Source of the DNA: Methanobrevibacter millerae
Lineage (GTDB): Archaea > Methanobacteriota > Methanobacteria > Methanobacteriales > Methanobacteriaceae
Reading direction: 5' to 3'
Length of the DNA stretch: 50,562 nucleotides
Assembly (NCBI RefSeq): GCF_900103415.1
Contig: NZ_FMXB01000022.1
Coordinates: forward strand, 1-50,562
In this document: piece after piece, positions 1 through 50,562 of the stretch
Layout: every line of letters begins with the position of its first letter
Numbering within the stretch: the first letter of the stretch is position 1
Notes under the pieces: generated by a model
Told to the model about the DNA's origin: nothing
Database searches by the model: none
What the model saw: the letters and a program-made list of their open reading frames with translations, nothing else
Made by a program: the position numbers and the translations under genes

Positions 1-249
1 ATAAATCTGACCAATTTTATTAATAAAAAAAAATATTCCATCAAAAAAATAATCAAAAAAAAATATCGTGATTAATCACTTTCCTACGATTATTTTATAT
101 AAACCAACACCAAAAATGAAAAGTTAATTTGTATACTGAATGTTGATTCCTACTCAAATAATTAATCAAAATAATTCATATAATCAAAAACGTATTTAAA
201 CCGTTTATTACAAACGTATACCAATACTAACACATTATAAAAAAAAACA

Positions 250-305
250 CCCCCCCCCATTGTGCAATTCATCCCCAACCTAGAAGAGGTTGGGGTATTC
301 TTGCA
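250..305. mobile_element. IS200/IS605-like end hairpin (remnant or solo end)
   Basis: A nine-base C run (250-258) is followed by a nested hairpin. The outer arms TGCAA (263-267) and TTGCA (301-305) flank a perfect 9-bp inner stem, CCCCAACCT (273-281) with AGGTTGGGG (287-295), around the loop AGAAG. A hairpin with TTCAT before the C-rich arm and a TTGCA exit resembles the right ends of IS605/tnpB elements. No transposase lies in the window, so this may be an element end reaching in from the left, a relic, or simply a terminator hairpin for the ehb operon, which ends at 343 on the minus strand. Confidence 0.4.
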
Positions 306-342
306 ATATTATGATAAAAAAGTTATTAAAAAAAGAGAAAAA
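306..342 (-). terminator. Oligo-T termination region of the ehb operon
   Basis: Immediately after the ehbQ stop codon the minus strand reads through several T-rich runs (complement of the A-runs at about 320-342). Oligo-T tracts are the usual archaeal transcription termination signal. The hairpin at 263-305 and a second T run (complement of 240-247) follow. Confidence 0.45.
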
Positions 343-1002
343 TCAATATTTGATTTTATCGCCCAGACGTGAGATGTCAAACACTGCCGTATCTGCAATG
401 GACATTACCGCAATAACACCAGCCTGAATCGGATCAGTAATTATTAAATCCGCATACTGAGTGACGCTTCCGGGCATGTTAAGACAGATTACAACCAGGT
501 CGTTTTCCTGCTTGACCTTTTTGACGGCTTCGGTAATTGCTCCCCCCATAAGGGAACCTGCAAGAACCAGCGCGCTTACACGAGGCAGCCTTGAAATGGC
601 ATCAACGGCTTCTGCAAGATTTCTTTCGCCGACTAAAGGAATGGTATCGATACTGATACGCTCACCTCGTATGTTGTGCCTGTCCGCTTCGGTGATTGCC
701 CCCAATGCGACCTGGGAAACCTGGGCTCCGCCTCCGACAATGATGATACGCTTTCCGTAAATGTCTGACTGTGAGCCGTGAAGCTCAACTGACTTCACTT
801 CGGAAATAGCCTTCAAATCAGCCATTAATGAATCGATATCATCGACATGCTCAAGCTCCAGATTGATTATGCCCGTATTGTCCTTTTCGACGTAAAGGTG
901 AGTGTATGAGATATTCGTGCCGTGATTAGTTGTAACGTCAGTAATATCCTTTAATACTCCCTTTCTTTCAGCGGATTTTATAGTTATGCTATAATCAGTC
1001 AT
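343..1002 (-). CDS. ehbQ: Energy-converting hydrogenase B subunit Q (ACT domain)
   Basis: Last gene of the ehb operon, 219 aa. Residues 1-75 look like an ACT domain, the small-molecule (often amino acid) binding fold of metabolic regulators. The remainder (about 83-219) has a [14 protein letters not shown] segment and alternating beta/alpha pattern matching the DUF5612-type region of methanogen EhbQ. It has no membrane segment or metal-binding cysteine cluster, so it is likely cytoplasmic. The start overlaps the end of ehbP by 8 bases, which implies translational coupling. A regulatory rather than catalytic role in the hydrogenase is an inference from the ACT domain. Confidence 0.85.
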
Positions 1003-1258
1003 TTTCTGGCCTAACTTTATCTAATTCGGCGTGTGCCTTTTTCCACATGCGCAAATAATTATCGTCACGAGTGACTGGAATAACGTCAAGGCCCAGTTCA
1101 CGATGCTCCCTAATCCATTCCTCATGGAAAACCGGTATTTCCACTTTAATCGGTTCAGAGGTTTTATTTACGACTATGAGATTCCTGTAAGGAAAATCCC
1201 ATTCAACAATATAGCCTCCAAGACTTACCATGTGATATGGTCTCATAACAAATTTCAT
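995..1258 (-). CDS. ehbP: Energy-converting hydrogenase B subunit P
   Basis: Small soluble-looking protein of 87 aa, identified by its place between ehbO and ehbQ, which matches the Methanothermobacter order. The ATG at 1258 is preferred over an upstream in-frame ATG (1285) because a strong GAGGTGAT ribosome binding site lies just before it, and the longer form would run into the end of ehbO. It is rich in aromatic and charged residues, with no cysteines and no membrane helix. Its biochemical role in the Ehb complex is not known to me. Confidence 0.8.
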
Positions 1259-1271
1259 AATAATCACCTCT

Positions 1272-2270
1272 TTATAATAATCCAAGAACTATAGCCAATA
1301 TTCCAAGCAATGTGGCTCCTAAAATTGACGGCAATAGCTGCCTGTTTGTAAATACCGGAGTAAAGGCTGAAAATATTCCCATCATGAACACGAACACCAG
1401 AACAACAAAGATATTAATCAATATCGTTGGAGACAATACCGTTGGCGGAATTCCGATGAAGAGAACTGAGAATAATACTCCCAGAGTTAACATCATGAAT
1501 CCTCTTGTAATGAATACAATTGAACGGTATTTTGATGCGTATTCCATGTACGGTCCTTCAATAACGTCACATTTCGCTTTTATGATTGAAAACGGATATT
1601 CATTCAGTAAAATCATGTAGCCGATGAAAAATACTATTGCGGCTATCGCACCGGAAACAGTGAAGAGAAACGGTCCGTGAACCTGCTGGTATGCAACAAT
1701 GTCCTGAAGGAAAATGCTTCTTGCCTGAGTTACCGGAGCGAACAGTGCCAGATAGAACGGGAATGAACCGTAGGTAATCATTCTAAGTGATCTTCTTGCA
1801 CTGATGTCTTCAATGAATGAACGGGTAGTGTTCCGATGAGCTGCACCCTTAACCCTGTCGGGGAATGGCATCCTTACTGACATTACTGATTTTGACAGCG
1901 CACCCATCAGCACATAACAAATTTCTTCAACTTTCAAAAGCCCTACAACTGCAACGAGACTTGCCAGAGCAGGAATTGCAAACGCATAAGGAGTAATTGC
2001 AATCAGCAGGAACAATACCACAAGGAAACACAGTATCGGCAGAATCTTGTATAACGCAGGAACCGGTGAAGAAGGTTCGACGTTTTCCTTATAGAGGAAC
2101 TTAATCGGCGCCATGATTCCCGGACTCGTTACCGGAGGCCCTATCCTTTGCTGAATCCTTGCGTGAATATATTTTCTTTCAATTCCCGGCAATAATGTAG
2201 AAATCACAAAGCATACAATGACAGTAGCTATGACTGCCAAAATTGAATAGATTACAGTAGTTTCAAACAT
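1272..2270 (-). CDS. ehbO: Energy-converting hydrogenase B subunit O (NuoH-like membrane subunit)
   Basis: 332-aa polytopic membrane protein of the NuoH/HyfC/EchB family, which anchors the hydrogenase module of group 4 [NiFe] hydrogenases and forms the quinone-site-like junction to the ion-translocating arm. The N-terminal helix is followed by a charged cytoplasmic loop with the family-typical [16 protein letters not shown] stretch (about residues 42-57). A NuoH-like acidic loop [13 protein letters not shown] follows near residue 240. About eight hydrophobic segments are visible. A ribosome binding site (AAGGAGAT) precedes the ATG. It sits just downstream of the two hydrogenase core genes. 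Confidence 0.93.
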
Positions 2271-2274
2271 TATT

Positions 2275-3402
2275 CTATCTCCTTATTATTTCTATTGCCC
2301 TGTCAGTACACGTAAAGCACGGGTCACACTGAACGATGCTCAACTGCGCATCAGTAATGTGATCGCCTATACATGCGTACTGCATTGCACCAATGTTTGC
2401 CATTGATGGGGTTCTTATAATGCAATGCCTTATTCTTCCGCTTTCCAATGCATATGAATGATAAAGAGTTCCCCTTGGAACTTCAATATAACTTTCAATC
2501 AAATCTGTATCGAACATTTCCCAGTCCCTGTTTACAACCTTGCCTTCAGGGATGTTTGCAACCGCCTGACGGATGATTTTTATTGATTCGAAAGATTCTA
2601 AAACCCTCATCAGCAGGTTTGACTTAACGTCACCATCAGGTTGCGTGACAACATTAAAGTCAAAGTCATCGTATTCGTACATATTGGTTCTCAAGTCCCT
2701 TGCAACGCCCGTTGCCCTTAATGTAGGGCCTGTAACGGCCAGTTTGATAGCCTGTTTTGTAGGCAATACACCAACACCAGTGATTCTTGATATCAGTATT
2801 GAATCGGCCAAAAACCTTTCGGCAAATCCTGTGAGGCCTTCCTCGAGTTTGTCCATGTCATCCTTGAGTCTCTGCAGCTTGGCTTCGTTCAAATCGCATC
2901 TTGGCCTTACTCCGCCGATAATAGGACATCCGTACTGGACCCTGTTTCCTCCAATCATTGCGAGAAGCTCCATTACGATTTCCCTTAAGTAGAATACCCT
3001 CATGGAAAAGGTTTCGTGAGCTACCGTTTCGCATCCGTGAGCCAGATAAAGGAAATGTGAGTGCAGCCTTTCAAGCTCTCCCATTATGACCCTGATATAG
3101 GTTGCCCTTTCGGGAAGTTCGATGTCAAGGCCTATCTCGGCGGTTCTGCATGAATTCCATACGTGTGAATTTGAGCAGATCCCGCAGATCTTTTCGGTAA
3201 GGGCGTTTCCCTTTTCAACAGGTAGCCCTTCCATTATCCTTTCGATACCTCTGTGATTAACCCCTATGGTTATTTCGGCTTCCTGGACGATTTCGTCTTC
3301 TACAAAAAGCCTTACCCTATAGGGTTCCAATGCGGCCGGGTGAACCGTACCCAATGGAATTTCAGTTTCTATAATATTGCTTCTTGGTACTTTTTCCTCC
3401 AT
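2275..3402 (-). CDS. ehbN: Energy-converting hydrogenase B large (catalytic) subunit N
   Basis: 375-aa [NiFe] hydrogenase large subunit, related to NuoD and EchE. Both nickel-binding motifs are intact: C73-G-I-C76 near the N terminus and D-P-C362-F-T-C365 near the C terminus. The site for H2 activation is therefore complete. Only ten residues follow Cys365, which is a short C-terminal tail. H2 oxidation here is coupled, through membrane subunits, to ferredoxin reduction. The gene lies directly downstream of ehbM with a 9-bp gap, as expected for a stoichiometric pair. The start is supported by an AGGTGAG binding site. Confidence 0.95.
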
Positions 3403-3411
3403 TTAACTCAC

Positions 3412-3858
3412 CTAATCCGCATCCAATAATATCGGTAACAATGATACCACTCCGGCTAAAACGTCTTGAGGCCTTACTGCACATCCTGGGATTTTTGCAG
3501 TGACAGGTATGACGTTTTCAACCGGCCCTTCAATTTCCTCCGATGGAATGTCTCCATGGATGTTCTTGTACACGCCGCCCATAAGCGCACAGCTTCCGGC
3601 GGCAACAACCAGTTTCGGTTCTGGAATGGCTTCATAAATGGCTTCCAGAGGTTTCCTGTTCAAGTGGGTGACCGGTCCCGTTACAACCAGAACGTCGGCT
3701 TCACGAGGATTCCAGGTCAGGAAAACCTTATACTGCTCAATATCAAATCTCGGAGACAATACTGAATTTACAATTTCAATATCGCAGCCATTGCATCCGC
3801 CCGTATAAACCAGCATGATATGAATTGCTCTTGCTCTTGAAAAAGATTTAATACTCAT
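3412..3858 (-). CDS. ehbM: Energy-converting hydrogenase B small subunit M
   Basis: 148-aa NuoB-like [NiFe] hydrogenase small subunit. The four expected cysteine ligands of the proximal [4Fe-4S] cluster are visible: the CNGC pair (C22, C25), a Cys in the [10 protein letters not shown] motif (about residue 93) and a Cys in KIPGCAVRP (about residue 125). It lacks a twin-arginine signal and C-terminal anchor, as in complex-I-like group 4 hydrogenases, so it should face the cytoplasm. It passes electrons from the NiFe site of EhbN to the ferredoxin subunits. It directly abuts ehbL. Confidence 0.95.
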
Positions 3859-4350
3859 TTATTCACCATCCTCTCTATTTTTAATTACTGTCTTGTCTGA
3901 AAGATAAGCAGAAATAACTTTAAGTTTGTCTTCTGAAATTTTAAACGGCTGTGCCATCAGTTCGCTGACGTTGACTTCCTGGTCTCCAACACAAGCCGGA
4001 TGAATCGTTCCCTTTTCACCGTAAAGTGAATATATAGGACAGAAATCATGACAATAATAACAGACTATGCATTTTTCAAGATTAATTTCAGGTACTTGAG
4101 TCTTTACCCAATCGTCGGTTATCTTAACCGGCGCTGCCAGATTCTTCATCTCAATGGCATGGGTAGGACAGGCATTGGAACATCCTGCACATCCTATGCA
4201 TGCAGTCTCGTCCACTCTGTCATCCACTTCAACAGAAAGGGTAGCAATCTGATTTCTCATTTCCATATCGGTTACCCTGTCTGCGGCGAAAAAGATTCTT
4301 TTAAAGTTAGTAAATGCTCCTTCCAAAGCTACTTTTAACATACTTCTCAT
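3859..4350 (-). CDS. ehbL: Energy-converting hydrogenase B ferredoxin-type subunit L
   Basis: 163-aa protein with two [4Fe-4S] motifs: CIGCAGCSNACP (about residues 52-63) and CIVCYYCHDFCP (about 95-106). This layout matches the NuoI/EchF-like electron-transfer subunit of energy-converting hydrogenases. A further Cys occurs in HPACVG. It should link the small subunit EhbM with the polyferredoxin EhbK. The first ATG follows the ehbK stop without a gap; an alternative ATG lies three codons in. Confidence 0.93.
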   Translation of the reverse strand: MRSMLKVALEGAFTNFKRIFFAADRVTDMEMRNQIATLSVEVDDRVDETACIGCAGCSNACPTHAIEMKNLAAPVKITDDWVKTQVPEINLEKCIVCYYCHDFCPIYSLYGEKGTIHPACVGDQEVNVSELMAQPFKISEDKLKVISAYLSDKTVIKNREDGE

Positions 4351-5751
4351 TTAAATACCCTCTATTGAATCTTTAAAGTTTCTCTCGAATAAAAATGCGT
4401 TTGCAGGACAGCTGTTTTTACATGCTCCACAATATTCACATTTTTCTTCATTAACTACATAATTACCGTCAATTTCATCAATTGCCTCATAAGGACAGAC
4501 TTTATGACACAAACCGCAATGCATGCACAGTTTCTGTTCGATGAAGTTGAATCCTCCATCGATTTTTGCCTTATACATCGTGGTTTTAGGAATCGCATTA
4601 ACAGGACAGTGAACTGCACAGTTTTCACATAATATACATTTTTCAAGATCCACTGAAATCGTGCCCCTGTTCAAGGTGATTGCGTCTTCCTGACAAACTT
4701 CACAGCATATTCCGCATGAAATGCAGTCCTCTGATACAGTTCCGTCCCAGCTTGCAACCATGTATGACCTTGCCTTTGCAACGTCACAGACCTGGACACA
4801 CTTTCCGCAGCTTACGCAGAACCCGGCAAGGGCTGGAAACTCTGTTTCATCGAACTCGTCGTAAACGAACATCTCCTCGTCCTCATGAAGAGAAGTTACA
4901 GGACAGTGGTCGATAGCTGTATCATGGGTTGAATCCACGTCCTTTGTCGGATCGTATCTTAACCTGCCGTCAACTTTAACTAATGAGCCGTTTTCACATA
5001 GGTCTGCGCACAATCCGCAGTTAAGGCATGAAACCAGGTATCCATTCGGCTTCTGATTAATCTTGTTTACAATCAGTTCGAAGTCGTCCACGGATATGGC
5101 GTTGTTAGGACAGGCCTTCATACAGTTGAGACAAAGGGTACAGGTTGACTTGTTGACAATCTGGTTCTTGTTCATGGAACCGTTCGGACAGACGTCACTG
5201 CAGATTCTGCATTCGCTGCAGATTCCTTCATCTCTGTCCAGGACAACATCAATGGCGTTGACAGGACAGTGCTCTGAGCATCTTCCGCAGAAAATACACT
5301 TGTCGAAGTCCGTTCCGAAATAGGCTCTTGTAACCTCTTTAATCTTATTTGACTTTTTGGGAATGTCGTCATAGCTTGGAAGCAGAATGTTCATTGATTC
5401 TATGAAATTGATTTGCTTTTCGCGGGTGAATTCAGCTCCGTCAACTCTTGAAGGGCAGACTTCACTGCAAACGCCGCAGCGTGAACATATTCCGTAAACA
5501 ACGCCGTCATCAATGTGAATGTTGTTTGTAGGACAGTTGTACATGCACATTCCGCAGCCGTTACATTTGGCCCTGTCCACAACGTATCCTCCATAAATAT
5601 TTTGGAAAATGGCGTCGTTAGGACAGTTCTTGAAGCATATTCCGCAAGTAAGACAGCTGAACGCTTTTCCATTGATTAAACGGATAGCTTTTGTAGGACA
5701 TTGCTTAATACATTCTCCTTTTCCTTCACATGCATTAGTTGATAAAAACAT
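4351..5751 (-). CDS. ehbK: Energy-converting hydrogenase B polyferredoxin subunit K
   Basis: 466-aa polyferredoxin. I count twelve complete CxxCxxCxxxC motifs spread along the protein, for example CLTCGICFKNCP, CNGCGMCMYNCP, CIFCGRCSEHCP, CMHCGLCHKVCP and CEYCGACKNSCP. There is also a degenerate N-terminal one (CEGKGECIKQCP) lacking the first CxxC spacing. It could hold a dozen or more [4Fe-4S] clusters, forming an electron wire between the hydrogenase core and its acceptors. Two motifs end in D or Q instead of the usual Pro. The repeated motifs also produce long spurious open frames in other phases. Confidence 0.94.
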   Translation of the reverse strand: MFLSTNACEGKGECIKQCPTKAIRLINGKAFSCLTCGICFKNCPNDAIFQNIYGGYVVDRAKCNGCGMCMYNCPTNNIHIDDGVVYGICSRCGVCSEVCPSRVDGAEFTREKQINFIESMNILLPSYDDIPKKSNKIKEVTRAYFGTDFDKCIFCGRCSEHCPVNAIDVVLDRDEGICSECRICSDVCPNGSMNKNQIVNKSTCTLCLNCMKACPNNAISVDDFELIVNKINQKPNGYLVSCLNCGLCADLCENGSLVKVDGRLRYDPTKDVDSTHDTAIDHCPVTSLHEDEEMFVYDEFDETEFPALAGFCVSCGKCVQVCDVAKARSYMVASWDGTVSEDCISCGICCEVCQEDAITLNRGTISVDLEKCILCENCAVHCPVNAIPKTTMYKAKIDGGFNFIEQKLCMHCGLCHKVCPYEAIDEIDGNYVVNEEKCEYCGACKNSCPANAFLFERNFKDSIEGI

Positions 5752-5764
5752 TCATGACCCTCCT

Positions 5765-6013
5765 TTAGCTGCTCCTTGCAAATATTAATTTCGACAACAA
5801 TATACCAATCAGGGCAAATACAAATCCTCTTGCTACAGGCAATTTATCATAAAACGGGAATTCGCCCAATTGCCATGCTACAATCAGTCCGGCAATAATT
5901 ATTATTACGTAAGAGGCTGCGGTGAACTTCGTATCCTTTATGTTTCCGGTTTTTATCTGGGATCCTACGACCATTCCAAAGAGCAAACCGAAAATCATTG
6001 GTCCGTATATCAT
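5765..6013 (-). CDS. ehbJ: Energy-converting hydrogenase B subunit J
   Basis: 82-aa hydrophobic protein with three apparent membrane segments (residues about 4-18, 33-48, 64-78). It is assigned by position between ehbK and ehbI, the same as in Methanothermobacter. No motif is specific enough to name a function. It is probably a small structural subunit of the membrane arm. The gene abuts ehbI with no gap. Confidence 0.8.
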   Translation of the reverse strand: MIYGPMIFGLLFGMVVGSQIKTGNIKDTKFTAASYVIIIIAGLIVAWQLGEFPFYDKLPVARGFVFALIGILLSKLIFARSS

Positions 6014-6484
6014 CTAATCCACATCCTCCTCAGTTAATTTCTTAAATCCGGCAAATGCAATAGCTATTGCGCTTAAACCGGCAAACACCTTCAAACCTAC
6101 AAATATGTTGAGGTAAGGAATGATACCTGCATTTGTAGTGTCGGGATAGTGGAAAATGCTTTGGATTGAAGCCGGAATGATGTTGAAGACATCGGCTCCG
6201 ACATTGTAGAGGAAGAATCCTCCTGCAAATAATCCGACAAGTCCCAAAACGATGTAGCCTAATGCGCCGACTGATTCGAATATTTCTATATAGGTATGTG
6301 AAAATTCCATTGGAGAATTTCCCAGCCCGTAAACGAGAAGTGAGAATATTACTCCTGAGGCAATCATTGCTCCTCCCTGGAAACCTCCTCCAGGAGTTAT
6401 ATGTCCTCCGAGAATCGTCATTATACCTAAACAAATTAAAATGATTGAAATAGGCAAAGCTATTAACTTAAGAATCTGACTCAT
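6014..6484 (-). CDS. ehbI: Energy-converting hydrogenase B subunit I (MnhB/MrpB-like)
   Basis: 156-aa membrane protein with the hallmark [11 protein letters not shown] motif (about residues 28-38) of MnhB/MrpB subunits of multisubunit Na+/H+ antiporters. About four hydrophobic segments are visible. Such Mrp-like subunits make up the ion-translocating arm that lets Ehb use an ion gradient to drive ferredoxin reduction. The start overlaps the end of ehbH by four bases. Confidence 0.88.
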
Positions 6485-6765
6485 TGTTTGCCCCCCAATT
6501 TTCCTCTGCCGAATACCAGCAATACTACCAGACCGGCACTTAACAGAATGATTGATTCACCAAGGGTATCATAGCCCCTGAAATCGAAAATTACCATCGT
6601 TACCATGTTCGGCGTGACCTGAGTTCCCAAAGCGTTATAGATATTGCTTACACCGGGAGTGATCATGTCGCTTATGTGATAAACGGCGTCAAACAACGTA
6701 ACTGACAATACTGCAGTTATTACCGCAGCGAATAAGTTTCTAACATTATTAGACAAGGACACCAC
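6481..6765 (-). CDS. ehbH: Energy-converting hydrogenase B subunit H (MrpA C-terminal/MbhE-like)
   Basis: 94-aa membrane protein. The segment [16 protein letters not shown] (about residues 59-74) is the conserved signature of the MrpA C-terminal/MbhE region, which in Mrp antiporters lies next to MrpB. Two or three hydrophobic helices are visible. Tandem GTG codons (6765, 6762) are the only reasonable starts, and the gene overlaps ehbG by 17 bases. It is followed by the MrpB-like ehbI, the same order as in Mrp and Mbh operons. Confidence 0.82.
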
Positions 6766-7084
6766 CCCAGTACAGGAATATTACAATTAATCCTAAGGTA
6801 ATAATTGCATAGAATAACATCTTCTCCAGCGAATCCTCCTGTTCAATTTTGAATTTAGGAATTAGAGGAATGTTGCATATCAATACGATAGCCAGTATTA
6901 ATGTAACGAAGCCTGCAAGCAGGACGTTAATGTGCCTGAGCAGAAGTGAAGCTATTACCAGTGAAACTATAAGAAATATTTCTGCAGTAATGCTTCCTGA
7001 AACGTCAGCATTCGTTACAGGGCCCGGAGAGAAGAGTTCCTTAAACTTCTTGACTACATAAAAGATTTGATCGTAAAGCTTCAT
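6749..7084 (-). CDS. ehbG: Energy-converting hydrogenase B subunit G
   Basis: 111-aa protein with about three hydrophobic segments (residues about 30-50, 53-72, 88-108) after an amphipathic N terminus. Named by operon position between ehbF and ehbH. No catalytic or metal-binding residues stand out, and it is presumably part of the membrane arm. Its start overlaps the ehbF stop by four bases, indicating coupled translation. Confidence 0.78.
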   Translation of the reverse strand: MKLYDQIFYVVKKFKELFSPGPVTNADVSGSITAEIFLIVSLVIASLLLRHINVLLAGFVTLILAIVLICNIPLIPKFKIEQEDSLEKMLFYAIITLGLIVIFLYWGGVLV

Positions 7085-8538
7085 AGTAACATACCTCCAA
7101 CGTAATTGGAAATTCCGCTCGTTACGATATCTGGGAATATACCCAATGCCAGGATAATAATTAATAAAACTGCCATTGCAAATACCATTGCCTTTGGAAC
7201 TTCCTTGTCAACTACTTCCAGATCGTGTGGCTTTGGCCTTAAAAACATCACATAGAAGGTTTTTACGAATACCACAAATGTTGCGATGCTGACCATGATT
7301 GCCAGAATGGACAGTTCCGGATAGCCGCAGCTTAAGGAAGCCTGAACAAGCATTAATTTTGACTGGAAACCGCTTAGCGGAGGTACACCAGCCATTGCAA
7401 GACCGCCGATTAAAAGCATTATGCCCACTTTAGGGTGATATGCCAAAAGGCCTCCCAATTTACGGGTGTCCACCTCGTTGGTGGCGTTTACTATAGCTCC
7501 GAATCCTATGAATAATAATGCGGTAATCACTATTTCGTTCAATGCCTGGAAAAGACCTGCGGTCAGGGCAAACTGGGTTCCAAGACCTATACCCAATCCG
7601 ATAAAACCGAGCTCTCCGACAGCCAGAAATCCAATCATACGCCTGAAGTCGGTCTGCATCAGCGCAAGGGATACGCCCAAAATCATTGCAAGAACTGAAA
7701 ACAGTACGATGAGAACTTCAAATATAGGCAATGATGAGAATATCCTGAACATTATCATTACTATTGAAATCATTGAAATGACCGTAAATGACTGAAGCAG
7801 AGCCGCTCCGTGAGGTTCCGCCTTACTGTAGATTCCTGATTTGATTGTGTGGAACGGAGGCAGACCTGATGCGTAGAGCCATCCGAAGAAGATAAGGCCT
7901 AAAGCTGCCAGGAACACCGGAGATGCCACATTTAAAAGTCCTCCATGGACTATTGCTACGATGTCTGTCACGTTAACGGTACCGGTCATTGCAAGCAGGA
8001 ATCCGATACCCAAAAGCATCATAGGGCTTCCGATTGATCCTAAAATCATGTACTTTAAAGCCATTTCATAACTGTAATCTATTGATGAGGCAGCTACAAT
8101 ACCCACCTGAGCCAGAGCAAGTATTTCAAAGAATACGAACATGTGGAAAATGTCGTCTGTAAGCATTAATGCCGTTACTGCAGCCGTACCCATGAACAGC
8201 AGGAAGAGATATGGTCCTGAAACTTTCTTATATTTGGTTAAATAGATAAATACAACCAGGAAAGTCAGAATTCCAACAGCTCCTATGAATATCTGCTGCA
8301 GGAAGTCAAAGGAATACGTGATTGCCGGATGATAGACGATGTTTGTGATATTGTCAACAATCGGCTCATATCCTCCGAAGTAATGCAGTCCGTAGTTTGA
8401 CAGCAACGGAATTAAAGGCAGACAGAGTGCAACGACAAATGCCAAAGCCTTAATGAGCTTGTCGTATTTTGAAAATGCGCTTAAAAGCAAGGCTGCCATC
8501 ATAGGAACAATAACCATCAATGGAATTAATTCATTCAT
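7081..8538 (-). CDS. ehbF: Energy-converting hydrogenase B subunit F (MnhD/NuoN-like ion-translocating subunit)
   Basis: 485-aa protein of the proton-translocating NADH-quinone oxidoreductase subunit L/M/N (MrpD) family, with roughly 14 hydrophobic segments. Family features visible include the [17 protein letters not shown] region with the transmembrane Glu (about residues 133-150). A lysine-bearing region [27 protein letters not shown] (about 229-255) and [12 protein letters not shown] near residue 388 are also present. This is the main ion-pumping subunit of the membrane arm. It overlaps both neighbours (ehbE by 8 and ehbG by 4 bases). Confidence 0.93.
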
Positions 8539-8920
8539 CGTATTCCTCCTGTTTTGATGTGTCAGCCAGCATTACACTGGTGCTTAAGGTTCCGTATTTT
8601 CTGTATAGAACCATGACCAGGGCAAGCATAACCGCCAAGGTAGAAGCTCCGATAACGATGCTGGTAAGAACCAGACCGTAAGGAAGAGGATAGGACGCAT
8701 TCTGTGCAAACCATGTTGCGTTCATATCCGGCAGGATAATAGGAACGATTCCGCCCGCCTTATAGCCTATTCCAACTATGAACAGGTTAGCTCCCTCTTC
8801 AATGAAGCTGATACCGATAATTTTCTTGATAATGTTATCCACAAAGATAGCTGCATAAAGGCCGATTACAACCAGAGCAACTGACGTTAACAATATGATT
8901 AGCTGAATGTCCGCCATCAT
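8531..8920 (-). CDS. ehbE: Energy-converting hydrogenase B subunit E (MnhC/NuoK-like)
   Basis: 129-aa membrane protein of the MrpC/NuoK family with three helices. The family features [18 protein letters not shown] (with conserved Glu near residues 41-42) and DPL-like [24 protein letters not shown] are visible. It supports ion translocation next to the MrpD-like EhbF. Tandem ATG codons (8920 and 8917) overlap the ehbD stop codon. Confidence 0.9.
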
Positions 8921-9150
8921 GCATCACTCCTCTGGGTTTTCTTAACCGCCAAAGCTAAAAATACAGGAATGATGACCGCACATACAATGGCCTGGGTCAG
9001 GGCAACATCCGGCGCAAGCAGTACCTGGAAGAGAACCGCCATTGCTCCTCCGGAAAATCCTGTCAGTATTGCTGCCTTAAGCAGATCTTTCTGAACAAGA
9101 GCAAGAATTGCACTTATAATAATTATAATCATCAATATAATCTCTAACAT
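8917..9150 (-). CDS. ehbD: Energy-converting hydrogenase B subunit D (MbhD/DUF4040-like)
   Basis: 77-aa membrane protein with three hydrophobic segments. The pattern ...[30 protein letters not shown]... is the DUF4040 signature found in MrpA C-terminal regions and in MbhD. I use the ATG at 9150, not the longer frame from 9165, because a GAGGAG binding site lies directly before it. That binding site is also the DNA encoding the C-terminal glutamates of EhbC. Confidence 0.87.
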
Positions 9151-9151
9151 C

Positions 9152-9574
9152 TTACTCCTCCTCAATCTCTAAAGTTGAAAAAGTGAAACGTTCATCGGCT
9201 TTTAGTTTTTCAGAGTCTTCGCTTTCCAGTTCCTGAATCTTGGACTTGTGATGAACGAAAGGATTTGCATCATCAATTTCCTCTTCAACTTCGCCTAATT
9301 TGGCGTTATTTTCAACATCCTCACTTTTATAAAATGCATTAGCGATTGCGTGGGCTGTAAATGGTGCCAGAACAAAGTAAATTCCGGCAAGCAGGTATTG
9401 TCCTAATCCGATCATTGCTATGACGCAGGCAATATCAAAAACACCTACAATATGAATTCTACCATAAACAACGTTTTTCATATCTTTTGGAAGACTTACC
9501 ATACCAACGGCAGCCACTATCATCAGGAAGGCTGCGATAATAAGGAGTGCAGATTGTATATACTCAACAATCAT
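9152..9574 (-). CDS. ehbC: Energy-converting hydrogenase B subunit C (MnhG-like)
   Basis: 140-aa protein. The first 85 residues form three membrane helices and match MnhG/MrpG, including the segment [17 protein letters not shown]. The last 55 residues are a highly acidic, probably cytoplasmic, extension ending in a run of glutamates. MrpG proteins have variable tails, so the tail is not unusual in itself. The ATG overlaps the ehbB stop as TGATG, giving translational coupling. Confidence 0.86.
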
Positions 9575-9837
9575 CAATTATCGCCTCCCGCAACAATGGC
9601 AAAAGCAACAGTACCTACAAATCCAAAGAATATTAAAGCTAATGATATATCCCTATAAAAAGCGAGATTATACAAATCTCCTCCGACAAGCAAAACCATG
9701 GCAAAGGCTACAACTACCACGGAACTGCCAAGCAATCCCATTGCAGCGCCCTTGTAAGCGCTTGCCCTTAGAGCTGCAAGCATTATTACAATGATTGCAA
9801 TGATTAAAATATATTTTGAAATAATCAATATGTCCAT
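9574..9837 (-). CDS. ehbB: Energy-converting hydrogenase B subunit B (MnhF-like)
   Basis: 87-aa membrane protein resembling MnhF/MrpF of multisubunit Na+/H+ antiporters: three helices with the family-like segment YRDISLALIFFGFVGTVAFA near the C terminus. It lies between the MnhE-like and MnhG-like genes, the same E-F-G order as in Mrp operons. A 48-bp gap separates it from ehbA, the largest internal gap in the operon. Confidence 0.87.
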   Translation of the reverse strand: MDILIISKYILIIAIIVIMLAALRASAYKGAAMGLLGSSVVVVAFAMVLLVGGDLYNLAFYRDISLALIFFGFVGTVAFAIVAGGDN

Positions 9838-9885
9838 TAGTATCCCACTCGTATTAATTTAAATAAAAGAAGAGTCATTACTTAG

Positions 9886-10200
9886 CTATTCTAACATCTT
9901 CTTAATATATGGTTCAAAAGGAATGATATCCTCTTTACTTCTTGGAGAAATAGCAGCTACTTTAATAATTTGATTTTCAGAGTCTAAATCAACAGATAAT
10001 GTTCCTGGAGTTAAAGAAATACTGTTGGCCAAAATGGTCTGGGAAACAGGTCTCTCTAAAACTGTTTCAACATCGATAACTACAGGATTAATATCTCTTC
10101 TCATAATCTTATTAAAAACGACGTCAATCGTTGATTTAATAATTTCGTAAATAAGGTCTAAGAAATAAATAATTCCATAACCGATTCTAGTCAAAAACAT
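9886..10200 (-). CDS. ehbA: Energy-converting hydrogenase B subunit A (MnhE-like)
   Basis: First gene of the ehb operon, 104 aa. It has one hydrophobic N-terminal stretch followed by the MnhE/MrpE-type region ILANSISLTPGTLSVDLDSE, whose T-PGT-S-VD pattern is typical of the family. It is shorter than many MrpE proteins (about 160 aa), which have extra N-terminal helices. A GGAG binding site lies ten bases before the ATG, and the TATA box and palindrome at 10231-10256 are just upstream. Confidence 0.87.
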   Translation of the reverse strand: MFLTRIGYGIIYFLDLIYEIIKSTIDVVFNKIMRRDINPVVIDVETVLERPVSQTILANSISLTPGTLSVDLDSENQIIKVAAISPRSKEDIIPFEPYIKKMLE

Positions 10201-10230
10201 TAAACAAGCTCCATTTCATTTGATTTTTAA

Positions 10231-10256
10231 GTCAAAAAATTGACTATATAAATATA
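10231..10256 (-). promoter_or_regulatory. ehb operon promoter with palindromic operator candidate
   Basis: On the minus strand a TATA box (complement of TATATAAATATA, 10245-10256) lies about 45-55 bases before the ehbA start. Directly downstream of it is the perfect inverted repeat GTCAA-n4-TTGAC (10231-10244), between the TATA box and the expected start site near 10220. A site in that position is well placed to block transcription when bound. No regulator for it can be named from the sequence. Confidence 0.6.
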
Positions 10257-10742
10257 CAGTATTATTTATCATGATTATTTATTATAAATGTATGCTTTTG
10301 TCATGAAAATCTATTGAAAAATTTCATTAAAATGAAGTAAAATTCAAATAACACTGTTAAATTATCCGAAAAAATTATTTGATGTTAAAAAATTCTTAAT
10401 AAGTAATTTGAAAAAGGTATTACTAATGAAATTATGAAAAAGGTAAAAATAAAAATTCCTTTTTTCAAACGTTTGAATTACCTGCTTAAGGCAATATTAT
10501 AAACACCAGGTAAAATTAATGCGTGAATGGAATAGTATTAATGTTTATTTTCATGAAATAAGTCCGTAAAAGCGGATTTTAAAAAAGTGTTTTCCATCAC
10601 CCATTCAGCCTTAGAATGATTATTAATGCCCGGAAAGTGAAATAAAAAAATTCTCAGATGAGGGTAATATTGCTCTAGGGATGTGAAATTGCTCTGAAAA
10701 ATAACTGACTAGTTTATATATGATGAAATCGGACAATCAAGC
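10257..10742. other. AT-rich intergenic region between divergent ehb and 10743 gene
   Basis: No convincing gene is visible. The region contains a near-palindrome TTATTTTCATGAAATAA (10545-10561) and a small hairpin TCCG...CGGA. A direct repeat of ATTGCTCT sits at 10669-10676 and 10688-10695. A TATA box, TTTATATA, at 10713-10720 lies about 26 bases before the next ATG. Confidence 0.5.
10713..10720 (+). promoter_or_regulatory. TATA box for the 10743 gene, leaderless layout
   Basis: TTTATATA is centred about 26 bases before the ATG at 10743. In archaea that spacing puts the transcription start at the ATG itself, so the message is probably leaderless. This fits the absence of a ribosome binding site. 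The ATTGCTCT repeats lie just upstream, 19 bases apart. Confidence 0.55.
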
Positions 10743-11081
10743 ATGAACACTGAAAAAAACATAATGATAAAGCAAATAACTAAGATTATGAATGATGGAT
10801 ATGGCGAAAAAACAACAATAAAATGTATGATGTCTTTAAATGGACAAGAGCCTGAACTGCATGAAATCGGTTCTGTAAAAGACTTTAAAAGCAAATACAG
10901 AAATGACGTATTTGAAAAGGTCTATGAGGATGAAAAGGGAGTAATAATTGATTGCAGGATCCATGAGTTTCGCCCTACCGCAGAAGAACTGATAAACTAT
11001 TCCGAATATTGGGAAGAACTGTCACAGGCATTCAACAAGCCGGTGAGCCCAGTATTCATCATACATGGAGAGAAGAAATAA
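10743..11081 (+). CDS. Hypothetical protein, 112 aa
   Basis: I do not recognise this protein. It is soluble and charged, with no cysteine cluster or signal peptide. The N-terminal half looks like short beta strands (KTTIKCMMSLNGQEPELHEIG; KGVIIDCRIHEFRPTAEEL), and the C-terminal half has aromatic residues and an acidic helix. Reasons to believe it is a gene are a TATA box at leaderless spacing and a small hairpin around its stop codon. It stands alone between the ehb promoter and a membrane transporter. Confidence 0.6.
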   Translation: MNTEKNIMIKQITKIMNDGYGEKTTIKCMMSLNGQEPELHEIGSVKDFKSKYRNDVFEKVYEDEKGVIIDCRIHEFRPTAEELINYSEYWEELSQAFNKPVSPVFIIHGEKK

Positions 11082-11087
11082 TTCTCT
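11069..11087 (+). terminator. Hairpin with the stop codon in its loop
   Basis: AGAGAA (11069-11074) pairs with TTCTCT (11082-11087). The loop GAAATAA contains the TAA stop (11079-11081) of the 112-aa gene. It has no strong T run after it, so it is the weakest of the stop-codon hairpins in this window. Confidence 0.35.
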
Positions 11088-11149
11088 GCCAAAAACTATT
11101 ATATACCATTCCAGACAAATTTAGTTATACCTAAATTAAAGGTGTTGGA

Positions 11150-12112
11150 ATGGAATTAATAGAGAAATTAGAACCGGTAATATTATTGTCTGCAATAGCC
11201 ATTGGATTGATTTTAAGCAATGTGGATTTTTTAGCAGACAATACCGGAAATTTAATTAATCTGTTCCTGTGCCTGATGCTATACGGGCTCTTTTTGGAAG
11301 TTCCCCTTAAAGACCTGAAAAAAAGCTTTAAAAACGTTAAATTCACACTTACAAGCCTTATAATTAACTTTATCTGGACGCCGCTATTCGGTTATTTTTT
11401 AGGAAATCTCTTCATTAACGGAAACGTTGACATTTTCATCGGATTTTTTATGCTCATACTGACCCCATGTACCGACTGGTATCTGGTATTTACCAAAATG
11501 GCCAAAGGAGACCTTAACTTAAGCCTTTCAATACTTCCGATTAATTTAATCCTGCAAATAATACTGCTTCCCGTTTATCTTATACTCTTTTTCTCAAGCG
11601 GAAATTCAATCAATTATTCTGATCTGGTCTATTCATTAGTGATAGTAATCGTGATTCCATTTATGTTAGCCCAGATTACCAAATTAATATTGAACAATGA
11701 TTTAAAGCAAAAAGCCACCGGATTCTTTTCAAAATATCAAATTCTGTTTTTAGCTTTGGCTGTCTTTGCAATATTCAACAGTCAGGGAAATCTCTTATTT
11801 GAAAACCTGAATTCCCTTTTAACAATATTTATTCCGTTAATCGCATTTTTTGCCTCAAACACCATAATTGACTTGCTCTTATCCGAGCAGATCCATTTCA
11901 CCTATGAGGAATATGCAAGCCTGACCATGACCACTCTAGCCCGGAATTCACCGTTGGCTCTGGCAATTGCAATAAATTCATTTCCAGGACGTGAATTAAT
12001 AGCCATTGCCCTTGTAATAGGGCCTCTGATTGAACTGCCTGTTCTTTATATTGTTTCAAGATTTGTATTGTACATTAAAAACTCAGGATTGTTTTTCGTC
12101 TGCAGACTCTAA
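11150..12112 (+). CDS. BASS-superfamily permease, ACR3-like (possible arsenical/anion transporter)
   Basis: 320-aa integral membrane protein with about ten hydrophobic segments. The segment LTPCTDWYLVFTKMAKGDLNLSL (about residues 103-125) resembles the conserved PCT motif of ACR3 arsenite permeases in the bile acid:Na+ symporter superfamily. A second conserved region, TLARNSPLALAIAINSFP (about 263-280), matches the late unwound helix of the fold. The Cys of the PCT motif is present. No arsR or arsenate reductase gene is adjacent, so the true substrate is open. A GGTG binding site precedes the ATG. Confidence 0.7.
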   Translation: MELIEKLEPVILLSAIAIGLILSNVDFLADNTGNLINLFLCLMLYGLFLEVPLKDLKKSFKNVKFTLTSLIINFIWTPLFGYFLGNLFINGNVDIFIGFFMLILTPCTDWYLVFTKMAKGDLNLSLSILPINLILQIILLPVYLILFFSSGNSINYSDLVYSLVIVIVIPFMLAQITKLILNNDLKQKATGFFSKYQILFLALAVFAIFNSQGNLLFENLNSLLTIFIPLIAFFASNTIIDLLLSEQIHFTYEEYASLTMTTLARNSPLALAIAINSFPGRELIAIALVIGPLIELPVLYIVSRFVLYIKNSGLFFVCRL

Positions 12113-12203
12113 ACCTGAGGAAATTTAAGTAATATCTGAAATTATTAATTCGCAAAATTAATAATCCTTGAATTACATATTTGTTAATGGAGTGTTACAA
12201 TTT

Positions 12204-12476
12204 GTGTCTGAAAAAACAATAATTCATGATGAAATGATAGAAACACAATTAAAAGTAAAATCCAATAAATTAAACATCACAATATCCGAATTAATCAACA
12301 GATACATTAAACGAGGTTTGTATATGGACGATTATTATGAACCTCCAAAACTTTCCAGAGAAGAACTGTTAGAAATTAGCAGGAAAGAAGTAGAAAAAGA
12401 TAAGAAAAGAGGGATTCAACCAAAAAAGCATAATTTTGATGTTTTTGTTGGTAGATGGAACAAATTTGATGATTAA
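12204..12476 (+). CDS. Probable antitoxin (ribbon-helix-helix type)
   Basis: About 90 aa from the GTG at 12204; a longer form from TTG 12168 is possible, and the start is uncertain. The segment IETQLKVKSNKLNITISELINRYIKRGLY reads as a DNA-binding ribbon-helix-helix domain, followed by an acidic/basic tail rich in Glu and Lys, the usual plan of VapB-like antitoxins. Downstream DNA (12483-12678) holds the broken remains of a PIN-domain toxin. This antitoxin therefore seems to have lost its partner. A paralogous broken antitoxin lies at 12690. Confidence 0.65.
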   Translation: MSEKTIIHDEMIETQLKVKSNKLNITISELINRYIKRGLYMDDYYEPPKLSREELLEISRKEVEKDKKRGIQPKKHNFDVFVGRWNKFDD

Positions 12477-12482
12477 TGACGA

Positions 12483-12678
12483 TTTTATGATTTTCTTGAT
12501 ACAGATTATTTCAAAGATTAATTGGCAAGAAAGATATTCATCACCATGATTAAATTCTATTAACTATGGAGATTGCACAATCATCAATACGATGATGAAC
12601 ATAGGAATTAGACAGATTGTATCATTTGATAGTGATTTTAAAAAAATAAACTCATTTAACGTGATTTCTAGTGTTTAG
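12483..12678 (+). pseudogene. Remnant of a PIN-domain (VapC-like) toxin gene
   Basis: Two pieces of a PIN domain remain in different frames. 12492-12518 encodes FLDTDYFKD followed by a stop, which resembles the first strand and catalytic Asp of VapC. About 12571-12678 encodes DCTIINTMMNIGIRQIVSFDSDF followed by KKINSFNVISSV and a stop, matching the PIN C terminus with its conserved SFDsDF motif. The whole spans under 200 bases, while an intact PIN domain needs about 390, so the centre is deleted. It lies directly after the antitoxin gene, as vapC should. Confidence 0.7.
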
Positions 12679-12689
12679 GAGATACTGAT

Positions 12690-12895
12690 ATGACTTTAGA
12701 ATACAAAATTGAAGATAAAAAACTTAAAAAAATGGCAGAAAAAAAGCTCAAGAACTTAATGTGAGCGTTGATGAGCTAATATGGGGATATATTAACCGAG
12801 GTTAAATTGATGATAATTTTGATGAAGAAGTATTCAACAAAGTCCACTCTGAAAAGTTTTTAAAAGAAGTTGATAATGCATTGGGCTTTGTATAA
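12690..12895 (+). pseudogene. Second antitoxin gene, broken by frameshift and nonsense
   Basis: The frame opens at ATG 12690 (MTLEYKIEDKKLKKMAEKK), then shifts near 12747. It resumes as AQELNVSVDELIWGYINRG, hits an in-frame TAA, and continues as IDDNFDEEVFNKVHSEKFLKEV to a stop at 12893-12895. The core (S-x-E/D-L-I-x-x-Y-I-x-R-G-x-x-D-D) matches the antitoxin at 12204, so the two are paralogues. There is no second toxin gene behind it. Confidence 0.65.
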
Positions 12896-12951
12896 GCTTT
12901 TTTTAATTTTATCACATTTTTCTCCATTTATCTTTTTTTTACAACCGTTAA

Positions 12952-13662
12952 TTAAATCCGAACATAATTTTCAAACAATGAAAATAGCATCGGTGCCCTG
13001 ACGAAAACCGCCAAAACAATCAAAACGAATATTGACACCATTGCAAAGTTCTTATGATAGTCATTTTGGGATATCGGAGCAAAGAGCTTAACTCCTGCAG
13101 GCGTTGTCGCATCAAGAACGCTGTGTGAAAAGATGCCTAAAAACAATGCCAATACTATCTGAACATATGAAATCTCAAATGTCTGCAGGACAACCACTGA
13201 AATGAAAAACAATGGTATGAATATAGGCAATAACCTTTTATTCAAAAATAAAAAGCTTAAAAGGGCAATGAGAATCGCAATCAGGTAGTTGTTTGGAAGA
13301 ACTGTCACATTAATTAACAGTTCCCATGCCCATATCAGTATTAATGAAACGGCTGAAGTCAATATTAATATTCCAGGGATAGAATGGGTAAAACTTCTGT
13401 GTTCAGAGAAATAAAAGGTTACGCCTAGAAATACAATTATCAGACCTAAATAATAAGGTAATTTTAGGATATACAGTGATATAAACACCAGCAATCCCAA
13501 AATTATCATCTTATAGGCATTCTCTACCCTGACCTTATGGTCGAAATCAGGTATATTTGCACCAATCACTGTTAAAGCAATTATTAGAGGATTAAAAGAA
13601 AATAGCAATGCCAGAATTAATGCAAACAGAGTATGACCTTTGTATGAAGACAATTTTATCAC
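12952..13662 (-). CDS. Membrane-bound metal-dependent hydrolase, YdjM/DUF457 family
   Basis: 236-aa protein with about seven hydrophobic segments. Family motifs are visible: an early His (YKGHTLFA, about residue 10) and ANIPDFDH (about 35-42). SEHRSFTHSIPG (about 86-97) and FSHSVLDATTPAGVKLFAP (about 183-201) follow. These His and Asp residues are the expected metal ligands of the YdjM-type inner-membrane hydrolases. The physiological substrate of the family is not established. It is transcribed alone on the minus strand. Confidence 0.8.
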   Translation of the reverse strand: MIKLSSYKGHTLFALILALLFSFNPLIIALTVIGANIPDFDHKVRVENAYKMIILGLLVFISLYILKLPYYLGLIIVFLGVTFYFSEHRSFTHSIPGILILTSAVSLILIWAWELLINVTVLPNNYLIAILIALLSFLFLNKRLLPIFIPLFFISVVVLQTFEISYVQIVLALFLGIFSHSVLDATTPAGVKLFAPISQNDYHKNFAMVSIFVLIVLAVFVRAPMLFSLFENYVRI

Positions 13663-13723
13663 CTTATAGATATTAACTTATAAATATATTAATAAGTAAA
13701 TTGTGGTAGCGCGTGATAAGTAT

Positions 13724-14482
13724 TCAGAAGCCGAAATAAGCGAGAAAACTCTTCATCTGTTCTAATGATTTCTCAAAGCTTCCCTTTCCGATTGATGCGA
13801 AAGGAGAGACCACTTCACAAGTAATGGCCGGTATTCCCCTTAAGTTGCATACGTCTTCAACCGCACCCTTATACTGGGAGCCTGCAACGTCAAAGGAAAT
13901 GATTTCGCTTCCGACCTCATCCGAAATATAGTTGGCCATCAAAAAACTTTCAGGAGAAGGATTTTTAGATGAAAATACCGCTTCAAAGCCCGGATTGCTG
14001 TTGTATGCAGTTGAGTGAAAGTCAGCTACAAAGTCGATTTTGAGCTCTTCAATGACGTTAATTATCTTGTTGCTTAATGAATTGGCCATATGTGCGGCCC
14101 GGTTTAAATCAACGGAATTGAATGTTCTTTCATTGTTCATTGTTGACTTTGGAGAGGCAATAGGAATGAAATAGACCGTATTATTCAAATCGACTTCAAT
14201 CAGTTCATTGAATAATGTCAGACATGCCTTTTGGGGAGGCAATTCGTTTCCATGGATTCCGGATAAAATAAGCAGCTTTTTTCCTGAATTGCCCAATTTA
14301 AAGATTGGAGTTCCGTAAACACATGACTGCAGAACGAATTTGGTCAGCGGAGTCAGTTCCATCTCGTCAAAGATATGTTTGTTTCTTGAAACATATCCTT
14401 TTGATAAGAAAGTAACGTAACTCATCTCAACATTGTCAAAATCTTCAAGCATATCGAAATCCATATTTACTAATTGAATCAA
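13724..14482 (-). CDS. Succinylglutamate desuccinylase/aspartoacylase-family zinc hydrolase (M14-like)
   Basis: 252-aa soluble protein with the zinc-carboxypeptidase-like active site. GIHGNE (about residues 76-81) supplies His and Glu zinc ligands, DLNR (about 124-127) is the substrate-binding motif, and the His in DFHST (about 156) is the third ligand. A Glu in ITCEVVSP (about 219) is in place to be the catalytic base. The family removes acyl groups from N-acyl amino acids or related amides, and the substrate here is unknown. In-frame ATG codons at residues 7 and 10 are alternative starts. Confidence 0.82.
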   Translation of the reverse strand: MIQLVNMDFDMLEDFDNVEMSYVTFLSKGYVSRNKHIFDEMELTPLTKFVLQSCVYGTPIFKLGNSGKKLLILSGIHGNELPPQKACLTLFNELIEVDLNNTVYFIPIASPKSTMNNERTFNSVDLNRAAHMANSLSNKIINVIEELKIDFVADFHSTAYNSNPGFEAVFSSKNPSPESFLMANYISDEVGSEIISFDVAGSQYKGAVEDVCNLRGIPAITCEVVSPFASIGKGSFEKSLEQMKSFLAYFGF

Positions 14483-14506
14483 AGTCTTATTTAATATTTT
14501 TAGTTC

Positions 14507-16432
14507 GTGATAAAATTGAAAAAATACATTAAAAAACTGATAAAATTTGTTAATTATGAACGGGAAGCCGAAATAGAGTTAATGGTTTCGGAAATAGAAA
14601 AGATGTCCGGTGAAAAAAGGGAAGAATTGGGCAGAGCCATTAATAAAGTCAAAGGAAAGTATCTGGGAAAGGAACTGGGCTTAAACATCGTTCAATTCGG
14701 AAGAAGGGAAATCATCGATACCGAAATAAGCGTCGGAGACATGATTTTAGTAAGCACAGGCAATCCCTTAAGAAGCGACTTGACCGGAACGGTTACAGAA
14801 AAGGGAGCAAGATACATAAAGGTCGCATTTGACCATCGCGTTCCCAAATGGGCATTGAAGAAAAAGGTAAGACTTGATTTATATGCAAACGACATCACTT
14901 TCAGAAGAATGGAGGACAATCTGAATCATTTAAGCCTGAAAGGAAAGAATGCTTTGGAATACAGCTTAAACAAAAGGGATCCGAAGCACAATAAAGATAA
15001 CATTTACATTGACTTTATCGACCAGTCATTGAACAAATCCCAGAAAAAGGCCATTAAGGAGAGTCTTTCAAGCCAGAACTTCTTTTTGATACACGGTCCT
15101 TTCGGAACGGGAAAAACCAGGACTTTGGTTGAGCTGATTTCACAGGAAGTTAGGCAAAAAAGAAAAGTCCTTGCAACCGCCGAAAGCAATGCGGCCGTTG
15201 ACAATATCGTCGAAAGGCTTGTTTTGAATGAAAAGTTAAAAATTACACGATTAGGCCATCCGCAAAGAGTATCGAAGGACAATATCAAATATACGTTAGC
15301 CTATAAAGTTGAAAATCATGATTTAAACGATAAAATCAAAAGAATACATAAAAAGATTGATAAACTGATTGAAAAGAGAAGCGGCTTTACCAAGCCTACC
15401 CCCCAGTACAGGAGAGGCTTTTCAGACCATGACATTTTATACTATGCCTCCAAGGGAAAGGGCGGACGTGGAATAAGCCCTGATAAAATGAAATCAATGG
15501 CTAACTGGCTTGATTACAACCTGGAAATCGATGAATTGCATGATGAAATAAAAAGGATTGAAAACAAGATGATTAAAGACATCATCGAGGAAAGCAATGT
15601 CATCCTATCCACGAATTCATCAGCGGCTCTTGAAAGCATTTCCCAGACCAAGTTCGATGTGGTAATCATTGATGAGGCTTCACAGGCAACGATTCCAAGT
15701 GTATTAATACCAATAGCTAAAGCACGCAGGTTCATACTGGCAGGAGACCACAAGCAGCTTCCGCCGACGATAATAAGCGACAAGGCCCATGAGCTGGAAG
15801 ACACCTTATTCGAGTCATTGATTGAAAAGTATCCGCAGAAGTCACAGCTTTTAAACGTTCAGTACCGCATGAACAAAGTATTGATGGAGTTTCCAAACTC
15901 CGAGTTTTACGCAAACAAGCTTAAAAGCGATTCAAACGTTGACAACATTAACTTAAAAGACATTTCAGACGTCGAGGATGACGATGCGTTACTGTTCATT
16001 GACACCTGCGACTTGGACACTCACGAAAAGCACTTAAAGGATTCAAAGTCAATCGTCAATCACGTTGAGGCAAGAATCGCCCTTAAGGTGGCGAACGATT
16101 ACGTTAATGCGGGCATTGATGAAAAGGATATTGGAATTATAAGCCCATATGCAGATCAGGTCAAGTTAATATCCGAAAAGACCGATATCGAAGTCAAGAC
16201 GGTTGACGGTTTTCAGGGACGGGAAAAGGAAATCATTATTATTTCAACTGTTAGAAGCAATGACTATGGGCAAATCGGATTTTTAAAGGACTTGAGACGT
16301 TTGAACGTTGCAATAACACGTGCAAAACGTAAATTAATCATTATAGGAAACAGCAATACGCTAAAATCCAATGCGACATACGAACGCCTCATTGATTTTG
16401 TCGAAGCAAAGGATTTGAGAGTTATTATTTAG
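14507..16432 (+). CDS. Superfamily 1 DNA/RNA helicase, UPF1/IGHMBP2-like
   Basis: 641 aa from a GTG start (14507). It has an N-terminal beta-rich region (about 60-130) like the 1B/OB barrel of IGHMBP2. Walker A GPFGTGKT (197-204), Walker B/motif II DEAS (389-392) and GDHKQLPPT follow. The C-terminal VDGFQGREKEIIIISTVRSN and NVAITRAKRKL are SF1B motifs V and VI. A Lys-rich helical insertion sits between motifs Ia and II (about 270-350). It probably translocates 5'-3' on single strands of RNA or DNA. Divergent from the aspartoacylase-like gene by 24 bp. Confidence 0.88.
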   Translation: MIKLKKYIKKLIKFVNYEREAEIELMVSEIEKMSGEKREELGRAINKVKGKYLGKELGLNIVQFGRREIIDTEISVGDMILVSTGNPLRSDLTGTVTEKGARYIKVAFDHRVPKWALKKKVRLDLYANDITFRRMEDNLNHLSLKGKNALEYSLNKRDPKHNKDNIYIDFIDQSLNKSQKKAIKESLSSQNFFLIHGPFGTGKTRTLVELISQEVRQKRKVLATAESNAAVDNIVERLVLNEKLKITRLGHPQRVSKDNIKYTLAYKVENHDLNDKIKRIHKKIDKLIEKRSGFTKPTPQYRRGFSDHDILYYASKGKGGRGISPDKMKSMANWLDYNLEIDELHDEIKRIENKMIKDIIEESNVILSTNSSAALESISQTKFDVVIIDEASQATIPSVLIPIAKARRFILAGDHKQLPPTIISDKAHELEDTLFESLIEKYPQKSQLLNVQYRMNKVLMEFPNSEFYANKLKSDSNVDNINLKDISDVEDDDALLFIDTCDLDTHEKHLKDSKSIVNHVEARIALKVANDYVNAGIDEKDIGIISPYADQVKLISEKTDIEVKTVDGFQGREKEIIIISTVRSNDYGQIGFLKDLRRLNVAITRAKRKLIIIGNSNTLKSNATYERLIDFVEAKDLRVII

Positions 16433-16447
16433 TCCTAATTCGCAACA

Positions 16448-16456
16448 TATTATATA
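16448..16456 (+). promoter_or_regulatory. TATA box for argG
   Basis: TATTATATA lies about 50 bases before the argG ATG at 16505. A GGTGAT ribosome binding site is at 16495-16500. The inferred start site is near 16478. Confidence 0.5.
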
Positions 16457-16504
16457 CTATTAAAGACATAATTCATTATGTTAATTCATTTTTATGGTGA
16501 TTAT

Positions 16505-17680
16505 ATGGACAAAGTAGTCTTGGCATTCAGCGGTGGATTGGACACCTCTGTCTGCGTTAAATTATTAGAAGAAAAATATGATGTAGAAGTAATTACTGCT
16601 TGTGTAGATGTAGGACAAGGCGATGAAGAGATTGAAAAAGCAGAAAAAATGGCTGCCACCATTGGAACCGGAAAACACTACACAATTGACGCTAAAGAAG
16701 AATTTGCAAATGAATATATAGCAAGAGGAATTAAGGCAAACGCCGAATATGAAGGATATCCGTTAAGTACTGCGCTTGCAAGACCTTTAATAGCTCAAAA
16801 AATCATTGAAGTGGCTGAAAAGGAAGGCGCAACCGCAATTGCACACGGATGTACCGGAAAAGGAAACGACCAATTCAGGTTTGAAGCCGTAATCCTTGCA
16901 ATGTCCGATTTGGACATCATTGCTCCAATCAGGGAATTGAACCTTACAAGAACTGAAGAGCAGGCTTATGCTGAAGAAAAAGGCATCAAATTAAACTACG
17001 AAAAGATTTACAGTATCGATGAAAACATCTGGGGAAGATCCATCGAAGGAGGAAACCTCGAAGACCCTGCAAACGAACCTCCTGAAGACATCTACGAATG
17101 GACCAAATCCTGGGAGGAAGCTAACGATGAACCTCAAAAGGTCACCATCGAGTTCGAGGAAGGTATTCCTGTAGCTATTGACGGTGAAATGATGCCATTA
17201 ATCGATTTAATCAAGAAAGCTAATGAAATAGCTGGAGACAACGGAATCGGAAGAGTCGACACCATCGAAAACAGGATGATCGGACTTAAAAGCCGTGAAA
17301 ACTACGAAGTTCCTGGAGCAAAATTATTAATTGCAGCTCACCAGGCCTTGGAAGAGCTTGTTTTAACTACTGACGAGTTAAGGTTCGCAGAATACATGTC
17401 TACCCTTTACGCTGACTTGGTATACAGAGCATTATGGCAGGAACCTTTAAGGGAAGACCTGGACCAGGCCTTTGACAGCATGCAGCAAAGGGTCAGCGGT
17501 GAAGTCACTATGAAACTCTTTAAGGGCTCAATCCAGCCGTTAATCAGAAAATCACCTTTCAGCCTCCACAGCATCGAACAGATTACCTTTGAAGACAAGG
17601 ACACTGACCAGAGAGAAGTTGAAGGTATGATCAAATACCACGGTCTTCAGGCCGCAAATTATCAAAAATTAAACAGATAG
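16505..17680 (+). CDS. argG: Argininosuccinate synthase
   Basis: 391-aa enzyme that joins citrulline and aspartate with ATP to make argininosuccinate, the penultimate step of arginine synthesis. The N-terminal ATP pyrophosphatase loop AFSGGLDTS (about residues 7-15) is intact. Other family stretches are [26 protein letters not shown] and [19 protein letters not shown]. An in-frame ATG nine codons upstream (16478) is rejected. The 16505 start has a GGTGAT site at proper distance and gives the usual ArgG N terminus. It is a monocistronic gene ending in a hairpin. Confidence 0.96.
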
Positions 17681-17695
17681 CTTTAATGAGCTATC
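17676..17695. terminator. Stem-loop overlapping the argG stop codon
   Basis: GATAGCT (17676-17682) pairs perfectly with AGCTATC (17689-17695) around the loop TTAATG, followed on the plus strand by a T-rich stretch. The argG TAG (17678-17680) lies in the left arm, and the last bases of the convergent helicase gene overlap the right arm. It probably acts as a terminator for both strands. Confidence 0.55.
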
Positions 17696-19340
17696 ATCTT
17701 CTTATTTTTATTGCTTCGGCGAAGTATTCGTTGAAGAATTTTCTATTTCTATAAAACAGTTTTTTAAAATCGGCATCGATAATGTACATGTCACAGTAAT
17801 CGTCCTTATCCCTGATGCCTCTGCCGTAAGCCTGCATTATAGCCATTACCGCCTGATAGTAATACCATGAATTGTCTAAAGATTTTCTGTATTTTACCTG
17901 CTCATTAAGCTGAGGATAGGGAACCTTGAATATTATCTGGAACCTGCACAGGTCTCCCTTCAGGTCGACTCCATCCTTGATTGAAGCTCCTATCAGTATT
18001 TCATCATCATTGCTTTCGTTGAATTCCCTTAACACTTCGTTTCTTGACTCTCCGCCGACGAATACAAGATTATATTGCCTTAAGTTATCCATTATCCAGA
18101 ATGCCTGCTCGTTTGACGAGGTGTGAATCGCCCCCTTCTGATTGGGATACTTATCGATTATTTCCCTGATTTTAGAAATCGCCTTTTCGTTTTTCCATCT
18201 TGGAGTTCCCCTGAGCTTTCCGCTCATGTTGGCAACAAAATCAATGTAAATCGGCCTGTTTGAAACTTCAAAGGGACTTTTTTCATAGATATAATAGGTA
18301 TTATCCGGATTGATGTTGTTCCATTGGCAGAACTTGTGCATGTCCCCCAGCGTTCCGGTTAAAAATATCCTGATATTACCGAAGCTCAAGAGATTCTGCG
18401 TGGCGTCTGAAACCGAATAGGGCTTGAATTCAGCTGAAATATCCATCTTATTGGTCTTAATTAACTTGTATTCGGGCAGATCAATGATTAAATCACCGCT
18501 TTCCAGTCCAAGCATTATTGAGTTGAAATCCTTCATGTCGCTTTCAAGCTTTTGCTTTTCGATGAAATCGTTGCTTGAATACTTTGAAGGGTCGCTTTCA
18601 AACTCATCCAGAGTTACCTGAACGTCCTTTCCTGTTCCTTCAATCTTTTTAATCTGCTCGCTGCATTCACTCACGAGCTTTTTGCACACTTCAATCCAGT
18701 GCTCGGAACTGCTTTTAACGATTGAATAGGACTTTTCCCCATTCATTAGCTCTTCAAAAATATCTATTCCGAATTTTGTTGAAATGTGTTCACGATTCAG
18801 GATATGGGAAGAAAGCATCAGCATTTTTCGCTCAAGGTTGTGGGCCTCATCTAAAATCAGCAATTCTCTGGGATCAAGCATTCCATTGTCCACGCCTACC
18901 CTATAGAGGAAATCATAGTTGGTGATGACGTTTTTTGACTTTTTGGCTTCTCTAAAAGCGACCTGAAAGGGACAGTCCCCGCATTTTGCCAGATTGTACT
19001 CCGATTTGATGCAGAAGTCACAGGTTCCCTTATAGTTGCACGGATAGTTGCCCTTTCCCTTAATTTCAACCAGCATATCTTCAAAATCATATAAGTATTG
19101 CTCCTGAAGCTGCTTTGTCATGGTTAATATATAGGAATCCTCATACATGTTGGCAAGGGTTGTTGCGATTGCGGATTTTCCTATGCCCGTTCCTGCTTCG
19201 AGAATGATGTTTTTATAGCCTTCGCCGATTGCGAAGTTAATTTTGTTAATCAGCTTTATTTGGGTGTTTCTCGGATGGTGTGCGGTTAATGACCAGTGAA
19301 TCATCCAGTCCAGATTTGAATTGCTATTCTCTTTTTTCAA
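17694..19340 (-). CDS. ATP-dependent DNA helicase, XPD/DinG family with Fe-S cluster motif
   Basis: 548-aa superfamily 2 helicase. Walker A GTGIGKS (50-56) and DEAH (164-167) flank a cysteine group C101, C107, C110, C120 and C123. Four of these are in the place of the [4Fe-4S] cluster ligands of XPD and DinG. The C-terminal helicase domain includes FVGGESRNEVL, GASIKDGVDLKGD and MQAYGRGIRDKDD (motif VI). It should unwind DNA 5'-3', probably in repair. It is shorter than bacterial DinG (about 700 aa) and close to archaeal XPD-like proteins. Confidence 0.87.
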   Translation of the reverse strand: MKKENSNSNLDWMIHWSLTAHHPRNTQIKLINKINFAIGEGYKNIILEAGTGIGKSAIATTLANMYEDSYILTMTKQLQEQYLYDFEDMLVEIKGKGNYPCNYKGTCDFCIKSEYNLAKCGDCPFQVAFREAKKSKNVITNYDFLYRVGVDNGMLDPRELLILDEAHNLERKMLMLSSHILNREHISTKFGIDIFEELMNGEKSYSIVKSSSEHWIEVCKKLVSECSEQIKKIEGTGKDVQVTLDEFESDPSKYSSNDFIEKQKLESDMKDFNSIMLGLESGDLIIDLPEYKLIKTNKMDISAEFKPYSVSDATQNLLSFGNIRIFLTGTLGDMHKFCQWNNINPDNTYYIYEKSPFEVSNRPIYIDFVANMSGKLRGTPRWKNEKAISKIREIIDKYPNQKGAIHTSSNEQAFWIMDNLRQYNLVFVGGESRNEVLREFNESNDDEILIGASIKDGVDLKGDLCRFQIIFKVPYPQLNEQVKYRKSLDNSWYYYQAVMAIMQAYGRGIRDKDDYCDMYIIDADFKKLFYRNRKFFNEYFAEAIKIRR

Positions 19341-19460
19341 GTTAATCCCTACTCACAAGATATTCACAATTAGCATTTTGTATCCTAAAATATTTAAAAG
19401 TTTATAAAATTTAAAAATAAATATCAATATAAGAAATCAAAATTTTGAGGCATGATATTA

Positions 19461-19916
19461 ATGAAAATCTATCATGGAAGTACAGTAACTGTAAAAAAAC
19501 CTGAAATCCGGATTGAAAAATTCAATAAAGACTTCTATTTTGGTTTTTACTGTACAATAATGGAAGAACAGGCCATCCGTTGGGCAACAAGATTTGGAAA
19601 TGGAATTGTTAATGTATATGAATATGAGCCTGATGATTCATTAAAAATTCTCAAATTTGAAAAGATGACTGAAGAATGGCTTGATTTTATCATAGCCTGT
19701 AGAAGCGGTACCCCTCATGATTGGGATATTGTTGAAGGCCCAATGGCTGATGATACCATTTATAACTATATTCAGGAATTTAAAGACGGTAAAATTTCAA
19801 GAGAAGCATTCTGGGCATTGGTAAAATTCAGATACCCGACACACCAAATTTGTTTTAACACTGAAAACGCGCTTAAAACGATAAAATTCATTGAATCGAG
19901 GGAAGTTCATGGATAA
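19461..19916 (+). CDS. DUF3990 protein, ADP-ribosyltransferase-like, possible toxin
   Basis: 151 aa from ATG 19461; the ATG at 19452 sits too close to the GAGG site. It matches the DUF3990 pattern: MKIYHGS at the start, F-x-F-G-F-Y-C-T, EQAIRWATR, EEWLDFI, DIVEGPMADD and PTHQICFNTENAL. H5, Y30 and Q129 fit the H-Y-[E/Q] arrangement of ART folds, as expected for a family thought to be ADP-ribosyltransferase-like. Its stop overlaps the next gene's start by 8 bases (19909-19916). DUF3990 genes commonly sit next to a small DUF3791 gene, and the pair is best read as toxin-antitoxin or defence. Activity is not shown. Confidence 0.72.
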   Translation: MKIYHGSTVTVKKPEIRIEKFNKDFYFGFYCTIMEEQAIRWATRFGNGIVNVYEYEPDDSLKILKFEKMTEEWLDFIIACRSGTPHDWDIVEGPMADDTIYNYIQEFKDGKISREAFWALVKFRYPTHQICFNTENALKTIKFIESREVHG

Positions 19917-20349
19917 GAATAACAATTCACTATTTTATACCTGCAGTTTAATTGAATTCATCTCAAGACAAACAAAAAATAATAGAAAGGATATTGTTTC
20001 ATATTTGGGTGAAGATTTAAAAAGAATTTATGATTATGAAGATGTTTTTCATTGCGAACCTATTGAGAAAGTGGCCGATGATTTTATAAATAGGAACAGT
20101 ATTCCTGATGGAGAATTTGATAACATTTCAACATGCAAATACAATGTTCCGGACTATTGGGAAATTGGAGAAGTATTTGAAAGGCTCATTGAAGATATTT
20201 ATGATGAAAAAGATGTTTTTAAAGGAATCGTTGAAGTATACTCTTCATGGCTAGCGGAAAAAATTCTGAATTTCAATTCTGACTTGTATTATCAGTCACG
20301 GGAATATTTGGCCGAATGCTTTAAAACTGGAAAAATTATTGTATCATAA
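19909..20349 (+). CDS. Partner of the DUF3990 gene, DUF3791-like N terminus, putative antitoxin
   Basis: 146 aa from ATG 19909, with a GAGGG site six bases upstream; it overlaps the DUF3990 stop by eight bases. The first 55 residues (FYTCSLIEFISRQTKNN...YDYEDVFHCEPIEKVADDF) follow the spacing of DUF3791: an aromatic-rich helix, then Y-x-x-V-x-H and an acidic helix. DUF3791 itself is only about 70 aa, so the acidic, helical C-terminal 90 residues are an extension or a separate domain. The tight overlap argues that the two proteins act together. The antitoxin role is inferred. Confidence 0.6.
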   Translation: MDKNNNSLFYTCSLIEFISRQTKNNRKDIVSYLGEDLKRIYDYEDVFHCEPIEKVADDFINRNSIPDGEFDNISTCKYNVPDYWEIGEVFERLIEDIYDEKDVFKGIVEVYSSWLAEKILNFNSDLYYQSREYLAECFKTGKIIVS

Positions 20350-20367
20350 TCACAAATATATAATCAT

Positions 20368-21078
20368 ATGACAAAAATCAGCCAATTACAGGAAATTATT
20401 GATTCCTCAGACAACATCGTCTTTTTCGGAGGAGCTGGAGTGTCAACTGAAAGCGGAATTCCCGACTTCAGAAGCGCCGACGGAATCTATTCCAAAAGTC
20501 CTGAGGAATTAGTCTCCCATACTTACTATATGGAACATACCGAAGAGTTTTTTGAGTTTTACAAGGAAAATCTAATCTTCAAGGATGCCAAGCCGAATCC
20601 TGCCCATTACAAGCTGGCAGAGCTTGAAAAGAAAGGAAAACTGAAAGCGGTAATTACCCAAAACATTGACGGGCTTCACCAGAAGGCAGGCTCTAAAAAC
20701 GTCATGGAGCTTCACGGAAGCGTTCACAGGAATTTCTGCCAGGTCTGCGATGAAAGCTATGACGTTGACTACATTTTAAAAAGCGAAGGAATTCCCAAAT
20801 GCGTCTGCGGAGGCATCATCAAGCCGGACGTCGTATTATACGAAGAGCCTTTAAACAACGCCGTTTTGAATTTTTCAATAAATTACATTCAAAACGCCGA
20901 AACGTTAATCATCGGAGGCACGTCACTTGTGGTTTATCCGGCAGCTGGCCTAATCAATTATTTCGGCGGGAAAAATCTGGTATTGATTAACAAAAGCCCA
21001 ACGCCTTATGACAATTTGGCCACTTTAGTCATTAATGACGCCATAGGCGAGGTTTTCTCAAAAATTGATATAAGGTAG
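20368..21078 (+). CDS. SIR2-family NAD-dependent protein deacylase
   Basis: 236-aa sirtuin. The NAD-binding signature GAGVSTESGIPDFR (22-35), TQNID (97-101) and the catalytic His in ELHGS (H116) are all present. Zinc ligands are C124, C127, C145 and C147, the last pair spaced C-x-C. GGTSLVVYPAAGL and the final asparagine/NKSP region complete the Rossmann fold. It removes acetyl (or other acyl) groups from lysine using NAD+; a chromatin protein such as Alba is a known archaeal type of target. It is followed after 3 bp by a SNF2 gene, so the two are co-transcribed. Confidence 0.92.
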   Translation: MTKISQLQEIIDSSDNIVFFGGAGVSTESGIPDFRSADGIYSKSPEELVSHTYYMEHTEEFFEFYKENLIFKDAKPNPAHYKLAELEKKGKLKAVITQNIDGLHQKAGSKNVMELHGSVHRNFCQVCDESYDVDYILKSEGIPKCVCGGIIKPDVVLYEEPLNNAVLNFSINYIQNAETLIIGGTSLVVYPAAGLINYFGGKNLVLINKSPTPYDNLATLVINDAIGEVFSKIDIR

Positions 21079-21081
21079 ACT

Positions 21082-22566
21082 ATGGGATTTAAGTCAGAAA
21101 AGAAGAAACTGAAGGATTTAGCAAATAAATCGGAAATCTATGATGTTCCCAAATCACTGACTGGTGAATTAAGGCCTTATCAAAAGATTGGCTATTCATG
21201 GCTGGTTCAAAACATTAAAAATGGCTTCGGAAGCATTTTAGCCGACGATATGGGTCTGGGAAAGACAATTCAGGTTTTAACGACCATTCTTTATTTTAAG
21301 GAGAAAAATCTTTTAGAAACTGAACCGGCACTGATAATCGTTCCCCCGACATTAATTTCAAACTGGGAGCAGGAAATCAACAAGTTCACTCCCGAACTCT
21401 CATACTACATTTATCACGGCTCAAACAGGATTTTCCCAATAGACGATCATGATATCCTTTTAACATCCTACAGCGTCGTCCGCCTTGATTTGGAAATGTT
21501 TCTGGACAGAAAATGGTTCATCTGCGTGATCGATGAAGCCCAAAACATTAAAAATCCATCAACGCAGCAGACAAAGGCAATAAAGACAATTAACGCCTTC
21601 AACAAGATTGCCCTTACCGGTACGCCAATCGAAAACCGTCTGACGGATTACTGGTCTATTTTTGACTTTGTCAATAAAGGCTATCTTTCAACCCTTAATG
21701 ACTTTAAAACCAATTTCATAATGCCTATTGAAAGGATGGGTGATGAAAGCGTATTAGAAAAGCTTAAGACCATGGCCAAGCCCTTTGTTTTAAGAAGACT
21801 GAAAACCGATGAGGAGATTAAAAAGGAACTTCCCGAAAAGATCATCAATGACATCTACTGCGGGCTTACAAAAAAGCAGATTAAACTCTATAACGCCATA
21901 CTGGACGGGATATTTGAAGACTTGTCATATAAGGACGGCATTGAAAGAAGGGCGACTATCCTAAAGATACTGACTTCCCTTAAACAGACATGTAATCATC
22001 CTGCGCAATTCCTAAAAAGCGACAATCCTAAAATCAGGGAATCCGGGAAAATGGAGCTTCTCATTGACATTCTGGAAAATATCTTGAGTGCCGATGAAAA
22101 GGTACTGATTTTCACCCAATACGTTGAGATGGGAAAAATCATTCAAAAACTTGTTTCACAGAAATTGAAAACAGAAGTGCTGTTCCTTCACGGATCGCAG
22201 TCACTTAATGAAAAATCAGAGGTTATCGATACATTCCAGGAAAATCCCAACTATAAGATACTGGTTGCAACGCTTAAAACCGGCGGTACGGGTTTGAACT
22301 TGACGGCGGCGCAGAATGTCATTCACTACGATTTGTGGTGGAATCCGGCCATTGAAAATCAGGCAACTGACAGGGTGCACAGAATAGGACAGGAAAATGA
22401 CGTTATGGTATACCGCTTCATTACAAAGGGAACACTTGAGGAAAACATTGACGAAATAATTAAAAATAAAAAAGATCTGGCCGAAAAGGCAATAAGCACC
22501 GACAAGACCTTCATCACCGAACTGTCCAATGAAGAACTGAAAGAAATATTAAGGCTTAGACTATAA
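21082..22566 (+). CDS. SNF2-family DNA-dependent ATPase (compact)
   Basis: 494-aa SNF2/Rad54-like ATPase with DDMGLGKT (55-62), DEAQ (151-154) and ALTGTPIENRL. C-terminal GTGLNLTAAQNVIHYDLWWNPA and ATDRVHRIGQ (motif VI) follow. It is only the two-lobed motor. Many prokaryotic SNF2 proteins are near 1000 aa, with N-terminal SWIM or SNF2-associated regions that are missing here. SNF2 motors move on double-stranded DNA and displace proteins. The Sir2 stop codon lies in its ribosome binding region (AAGGTAG), so translation is likely coupled. The last six bases overlap sfsA on the other strand. Confidence 0.9.
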   Translation: MGFKSEKKKLKDLANKSEIYDVPKSLTGELRPYQKIGYSWLVQNIKNGFGSILADDMGLGKTIQVLTTILYFKEKNLLETEPALIIVPPTLISNWEQEINKFTPELSYYIYHGSNRIFPIDDHDILLTSYSVVRLDLEMFLDRKWFICVIDEAQNIKNPSTQQTKAIKTINAFNKIALTGTPIENRLTDYWSIFDFVNKGYLSTLNDFKTNFIMPIERMGDESVLEKLKTMAKPFVLRRLKTDEEIKKELPEKIINDIYCGLTKKQIKLYNAILDGIFEDLSYKDGIERRATILKILTSLKQTCNHPAQFLKSDNPKIRESGKMELLIDILENILSADEKVLIFTQYVEMGKIIQKLVSQKLKTEVLFLHGSQSLNEKSEVIDTFQENPNYKILVATLKTGGTGLNLTAAQNVIHYDLWWNPAIENQATDRVHRIGQENDVMVYRFITKGTLEENIDEIIKNKKDLAEKAISTDKTFITELSNEELKEILRLRL

Positions 22567-23280
22567 TTCGGACAGGTCAAAGTCGATGGGTTGAGGCACT
22601 AGCTTAATCTCATCAATGGAGTTTTCACATGTGTAAACGAGTATTTCAACGCCGTTTTCATAGGCTTCGTTAAGCGTTTTTGAAAATACAGGGTCGTTTT
22701 CCCAGTTGGGCCTGAATGACGTTGCCAGAGGATGCTGAATCAGGAAAAACACGACTGCCCTGAAACCGTCCTTTTTTAATTTTATCAATTCTTTAAGGTG
22801 CTTTGTTCCTCTTTCTGTTGGAGCATCGGGAAATCTCGCTTCACGACCGACAACTAATGTCACTCCCTTTACTTCAACGAAGCACGGCTCTTCTAAAAAG
22901 CTCATTCCGCAGCAGTCGTCAACTTCGTTTGCCAAGTATATATCTATGCGTGAATTTCCGATTGTCTTTTCCCTTTGATGATATGAATAGCCTGAAAGCT
23001 CCTTTATTTTACCACTTTTAATTGCATCATATACAATGCTGTTGGCTTCCTGCGAGTAAATTGATACGAGCTCACCACGGTTTTCAACGAAGTGAAGTGA
23101 AAACTTCGTCTTTCTTTTCGGATTGTCTGAAGGCTCAAGCCAGACCACCGCATCTTCCACCAAAAGCTCCTTGCAACGTCCTGTGTTTGGAACGTGAGCT
23201 ATTTCAAGCTTTCCGTCAACTTCAACTTCAGCTATGAAGCGGTTCGGTCTTCTTTTAAATATTCCCTTAACGCATTCCAT
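22561..23280 (-). CDS. sfsA: SfsA family protein (sugar fermentation stimulation homologue)
   Basis: 239-aa protein with the SfsA architecture: an N-terminal OB-like part (KRRPNRFIAEVEVDGK...AHVPNTGRC) and a PD-(D/E)XK-like C-terminal domain. Conserved residues are in RIDIYL, PCFVEVKGVTL and ARFPDAPTERGTKHL. The fold suggests DNA binding or cleavage, but the family's function is not settled. It overlaps the next gene upstream (nnrDE) by 14 bases and may be translated with it. Confidence 0.88.
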   Translation of the reverse strand: MECVKGIFKRRPNRFIAEVEVDGKLEIAHVPNTGRCKELLVEDAVVWLEPSDNPKRKTKFSLHFVENRGELVSIYSQEANSIVYDAIKSGKIKELSGYSYHQREKTIGNSRIDIYLANEVDDCCGMSFLEEPCFVEVKGVTLVVGREARFPDAPTERGTKHLKELIKLKKDGFRAVVFFLIQHPLATSFRPNWENDPVFSKTLNEAYENGVEILVYTCENSIDEIKLVPQPIDFDLSEL

Positions 23281-24787
23281 TTTTAATCACAAATCCGATG
23301 TATGAAACAAGGTCGCTTGCTGAAAAGCCGTTTCCATTATTTTTATAGGCCTCTTCACCTGCAAGGCCGTTAATGAAGACTCCGAGGCATGCGCTGTCAA
23401 AAGGAGTCAAGTCTTTAGACATTAATGCCGTGATAATGCCTGCAAGAACATCTCCGGTTCCCCCAACGGTCATTCCGGCATTTCCAGAGCGATTGATTCT
23501 GAATTTATTGCCTGATAAAATCAAATCATTCTTTCCCTTAACGACCACGCAGCCGTTAATTTCTTTAATGACCCTTTGAAATTCAGTTATATTGTCATTA
23601 ACCTTATTGAAGTCATAGCTGTCCAAATCCAGCTTTAAATTCGTTTTAAAGAATTTATTGAATTCGGCCAGATGAGGCGTCAGTACGATGTTATCCTTAT
23701 TTTTAATCAGTGACAAGTCAACCTGCTTCAATCCGTCCGCATCAAGAACTATAGGCTTTTTGATTTTAGTAACTAAAACATTAAACAGTTTTGATGTTTC
23801 ATCGTTAATGGCTGAGCCCGGACCTATCAATACCGCATCGACCTTATCCGTTAACTCCAAAATATCATCCAGATGGCTTAAGCTTAAATAATCTCCATCT
23901 AAAGCCTTGACTATCAAATCGGGAGAGGCTGACTTGACTGCGGTTGAAGCGCTTTCAGGCGTTGCAACGTAAACCAAATCGACTCCACTTTTAAAAGCTG
24001 CCATTCCCGCAAGCGCAGGTGCTCCGTGATAGTCCGCGCTTCCGCCGATAATCAATATGGAACCGTTGTTTCCCTTGTGTGATGAATCGCTTCTCTTTTT
24101 AAGCCTTAAAAAATCACCGTAATTAATGAAATATTCCGCCTCCAAAGGAATTCCGATGTCTGCGGTAACAAGTCCACCGACAAGCTCCTCATCGGCATCG
24201 CGAACGCCAGTCTTGATTTTGTGAAAGCTTATGGTATAGTCAGGCACAACCGCCACGTCATTAATATCGCCGGTAAGTGGATCCATTCCTGACGGCACGT
24301 CAATGCTTATCTTAAGGCCTCGGGACTCGTTAATTACCTCAATGGCCTTCCTGACATTTTCCTGAAGATTTCCCTTGATTCCTGTACCAAGAATGCCGTC
24401 AACGATTATGAAGTCCTCATCGCTTTCAAGCCTAAAGTCTCCAACATTGCTCAAATCATGAATGGTTAACCTTGAAAGTCTCGGCTTCATGTTTACCAAC
24501 AGTTCATAGTTTATCCTTGCCTCTTTGGAATGTATATTGCTTTTAAGCATGTAAATGTCAACGTCATAGCCCCTGTTCAACAGATATCGTGCTGCAACGA
24601 ATGCGTCTCCGCCGTTTCCACCGGAACCCGTAAACATCACTACCTTTACGGGCTTTGAGAAAGTAAACACGGCTATTTTAGCCACTTCATCGCCCAATGA
24701 CTTTCCGGCGGATTCCATCAGGCACAGCCTTGACAATCCCAGGTATTCGCAGTTTGCATCGGTAACCATCATATCAATCGGATCCAT
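23267..24787 (-). CDS. nnr: Bifunctional NAD(P)H-hydrate epimerase/ADP-dependent dehydratase
   Basis: 506-aa fusion that repairs damaged, hydrated NAD(P)H. The N-terminal YjeF domain (about 1-215) has GSGGNGGDAFVAARYL and DVPSGMDPLTG and epimerises the R form. The C-terminal ribokinase-like domain (about 225-500) has GGSADYHGAPALAGMAA and the GGTGDVLAG motif and dehydrates the S form using ADP. Fusion of the two is the common archaeal and bacterial arrangement. A GGTGA site supports the ATG at 24787. It is divergent from a K+ channel gene. Confidence 0.93.
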   Translation of the reverse strand: MDPIDMMVTDANCEYLGLSRLCLMESAGKSLGDEVAKIAVFTFSKPVKVVMFTGSGGNGGDAFVAARYLLNRGYDVDIYMLKSNIHSKEARINYELLVNMKPRLSRLTIHDLSNVGDFRLESDEDFIIVDGILGTGIKGNLQENVRKAIEVINESRGLKISIDVPSGMDPLTGDINDVAVVPDYTISFHKIKTGVRDADEELVGGLVTADIGIPLEAEYFINYGDFLRLKKRSDSSHKGNNGSILIIGGSADYHGAPALAGMAAFKSGVDLVYVATPESASTAVKSASPDLIVKALDGDYLSLSHLDDILELTDKVDAVLIGPGSAINDETSKLFNVLVTKIKKPIVLDADGLKQVDLSLIKNKDNIVLTPHLAEFNKFFKTNLKLDLDSYDFNKVNDNITEFQRVIKEINGCVVVKGKNDLILSGNKFRINRSGNAGMTVGGTGDVLAGIITALMSKDLTPFDSACLGVFINGLAGEEAYKNNGNGFSASDLVSYIGFVIKNGMR

Positions 24788-24817
24788 ATTAATTCACCTA
24801 AATTTTAATATGATAGT

Positions 24818-24830
24818 TATAAATAAATAT
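24818..24830 (+). promoter_or_regulatory. TATA region for the K+ channel gene
   Basis: TTATAAATAAATA lies about 30-40 bases before the ATG at 24858, which carries an AAGGA binding site. The upstream in-frame ATG at 24810 would lie before this TATA element, a further reason to reject it. Confidence 0.45.
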
Positions 24831-24857
24831 AATTATCCCAATTTAAGGAAAAAGCAT

Positions 24858-25994
24858 ATGAGAAAAATAACATTCAAACTATTGACAAAAATGCCCACGA
24901 GACACGTGACAAACGGAATAATACTAATTGCACTGCTTTTTGCATATGGAATTATCGGTTCCTATTTCATTATGGGCTTGAATTTTGTCGATTCTGTTTA
25001 TTATTCAGTCAGTACTATGGCAACGGTCGGTTATGGAGATTACGTTCCCAAAACCGGAATCGAAAAGATATTTGCAACGACCCTCGCATTGGGAGGAGTT
25101 GCGCTGCTTGCTTACGTATTCAATATTATTTTAACGAGTTTTCAGGAGCGAATGAGTAAATATTCAAAAGGGGCTAGACGAATGAGAGCGATTGACGAAA
25201 TGGACGATTATTATATCCTTTGCGGTTATGGAAGAGTTGGAAAAGTGGTTTATGATGAGCTTAACAAAAGACAGCAGAACGTGATTATTTTTGAAAAGAA
25301 TGAGGAGATAAGCGAAGACATTAAGGAAAACCACTCTACTGTGGTTTTAAATAAGGATGCTACCGAAGACAGTACGATAGCTGAATTGGCCAGTGAAAAG
25401 TGCAAAAGCGTAATCATAAGTACCGGAGATGACGTTACCAACCTCTTTATTGTCCTGACGATAAGGGAAAGCAATCCCGACGCATGGATCGTTTCAAGAG
25501 TAAGCAAGGCCGAAAACTTCAGTCGCCTCAGAAAGGCCGGAGCGGACAAGCTCGTTTCACCGGAACTCATCGGAGGAAAAGATTTATATCTTGAATCCGC
25601 AATGCCCCACCTCCTAAGATTAACCGTCCAGCACGGCCCAGACGAGATTTTAAGCGAATTTGAAGTCATCACCAAACACGGCTGCACGCTTGAAAACGTC
25701 GACTACCACATTCCAGGAATAAAAACACCGCTGAGCCGAAAGCTTCAGTCAAGCGACTTTAAGGACGGAACAAAATACGATGATTATCTAAAGCGCAATA
25801 AGGATGCAAAGGAAGCTCTTGAAAACCTCTACAACGGCGTCAACAATATCCATTCCCACTGGATTTCAGGTCCGAACAGGAAAATACTTAAAAATCTGGT
25901 GAGAGACCTGGAAGAACATGAAAAGATTATCGGTAAAAACCTCACAAATGAGGAAATAGCTGAAATAACAAAAAAAGAAAATAGTAGAGAGTAA
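24858..25994 (+). CDS. MthK/Kch-like potassium channel with RCK domain
   Basis: 378 aa from ATG 24858. Two membrane helices (about residues 20-40 and 70-95) flank a pore loop with the selectivity filter TVGYG (56-60), so it is a K+ channel. A cytoplasmic RCK/TrkA-N domain follows (YYILCGYGRVGKVVYDEL, about 117-134), then a longer C-terminal region that ends in charged helices. The ligand is unknown. Its gene ends in a hairpin shared with the convergent ftr gene. A TrkH-TrkA uptake pair lies 2 kb downstream, so K+ genes are clustered. Confidence 0.9.
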   Translation: MRKITFKLLTKMPTRHVTNGIILIALLFAYGIIGSYFIMGLNFVDSVYYSVSTMATVGYGDYVPKTGIEKIFATTLALGGVALLAYVFNIILTSFQERMSKYSKGARRMRAIDEMDDYYILCGYGRVGKVVYDELNKRQQNVIIFEKNEEISEDIKENHSTVVLNKDATEDSTIAELASEKCKSVIISTGDDVTNLFIVLTIRESNPDAWIVSRVSKAENFSRLRKAGADKLVSPELIGGKDLYLESAMPHLLRLTVQHGPDEILSEFEVITKHGCTLENVDYHIPGIKTPLSRKLQSSDFKDGTKYDDYLKRNKDAKEALENLYNGVNNIHSHWISGPNRKILKNLVRDLEEHEKIIGKNLTNEEIAEITKKENSRE

Positions 25995-26003
25995 ATCTCT
26001 CTA
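25985..26003. terminator. Hairpin shared by two convergent stop codons
   Basis: TAGAGAG (25985-25991) pairs perfectly with CTCTCTA (25997-26003) around the loop TAAAT. The loop holds the channel gene's TAA (25992-25994), and the right arm holds the ftr stop (TAG on the minus strand, 26003-26001). It is likely a bidirectional terminator. Confidence 0.5.
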
Positions 26004-26885
26004 GAATAATTCTTGTAAGTGAATTTGGTAAGGACCTAAACTTCCGCCATAGTTACCTGCACCAATTTCAATAACTCCAGGCACTTGACAAGCAGCTTCA
26101 ATACCTGCTTTCATAGCAGCTTTAACGGATTCTTCATCCACACCATCAATAACGATTTCCATATTACCGAATACATTTTCCGGTAATTCAGTTTCTACTT
26201 GATCTTTTAAAGTTACGCATTCTTTTTCGTTGGTAGATGCACTCATGAAAGAGTATTTGGAACCTGTTTTTGAACCAGAAGCGACCATACCACCAGAGAA
26301 AGGAGTGATTACACCAGGAATAGCATGAATAGCATCAACAGCAGCTTCAGCTGCAACAATAGAAGTCATTTGACTGTCACCCATGATGAAGAAATTTCCA
26401 CCTGCTACACCATCTTTCCATCCCATTTCATCTTCCACTAAGAAGTCACCAGACATAATAGGAATTACATGCATTTTTTTACCATTTACATCTTTTTCAG
26501 TTTCAAATCCGTCACCGAAGAACTTGAGTTGCTTTCCGGTTGGGAAGGATTCTTCACTTTCAAGAGCATTAAATGCTGCTGCAGTAGGAGCAGTTAAAAC
26601 ACATTGTCCAATCCTATCCATAATCTGTTCACCTAGAGCTTTTTTAGCCATGTGACAAATCATGATTGCATAACCAGGTCTTCCATCTGGGGATTCAGTT
26701 GGAGGAATATATTGGTCAATACCTGCTTCTGCAGGACATCCGATAACTGAAGTAGCAAATCCAGTAGCTTCAGTAGCTGCAATTTTAGCTAAATGTTTAG
26801 TAGCTGCAGTAATAATTAATCTAGATACTTTAATTCCGAAACCTTCAGCAAAGGTATCTTGTATTTTTACACCATTAATTTCCAT
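26001..26885 (-). CDS. ftr: Formylmethanofuran:tetrahydromethanopterin N-formyltransferase
   Basis: 294-aa enzyme of the second step of CO2-reducing methanogenesis, moving the formyl group from methanofuran to H4MPT in the cytoplasm. The sequence follows the Ftr family throughout: [57 protein letters not shown] and [15 protein letters not shown]. The ATG at 26885 with a GGTG site gives the family N terminus; a longer frame from 26909 does not. It is acidic, as usual for Ftr. Codons look optimised compared with neighbours, which fits high expression. Confidence 0.97.
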
Positions 26886-26966
26886 AATTTCACCAATTAT
26901 ATAGTACAAAAAATTAATTTTTTGCTATTAGAATATATTAAAAAAAAATAAAATAAAGTTTTCTAT

Positions 26967-28019
26967 TTAGTCATCTTCACTTTCATCTGAAATTTCTTCG
27001 GAATCCGAACCTGTGGAAATCCTATCAAGAACTGATGAACCGTAATAAGGTAAAATGACCAAACCTATAATTGTGGCCATCCAGAATGAAATCAGCCTTT
27101 CAACAACCGTAGCTGCTGCTGAAACGGAAGCCGTTACCCCTGCAGCCGAATAGAAAACAATCATTATTCCGTCGACGGCACCGAGGCCTCCCGGAAGAAG
27201 CGGAATCATGCCCACAAGACTGGCCACGATAAAGACCTCTCCGATTAAAATGACATTAACGCTGGCTCCGAAGGCCAGAAAGACCAGATAGACCCTGAAT
27301 ATTTCAAATATCCAGATTATGAATGATAACGGAAGGGCATAATACATCACTTTCCTGTTGTGGATTACGAGGTTCATGGTGTCCTGAAAACCCCTGATTG
27401 CGCTGTGGATTTTATCTTCAAGTTCCTCAGAGTTTTTCTTGTAGAATCTTCTCACCAAACCGATAATCCATCCGTCAACCCTCTCTCCGAAATCCGGATT
27501 GATTGACATGTAAATGAGAGCGATTAAAATGATGACGATAGCTATTACCGCAGTGGTCATGACGACAATGAGCCAAACCGGAAAGTCGAAGTAGAATGTC
27601 ATGGCAATGATTGTTATTATCGCCAGAACGACAAACGGGAAGGTGTCCAATGCCCTGTCTGCAACGACTGCGGCAAATGTCTCTTCCATGGGATAGCCTT
27701 CCTCTCTGGATAAGATGTATGCCCTTACAGGCTCTCCCCCACCCCTACCGGACGGAGTGATGTTGTTGACCGCAAGGCCCACAAGAACCATTGGCAGAAG
27801 CTTGGTGATGCTTGAGTCCATATCTGCAATATTGTTGAGTATTTTCCACCTTAAAGTGTATAAATAATATGTGAAAACCTGAAGTAAAACTGCCAAAGCT
27901 ATTATGCGCAAATCGGCAAATTGCAATGACTTTATAACGTCATCTATACCTACAAAATAAAGCATTACCAGCAATATGAGAATGCTGATACCGAGAAAAA
28001 TTACAGTTTTTTTATCCAT
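26967..28019 (-). CDS. Flippase-like membrane protein, lysylphosphatidylglycerol synthase TM family (UPF0104)
   Basis: 350-aa integral membrane protein with about eight helices of the UPF0104/LPG_synthase_TM family. A typical motif is the LPMVLVGLAVNNITPSGRGGGEPVRAY region (about residues 75-101), and GMIPLLPGGLGAVDG lies near residue 270. There is no C-terminal aminoacyl-transfer domain, so lipid lysinylation is not expected; a role in moving a lipid or lipid-linked precursor is possible. The tail is acidic. It is divergent from trkH. Confidence 0.82.
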   Translation of the reverse strand: MDKKTVIFLGISILILLVMLYFVGIDDVIKSLQFADLRIIALAVLLQVFTYYLYTLRWKILNNIADMDSSITKLLPMVLVGLAVNNITPSGRGGGEPVRAYILSREEGYPMEETFAAVVADRALDTFPFVVLAIITIIAMTFYFDFPVWLIVVMTTAVIAIVIILIALIYMSINPDFGERVDGWIIGLVRRFYKKNSEELEDKIHSAIRGFQDTMNLVIHNRKVMYYALPLSFIIWIFEIFRVYLVFLAFGASVNVILIGEVFIVASLVGMIPLLPGGLGAVDGIMIVFYSAAGVTASVSAAATVVERLISFWMATIIGLVILPYYGSSVLDRISTGSDSEEISDESEDD

Positions 28020-28102
28020 GGAAAACCTCTAGTAGTTAATTTATTATATTTGGGTTAAAAATTTATATATTTATTTGTTCAAAATTTATTTGTGGGATTG
28101 AG

Positions 28103-29536
28103 ATGAGGTATATTAATAAGACAGACTTGTTTATAGTGGCCAGAAATTCTGGTATGCTGATGGTTGGGATTGGAGCGATGTGCCTGGTTCCGATTATTGT
28201 CGATTTAATATATTTCGAGTTCAATGCACTTTATTTTCTTATACCTGCGTTAATATCAATTGGCGTTGGTTTTTTATGCATCAAGGGCTTTGAGAAGTAC
28301 TCATCAAACAAGATGCGTTTAAAGCATGGAATGATTATATCATCAGTTGCGTGGCTGTGGGCCGCAATCATCTGCGGGCTTGCAATGATGCTCATTACCC
28401 ATGTCGGCTTTATAGACTGCGTTTTTGAAAGCATGTCCGCTTTGACCGGAAGCGGAATCACGCTATTTCCAGACGTTGAAATCCTGCCGCAGAGCGTTTT
28501 ATTTTTCAGATCCATCCAGCAGTGGGTAGGAGGCCTGGGGGTTGTCGTGATGATACTGGCCATTTTAACAAAGCCAGGAACCACATCCGCAAAACTATAC
28601 CAGTCAGAAGCCCGTGAAGAGCGTATCAAGCCATCAACAAAAGCCACAATCAAGCAGACCATCAAGATTTATCTGATTTATACCGCCGCAGGAATTGTTT
28701 TGTATCTCCTTGCGGGAATGCCAGTTTTCGATTCAGTGTGTAATACATTCAGCATCATTTCAACGGGAGGAATGGGCATAAAGAATGCGAATATGGGATA
28801 CTATCACAATGATGTCATCTATTTCATTTCGATAATATTGATGATTCTTGGAGCAACGAGCTTTCTGGTCCATTACAAGGTCATCAAGACAAAAGGAAAG
28901 TCGCTTATTCATGATTTGCAATTTAAAGTGATGATCAGTTTAATAGCCATTTCAACTATCGTTTTGTATTTCGTTTCAAATATCGTTCCGATTGAGCTCT
29001 TGTTTACCGTCGTTTCGGCGGTTACCACAACCGGAGCAAGCGTTCAGGGCCCGGAAGCAATGGCAGCATGGCCGTCATTTGTACTTATCATTTTAATGGC
29101 ACTGATGACAATAGGCGGTTCAAGCGGCTCAACCGTAGGTGCACTCAAATTAATGAGGGTGATTACATTCACCAAAGGAGTTTACAGATACATCCGTGAA
29201 ATCATGTCTCCCGAAGGCCGGGTAATTCCACTCCAGATTTCAGGACAGAAAATACCTGAAAAAGCCGTTTCACAAAGTGGAAACTACATAACCCTCTATA
29301 TGATTTGCATACTCTTTACATGGCTCCTATTCTGTCTGTTTGGCCACGACCCATTCAGAAGCCTTTTCGATACAATGTCCATACAAGGTAATGTCGGTTT
29401 GGGGCTTGGTGAGATTGCACACACCACGGAAACGCCTTTAAAGCTGATAAGCATATTCAACATGTGGACTGGAAGGCTTGAAATATTCCCGGTTCTGATT
29501 ACCTTCAGGGCAATTTTCGAAGTATTCAAAAGATAG
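28103..29536 (+). CDS. trkH: TrkH/KtrB-type potassium uptake membrane subunit
   Basis: 477-aa membrane protein with the four pore repeats of TrkH/KtrB. The filter-region segments are SALTGSGITLF (about 113), FSIISTGGMGIK (about 221), SAVTTTGASVQG (about 310) and MSIQGNVGLGLGE (about 428). Each keeps the central Gly of a K+ filter. It takes up K+ together with the cytoplasmic TrkA encoded 56 bp downstream. Hydrophobic helices fill the intervening segments. The ATG follows a GGGATTGAG sequence. Confidence 0.92.
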   Translation: MRYINKTDLFIVARNSGMLMVGIGAMCLVPIIVDLIYFEFNALYFLIPALISIGVGFLCIKGFEKYSSNKMRLKHGMIISSVAWLWAAIICGLAMMLITHVGFIDCVFESMSALTGSGITLFPDVEILPQSVLFFRSIQQWVGGLGVVVMILAILTKPGTTSAKLYQSEAREERIKPSTKATIKQTIKIYLIYTAAGIVLYLLAGMPVFDSVCNTFSIISTGGMGIKNANMGYYHNDVIYFISIILMILGATSFLVHYKVIKTKGKSLIHDLQFKVMISLIAISTIVLYFVSNIVPIELLFTVVSAVTTTGASVQGPEAMAAWPSFVLIILMALMTIGGSSGSTVGALKLMRVITFTKGVYRYIREIMSPEGRVIPLQISGQKIPEKAVSQSGNYITLYMICILFTWLLFCLFGHDPFRSLFDTMSIQGNVGLGLGEIAHTTETPLKLISIFNMWTGRLEIFPVLITFRAIFEVFKR

Positions 29537-29592
29537 ATTTATATTTATCAAAAATACAATATTGATTATTAAAACTTTTTGGATGTGATTTG

Positions 29593-30243
29593 ATGTATGT
29601 TGTGATAATGGGTCTTGGACGTGTAGGCCTGTCCCTTGCAAGTCTGCTGATAGACGACGGATATGACCTCACATTAATCGATGACAATGAAGCACTATGC
29701 TCCGAAGCTGCAGCAGAGCTTGATACACTGGTAATCTGTGGAAACGGAACCAATTCAAAATTGCTTGAAGAATCAAACATTGAAGACGCAGACTTTTTCA
29801 TTGCAGCAACAGGAAACGACGAGGCAAATCTCCTGTCCTGTATTCTGGTGAGAAAGTACAACGTTCCAAACATCATTGCGAGAGTGAGCAATCCCGACCA
29901 CGAGGAAGCCTTCAAGGAAGTCGGAATCGATAACGTAATAAGCCCTGAAATTACCGCTGCAGGATTTCTGGAAAAGCTGGTTACAAGGCCAAACGTAGCC
30001 GATTTGATTCAGCTCGGTGAAGGGGATGCTGAAATCTTTGATATGACCATTACAAACGATAAGGTAGTTGGAAAACGTATTGAAGACATTTCACCAACCA
30101 AAGACTATATCATAATAGCTACTTACCCTAACGGAAAGCTTGTAGTGCCTCAAAAGGACAATGTCCTTGCCCGTGGCGAAAAGGTAACCGTTCTTGTAAA
30201 AAGAGGATCATTTTCCAAAGTAGCTAAAAAACTTGAAAAATAA
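29593..30243 (+). CDS. trkA: TrkA-type regulatory subunit of K+ uptake
   Basis: 216 aa, starting at ATG 29593 (a TTG just before it is not needed). The N-terminal RCK/Rossmann domain starts [16 protein letters not shown], with the acidic residue of LIDDNE in place for NAD(H) binding. A C-terminal TrkA_C domain (about residues 137-216) is present. It gates TrkH in response to nucleotides. It is co-directional with trkH and probably one transcript. Only one Rossmann/TrkA_C unit is present, half of the E. coli protein, which is typical in archaea. Confidence 0.93.
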
Positions 30244-30245
30244 TA

Positions 30246-30854
30246 TTAAAATTGGGAGTAAGACGCTTTAATGTGTTCTTTCCCATTTCCTTCAACTATA
30301 GGGCCGTGTCCCGGAAAGAGATTAACCACATCAAGCTGAGTCAACTTATAAACCGAATTTTTCAAATCGTCGAAATTTCCGCCGATATCCCATCTTCCGA
30401 CTCCGCCATGGGAAAAGACCGTATCGCCTGAAATCAAGTTAACACCGTCCCACAGGCATATCCCTCCGCCGGTATGGCCGGGAGTGTGAATGACCTTAAA
30501 TCCTCTTAGGGTATCACCATCTTTCAAGTCAATGTCAACCCTTGAGTTTAAGGGATTTTCAAAGGCGTTCATTGAAGTGCCCAAATCGTCCCTGTTTCTC
30601 ATGGACATTGCATCAATTTCATGAACGGCAATATCTGCGTCCTCAAAAAGGTAATTGCCGCCGATATGGTCAAAGTGACAGTGCGTGTTGACTATTAATG
30701 AAATATCCTCCCTTTTAACGCCGTGGCTTTCAATGCGTGAAAGGAGATTCTCTGCGTTCAAACCCGTTCCGGTATCGACAAGCATGTCGTCAATCAGATA
30801 ACAGTTGGAATCCATGTTGTAACCCGGAATAAATAAAATGCTATTGGAACTCAT
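30246..30854 (-). CDS. Metallo-beta-lactamase-fold hydrolase, glyoxalase II-like
   Basis: 202-aa MBL-fold protein with the zinc motif THCHFDHIGG (about residues 57-66). HTPGHTGGGICLWD (about 124-137), SGDTVF and a final FPGHGP His are present. All expected metal ligands for two zincs are there. The short form resembles glyoxalase II-like and persulfide dioxygenase-type hydrolases; the substrate cannot be told. It converges with trkA with only 2 bases between the genes and no obvious terminator hairpin. Confidence 0.85.
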   Translation of the reverse strand: MSSNSILFIPGYNMDSNCYLIDDMLVDTGTGLNAENLLSRIESHGVKREDISLIVNTHCHFDHIGGNYLFEDADIAVHEIDAMSMRNRDDLGTSMNAFENPLNSRVDIDLKDGDTLRGFKVIHTPGHTGGGICLWDGVNLISGDTVFSHGGVGRWDIGGNFDDLKNSVYKLTQLDVVNLFPGHGPIVEGNGKEHIKASYSQF

Positions 30855-30903
30855 GAAATTAATTATGGTTAAAAGTAGTAAAAAAAGTTTTTTGAAAAGT
30901 AAA

Positions 30904-31051
30904 TGGGGTCACAGGGATTTGAACCCCGATCCTGGGATGTCTCTTGCCTCAGTACTCCAATTGATCATCACAACAGGTACTGTTCAGTTACGCGTATAGT
31001 TCTTCAAAGACAACTGGAGTCCCAGATGATGCCTGGTTACACTATAACCCC
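30904..31051 (-). tRNA. tRNA-Trp (CCA) with a 75-nt intron
   Basis: The 5' exon is 31051-31014 and the 3' exon 30938-30904; together they fold as a 73-nt tRNA with acceptor GGGGTTA/TGACCCC, discriminator A and anticodon CCA. The intron (31013-30939) sits between positions 37 and 38, the standard archaeal place. The junctions form a bulge-helix-bulge: CTC pairs with GAG, bulges AG|T and AC|A hold the cuts, and an outer helix TGTC pairs with GGCA. One C-A mismatch lies in the central helix. CCA is not encoded. Confidence 0.95.
30939..31013 (-). ncRNA. Box C/D guide RNA within the tRNA-Trp intron (predicted Cm34 guide)
   Basis: Read 5'-3' on the minus strand, the intron has a box C (GTGATGA, 30971-30965) and a box D (CTGA, 30952-30949) 12 nt apart. 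A degenerate box C (TTGAAGA, 31007-31001) and a D' (CTGA, 30987-30984) lie upstream. The guide CAATTGGAGT (30963-30954) pairs over ten bases, with one G-U, with 31020-31011, the anticodon loop plus first intron bases. The fifth base before box D faces C34 (31017). This agrees with known 2'-O-methyl C34 guides in tRNA-Trp introns of other archaea. The D' guide has no clear target here. Confidence 0.8.
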
Positions 31052-31101
31052 ACATAACATACTATAATTATTATATCTTTATTAATATATAAAGTTTATT
31101 G

Positions 31102-31509
31102 TTAAAATTTCATTTGTCTGTCGATGCCTGTAATTTCATCGATTTCCAGGCCTTTCTCCAAGATATAATCTTTTTCGACCTTATAATTACCATTTCTTGT
31201 ACGTTCGGCTTTATCCGGCTCAAGAAACAGCCATTTGGTATATTTGAATTTCACGCCGATATAGGCCTTAGCGCCGAATATCCTGGAAAACTCAAGAAGT
31301 GCGTCAATCTGTTCGGTGTCGATGTAGACCTTGTCCTTGGTTGTAGTCTTTACTTCAATGGCCAAATACAGTTTGGAATTTCCTGCAACAACATCCGGTA
31401 ACGGTCTTTTGGTAGCTCCACCTGAAGCGGGAGCCCTCATAGCTGCAAAATCTCTCTCCCACAGCTTATGCACTAAATCTCTTTCTTCAGCAGAACCTTT
31501 CTTAGCCAA
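31102..31509 (-). CDS. hjc: Holliday junction resolvase Hjc
   Basis: 135 aa from a TTG start at 31509. The frame can be extended to GTG 31518 or TTG 31521, but GGTG at 31519-31516 is a proper ribosome site for 31509 and gives the usual MAKKGS-type N terminus. Archaeal Hjc active-site residues are visible: Glu in AEERDL (E8/E9), D39 (PLPDVV) and E52-V-K54. It cuts four-way DNA junctions symmetrically during recombination. It lies between tRNA-Trp and the other tRNA genes. Confidence 0.9.
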   Translation of the reverse strand: MAKKGSAEERDLVHKLWERDFAAMRAPASGGATKRPLPDVVAGNSKLYLAIEVKTTTKDKVYIDTEQIDALLEFSRIFGAKAYIGVKFKYTKWLFLEPDKAERTRNGNYKVEKDYILEKGLEIDEITGIDRQMKF

Positions 31510-31537
31510 GAATAACACCAAAAAAATAGTTTATAAA

Positions 31538-31613
31538 TGGGGCCGGGGCCGAGATTTGAACCCGAGTCCCGGGATCCACAGTCCCGGAGGATGACCACCT
31601 ACCCTACCCCGGC
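31538..31613 (-). tRNA. tRNA-His (GTG)
   Basis: Acceptor GCCGGGG (31613-31607) pairs with CCCCGGC (31548-31542). The discriminator is C73, as required for histidine tRNA, and the anticodon stem GGGAC...  encloses CTGTGGA with anticodon GTG. The following bases encode CCA (31540-31538), which the other tRNA genes here do not. The -1 position is T, so the extra G-1 must be added after transcription. Confidence 0.93.
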
Positions 31614-31646
31614 AGAAATGAATAAAAGTCAAAAAAAATTGTTAGA

Positions 31647-31729
31647 TGCGGGAGCAGGGATTCGAACCCTGGAAGACCTGTGTCAACAGGTCCTAAGCCT
31701 GTCCCCTTTGGCCTCTCGGGCACCCCCGC
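31647..31729 (-). tRNA. tRNA-Leu (TAG)
   Basis: 83-nt class II tRNA with a long variable arm. Acceptor GCGGGGG (31729-31723) pairs with CTCCCGC (31654-31648) with a G-T pair, and the discriminator is A. The anticodon loop CTTAGGA has anticodon TAG. The T loop is TTCGAAT. Confidence 0.95.
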
Positions 31730-31788
31730 TTATGAAAACGAAAGTGAAACTAGAAACCATTAAAAATCTTAACAAGTTTTTTTTAAAG

Positions 31789-31863
31789 TGCTCCGGCCGG
31801 GATTTGAACCCGAGTCTTCGGCTCGAAAGGCCGAAATGATTGGCCGGACTACACCACCGGAGC
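31789..31863 (-). tRNA. tRNA-Glu (TTC)
   Basis: 75-nt tRNA. Acceptor GCTCCGG (31863-31857) pairs with CCGGAGC (31796-31790), and the discriminator is A. The anticodon stem TCGGC/GCCGA holds the loop CTTTCGA with anticodon TTC. It is needed for the Glu/Gln transamidation route served by gatB at 35805. Confidence 0.95.
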
Positions 31864-31886
31864 AAATGATAAAAGTTTAAGTAACA

Positions 31887-31960
31887 TGGGCCCAATGGGG
31901 TTTGAACCCATGGCCTTCCGGTTATGAGCCGGACGCTCTACCTGGCTAAGCTATGGGCCC
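31887..31960 (-). tRNA. tRNA-Met (CAT), elongator type
   Basis: 74-nt tRNA with acceptor GGGCCCA (31960-31954) pairing with TGGGCCC (31894-31888), discriminator A and anticodon CAT in the loop CTCATAA. It lacks the AGC-type acceptor start of archaeal initiator tRNA, so it is read as elongator Met. Ile (CAT, agmatidine-modified) is a less likely alternative. Confidence 0.88.
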
Positions 31961-31968
31961 TTTAAAAG

Positions 31969-32041
<73 letters not shown>

Positions 32042-32238
32042 ATGTTAATAACCCACTATCTTAACCAAATAAAACCCATGTTTAAAAATCAAAAGACTTT
32101 AAACAGTATTTTTTTATTTATTTTTACTAGTATATAAACATTATGATTTTTCCCACATTTTACGAAAAAATATGAAAAAATGCTAATAAATAATTGGTAC
32201 GAACAAGTATATAAATTTAATCAAACAAAGTTTATACG

Positions 32239-33219
32239 ATGAATTCCGAATTTTTTGACATGATAAAAAATGCCAATGAAGTGACTTTGAAAAATCACGG
32301 CGATGAGGTTACTCTTGAAAGGGCCATTTTCTTATCATGGTGGTGTGACAAGGGGGACTGCGCATTCTGTTACATGTCCACGCAAAAGGACAAGATTAAA
32401 GATCCAAAAAAGGCAAGGCGTAATGTCAGCAACATTTATGCCGAAGCTGAAATGTGCAGGCGTCTGGGATGGAACATCGAGTTTTTATCCGGAGGATACA
32501 AATCCTTTACAACATCGGAAATCAAGGAGATTGCTTCCACCATTAAAAACATAACGGGCGACGGAGTCTGGCTTAATACCGGCATCACCGATGAGCTGTC
32601 AGAATACGGATCTGAAATTACAGGAATCACCGGAGCCGTTGAGGTGGCAAACCCCGAAATCCACAATAACGTCTGTCCCTCAAAAAGCCTGGAGGATATC
32701 GGCCACATGCTCGATACCGCAGGAGATCTGGGCTTTAAGAAAGCCATTACGATAATACTGGGGCTTGGAGAAACCCTGGATGACGTCGATTACGTGATTG
32801 ACTACATTAAAGAGCACGATATTGACAGAGTTATTTTCTACTCCCTAAATTCCCACAAGGAAACGATTTACGCCGACAAGTCACAGCCTGCATCACTTTA
32901 CTATGCCGAGGTCGTCTCAAGGATACGCCTGGAGTTTCCGGAAATTGAAATCATATGCGGAACGTGGATTGACAATCTGGCAAACATAGGAATCCTGATT
33001 TTAAGCGGAGCCAACGGAATCACCAAATTCCCTCTTTTTAAAATGTTCGCAACAAAATACGGCGTTAGAGTAGAAGAGGAAGTCAAGTGGGCAGGACGCC
33101 GATTGAAAGGAACATTCTCTGATAAAAGCCGGCTGGGAGAACCTAAAAGTGAAGTTTCACCGGATTTGGATAAATTCATTAAACGCTATATCAAGGAATC
33201 CCTGAAAAACAAGTACTGA
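32239..33219 (+). CDS. Radical SAM protein with CX4CX2C motif (HmdB/BioB-like)
   Basis: 326-aa radical SAM enzyme. The [4Fe-4S] cysteines are C36, C41 and C44 in WWCDKGDCAFCYM, spaced CX4CX2C rather than the usual CX3CX2C. The GGE-like motif appears as FLSGGY, and ILGLGETLDD (about residues 173-182) is a later SAM-binding element. The overall plan resembles BioB and the methanogen HmdB, but the spacing fits neither classical BioB (CX3CX2C) nor HmdB (CX5CX2C). There is no second Fe-S motif. Its reaction is unknown. It is preceded by an AT-rich promoter and ends in a hairpin. Confidence 0.8.
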   Translation: MNSEFFDMIKNANEVTLKNHGDEVTLERAIFLSWWCDKGDCAFCYMSTQKDKIKDPKKARRNVSNIYAEAEMCRRLGWNIEFLSGGYKSFTTSEIKEIASTIKNITGDGVWLNTGITDELSEYGSEITGITGAVEVANPEIHNNVCPSKSLEDIGHMLDTAGDLGFKKAITIILGLGETLDDVDYVIDYIKEHDIDRVIFYSLNSHKETIYADKSQPASLYYAEVVSRIRLEFPEIEIICGTWIDNLANIGILILSGANGITKFPLFKMFATKYGVRVEEEVKWAGRRLKGTFSDKSRLGEPKSEVSPDLDKFIKRYIKESLKNKY

Positions 33220-33227
33220 AACTTGTT
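33208..33227 (+). terminator. Hairpin with the radical SAM stop codon in its loop
   Basis: AACAAGT (33208-33214) pairs perfectly with ACTTGTT (33221-33227). The six-base loop ACTGAA contains the TGA stop (33217-33219). Confidence 0.45.
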
Positions 33228-33266
33228 AAATGCCGCAAGGGTTTATTTTAAGGAAAAGAAATGAAT

Positions 33267-33962
33267 TTAGTTGAAATATTCTTCATTTCTTTTATAGAAA
33301 TACCTATCAAAACCATTTTCATTAACGGCCAGCACCATATTGTAATGATATGGAACAAACCTTTTCAAAAAATCCAAGGGTTTGATAATATTATTCAGCC
33401 TATTGCTTTTATTTTTGAATGGAAGGTATTGCGCTTGCGTTTTTGAAACCAAAAAGAAAAATTTTTCTGTTTCAAATAATTTCTTAATGCAGATTTCTCC
33501 ATTTTCCTTCCCATAAAAATCTTTCATGACCTGATAAAGAAGGGAAATGGAATCTGAAGGCTTGCTTCTTAATGAGAGATGTGATCTGTCAACCAAATAT
33601 TCGGAAATGGCATTAATTTTATCATATACTTTACATTCATGTTCGCATTCTTTCATTAGCTCCAAATATCTGTGTAAATAGTATATGCTCATTTGCCTAT
33701 CCTCATCCTTTGAATAATCAATATTTTTGAATTCAAAAAAGAATATTCTGTTTTTATTCTCTTTTTCAATAATGAGCAATCCATCAGCACTTGCAAATTC
33801 ACCATTAAACTCCTTATTTCTATTATTGAAGTCTTCTGCAACATCGTCAAATGAAATCATCTCAAAATCATGATTAATTACCGGGTTATCATAGCCTGTT
33901 TTTGATATTTCATCAGCAGGTTTTCCAAAGTTTTCCATCAGATAATTGTTTAAATCCTGCAT
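33267..33962 (-). CDS. Putative PD-(D/E)XK nuclease, second gene of an ATPase-nuclease module
   Basis: 231-aa protein I do not recognise as a named family. Residues 59-80 read ADGLLII, a turn, then RIFFFEFKN. D60 and E77-F-K79 fit the PD-(D/E)XK nuclease core (Asp on the second strand, E-x-K on the third), and E43 lies in a preceding helix. The rest is charged and helical, with aromatic Y-rich stretches. It follows the ATPase gene after 8 bp, and its GGTGAT site overlaps the ATPase stop. A DNA- or RNA-cutting effector is the likeliest role, inferred from the motif only. Confidence 0.6.
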   Translation of the reverse strand: MQDLNNYLMENFGKPADEISKTGYDNPVINHDFEMISFDDVAEDFNNRNKEFNGEFASADGLLIIEKENKNRIFFFEFKNIDYSKDEDRQMSIYYLHRYLELMKECEHECKVYDKINAISEYLVDRSHLSLRSKPSDSISLLYQVMKDFYGKENGEICIKKLFETEKFFFLVSKTQAQYLPFKNKSNRLNNIIKPLDFLKRFVPYHYNMVLAVNENGFDRYFYKRNEEYFN

Positions 33963-33970
33963 TTAATCAC

Positions 33971-35275
33971 CTATTCAATACCGTTGAATGCGTTTTCTAT
34001 TCTAATTTCATCAATTTCATCATAGGAATTTCCCAGATTATCATACAATACGTTTAAATTTCTTCTTTCAATTTCTCTAAAGTTAAACAGGTTATTTTCT
34101 GATTCTTCAGACAAATAAAACATGGAATCTTCTACGAGCCCGTATTTTCCGGAAAGAACTTCTAAAGCTTCAATGAAATGAGGACTATGCGAATTGATGA
34201 ATACTGAGATATTCAGTTCTTTTATCAGCAGGATAATTAATTTCGCTAATTTCACCTGCCATTCAGGATGAAGATGGGTTTCAGGCTCATCCATTATTAA
34301 AAATGAATTTTCATTCAATATCCCATTTGACAGCAATACCTGCACAACTCCCAATTGCTTAACTCCGAATGCGGTATTTCTCATATGATATTCGTCGCCG
34401 TTTCTTTTGAATATGAATTCCCCTTCATCAACATCATAATAGATATAACCGCCAAGCAATGAATTAACCTTATTCAAACATTCATCAACCTTTTGATTGA
34501 ATAACGGATCGAAAACATCCCCGTTATCTTTAGTTGAATATAGGCTTTCAGATAAAACTCTTAAATGAAATGGAGCATCTTTTAAGTATGTTCTAGACAA
34601 GTTTTTAAGGTCAAAAGCAGATACCAAATCAATATAGAGGACATTTTTATTATCCAGACAATTTAAATTTCCATCATTGATTTTAAATCCCATTTTGGAG
34701 CCGTTTGAATCAAGTTTAGAGGAAAATTTACAATTGTTTTTATCAGCATAGAACTGAACATCGGTATTTTCATCAATTTTCAAATCTTCAATATTGAATT
34801 CTGACCTTAATAATACATTGCTGATCTCGAAAAACATTCTGCATCCATCATTGCTTAATTCCAGAGATTCATCCATATCCGTAATTTTTTTAAGGTATTC
34901 ATCCTTATTCGGAATCTGGGAATCGTCCACAATCATTTTCAGTTTGTTGATGGCTGTTTTCATTTTTGCATTGAATCCGTTATCGTTTAAATCCGGAAGA
35001 TTGTCTGATAATTCCTCAACTTCCAATAAGCTTTGTGAATCTGGTGGAAGTTCCTTTTCTAAAGCAGTTATCATCATTTCAAACCTATTGTTAATGCTCA
35101 CCTTAGCCAAATAATCTCCATTACCTGAATTGGATTCCAAAAAACAGTACAATAATTTACTTGAAGTTGTTTTTCCGCTTCCATTGATTCCGGCAATGAC
35201 ATTAAGTTTTTTTAATTCAATATTGGCATGGTTTATCGGTCCGAAACAATGGATATTAATGTTTAAATCTGACAT
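33971..35275 (-). CDS. AAA/ABC-type ATPase of the OLD/RecF-like class, defence-type
   Basis: 434 aa from ATG 35275 (GGTGA site just before it); a longer frame from 35293 is unlikely. Walker A GINGSGKT (about residues 29-36) and a long alpha/beta insertion come first. The signature-like AFGVKQLGVVQVLL (about 315-328), Walker B FLIMDEPETHLHPEWQ and the H-loop INSHSPHFIEAL follow. The arrangement matches the AAA_15/AAA_21 ATPases of phage-defence systems such as PARIS and Septu. No TOPRIM domain is attached. With the nuclease-like gene behind it, the pair looks like an ATPase sensor plus effector. Confidence 0.75.
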   Translation of the reverse strand: MSDLNINIHCFGPINHANIELKKLNVIAGINGSGKTTSSKLLYCFLESNSGNGDYLAKVSINNRFEMMITALEKELPPDSQSLLEVEELSDNLPDLNDNGFNAKMKTAINKLKMIVDDSQIPNKDEYLKKITDMDESLELSNDGCRMFFEISNVLLRSEFNIEDLKIDENTDVQFYADKNNCKFSSKLDSNGSKMGFKINDGNLNCLDNKNVLYIDLVSAFDLKNLSRTYLKDAPFHLRVLSESLYSTKDNGDVFDPLFNQKVDECLNKVNSLLGGYIYYDVDEGEFIFKRNGDEYHMRNTAFGVKQLGVVQVLLSNGILNENSFLIMDEPETHLHPEWQVKLAKLIILLIKELNISVFINSHSPHFIEALEVLSGKYGLVEDSMFYLSEESENNLFNFREIERRNLNVLYDNLGNSYDEIDEIRIENAFNGIE

Positions 35276-35725
35276 TTTTTCACCAAGTTTCATTTTTAAA
35301 AGTTAAAATAGAGTTTGTTGGTCTTTATTTAAATATTTTTTGTTTATAATGAGATAATTTTTACATTATGAGAGCAATATTGCTTTAACCGTAGAAATAA
35401 TGATTTTATGAGTGTTTTTTTCTATTGAAGCGATATTCTTGCTTTATAAATAGTGAATGTTATCCTGTTTGATTAATCAGTTAGCAGTTGCAAGGGATTT
35501 ATTGGAGTTTTTAAGTGAAGCGATGATTGAATCTTTGAAATCGTCTTTTCAATAATAATCGTTATAAATTACCTGATTTGATTTTTAAGACGTTAATAAT
35601 GAATGTATTCTCTCCATAATAATATTAACAGCAAAACCTCCCATCATTAATGAAGAATAACTTCAAAGCAGGCAACAGCCACAGATTCCAAAAACCCTAT
35701 TTTTGACAATCTTTATAAGTCCCCT
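35276..35725. other. 450-bp AT-rich intergenic region upstream of the ATPase module
   Basis: Between the ATPase module and gatB. It holds two TGAAGCGAT copies (ending at about 35434 and 35524, roughly 90 bp apart). A possible 32-codon frame at 35457-35555 (MLSCLINQLAVARDLLEFLS...) has a TATA-like TTATAAATA before it. I see no other gene, RNA or terminator. Confidence 0.4.
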
Positions 35726-35759
35726 GCTATATATATAATTATAATATAAATTATTATCA
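35726..35759 (+). promoter_or_regulatory. TATA-rich gatB promoter
   Basis: An alternating run (CTATATATATAATTATAATA, then AATTATTAT) lies 40-70 bases before the gatB reading frame. Several overlapping TATA boxes are possible. Confidence 0.45.
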
Positions 35760-35772
35760 AAAAAATTTCCAA

Positions 35773-35808
35773 ATGGAGGAATTATTATTAGTGACGATTT
35801 TAGTATGA
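35773..35808 (+). CDS. Possible 11-codon leader frame overlapping the gatB start
   Basis: ATG at 35773 opens a frame of 11 codons (MEELLLVTILV) ending in TGA at 35806-35808, which overlaps the gatB ATG (35805) as ATGA. This could couple translation of gatB to a short leader. It has no clear ribosome site of its own. The GGAGG at 35775-35779 lies inside it, so the leader may be an accident of the sequence. Confidence 0.25.
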   Translation: MEELLLVTILV

Positions 35809-37157
35809 TGTGTGGACTTGAAATCCACGTACAATTAGAAACTGATTCAAAATTATTCTGTGATTGCCCAACTAACTTTAATGAGGCACCTATAAACCAA
35901 AACATCTGTCCTGTCTGTTTAAATCAGCCGGGGGCCAAACCGCATCCGACCAACATTCACGCAATAGAAAACGCGCTGATGATTTCACTGATGCTGAACT
36001 GTAAGATTGATCAGGGATTTACCTATTTCATGAGAAAGCATTACGATTATCCGGACTTGTCTTCAGGATATCAGAGGACTTCTGTTCCTATCGGTTATGA
36101 AGGAGAATTGAACGGAATCAGAATCAGGGAAATCCACATTGAGGAAGACCCTGGCCAGTACAAGCCAGACAGAGGTATCGTTAACTTCAACCGTTCAGGA
36201 ATTCCTTTGGTTGAAATCGTAACCGAACCGGACATTACCTCCCCTGAAGAGGCAAGAAACTTTTTAAAAGAAATCATCCGTGTCCTGCAGTACAGCGGAG
36301 CCGCACGTGGAGAAAATTCAATGAAAGCAGACGTTAACATCTCCTTAAACGGCGGAAACAGGGTGGAGATGAAAAACGTTAACTCAATCAAGGGTGCCTA
36401 CAGGGCTTTGAAATTCGAGATAGTAAGGCAAAAGAACCTCATCAAAAGGGGCGTTGAAATCCAGCAGGAAACCCGTGCCTATATCGAAAGCCAGATGATT
36501 ACAACAAGAATGAGGTTAAAGGAAGATGCTGACGATTACAGATTCATACCAGATCCTGACCTTCCTCCAATGGAAATTCCGGATGAATTAATCGAAAGGG
36601 TAAAGGAAATCATGCCTGAAGCCCCTCACCACAAGGTTGACAGGTTCGTAAGGGACTACGGCATCGACGAGGAATCAGCAAAGGTACTTACTTCAGAGCT
36701 TGATTTGGCAATAGCTTATGAAGAGGTCGTTAAGGAAATCGACCCGATATTTGCGGCCAAATGGATGAGAGACGAGCTCAAAAGGGTATTGTCATACAAC
36801 AAGCTTGACTTTGCGGAAAGTGGAATCGGCGTTGAAAGCCTTGTGGAACTGTTTAACATGCTATTAAACAAGGAAATCACAACCAAGGCCGGTCAGAGAA
36901 TCATCGAGCAGATGCCGAACAATGAAAAGTCACCTAAAGAGATTGCAGAAGAGATGGGTCTTTTGGGTGTAGTCAAGGACGATGAAGTCCTGGCTGCAGT
37001 AAAACAGGCAATTGACGAAAACCCTAAGGCGGTTCAGGACTATCTTGACGGTCAGAAGGCTTCAATCAACTTCCTTGTCGGTCAGGTAATGAGAATAACC
37101 CGTGGAAAAGCCGATCCGGGTGAAACAGTAAAGCTTTTAAGAGAAAACATAGAATAG
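35805..37157 (+). CDS. gatB: Glu-tRNA(Gln)/Asp-tRNA(Asn) amidotransferase subunit B
   Basis: 450-aa enzyme subunit that phosphorylates mischarged Glu-tRNA(Gln) or Asp-tRNA(Asn) for transamidation. Hallmark stretches are CGLEIHVQLETDSKLFCDCP, CPVCLNQPGA, RKHYDYPDLSSGYQRTS, HIEEDPGQYKPD, FNRSGIPLVEIVTEPD and ADVNIS. The C-terminal GatB/YqeY tRNA-binding domain (about residues 300-450) ends LVGQVMRITRGKADP. The C-x-C and C-x-x-C cysteines give a zinc site. The first ATG (35805) has its GGAGG about 25 bases away, so the true start may be the in-frame ATT at 35787. Confidence 0.95.
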   Translation: MMCGLEIHVQLETDSKLFCDCPTNFNEAPINQNICPVCLNQPGAKPHPTNIHAIENALMISLMLNCKIDQGFTYFMRKHYDYPDLSSGYQRTSVPIGYEGELNGIRIREIHIEEDPGQYKPDRGIVNFNRSGIPLVEIVTEPDITSPEEARNFLKEIIRVLQYSGAARGENSMKADVNISLNGGNRVEMKNVNSIKGAYRALKFEIVRQKNLIKRGVEIQQETRAYIESQMITTRMRLKEDADDYRFIPDPDLPPMEIPDELIERVKEIMPEAPHHKVDRFVRDYGIDEESAKVLTSELDLAIAYEEVVKEIDPIFAAKWMRDELKRVLSYNKLDFAESGIGVESLVELFNMLLNKEITTKAGQRIIEQMPNNEKSPKEIAEEMGLLGVVKDDEVLAAVKQAIDENPKAVQDYLDGQKASINFLVGQVMRITRGKADPGETVKLLRENIE

Positions 37158-37169
37158 AGGTACTCCACT

Positions 37170-37973
37170 ATGGCAGAGAAAAAATCATTCGTTAAGGACT
37201 ACATGACAAAGAATGTTATCAGCGTCTCTCCGGACACTCCAACGGAACAGATTATTACATTAATGAAGGAATCACACCACAACAGTTATCCGGTCGTTAA
37301 GGACGACAGGCTAGTGGGAATGGTAACCGCATTCGATATTGTCGCAAAGGACTGGCGTGACCATGTCAGCGGAATGATGAGTACAAAGCTGGTTGTGGCA
37401 AATGAAAACCTCTCAATCAACGACGCCTCAAGGGTAATGTTTAGAAGGGGAATCTCCAGAATGCCTGTCGTTGACGAGGACGGCCATCTGGTGGGAATCA
37501 TCACGAATACGGATATGGTAAGGTCCCACATCGAAAGGTCAACCCCGAACAAGGTTGATTACTTCAAGACCACCATGGAACAGCTCTATGGAATAAAGAC
37601 AACGCTTAAAAGAATGAAGGTGCCGACGGACAAGCTGAGACCGACCCAGGACAGGGTTTACGCCGACGAACTTGAAGGAAGAACCTACGAGCTTAAAAAA
37701 GGACTGGCTGAACCTGCCATTGTCGTAAAGACCGGAGACAGATGGATACTGGTTGACGGACACCACAGAGCCGTTGCCTCAAAGCAGATGGGCTGCGAGA
37801 CCGTGGATTCATACGTTGTCGATTTGGGCCGGGACATCAAGCTCGGTATGGAAAAGACGGCCGACAAGGCAGGAATCAGGAAATTCGAAGACATCAAGAT
37901 TATCGATGACGACAAGCATCCGTTGATAGCAATAACAGAAAGCATTCAGGACAGTGAAGCACGTGGCGAATGA
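37170..37973 (+). CDS. Two CBS domains fused to a ParB/Srx-like domain
   Basis: 267-aa fusion. Two CBS units fill about residues 8-125 ([20 protein letters not shown] and [19 protein letters not shown]), a module that usually binds adenine nucleotides. The C-terminal part (about 160-267) is ParB/Srx-like with [15 protein letters not shown] (about 194-208). The DGHHR motif is also found in free-serine kinases of archaea (SerK-type). It could thus be a nucleotide-sensing kinase-like enzyme rather than a DNA-binding protein. It is 12 bp after gatB, and its end overlaps hisE. Confidence 0.75.
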
Positions 37974-38253
37974 TAAGATAATAAGGCAGGTGTGGGAAGT
38001 CCTTGAAACGAGAAGGGACAGTCCCATTGACTCATACACTTCAAAAATAATGCAGGACAGCGACAAGAAGGCCGAAGACAAGATACTTGAAAAGATTGCC
38101 GAAGAGGCCGGAGAAGTGTTGATTGCCAGTAAAAACGATGAAAATCTGGTTTATGAATCAGTTGACCTTATTTTCCACACGATGCTCCTGCTTGTCTATA
38201 AGGGCGTCGACATCGACGAATTGTTTGAGGAATTCGAAAGAAGAAGAAAATAA
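37954..38253 (+). CDS. hisE: Phosphoribosyl-ATP pyrophosphatase
   Basis: 99-aa MazG-fold enzyme that hydrolyses phosphoribosyl-ATP to phosphoribosyl-AMP, the second step of histidine synthesis. Metal-binding residues are in [15 protein letters not shown] (E-E-x-x-E) and [14 protein letters not shown] (E-x-x-D). The start is GTG at 37954 or 37963; both overlap the end of the upstream gene. No hisI lies adjacent, so this part of the pathway is encoded elsewhere. Confidence 0.9.
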
Positions 38254-38264
38254 AACTGGTTTGC

Positions 38265-40865
38265 ATGAATGAATTCAAATTTTCAGTAATTATTGCAGCA
38301 TACAATTCAGATTTATGGATTTCAAAAACATTAAACAGTCTCATTAATCAGACCCTTGATTTTGAAGATAACATCCAGGTCATTATCGTAAACGACGGAA
38401 GTACGGACAATACCGGCAGAATCTGTCAGGAGTACAAGGCCAGATATCCTAGAAACATTAAAATCATCACCAATGACAGGAATATGGGGCCTTCAGCAAG
38501 CAGAAACCTTGGCCTCAAGCAGGCAAGGGGAAAATACATCAATTTCCTTGACAGTGACGATTACATTTCAAAGCCGACTTTCAGAAGCATTTCAAGCTTT
38601 TTTACACAGCATGGAGATGAAATAGACATTGTATCCATTCCGATACACTTCTTCGGCGATAAGGAGGGAGAGCACATCCTCAACTTCAAATACGGCGAAA
38701 ACCGTGTCGTTGACTTGTTTGAGCATCCGGACCATATCCAGCTGTCATGCGCATCATCCTTTTTCAGGCACGAAGCAATAAAAGACCTGAAATTCGATGA
38801 AAACATTTCCGTTTCGGAGGACGTGGTTTTCATTAACCAGCTGCTTTTAAAAAACCCTAAAATCGGATTCTGCAGCGGCGGAAAGTATTACTACAGAAAA
38901 AGGGAAGAGCGCTCATCACTTATCGACAGCTCACCCTTTAAAAAGCAGTATTTCACAAACAGGGTCGACCACTATTTCAAGTTCCTCATTGACAGAAGCA
39001 TTGAGGAGTACGGCGAGGTGCCCTCATTTATCCAGTACACGATAATGTATGACCTGCAGTGGCTTTTTGACATAAGCTCGGTCAACAACATATTAACCCG
39101 TGACGAGCTTATAGACGTTAGAAAAAAGCTTTTTGACATCCTGCAGCACATTGACGATGAAGTGATATTCAAACAGAAAAACATTCCCGACATCCTTAAG
39201 GGAAACATTTTATTTTTCAAGTACAAGAACCTTGAAAACACCGACGAATACGTGAAGGTTCAAAGGAAAGTCGTATCAAGGCTGAATCTGAATACGATTT
39301 ATCTTGACGTTTATGAGATAATAGATGACGTTTTATACATTCTGGCGGATCTGCCGACGATGTTCGGCACGAAAGCCATGGTTTTCGTCAACGGCAAGGA
39401 AGTGAAAACCAAGCAGATTAAGTTCCCCCAAAGGGACAAATACTCATTGAGCCACAAATACTCAACGAATTACTCCTTTGAAGCTGAAATAGACCTGAAA
39501 AGGGGCGAAGAATATGAAATCGAATTCAAATCCGACAGCAAGACTTTTGAAAAACTCCATATTGACTTTTCAAGGCCGTGCAACTTTTCAAAAACCGTAG
39601 GATATGCCAAAACAAGAGATTACCTCTCATTTCTGGAAGATGACAAGATCGTTATCAAAAGGAGAAACAACGTCGAATGGATTAAAAGGGAAATAAAAAC
39701 CCTTTACGGCATGCTTAAGGAGCACAAGAAAGGATTCAAGACCGGCGTTCCAATCAGGATAATCTATCATCTGATTTATCCGTTCATGAGAAACAAGAGA
39801 ATCTGGATGTTCATGGATTTGCCGGACATGGCAGACGACAATGCAAGGCACCTTTTCACCTATGCCCAGGACCAGGATAAAAACATCATAAAGTACTTCA
39901 CCTTAGACAAGGACAGCAAGGACTGGTATGACATGAAAAGAATAGGCAAGGTAATACAGTACAAGTCAATCAAGCACCGTGTGCTGGCTCTTTATGCCGA
40001 AAAGATAATCACGTCACACCCCGACAACAACATCATCTATCCGTTCTGGGGAAACTATCCTTTCTTTGCGGGGCTTTTAAAGTCCTCAACCATATTTCTG
40101 CAGCACGGAATAACAAAGGACAACGTTTCCACATGGCTTAACGGATACGACAAGCACCTGATGATGTTTCTGACCTCATCAAAGCATGAATACAAGTCAA
40201 TTTTCGAATACCCATACAACTACAAAAGGGAAGTGATAAAGCTTTTAGGATTTCCAAGATTCGACAGCCTGGAGAGAAAAGAGGATAAAAGGCAGATTTT
40301 CATAATGCCGTCCTGGAGAAGGTATCTGAGGTTCAAGTCAAACGAGTACATTTTAAACTCACAGCATTTCAACAGGTTCAATTCATTAATCAACAATGAA
40401 AGGCTGATTGAGGCGGCAAAGAAATACGATTACGAGCTGATTTTCAAGCCCCACCCAAACGTTTATGAATACATTGATTTGTTTGACCGAAACGACTACG
40501 TCAAAATCGACTATAAGCATGAAAAGTATCAGAAAGCCTTCAATCACGGCTCACTGCTGATTACGGACTACTCTTCCGTTGCATTTGATTTTGCCTACCT
40601 CAGAAAGCCCGTGCTCTATTACCAGTACAGCAGGGACTATCACTTCAACATTAACGAAAGCTATTTCGATTATGATACCATGGGATTCGGTGAGGTCTGC
40701 CGCATTGAAGACCAGCTGGTCGACTACATTATCGAATACATGAAAAACGGATGCGAAATGAAGGAAATATATGAAAACAGGGTTAAAGCCTACTTCCTTT
40801 TCAACGACAAAAACAACTGCATGAGAGTATATAATGCGATTAGAAGGCTTCCCCGCAAAGTCTAA
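38265..40865 (+). CDS. Bifunctional glycosyltransferase 2/CDP-glycerol glycerophosphotransferase-like protein
   Basis: 866-aa soluble protein. Residues 1-240 are a GT-A family 2 domain: [31 protein letters not shown] and FLDSDDYI (the D-x-D metal site). A central beta-rich part (about 340-450) is unassigned. The last 350 residues resemble TagF/TarF-type polymerases: [38 protein letters not shown] and [15 protein letters not shown]. In bacteria this pairing makes or decorates teichoic-acid-like polymers. In this host it would act on a cell-surface polymer. Its last 26 bases overlap larB. Confidence 0.85.
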
Positions 40866-41625
40866 CTATGGTCAGGGCAAAAACGCCAGCTCCAAAACCG
40901 TTGTCAATGTTAACCACAGCTATCCCGGGCGCACATGACTGAAGCATAGAATCCAGTGCCACCCTTCCGCCTTCGCCGACGCCATAGCCCACTGATGTCG
41001 GAACGGCAATAACCGGAACATCAACAAGACCTGCAACGACTGAAGGAAGAGCCCCTTCCATTCCTGCACATACTATGAACAGTTTTACGCCTTCCTTTAC
41101 CATATAGGCGATTTGCGGGAAGAGCCTGTGGATTCCGGCAACTCCGATGTCATAGGAGCATATCGCCTCGCAGCCCCCTTCCTCAACAATGACTCTTGCC
41201 TCTTCGGCGATGTTAATGTCTGAGGTTCCGGCGGTTAAGATGCCTATCTTTGCAATCGGCTCGCTTTTGTTTTCATTAACCCTTATGATTAATATATTAG
41301 CTTTTTTGTTGTAATCAAAAATGAAACCTTCGTTTTTAAGGTAGTCTAGATCATTTAAAAGATTGCTGTAGGTTTCATCTGATAATTTGGTAATGATTAG
41401 ATTTTGAGGGTTTTCGCTTTCAAAATATTTTTTTATTATTAATAATAAATCCTCATAGTCCTTTCCTAAAGCAAAAACCGCTTCGGGAAAACCTGTTCTT
41501 GACTGGCGTTCGCCGTCGAATTTGGCGATTTCATCAACTTCCAGAATGTTTTTTGACTTTAAAAGATTTTCAGCAGTTTCCAGAGTTATTTCATTATTGA
41601 CCAGTTTCTCAAGAATTTCCCTCAT
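40840..41625 (-). CDS. larB: LarB, nickel pincer cofactor biosynthesis (PurE-like carboxylase)
   Basis: 261-aa protein. The C-terminal two thirds resemble PurE (AIR carboxylase): [69 protein letters not shown] and [12 protein letters not shown]. LarB carboxylates and adenylates nicotinate adenine dinucleotide in making the Ni-pincer cofactor of lactate racemase-type enzymes. LarC and LarE are not in the window. It is divergent from hypF, itself a nickel hydrogenase maturation gene. Its stop overlaps the end of the glycosyltransferase. Confidence 0.9.
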
Positions 41626-41699
41626 AATAGTAATTTAAGATTGAAGATGTTAAAAAAACTTATGTTTATTAATTATTAGGCCCAAATACTATAATATTT

Positions 41700-43934
41700 A
41701 TGACCGCAAAAAAGATTTTAACTCAAGGAATTGTTCAGGGTGTCGGATTCAGGCCCTACGTATACAGATTGGCCACAAGCTTGGATTTAACAGGCTACGT
41801 TAGAAATTTAGGCAATGTTGTGGAAATTATCATTGAAGGCGACGATATTGAGCTTTTTATTAAAAGGCTTCAAAGCGAACTGCCGCCGATTGCAAGAATT
41901 GACTCAATTGAAGTAATCGATATTGATGAAAAGGGTTATGATGAGTTTAAAATCATTGAAAGTTCCGATTCTTATTCCGGGCTGAGCGTAATTCCGCCAG
42001 ACATTGCAATTTGTGACAGCTGCTTAGCTGAGATTAGAAATCCGGCTGACAGGCGCTACAAATACCCTTTCAATGCCTGTACCGACTGCGGTCCGAGATT
42101 TACCGTCATCGACTCCGTTCCATATGACAGGGACAAGACGTCAATGGATGAGTTTCCATTATGTGACGACTGCCTTGTTGAATATAAAGAGCCTTTAGAC
42201 AGGCGATATCACGGCGAAGCAATTTGTTGTAGCGTATGCGGGCCTCAAATGGCAATTTATAAGAAGGATAAGTTAATTGAATGTGACAATCCAATAAAAT
42301 TAGGTGCGGATAAGCTTAAAGAAGGCAAAATCCTAGCCATTAAGGGAATCGGCGGAACCCACCTTGTCGTTGACGCCTACAATGACAGTGCCGTAAGTGA
42401 ATTGAGGCGCCGATTGAACAGACCGAATCAGGCATTTGCGGTAATGAGCAGCGATTTGGATGCTGTTAAAAGATATGCTAAGCTATCTGAAAGGGAAATC
42501 GAAACGATAACGTCAAACAAAAGACCTATCGTTATCTTAAAGAAAAATGATAACTATAATTTCCCGGAAAGCCTCTCTCCAGGACTTCACAACATCGGAG
42601 TGATGCTTCCATACTCACCGATGCATTATCTGCTTTTCGATGAGGGAGATATCGACACTTACGTCATGACTTCGGCAAATATCCCCGGAGAGCCAATGAT
42701 GATTGAAAACACCGAGATAATTAACGGCATCAGCGACTATTCATTAGTTCACAACCGAAAAATCCTTAACAGGTGTGACGATTCGGTAATCCGTTTCAGG
42801 AACAATGAACTGTCATTCATCAGAAGGTCAAGAGGCTATACGCCGGAACCATATACGATTAATTATGACGTCAATGGATTGAACGTGCTGTCACTGGGTC
42901 CCGAGCTTGATGTTACATTCTGTCTTGCAACTGATACGATTGCATACCCATCACAGCATATCGGAAATACAAATAAGGTAAAGACACTTAATTTCCTTAA
43001 AGAATCGATTAAGCATATGAAAAGAATTACCAAGATATGCGATATAGATGCAGTTGCATGCGATTTACACCCACATTTTTTCACGACGAAAATGGCATAT
43101 GAATTCGGAGTGGACGTGATACCGGTTCAGCACCACCACGCACATGCGGTGGCCCTTGCAAACGACCATAAAATCGATGAAATGATTGTTATAGCTGCCG
43201 ACGGAACAGGTTACGGCGATGACAATACAAGCTGGGGAGGAGAAATCCTTTATACCGACATCAAAGGCTATGAAAGGATGGCTCATCTTGAAAGACAGAA
43301 GATGCCCGGAGGAGACCTTGCAACCAGGTACCCGATTCGAATGCTTTTAAGCATCTTAAACGATGAGGAAATGATTAAAAATTACATCAAATACTTCAAA
43401 TACGGCGAAACCGAAATCAAAAACATCTTCAGGCAGCTTGAAGCCGGCATTAACGTTGGCGTTACCACAAGTACAGGAAGGGTTCTCGATTCAGTATCTG
43501 CGGCTTTGGAAATATGCAGCGAGAGAACATATGAGGGAGAATCCTCAATGAAGCTTGAATCTGCCGCATATTATTCAACGAATGAATTGGAACTGCCTAT
43601 GATAATTGAAGGCAATACCCTGAATACCACTGAAATCCTAAAAGAGGTTGTCAATTTATACCTGAAAGGCCATAAAAAGGCAGACATTGCAAATGCCGCT
43701 CAAAAGACCGTTGCCAGAGGCTTGAGTGAGCTTGCAATCAAATCAGCCGATAAGAAGTCACTTGAAGACATTGGAGCAACTGGGGGAGTCTTTTACAATG
43801 AGGCGATAACGGACTCCGTTAAGAACTGCATTGAATCAAACGGCTACAATTTCATTCAGCATAAAAATACCTGCTGCGGTGACGGATCAGTCAGTTTAGG
43901 CCAGGCCATCGTTGCAAAAACCAGGAATGTTTAG
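41700..43934 (+). CDS. hypF: Carbamoyltransferase HypF, [NiFe] hydrogenase maturation
   Basis: 744-aa four-domain protein. The acylphosphatase-like N terminus (GIVQGVGFRPYVYRLA) is followed by two zinc fingers (CDSCLAEI...CTDCGPRF; CDDCLVEY...CSVCGP) and a YrdC/Sua5 domain (KLKEGKILAIKGIGGTHLV). A C-terminal Kae1-like carbamoyltransferase domain has the PVQHHHAHAVALAN metal site. It makes carbamoyl-adenylate and passes it to HypE for the CN ligands of the NiFe centre. It is essential for Ehb, encoded in this window, and other [NiFe] hydrogenases. There is no ribosome site before ATG 41700, so the message may be leaderless. Confidence 0.97.
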   Translation: MTAKKILTQGIVQGVGFRPYVYRLATSLDLTGYVRNLGNVVEIIIEGDDIELFIKRLQSELPPIARIDSIEVIDIDEKGYDEFKIIESSDSYSGLSVIPPDIAICDSCLAEIRNPADRRYKYPFNACTDCGPRFTVIDSVPYDRDKTSMDEFPLCDDCLVEYKEPLDRRYHGEAICCSVCGPQMAIYKKDKLIECDNPIKLGADKLKEGKILAIKGIGGTHLVVDAYNDSAVSELRRRLNRPNQAFAVMSSDLDAVKRYAKLSEREIETITSNKRPIVILKKNDNYNFPESLSPGLHNIGVMLPYSPMHYLLFDEGDIDTYVMTSANIPGEPMMIENTEIINGISDYSLVHNRKILNRCDDSVIRFRNNELSFIRRSRGYTPEPYTINYDVNGLNVLSLGPELDVTFCLATDTIAYPSQHIGNTNKVKTLNFLKESIKHMKRITKICDIDAVACDLHPHFFTTKMAYEFGVDVIPVQHHHAHAVALANDHKIDEMIVIAADGTGYGDDNTSWGGEILYTDIKGYERMAHLERQKMPGGDLATRYPIRMLLSILNDEEMIKNYIKYFKYGETEIKNIFRQLEAGINVGVTTSTGRVLDSVSAALEICSERTYEGESSMKLESAAYYSTNELELPMIIEGNTLNTTEILKEVVNLYLKGHKKADIANAAQKTVARGLSELAIKSADKKSLEDIGATGGVFYNEAITDSVKNCIESNGYNFIQHKNTCCGDGSVSLGQAIVAKTRNV

Positions 43935-44057
43935 ATAATTAATTAACCTGTGAAATTAACCATTTAATCTTTAAGAAAGTTTCATTACATAATTGAAAAA
44001 TCAATAAGATGAAACACTACACGCAAATTAACCAAAAAAACATTAACCAGTGATAAA

Positions 44058-44312
44058 ATGAATGATGAATACATATCAGAATCTGATGATATAATAAGAG
44101 AATGCGCAAAACTTGAATACAACGAAGGAATGGAAAAAGCATATCAAATGGGATATGAATTAGGATTTAAAATAGGATATAAAAAAGGAAAACTCAAAAC
44201 TATCCGATATCTCAAAGACATCATTAACAAAAATCCAGATATTACAGCAGAAGAACTATCACAAATCCTAAATCAAAGAATAAAAATACTTGAAAAAAAG
44301 GATAATGAATAA
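44058..44312 (+). CDS. Hypothetical 84-aa protein resembling an Rpn/PD-(D/E)XK transposase tail
   Basis: I do not recognise a full domain. The middle (EGMEKAYQMGYELGFKIGYKKGK) has a repeating Gly/Lys/aromatic pattern every four residues. This is similar to the E-G-x-x-x-G tails that follow the nuclease domain in Rpn/PDDEXK transposase-like proteins. The rest is a charged helix. The N-terminal nuclease domain is absent, so it may be a detached tail or a remnant, or an unrelated small gene. It lies alone between hypF and the heat-shock regulator. Confidence 0.45.
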   Translation: MNDEYISESDDIIRECAKLEYNEGMEKAYQMGYELGFKIGYKKGKLKTIRYLKDIINKNPDITAEELSQILNQRIKILEKKDNE

Positions 44313-44332
44313 CTAATACAAACTAACAGCGA

Positions 44333-44905
44333 TTACCTGTTCTTTAAAGTTCTCTCGAGGATATATTCCGCCCTTGCCTTTAAATTGTCGTAGAGCCTTA
44401 TCTGATTTTTAAGCTCTTCCAAGGCTTCCATCTGGCCGTTGTCAAGTCTTTTTTCAATATCCAAAAGCTTTGACCATTCGTCACCGGACGGCAGCTGCAG
44501 GGTGTCACGGGTGTCCTGGAAGTTTACGTCGAATGAATTCTTATTGATGGTAATCTGGATTTTGACTTCATTGTGCAGGTCGTAGTATTTTCTCGGCCTT
44601 CCCCTCAGGATCTTTTTGTAGGAGGAATTGAGTATTCCCACTTCTTCCATGGCCCTCAGGTGGGCGATGATTGCCTTCTGGCCGACGTTGAGCTCGTTTG
44701 ATATTTCACTGACGAACATCGGTTCCTGCCTTAAGAGGTCGATTATGTCTCTTCTCGTTTTACATCCCATTACGTCAAGGATGTCTTCCTTATCTATTTC
44801 ATCCAAATCAGCGCCGTAAGATCCCCGCAGCTCTATGCTTTCGCTGGAGGAATTACCTTTGTTTTGGAATTTGGCATTTTTTTTAATATCGCTTGTATCA
44901 GTCAT
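44333..44905 (-). CDS. Winged-helix transcriptional regulator, ArsR-like, divergent from the heat-shock operon
   Basis: 190-aa DNA-binding protein. The winged helix spans about residues 40-112: EDILDVMGCKTRRDIIDLLRQEPMFVSEISNELNVGQKAIIAHLRAMEEVGIL and a wing with the basic GRPRKYY. An acidic N terminus and a helical C-terminal part (about 140-190, likely dimerising) flank it. No metal-binding cysteines are present. The TATA box (TTTAAATA, about 44940-44933 on the minus strand) is close to the ATG, so the message may be leaderless. The place opposite grpE suggests it controls the chaperones; this is inference. Confidence 0.75.
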   Translation of the reverse strand: MTDTSDIKKNAKFQNKGNSSSESIELRGSYGADLDEIDKEDILDVMGCKTRRDIIDLLRQEPMFVSEISNELNVGQKAIIAHLRAMEEVGILNSSYKKILRGRPRKYYDLHNEVKIQITINKNSFDVNFQDTRDTLQLPSGDEWSKLLDIEKRLDNGQMEALEELKNQIRLYDNLKARAEYILERTLKNR

Positions 44906-44951
44906 GATTATATAATATATCAGAAAGCATATTTAAAGTATTTGATTTTTA

Positions 44952-45034
44952 TTACAATTTGTAAGAAAATAATCGAAACATTTATATAACCTTTTGTTAC
45001 TATAATAATGTAGGAGAAAGATAACTTTTTGTTA
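44952..45034 (+). promoter_or_regulatory. Three palindromic operator candidates upstream of grpE
   Basis: Between the divergent regulator and grpE lie two copies of TAAC-n5-GTTA (TAACCTTTTGTTA at 44987-44999 and TAACTTTTTGTTA at 45022-45034), 35 bp apart. A third palindrome, TTACAATTTGTAA, is at 44952-44964. A TATA box (TTTATATA, 44981-44988) overlaps the first repeat, so binding there would block it. A second TATA-like element (AATATTTAAAG, near 45120) could serve grpE alone. The CIRCE element is not present. Confidence 0.55.
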
Positions 45035-45196
45035 CTTTAATATTTGGTTTCGAAAACTCGAAGTAATAACTCCGAAAGATGAACCATTTTCCTATATGTC
45101 CATAAATTCCTTAAGGCCAAATATTTAAAGTTTCAATTAAGATTCTCTGCTGGAGAGTTATTACAAAGAGTTTTTAAGAAGTGAAAAGGTGAGTGA

Positions 45197-45748
45197 ATGG
45201 CAAAAAAGAAAAAAGAAGAAGAAAAAGAAGAAATTAAAGATCTTCAAGAGAAATACGATGAACTGCTTGAGGAGTTAGCTTCAAAGGATGAAGAGATATC
45301 TTCACTTACAGAAGATCTTGAAAAACAGGAAGCCGAAACTCAGGAATACGTTTCACTGTCCCAAAGACTTCAGGCTGATTTCGAGAATTTCAAAAAGATT
45401 ACCGACAAAAGAAATGTTGAAATCGTGAAATTTGCAAATGAAAATCTTTTAGTGGAATTCCTTGACTGCTACGAAGACATTGAAAGGTCACTTGCAATCG
45501 AAAATGACAAGGATTTCAGGCAGGGCATTGAACTCATATACAACAAGTTTTCAGACATCCTGGCCAAGGAAGGCGTTGAAGTGATTCCTGCCAAGGGCGA
45601 GAAGTTCGACCTCAACAAACATGAGGCACTTATGGTTCAGGAAAGCGAAGACGTTGAAAACGGATACATTATAGAAGAATTGATGAAAGGATACACATAC
45701 AAGGACAAGGTACTTAAATATTCAAAAGTAATTGTCTGTAAAAAATAA
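45197..45748 (+). CDS. grpE: Nucleotide exchange factor GrpE
   Basis: 183-aa co-chaperone that releases ADP from DnaK. The N-terminal 75 residues are a Lys/Glu-rich coiled coil for dimerisation (repeated KKK-EEE runs). The C-terminal four-helix bundle and beta wing include SLSQRLQADFENFKKITDKR and KGYTYKDKVLKYSKVIV. A GGTGAG site precedes the ATG. It is first of a grpE-dnaK-dnaJ set; methanogens acquired these chaperones from bacteria. Confidence 0.93.
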   Translation: MAKKKKEEEKEEIKDLQEKYDELLEELASKDEEISSLTEDLEKQEAETQEYVSLSQRLQADFENFKKITDKRNVEIVKFANENLLVEFLDCYEDIERSLAIENDKDFRQGIELIYNKFSDILAKEGVEVIPAKGEKFDLNKHEALMVQESEDVENGYIIEELMKGYTYKDKVLKYSKVIVCKK

Positions 45749-45752
45749 ATCA

Positions 45753-45763
45753 TGTTTATATAA
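45753..45763 (+). promoter_or_regulatory. TATA-like element before dnaK
   Basis: TTTATATAAAT lies about 35-40 bases before the dnaK ATG, between grpE and dnaK. It could give dnaK its own transcript. The short gap and the GGTGAT site after it fit. Confidence 0.35.
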
Positions 45764-45794
45764 ATTATTCAAATAAAAAAAAATGGTGATATTT

Positions 45795-47678
45795 ATGTCA
45801 GATAATAAAAAAGAAAAAATAATCGGTATTGACTTAGGTACAAGTAACTCAGCAGCATCCGTGCTTGTGGGAGGAAAGCCAAGCACTATCCCTTCAGCCG
45901 AAGGGGCCAGCCAGTACGGTAAATCATTCCCAAGCTATGTTGCATTTACTGAAGACGGACAAATGCTGGTCGGTGAACCTGCAAGAAGGCAGGCAGTAAC
46001 CAACCCTGAAAACACAATAAGCGCAATCAAAAGGCTTATGGGTACAGATAAAAAGGTTACCGCTAACGGAAAACAGTACACTCCTCAGGAAATTTCCGCA
46101 TTCATTTTGCAGAAAATCAAAAAGGATGCTGAGTCTTTCCTCGGAGAACCAATCGAAAAGGCAGTTATTACCGTACCTGCTTACTTTGACGACAACCAAA
46201 GGACCGCTACAAAAGACGCAGGAAGAATTGCAGGTCTTGACGTAGTAAGGCTCGTTAACGAACCGACCGCAGCAAGTCTTGCATACGGACTGGACAAGCA
46301 GGACGCAGACGACATTAATATTATGGTATACGATTTAGGTGGAGGTACCCTGGATGTAACCATCATGGAGTTCGGCGGAGGAGTCTTTGAAGTAAGATCA
46401 ACCAGCGGAGACACCCAGCTCGGTGGTACCGATATGGATAACGTTTTATTAAATTACTTGGCCGATGAGTTCAAGGCAAAAGAAGGAATCGACTTAAGGG
46501 ACAACGACCAGGCAGTTCAAAGGTTAAGGGAAGCTGCAGAAAAGGCAAAAATCGAATTGTCCACCACATTAACTACTGAAGTCAACCTTCCTTTCATTGC
46601 AATGGGATCAGACGGAACCCCTAAAAACTTAATCATCAGCTTGACAAGGGCTAAACTCGAAGAGCTTGTCGATTCAATCGTTCAGAAATCAGGCCAGCCT
46701 ATGCAGCAGGCATTGGATGACGCTAAAATGTCCAAAAGCGAAATCGATAAAATCATTTTGGTCGGAGGACCTACCAGAATGCCATGCGTACAGGCCTACG
46801 TTGAAAAGTTCATCGGAAAACCTGTCGAAAGGGGAATCGACCCAATGGAATGTGTATCCATGGGAGCAGCTATCCAGGGTGGAGTACTGGCCGGTGAAAT
46901 TAAAGATTTAGTTCTTTTAGACGTTACTCCTTTATCATTAGGTATCGAAACCTTAGGCGGAGTCTCAACTACTCTTATTGAAAGGAACACTACGATTCCT
47001 ACAAAGAAAAGCCAGATATTTTCAACCGCTGCAGACAACCAGCCTTCAGTTGATATCAATGTTTTACAAGGTGAAAGGAGAATGGCTGCAGACAATACTT
47101 CATTAGGACGTTTCCAGTTAGTCGGAATCCCACCTGCACCAAGAGGCGTTCCTCAAATCGAGGTTACCTTCGACATTGACGCAAACGGTATCATCAACGT
47201 TACCGCAAAGGACAAGGGAACCGGCAAGGAACAGGCCATTACGATTACTTCCTCAACCAAACTGTCCGATGAGGAAATCGAACAGAAAATCAAGGAAGCT
47301 GAAATGAACGCTGAAGCTGACAAGAAGAAACAGGAAGAAATCGAAATCAGAAACAACGCAGACTCACTGATTTACACATCCGAAAAGACAATCGAGGAAC
47401 TTGGAGACAAGGTTTCCGAAGAAGAAAAGTCCAACGTCGAAAAATTAGTCGGCGAGTTAAGGGAACTCATAGCCGGTGACGACATCGACGCCATCAAGTC
47501 AAAAACCGAAGAGCTTGAAAAAGTGGTTCAGGAAATCGGCGCAAAAATCTATCAGCAGGCACAGGCTGAAGCACAGGCCCAGCAGGCTGCAGGCCAGGAT
47601 CCTAACGCAGGAGCTCAGAACAACCCAGGTGCCGATGACGATACCATCGATGCGGACTACGAAGTAAAGGATGATTAG
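45795..47678 (+). CDS. dnaK: Molecular chaperone DnaK (Hsp70)
   Basis: 627 aa from ATG 45795, with GGTGAT five bases upstream; ATG 45783 is rejected. The ATPase domain has [24 protein letters not shown] and [10 protein letters not shown]. The substrate-binding domain starts near residue 375 ([17 protein letters not shown]), and the C terminus is Gln/Ala-rich, ending [11 protein letters not shown], like bacterial DnaK tails. It refolds proteins with DnaJ and GrpE encoded on either side. 131 bases separate it from dnaJ, so a separate dnaJ promoter is possible. Confidence 0.97.
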
Positions 47679-47809
47679 ATTTATTGAATAAATGTTTTAT
47701 CTCATGCGTAGGTATCAAAAAAATCAGAATCAAAAAGTTAGCTAACGGAGATGAAACATTTTTATTTTTTTTATCTGATTTATTCTTAAATGATTATTAA
47801 GGTGAGTTA

Positions 47810-48955
47810 ATGGCAGACAAGCGAGATTACTATGAAGTCCTTGGAGTCGACAAGAGCGCCGATGAAAAGGAAATTAAAAAGGCTTATCGTAAACTAGCTA
47901 TGAAATACCACCCGGATGTAAGTGAAGAGGAAGGCTCTGAAGAGAAATTCAAGGAAATAAGTGAAGCTTACGCAGTATTATCCGACAGTGAAAAACGTCA
48001 GAGATACGATCAGTTCGGCCATGCCGGAATGGAAGGATTCACCGCCGAAGACTTCTATCAGAACGTGAACTTCGAGGATATCTTCCAGGGATTCGACATC
48101 GGAAATATCTTTGACATGTTCGGTTTCGGCGGAGGCTCACGCACAAGAGGCGGAAGAGCAGGCCCGCAAAGGGGCTCAGACATCTACACTGAAGTTCAGA
48201 TAACCCTTGAAGAGGCATACAACGGCTGCGAAAAGGAAATCAAGATTACGAGAAGTGAAATCTGTCCTACCTGTAACGGCACAAAGTCAAAGCCGGGCCA
48301 TGACCCCGAAACCTGTCCTACCTGTAACGGTACGGGCCAGATTAAGGAAGTCAGCAATACCTTTTTAGGCCAGATGGTTAACGTAAGGCCATGCCGCCAG
48401 TGCGGAGGAACCGGAAAGATTATAACCGATCCGTGTGAAAAGTGTCATGGAAAAGGACACGTCAGGAAAACCAAGACAATCAAGCTTGAAATACCTGAAG
48501 GTGTTGACGAAGGCAATCACTTAAGGGTATCCGGCGAAGGAAACTGCGGAGAGGCACCGGGTCTTGAAGGAGACCTTATAGTGTCCGTTCACATCAAGGC
48601 AAATAAGCTCTTTGAACGTGAAGGAGATCATTTGTACTACGAACAGCAAATCAGTTTCCCGCAGGCTGCGCTGGGTGATGTCATAAGCATACCTACCATC
48701 GAAGGCAAGCAGGTAGAGTTCAAAATCACTCCCGGAACGCAAAGCGGAACAGTGTTTAAGCTGAGAGGCCAAGGTATGAATTCCGTAAGGCATTCAGCAA
48801 GAGGAAACCTCTACGTTACCGTAACAGTTGTCGTTCCTAAAAAATTAAATTCAAAACAGAAGGATCTGTTAACCCAATTTGCCGAAGTCAGCGGTGAAGA
48901 GATAAAGCGCGTTGACAAAGGCCTTAAAGACAAATTCAAGGAAGTATTCAATTAG
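47810..48955 (+). CDS. dnaJ: Co-chaperone DnaJ (Hsp40)
   Basis: 381-aa type I DnaJ. The J domain with HPD (about residues 33-35) is followed by a Gly/Phe region ([16 protein letters not shown]). Four zinc-finger repeats follow: [28 protein letters not shown] and CEKCHGKG. The C-terminal substrate-binding domain follows. It stimulates DnaK ATPase and hands it unfolded clients. An AAGGTGAG site precedes ATG 47810. The stop codon lies inside a strong terminator hairpin. Confidence 0.96.
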
Positions 48956-48993
48956 CTATATTCCACATTATAGCTAATTATCCCACTTTTTTT
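48951..48993 (+). terminator. Strong hairpin plus T-run terminator at dnaJ
   Basis: ATTAGCTATA (48951-48960) pairs perfectly with TATAGCTAAT (48969-48978) across the loop TTCCACAT. A run of seven T follows at 48987-48993. This looks like a bacterial-style intrinsic terminator; the TAG stop of dnaJ (48953-48955) is part of the left arm. Confidence 0.6.
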
Positions 48994-49004
48994 AGTTAAA
49001 ATTC

Positions 49005-49119
49005 AGTTGTCAAAGAAATTTTGACAACTCAAATAATTTATTCAAATCCTGTTTTTAAAAATAAATGAAATTAAATCCCGAACAGTTGAAAAGAATAATT
49101 GGAATAATTTCAGTTGTTC
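49005..49119. repeat. Two further inverted repeats downstream of dnaJ
   Basis: A perfect 10-bp stem AGTTGTCAAA (49005-49014) with TTTGACAACT (49020-49029) closes on the loop GAAAT. A longer imperfect one pairs GAACAGTTGAAA (49080-49091) with TTTCAGTTGTTC (49108-49119). The CAGTTG word recurs in each. They could be extra terminators, protein sites, or parts of a small RNA. Confidence 0.4.
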
Positions 49120-49228
49120 GCAAAAACAAAACAATTGAAGATAATAAAAATAAATAGCCATATCCCTCTCTTTTTGATATTATTCATTAATTATTTATCG
49201 GATAAAAAATAAAGTATGTTTGATAAAA

Positions 49229-50044
49229 ATGGATAATAAAGACAAATATTTTATTTTAGTTTTAGTCCTTATAGGCAATTTTATACTAGCTTATTCAACT
49301 TTTAAGGGACATTACCCTGAAATCTATTCATATCCATTTAATTATGAATTCCTGTCTCAACTAATATATCAATCCGGAGTAATAATAACTTTATTTTATA
49401 TTTTTTCTGGAATCTGGGACAACAAGATATTATATGCAATTTCCTGCATATTTATGATATTATTGCTTTTTAGAATATGGAATTATCTAATGATTCAAAA
49501 TGTCTTTGGTTTTATCGTTGATTTGGGCTTTTTTATATTCTTATCATGGTTCCTATTGCCAAACATTATTGTTAATATAGCAAAATTCTTAACCGAAAAA
49601 GGAAAATACGATTATTCGATAAAATTATGCAATTTCTGCACAAATTATTTAGGGGGCTATTATCAGTCATATCTAATTAATGGACATAATTTTATTGAAA
49701 CTGAAGAATATGAAAAAGCAATTTTTAATCTCGAAAAATGCTTAACATATGAGTCAAATTCTCATAGCAAAAGCGTTATTTACGCACAACTTGGTGCGAT
49801 CTATTTGAATAAAGAAGAGTATGAAAAATCATTGTGCTACTATGAAAAGGCATGTGAAACTGAGCTTGATGAAGTGCTGGCCTATGCGGTAAGGGGAAAG
49901 ATTTTGTCTTTAATAGGTCTTGGAAGATATGGTGAAGCAAATGATTTCATTGAAGAAAATTTAAAAGAATATGAGGATGATGAAGACTTTTTAAGGATTA
50001 AAGAAATGTTGAAAGAACATTTAGAAGAAGAAAATAAAGATTAA
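49229..50044 (+). CDS. Membrane protein with C-terminal TPR repeats
   Basis: 271 aa from ATG 49229 (the frame also extends to TTG 49220). Four hydrophobic segments fill about residues 5-125. The cytoplasmic part (about 130-271) has tetratricopeptide-like helices: YSIKLCNFCTNYLGGYYQSY, FIETEEYEKAIFNLEKCL, AIYLNKEEYEKSLCYYEKA and GLGRYGEANDFIEENLKEY. TPR domains bind other proteins; no enzyme motif is present. No family-specific name can be given. Confidence 0.7.
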   Translation: MDNKDKYFILVLVLIGNFILAYSTFKGHYPEIYSYPFNYEFLSQLIYQSGVIITLFYIFSGIWDNKILYAISCIFMILLLFRIWNYLMIQNVFGFIVDLGFFIFLSWFLLPNIIVNIAKFLTEKGKYDYSIKLCNFCTNYLGGYYQSYLINGHNFIETEEYEKAIFNLEKCLTYESNSHSKSVIYAQLGAIYLNKEEYEKSLCYYEKACETELDEVLAYAVRGKILSLIGLGRYGEANDFIEENLKEYEDDEDFLRIKEMLKEHLEEENKD

Positions 50045-50056
50045 TGATTATTTACT

Positions 50057-50562
50057 ATGTCAACAACTACATTATCTTATAATTTAATTTCTGAAAAACA
50101 ACGCATTGGTTATGAAGGAATGAGAAGCTTTGCATTGGCAACATCTAAAGTTGGCGATGATGATTTGCAATATTGGTTGAATAAAAGCAGTGATTATGCA
50201 CCGGGCTTAATGAAAGCAGCATATGGAACTTTCCTAACAGATTTGATTTTTTTATATGAACATGATTATGTTGCTGATTTAGCAGCTGAAGCGTTTAATG
50301 TTAATTGGCAGAGAACTTCACCTGTTGGCTTTTCATTATGCAATGATTATAACTGTTTATACATTACAGGCGAATCAGACCACAGCATGGGCATGACTGT
50401 AGCAGGTAATGCTGAGGACATTTGGAAATTCCGTTTTACCTGCTCATTCGCCTACAGCTTACTTGAACAGCTTGTGGGAACAAATATCTGGGAAGACCAT
50501 AATATCGGCAGCGTTACTTTAGGATTGCTTCAAAGATACATGAATAATGAATCACTGGAGCT
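50057..50562 (+). CDS. Unknown protein, N-terminal 168 codons, cut by the window edge
   Basis: ATG at 50057, 12 bases after the TPR gene's stop, opens a frame that stays open to the window edge. It begins MSTTTLSYNLISEKQRIGYEG and contains YWLNKSSDYAPGLMKAAYGTF, an aromatic-rich SLCNDYNCLYITGESDHS and GMTVAGNAEDIWKFRFTC. It has no signal peptide. I cannot assign a family. The close spacing suggests co-expression with the TPR protein. Confidence 0.65.
   Translation, partial: MSTTTLSYNLISEKQRIGYEGMRSFALATSKVGDDDLQYWLNKSSDYAPGLMKAAYGTFLTDLIFLYEHDYVADLAAEAFNVNWQRTSPVGFSLCNDYNCLYITGESDHSMGMTVAGNAEDIWKFRFTCSFAYSLLEQLVGTNIWEDHNIGSVTLGLLQRYMNNESLE

Follow-up and report, generated by a model that had tools for sequence, protein, structure and literature searches.

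The window analyzed here, which is the whole 50,562-nucleotide stretch of DNA from Methanobrevibacter millerae, carries on its minus strand, from position 31051 to position 30904, a gene for tRNA-Trp(CCA) that is interrupted at position 37/38 by a 75-nt intron, as could be read directly from the sequence (Table 1). An original prediction made from the letters alone had named this intron and its box D but gave no strand. Model R1, which was built on six pre-tRNA sequences with the window's own among them, matched the gene on the minus strand with a score of 156.8 bits (G000:C22:30905-31051). The tRNA-Trp gene was missed both by ARAGORN (default settings) and by Rfam, presumably because of the intron, whereas five adjacent tRNAs were reported by each. 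A gene for an archaeal Holliday junction resolvase (PF01870, Hjc; window positions 31102-31521) is placed between this five-tRNA cluster and the tRNA-Trp gene, all on the minus strand, and a search against phage records returned no match.

Table 1. Features of the intron-containing tRNA-Trp(CCA) gene (window positions) and tRNA arrays elsewhere in the genome
Feature	Position	Strand	Remark
tRNA-Trp exon 1	31051-31014	minus	Residues 1-37, with C34 at 31017; from sequence and model R1
tRNA-Trp intron, 75 nt, position 37/38	31013-30939	minus	From sequence
tRNA-Trp exon 2, residues 38-73	30938-30904	minus	From sequence
Target of the D guide, from residue 31 through intron base 3	31011-31020	minus	C34 opposite the fifth guide base
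Box C, UUGAAGA, partner of box D	31007-31001	minus	Identical in 123/129 Methanobacteria genomes
D' guide region, the 13-nt spacer from box C to box D'	30988-31000	minus	Without the residue-39 match
Self-complementary core UACGCGUA	30989-30996	minus	Inside the D' guide region
Box D', CUGA	30984-30987	minus	From sequence
D'-C' loop	30972-30983	minus	AACAG/CUGUU hairpin, seen by eye in the sequence only
Box C', GUGAUGA	30971-30965	minus	(A/G)TGATGA ahead of the guide in 128/129 genomes
D guide directed at C34 (guide positions 11-2)	30963-30954	minus	Fifth base before box D is 30957
Box D, CUGA	30952-30949	minus	129/129 genomes
GAG, central helix of the bulge-helix-bulge	30941-30943	minus	Pairs with residues 32-34
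GGCA, inner helix	30945-30948	minus	Pairs with intron bases 2-5 (31012-31009); 127 to 128 of 129 genomes at each position
tRNA arrays (L353-L356)	G000 contig C8:49568-50940; C5:83111-84081, 89566-91737		

The intron is organized in the order box C, spacer, box D', short loop, box C', guide, and box D. The sequence GTGATGA, which had been taken for box C, is indeed present but is box C', and the partner of box D is instead the 5' UUGAAGA. This first box C lies two positions off RUGAUGA, which we take to be the consensus, and it had been described as degenerate; since UUGAAGA is found exactly in 123 of the 129 Methanobacteria genomes from which the intron was recovered, it is not a decayed box. 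Box D' and its guide had not been mentioned in the original prediction.

The D guide forms a duplex of 10 contiguous pairs, nine of them Watson-Crick and one a G-U pair at residue 37, with residues 31 to 37 and intron bases 1 to 3. C34 (31017) stands opposite base 30957, the fifth one ahead of box D, and both the 10-nt guide and its frame on C34 thus stood as originally predicted. When the first three intron bases were held fixed and the remainder of the intron was shuffled with dinucleotides preserved, a 10-pair guide beside CUGA in the C34 frame arose in 5 of 20,000 shuffles.

Conservation of the boxes and the guide in relatives had been proposed as a check, which the prediction passed: box D and the C34 guide core were found in 129/129 of the recovered Methanobacteria introns. 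Across these 129 genomes and 65 other archaeal loci (194 sequences), 1936 of 1940 guide-target cells formed standard pairs. The patterns used account for part of this count, because the search for other archaea required the guide core and parsing of the 129 required GACTCCAG and GAGT.CTGA; pairs 31 to 36 in Methanobacteria, pairs 32 to 36 elsewhere, and box D are affected in this way. Sliding the guide by 1 to 3 positions left 17 to 54% of cells paired. The freer evidence is provided by residue 37, intron bases 1 to 3, and the difference at residue 31 between the groups. Methanobacteria have A31, the intron bases UUG, and the guide sequence CAA, and the 65 other loci have G31, CGG, and CCG. 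Residue 31 and intron bases 1 to 3 covary with the guide between the two groups; at residue 31, an A-U pair in Methanobacteria is set against a G-C pair in the others, both sides having changed, and two additional Methanobacteria genomes (loci L119 and L144) have an A-U pair at intron base 1. This covariation consists mostly of one deep split plus the two further changes. Alternatively, the boxes might be relics in an intron that serves only as a passive spacer. The H. volcanii intron has been reported to be deletable with viability kept (PMC4090602, PMC11408192), as a spacer would be, but guide and target both change here and yet remain paired, and the boxes are retained across the 18 genera with recovered introns, which makes this explanation highly improbable. 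Rather, the pairing and its conservation indicate that the intron very probably is a Cm34 guide working on the unspliced pre-tRNA; splicing cannot yet have taken place in the substrate, as the guide target includes the first intron bases.

The Methanobacteria counts come from running model R1 on 151 genomes. The 22 genomes that did not yield an intron comprised 9 with a match to exon 2 and 13 without a match. Truncation by N or at the end of a contig affected 8 of the 9, with guide or box D sequence still visible, and in the remaining one, only the last intron bases followed a run of N. Among the 13, three near-complete genomes of one genus (G143, G144, and G148) gave no tRNA-Trp match by the model or by exon patterns; five other genomes of that genus do give one, and masking likely explains the gap. 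For other archaea, 80 loci were taken from at least 118 matching stretches, and 15 of these loci were left out as they did not fold as tRNA-Trp; Methanomicrobiales and Archaeoglobi are overrepresented among the 65 parsed loci. Dropped as chance, truncated, or degenerate matches were L003, L004, L010, L120, L121, L122, L124, L125, and L127, and the second copy L112 and second loci of genomes already counted were dropped as well. An 8-base motif proved too loose as a search pattern and was not used.

The bulge-helix-bulge was retained along with the guide. Residues 32 to 34 are paired with the GAG close to the 3' end of the intron in 128 to 129 of the 129 Methanobacteria, and intron bases 2 to 5 pair with GRCA in 127 to 128. 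The motif is slightly relaxed in Methanobacteria because the central helix lacks its fourth pair: C35 stands opposite A or U in 127/129, compared to G in 65/65 of the other loci. The bases used overlap the guide target, as had been noted originally, and since both processes use the same bases, guiding and splicing are mutually exclusive within one molecule. Each pre-tRNA would at one time be either a guide target or a splicing substrate. A naive fold of the naked transcript placed the guide on its target in cis and did not give the cloverleaf; such a predicted fold is evidence only that the guide and target strands are complementary.

Guiding of C34 by a tRNA-Trp intron is established biology, of which the intron in the window is a further example. 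The Haloferax intron is reported to guide Cm34 and Um39 (PMC4090602, PMC2584109, PMC7994747), 29 or more archaea had been listed with this arrangement by 2008 (PMC2584109), and one reanalysis describes circular tRNA-Trp introns in every organism that it covered (PMC12558985). The Haloferax and Pyrococcus precedent that had been named for this intron is thus a matter of published record; as in Haloferax volcanii and Pyrococcus (sR50), a 37/38 intron carries C/D and C'/D' boxes and a C34 guide, its target extends into the intron, and splicing relies on a bulge-helix-bulge (PMC2584109, PMC4090602, PMC7994747). Compared with this class, the 37/38 intron lies in a bulge-helix-bulge without the fourth central pair, boxes C, D', C', and D occur in order (D' and C' are missing in 1 of 129 genomes, G072), and C34 faces the fifth base ahead of box D, but in none of the 128 Methanobacteria genomes with a D' box does the D' guide place residue 39 at its fifth base. 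The intron is therefore a member of the class for C34 that fails one defining feature at D'. Unlike the H. volcanii and Pyrococcus introns, those of Methanobacteria have a D' guide that is off residue 39 and self-complementary, the box C sequence UUGAAGA, and residue 35 unpaired in the central helix. The Methanomicrobiales and Archaeoglobi introns share with them the frame of the D guide on C34, the bulge-helix-bulge, and the C' and D boxes but differ in having D' directed to residue 39, an intron that starts with CGG, and a C35-G pair in 65/65. Length did not distinguish the lineage as had been suggested; introns in Methanobacteria range from 40 to 102 nt, with 75 nt the commonest (38/129), compared to 61 to 63 nt at Archaeoglobus-labelled loci and 103 nt in H. 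volcanii (PMC2584109).

In other archaea the D' guide sets residue 39 at its fifth base and pairs with the 3' splice region. In this residue-39 frame, 6 of 6 pairs were formed at 61 of the 65 other loci, 5 at three, and 4 at one. The same frame gave 1, 2, and 3 of 6 pairs in 19, 81, and 28, respectively, of 128 Methanobacteria genomes (G072, which lacks D', was excluded from the D' counts). The match to residue 39 is missing throughout the sampled Methanobacteria, including their most distant member, G138. An ordinary dual guide of the Haloferax and Pyrococcus type, with D serving Cm34 and D' serving residue 39, would account for the shared layout of boxes C, D', C', and D and for the pairing at the 61 loci, but with only 1 to 3 of 6 pairs in every Methanobacteria genome that has a D' box, this explanation is extremely unlikely. 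Together, these results support with high confidence a nested box C/D guide for Cm34 in pre-tRNA-Trp whose D' guide lies off residue 39 and is self-complementary. In this lineage, the intron RNA would have lost one of two methylation targets, and a self-complementary sequence stands in that guide's place; residue 39 is predicted not to be methylated through the intron. The novelty of such a D' guide in Methanobacteria is provisional; the open-licence literature yielded no account of a self-complementary D' guide or of the tRNA-Trp introns of Methanobacteria, and the 2001 paper that defined the class may mention Methanobacteria.

A core of alternating purines and pyrimidines was found in 128/128 of the Methanobacteria D' spacers, with forms that include UACGCGUA, GUGCGCAC, AGCGCGCU, UGCGCA, and UGUACA. 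The core keeps a near-constant position just ahead of box D', with a frame that is off by one between genera. The predicted self-duplex of the spacer beat shuffled sequences at a P value of <0.05 for 33 of 39 distinct spacers (worst value, 0.115), compared to 0 of 25 distinct D' spacers from the 65 other archaeal loci, which served as the control. Among 26 distinct cores, 23 had at least 3 palindromic pairs, versus a mean of 12.9 after column shuffling, a comparison in which kinship among rows is uncorrected; none of 300 column shuffles, which keep composition, matched the observed self-complementarity. In the predicted fold of the excised intron, the core is largely single-stranded (median unpaired probability, 0.79; range, 0.19 to 0.90), compared to an intron mean of 0.47.

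The main rival to a self-pairing role is that D' has a fixed target elsewhere, in rRNA, another tRNA, or a small RNA, with G-U pairs tolerated, and that the palindromes are a by-product of the alternating purine-pyrimidine sequence. Consistent with this, the first six core positions differ by transitions only (a restriction partly imposed by the alignment pattern, which all 128 spacers match), core types that break the perfect palindrome would remain able to pair with a single UGUGYGU target, and orphan guides are described as common in archaea (PMC7994747). The excess of self-complementarity over column composition argues against it, as does the shift of the core frame between genera. Nor did a convincing target emerge in this genome: the D' guide had no match above chance in the 16S sequence, where shuffled guides did equally well in 90 of 200 trials, or in the tRNAs, where they did so in 66 of 200. 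The tRNA set consisted of 80 distinct sequences predicted in the window and in the loci around the genome's tRNA hits, and its top match to the D' guide was the palindrome of pre-tRNA-Trp itself. In the partial 23S sequence of one relative (G113), the best sites disagreed among guides. Because rRNA is masked in or absent from most relatives' genomes, this search was not exhaustive, and we regard a fixed target as a tentative but substantial possibility.

The palindrome might also be a DNA element within the gene, such as a binding site for a regulator, and not a feature of the RNA. The dyads are short, perfect, and GC-rich, as such a site could be, and the form TGTACA, which was seen at loci L009 and L016 (G128), equals the TRP-box to which TrpY binds in Methanothermobacter, although this is probably a coincidence. 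A DNA site is improbable, given that the palindrome holds its near-constant place just before box D', that its sequence is too variable for one regulator, that forms pairing only through G-U exist, and that it is gone along with D' and C' in G072. That genome, of the same genus and 83% complete, has a 40-nt tRNA-Trp intron (L002:1473-1584) that retains boxes C and D and a C34 guide that is shortened and weakened, and it represents either a natural deletion or an assembly artefact. Since D' and C' are missing there and the guide is weakened, the guide arrangement is not indispensable.

In the mechanism that we favor, the D guide would pair before splicing with residues 31 to 37 and the first three intron bases, and an RNP of fibrillarin, Nop5, and L7Ae would methylate the ribose of C34 to give Cm34; as expected for the class, the genome encodes fibrillarin and a Nop family protein, at nearby positions on contig C23. 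By analogy to the published Haloferax reaction, for which trans action is reported (PMC4090602, PMC7994747), the guide probably acts in trans. The D' guide would be a short, accessible, self-complementary element that no longer matches the tRNA, and the sequence comparisons suggest that it was repurposed, possibly for pairing two copies of the intron RNA. Palindromic pairing of two introns or pre-tRNAs through D' could make the trans reaction mutual. In its most specific form, D' would be a kissing element whose palindromic core joins two intron or pre-tRNA RNPs, each methylating the other's C34, and coupled changes would preserve self-pairing while the sequence drifts; we consider this form rather unlikely. 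Substrate-free archaeal box C/D RNPs are reported to be mainly dimers containing two guide RNAs, with an oligomeric state influenced by the guide sequence (PMC7089733). The proposed pair would resemble this di-RNP in having two guide RNAs, but the account of the di-RNP in that paper, so far as it bears on the guides, does not describe them as paired with each other (PMC7089733), and the self-pairing of an accessible D' core is here a prediction from sequence only. If real in RNA, it would provide an in vivo handle on the question of monomeric versus dimeric RNPs, which is posed there as open (PMC7089733), and would bear on the trans action of a guide that lies within its own substrate.

The genome gave 77 tRNA hits, many of them in dense arrays (Table 1); archaeal tRNA clusters are the topic of an earlier report (PMC6333295). 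A second tRNA-Trp(CCA) gene, which has no intron, was found at L353:400-470, and its anticodon loop matches only 7 guide positions. In another genome (G010), a gene for a tyrosine recombinase (PF00589) adjoins the intron-bearing tRNA-Trp gene (L340 and L341; C87:24700-48000), and truncated 3' copies of tRNA-Trp, intron included, were seen at C87:43260 and 47518. G105 and G013 have comparable truncated copies, preceded by a similar stretch of sequence; L120 and L124 are among the loci concerned. This looks like an integrative element that uses the tRNA-Trp gene as its attachment site.
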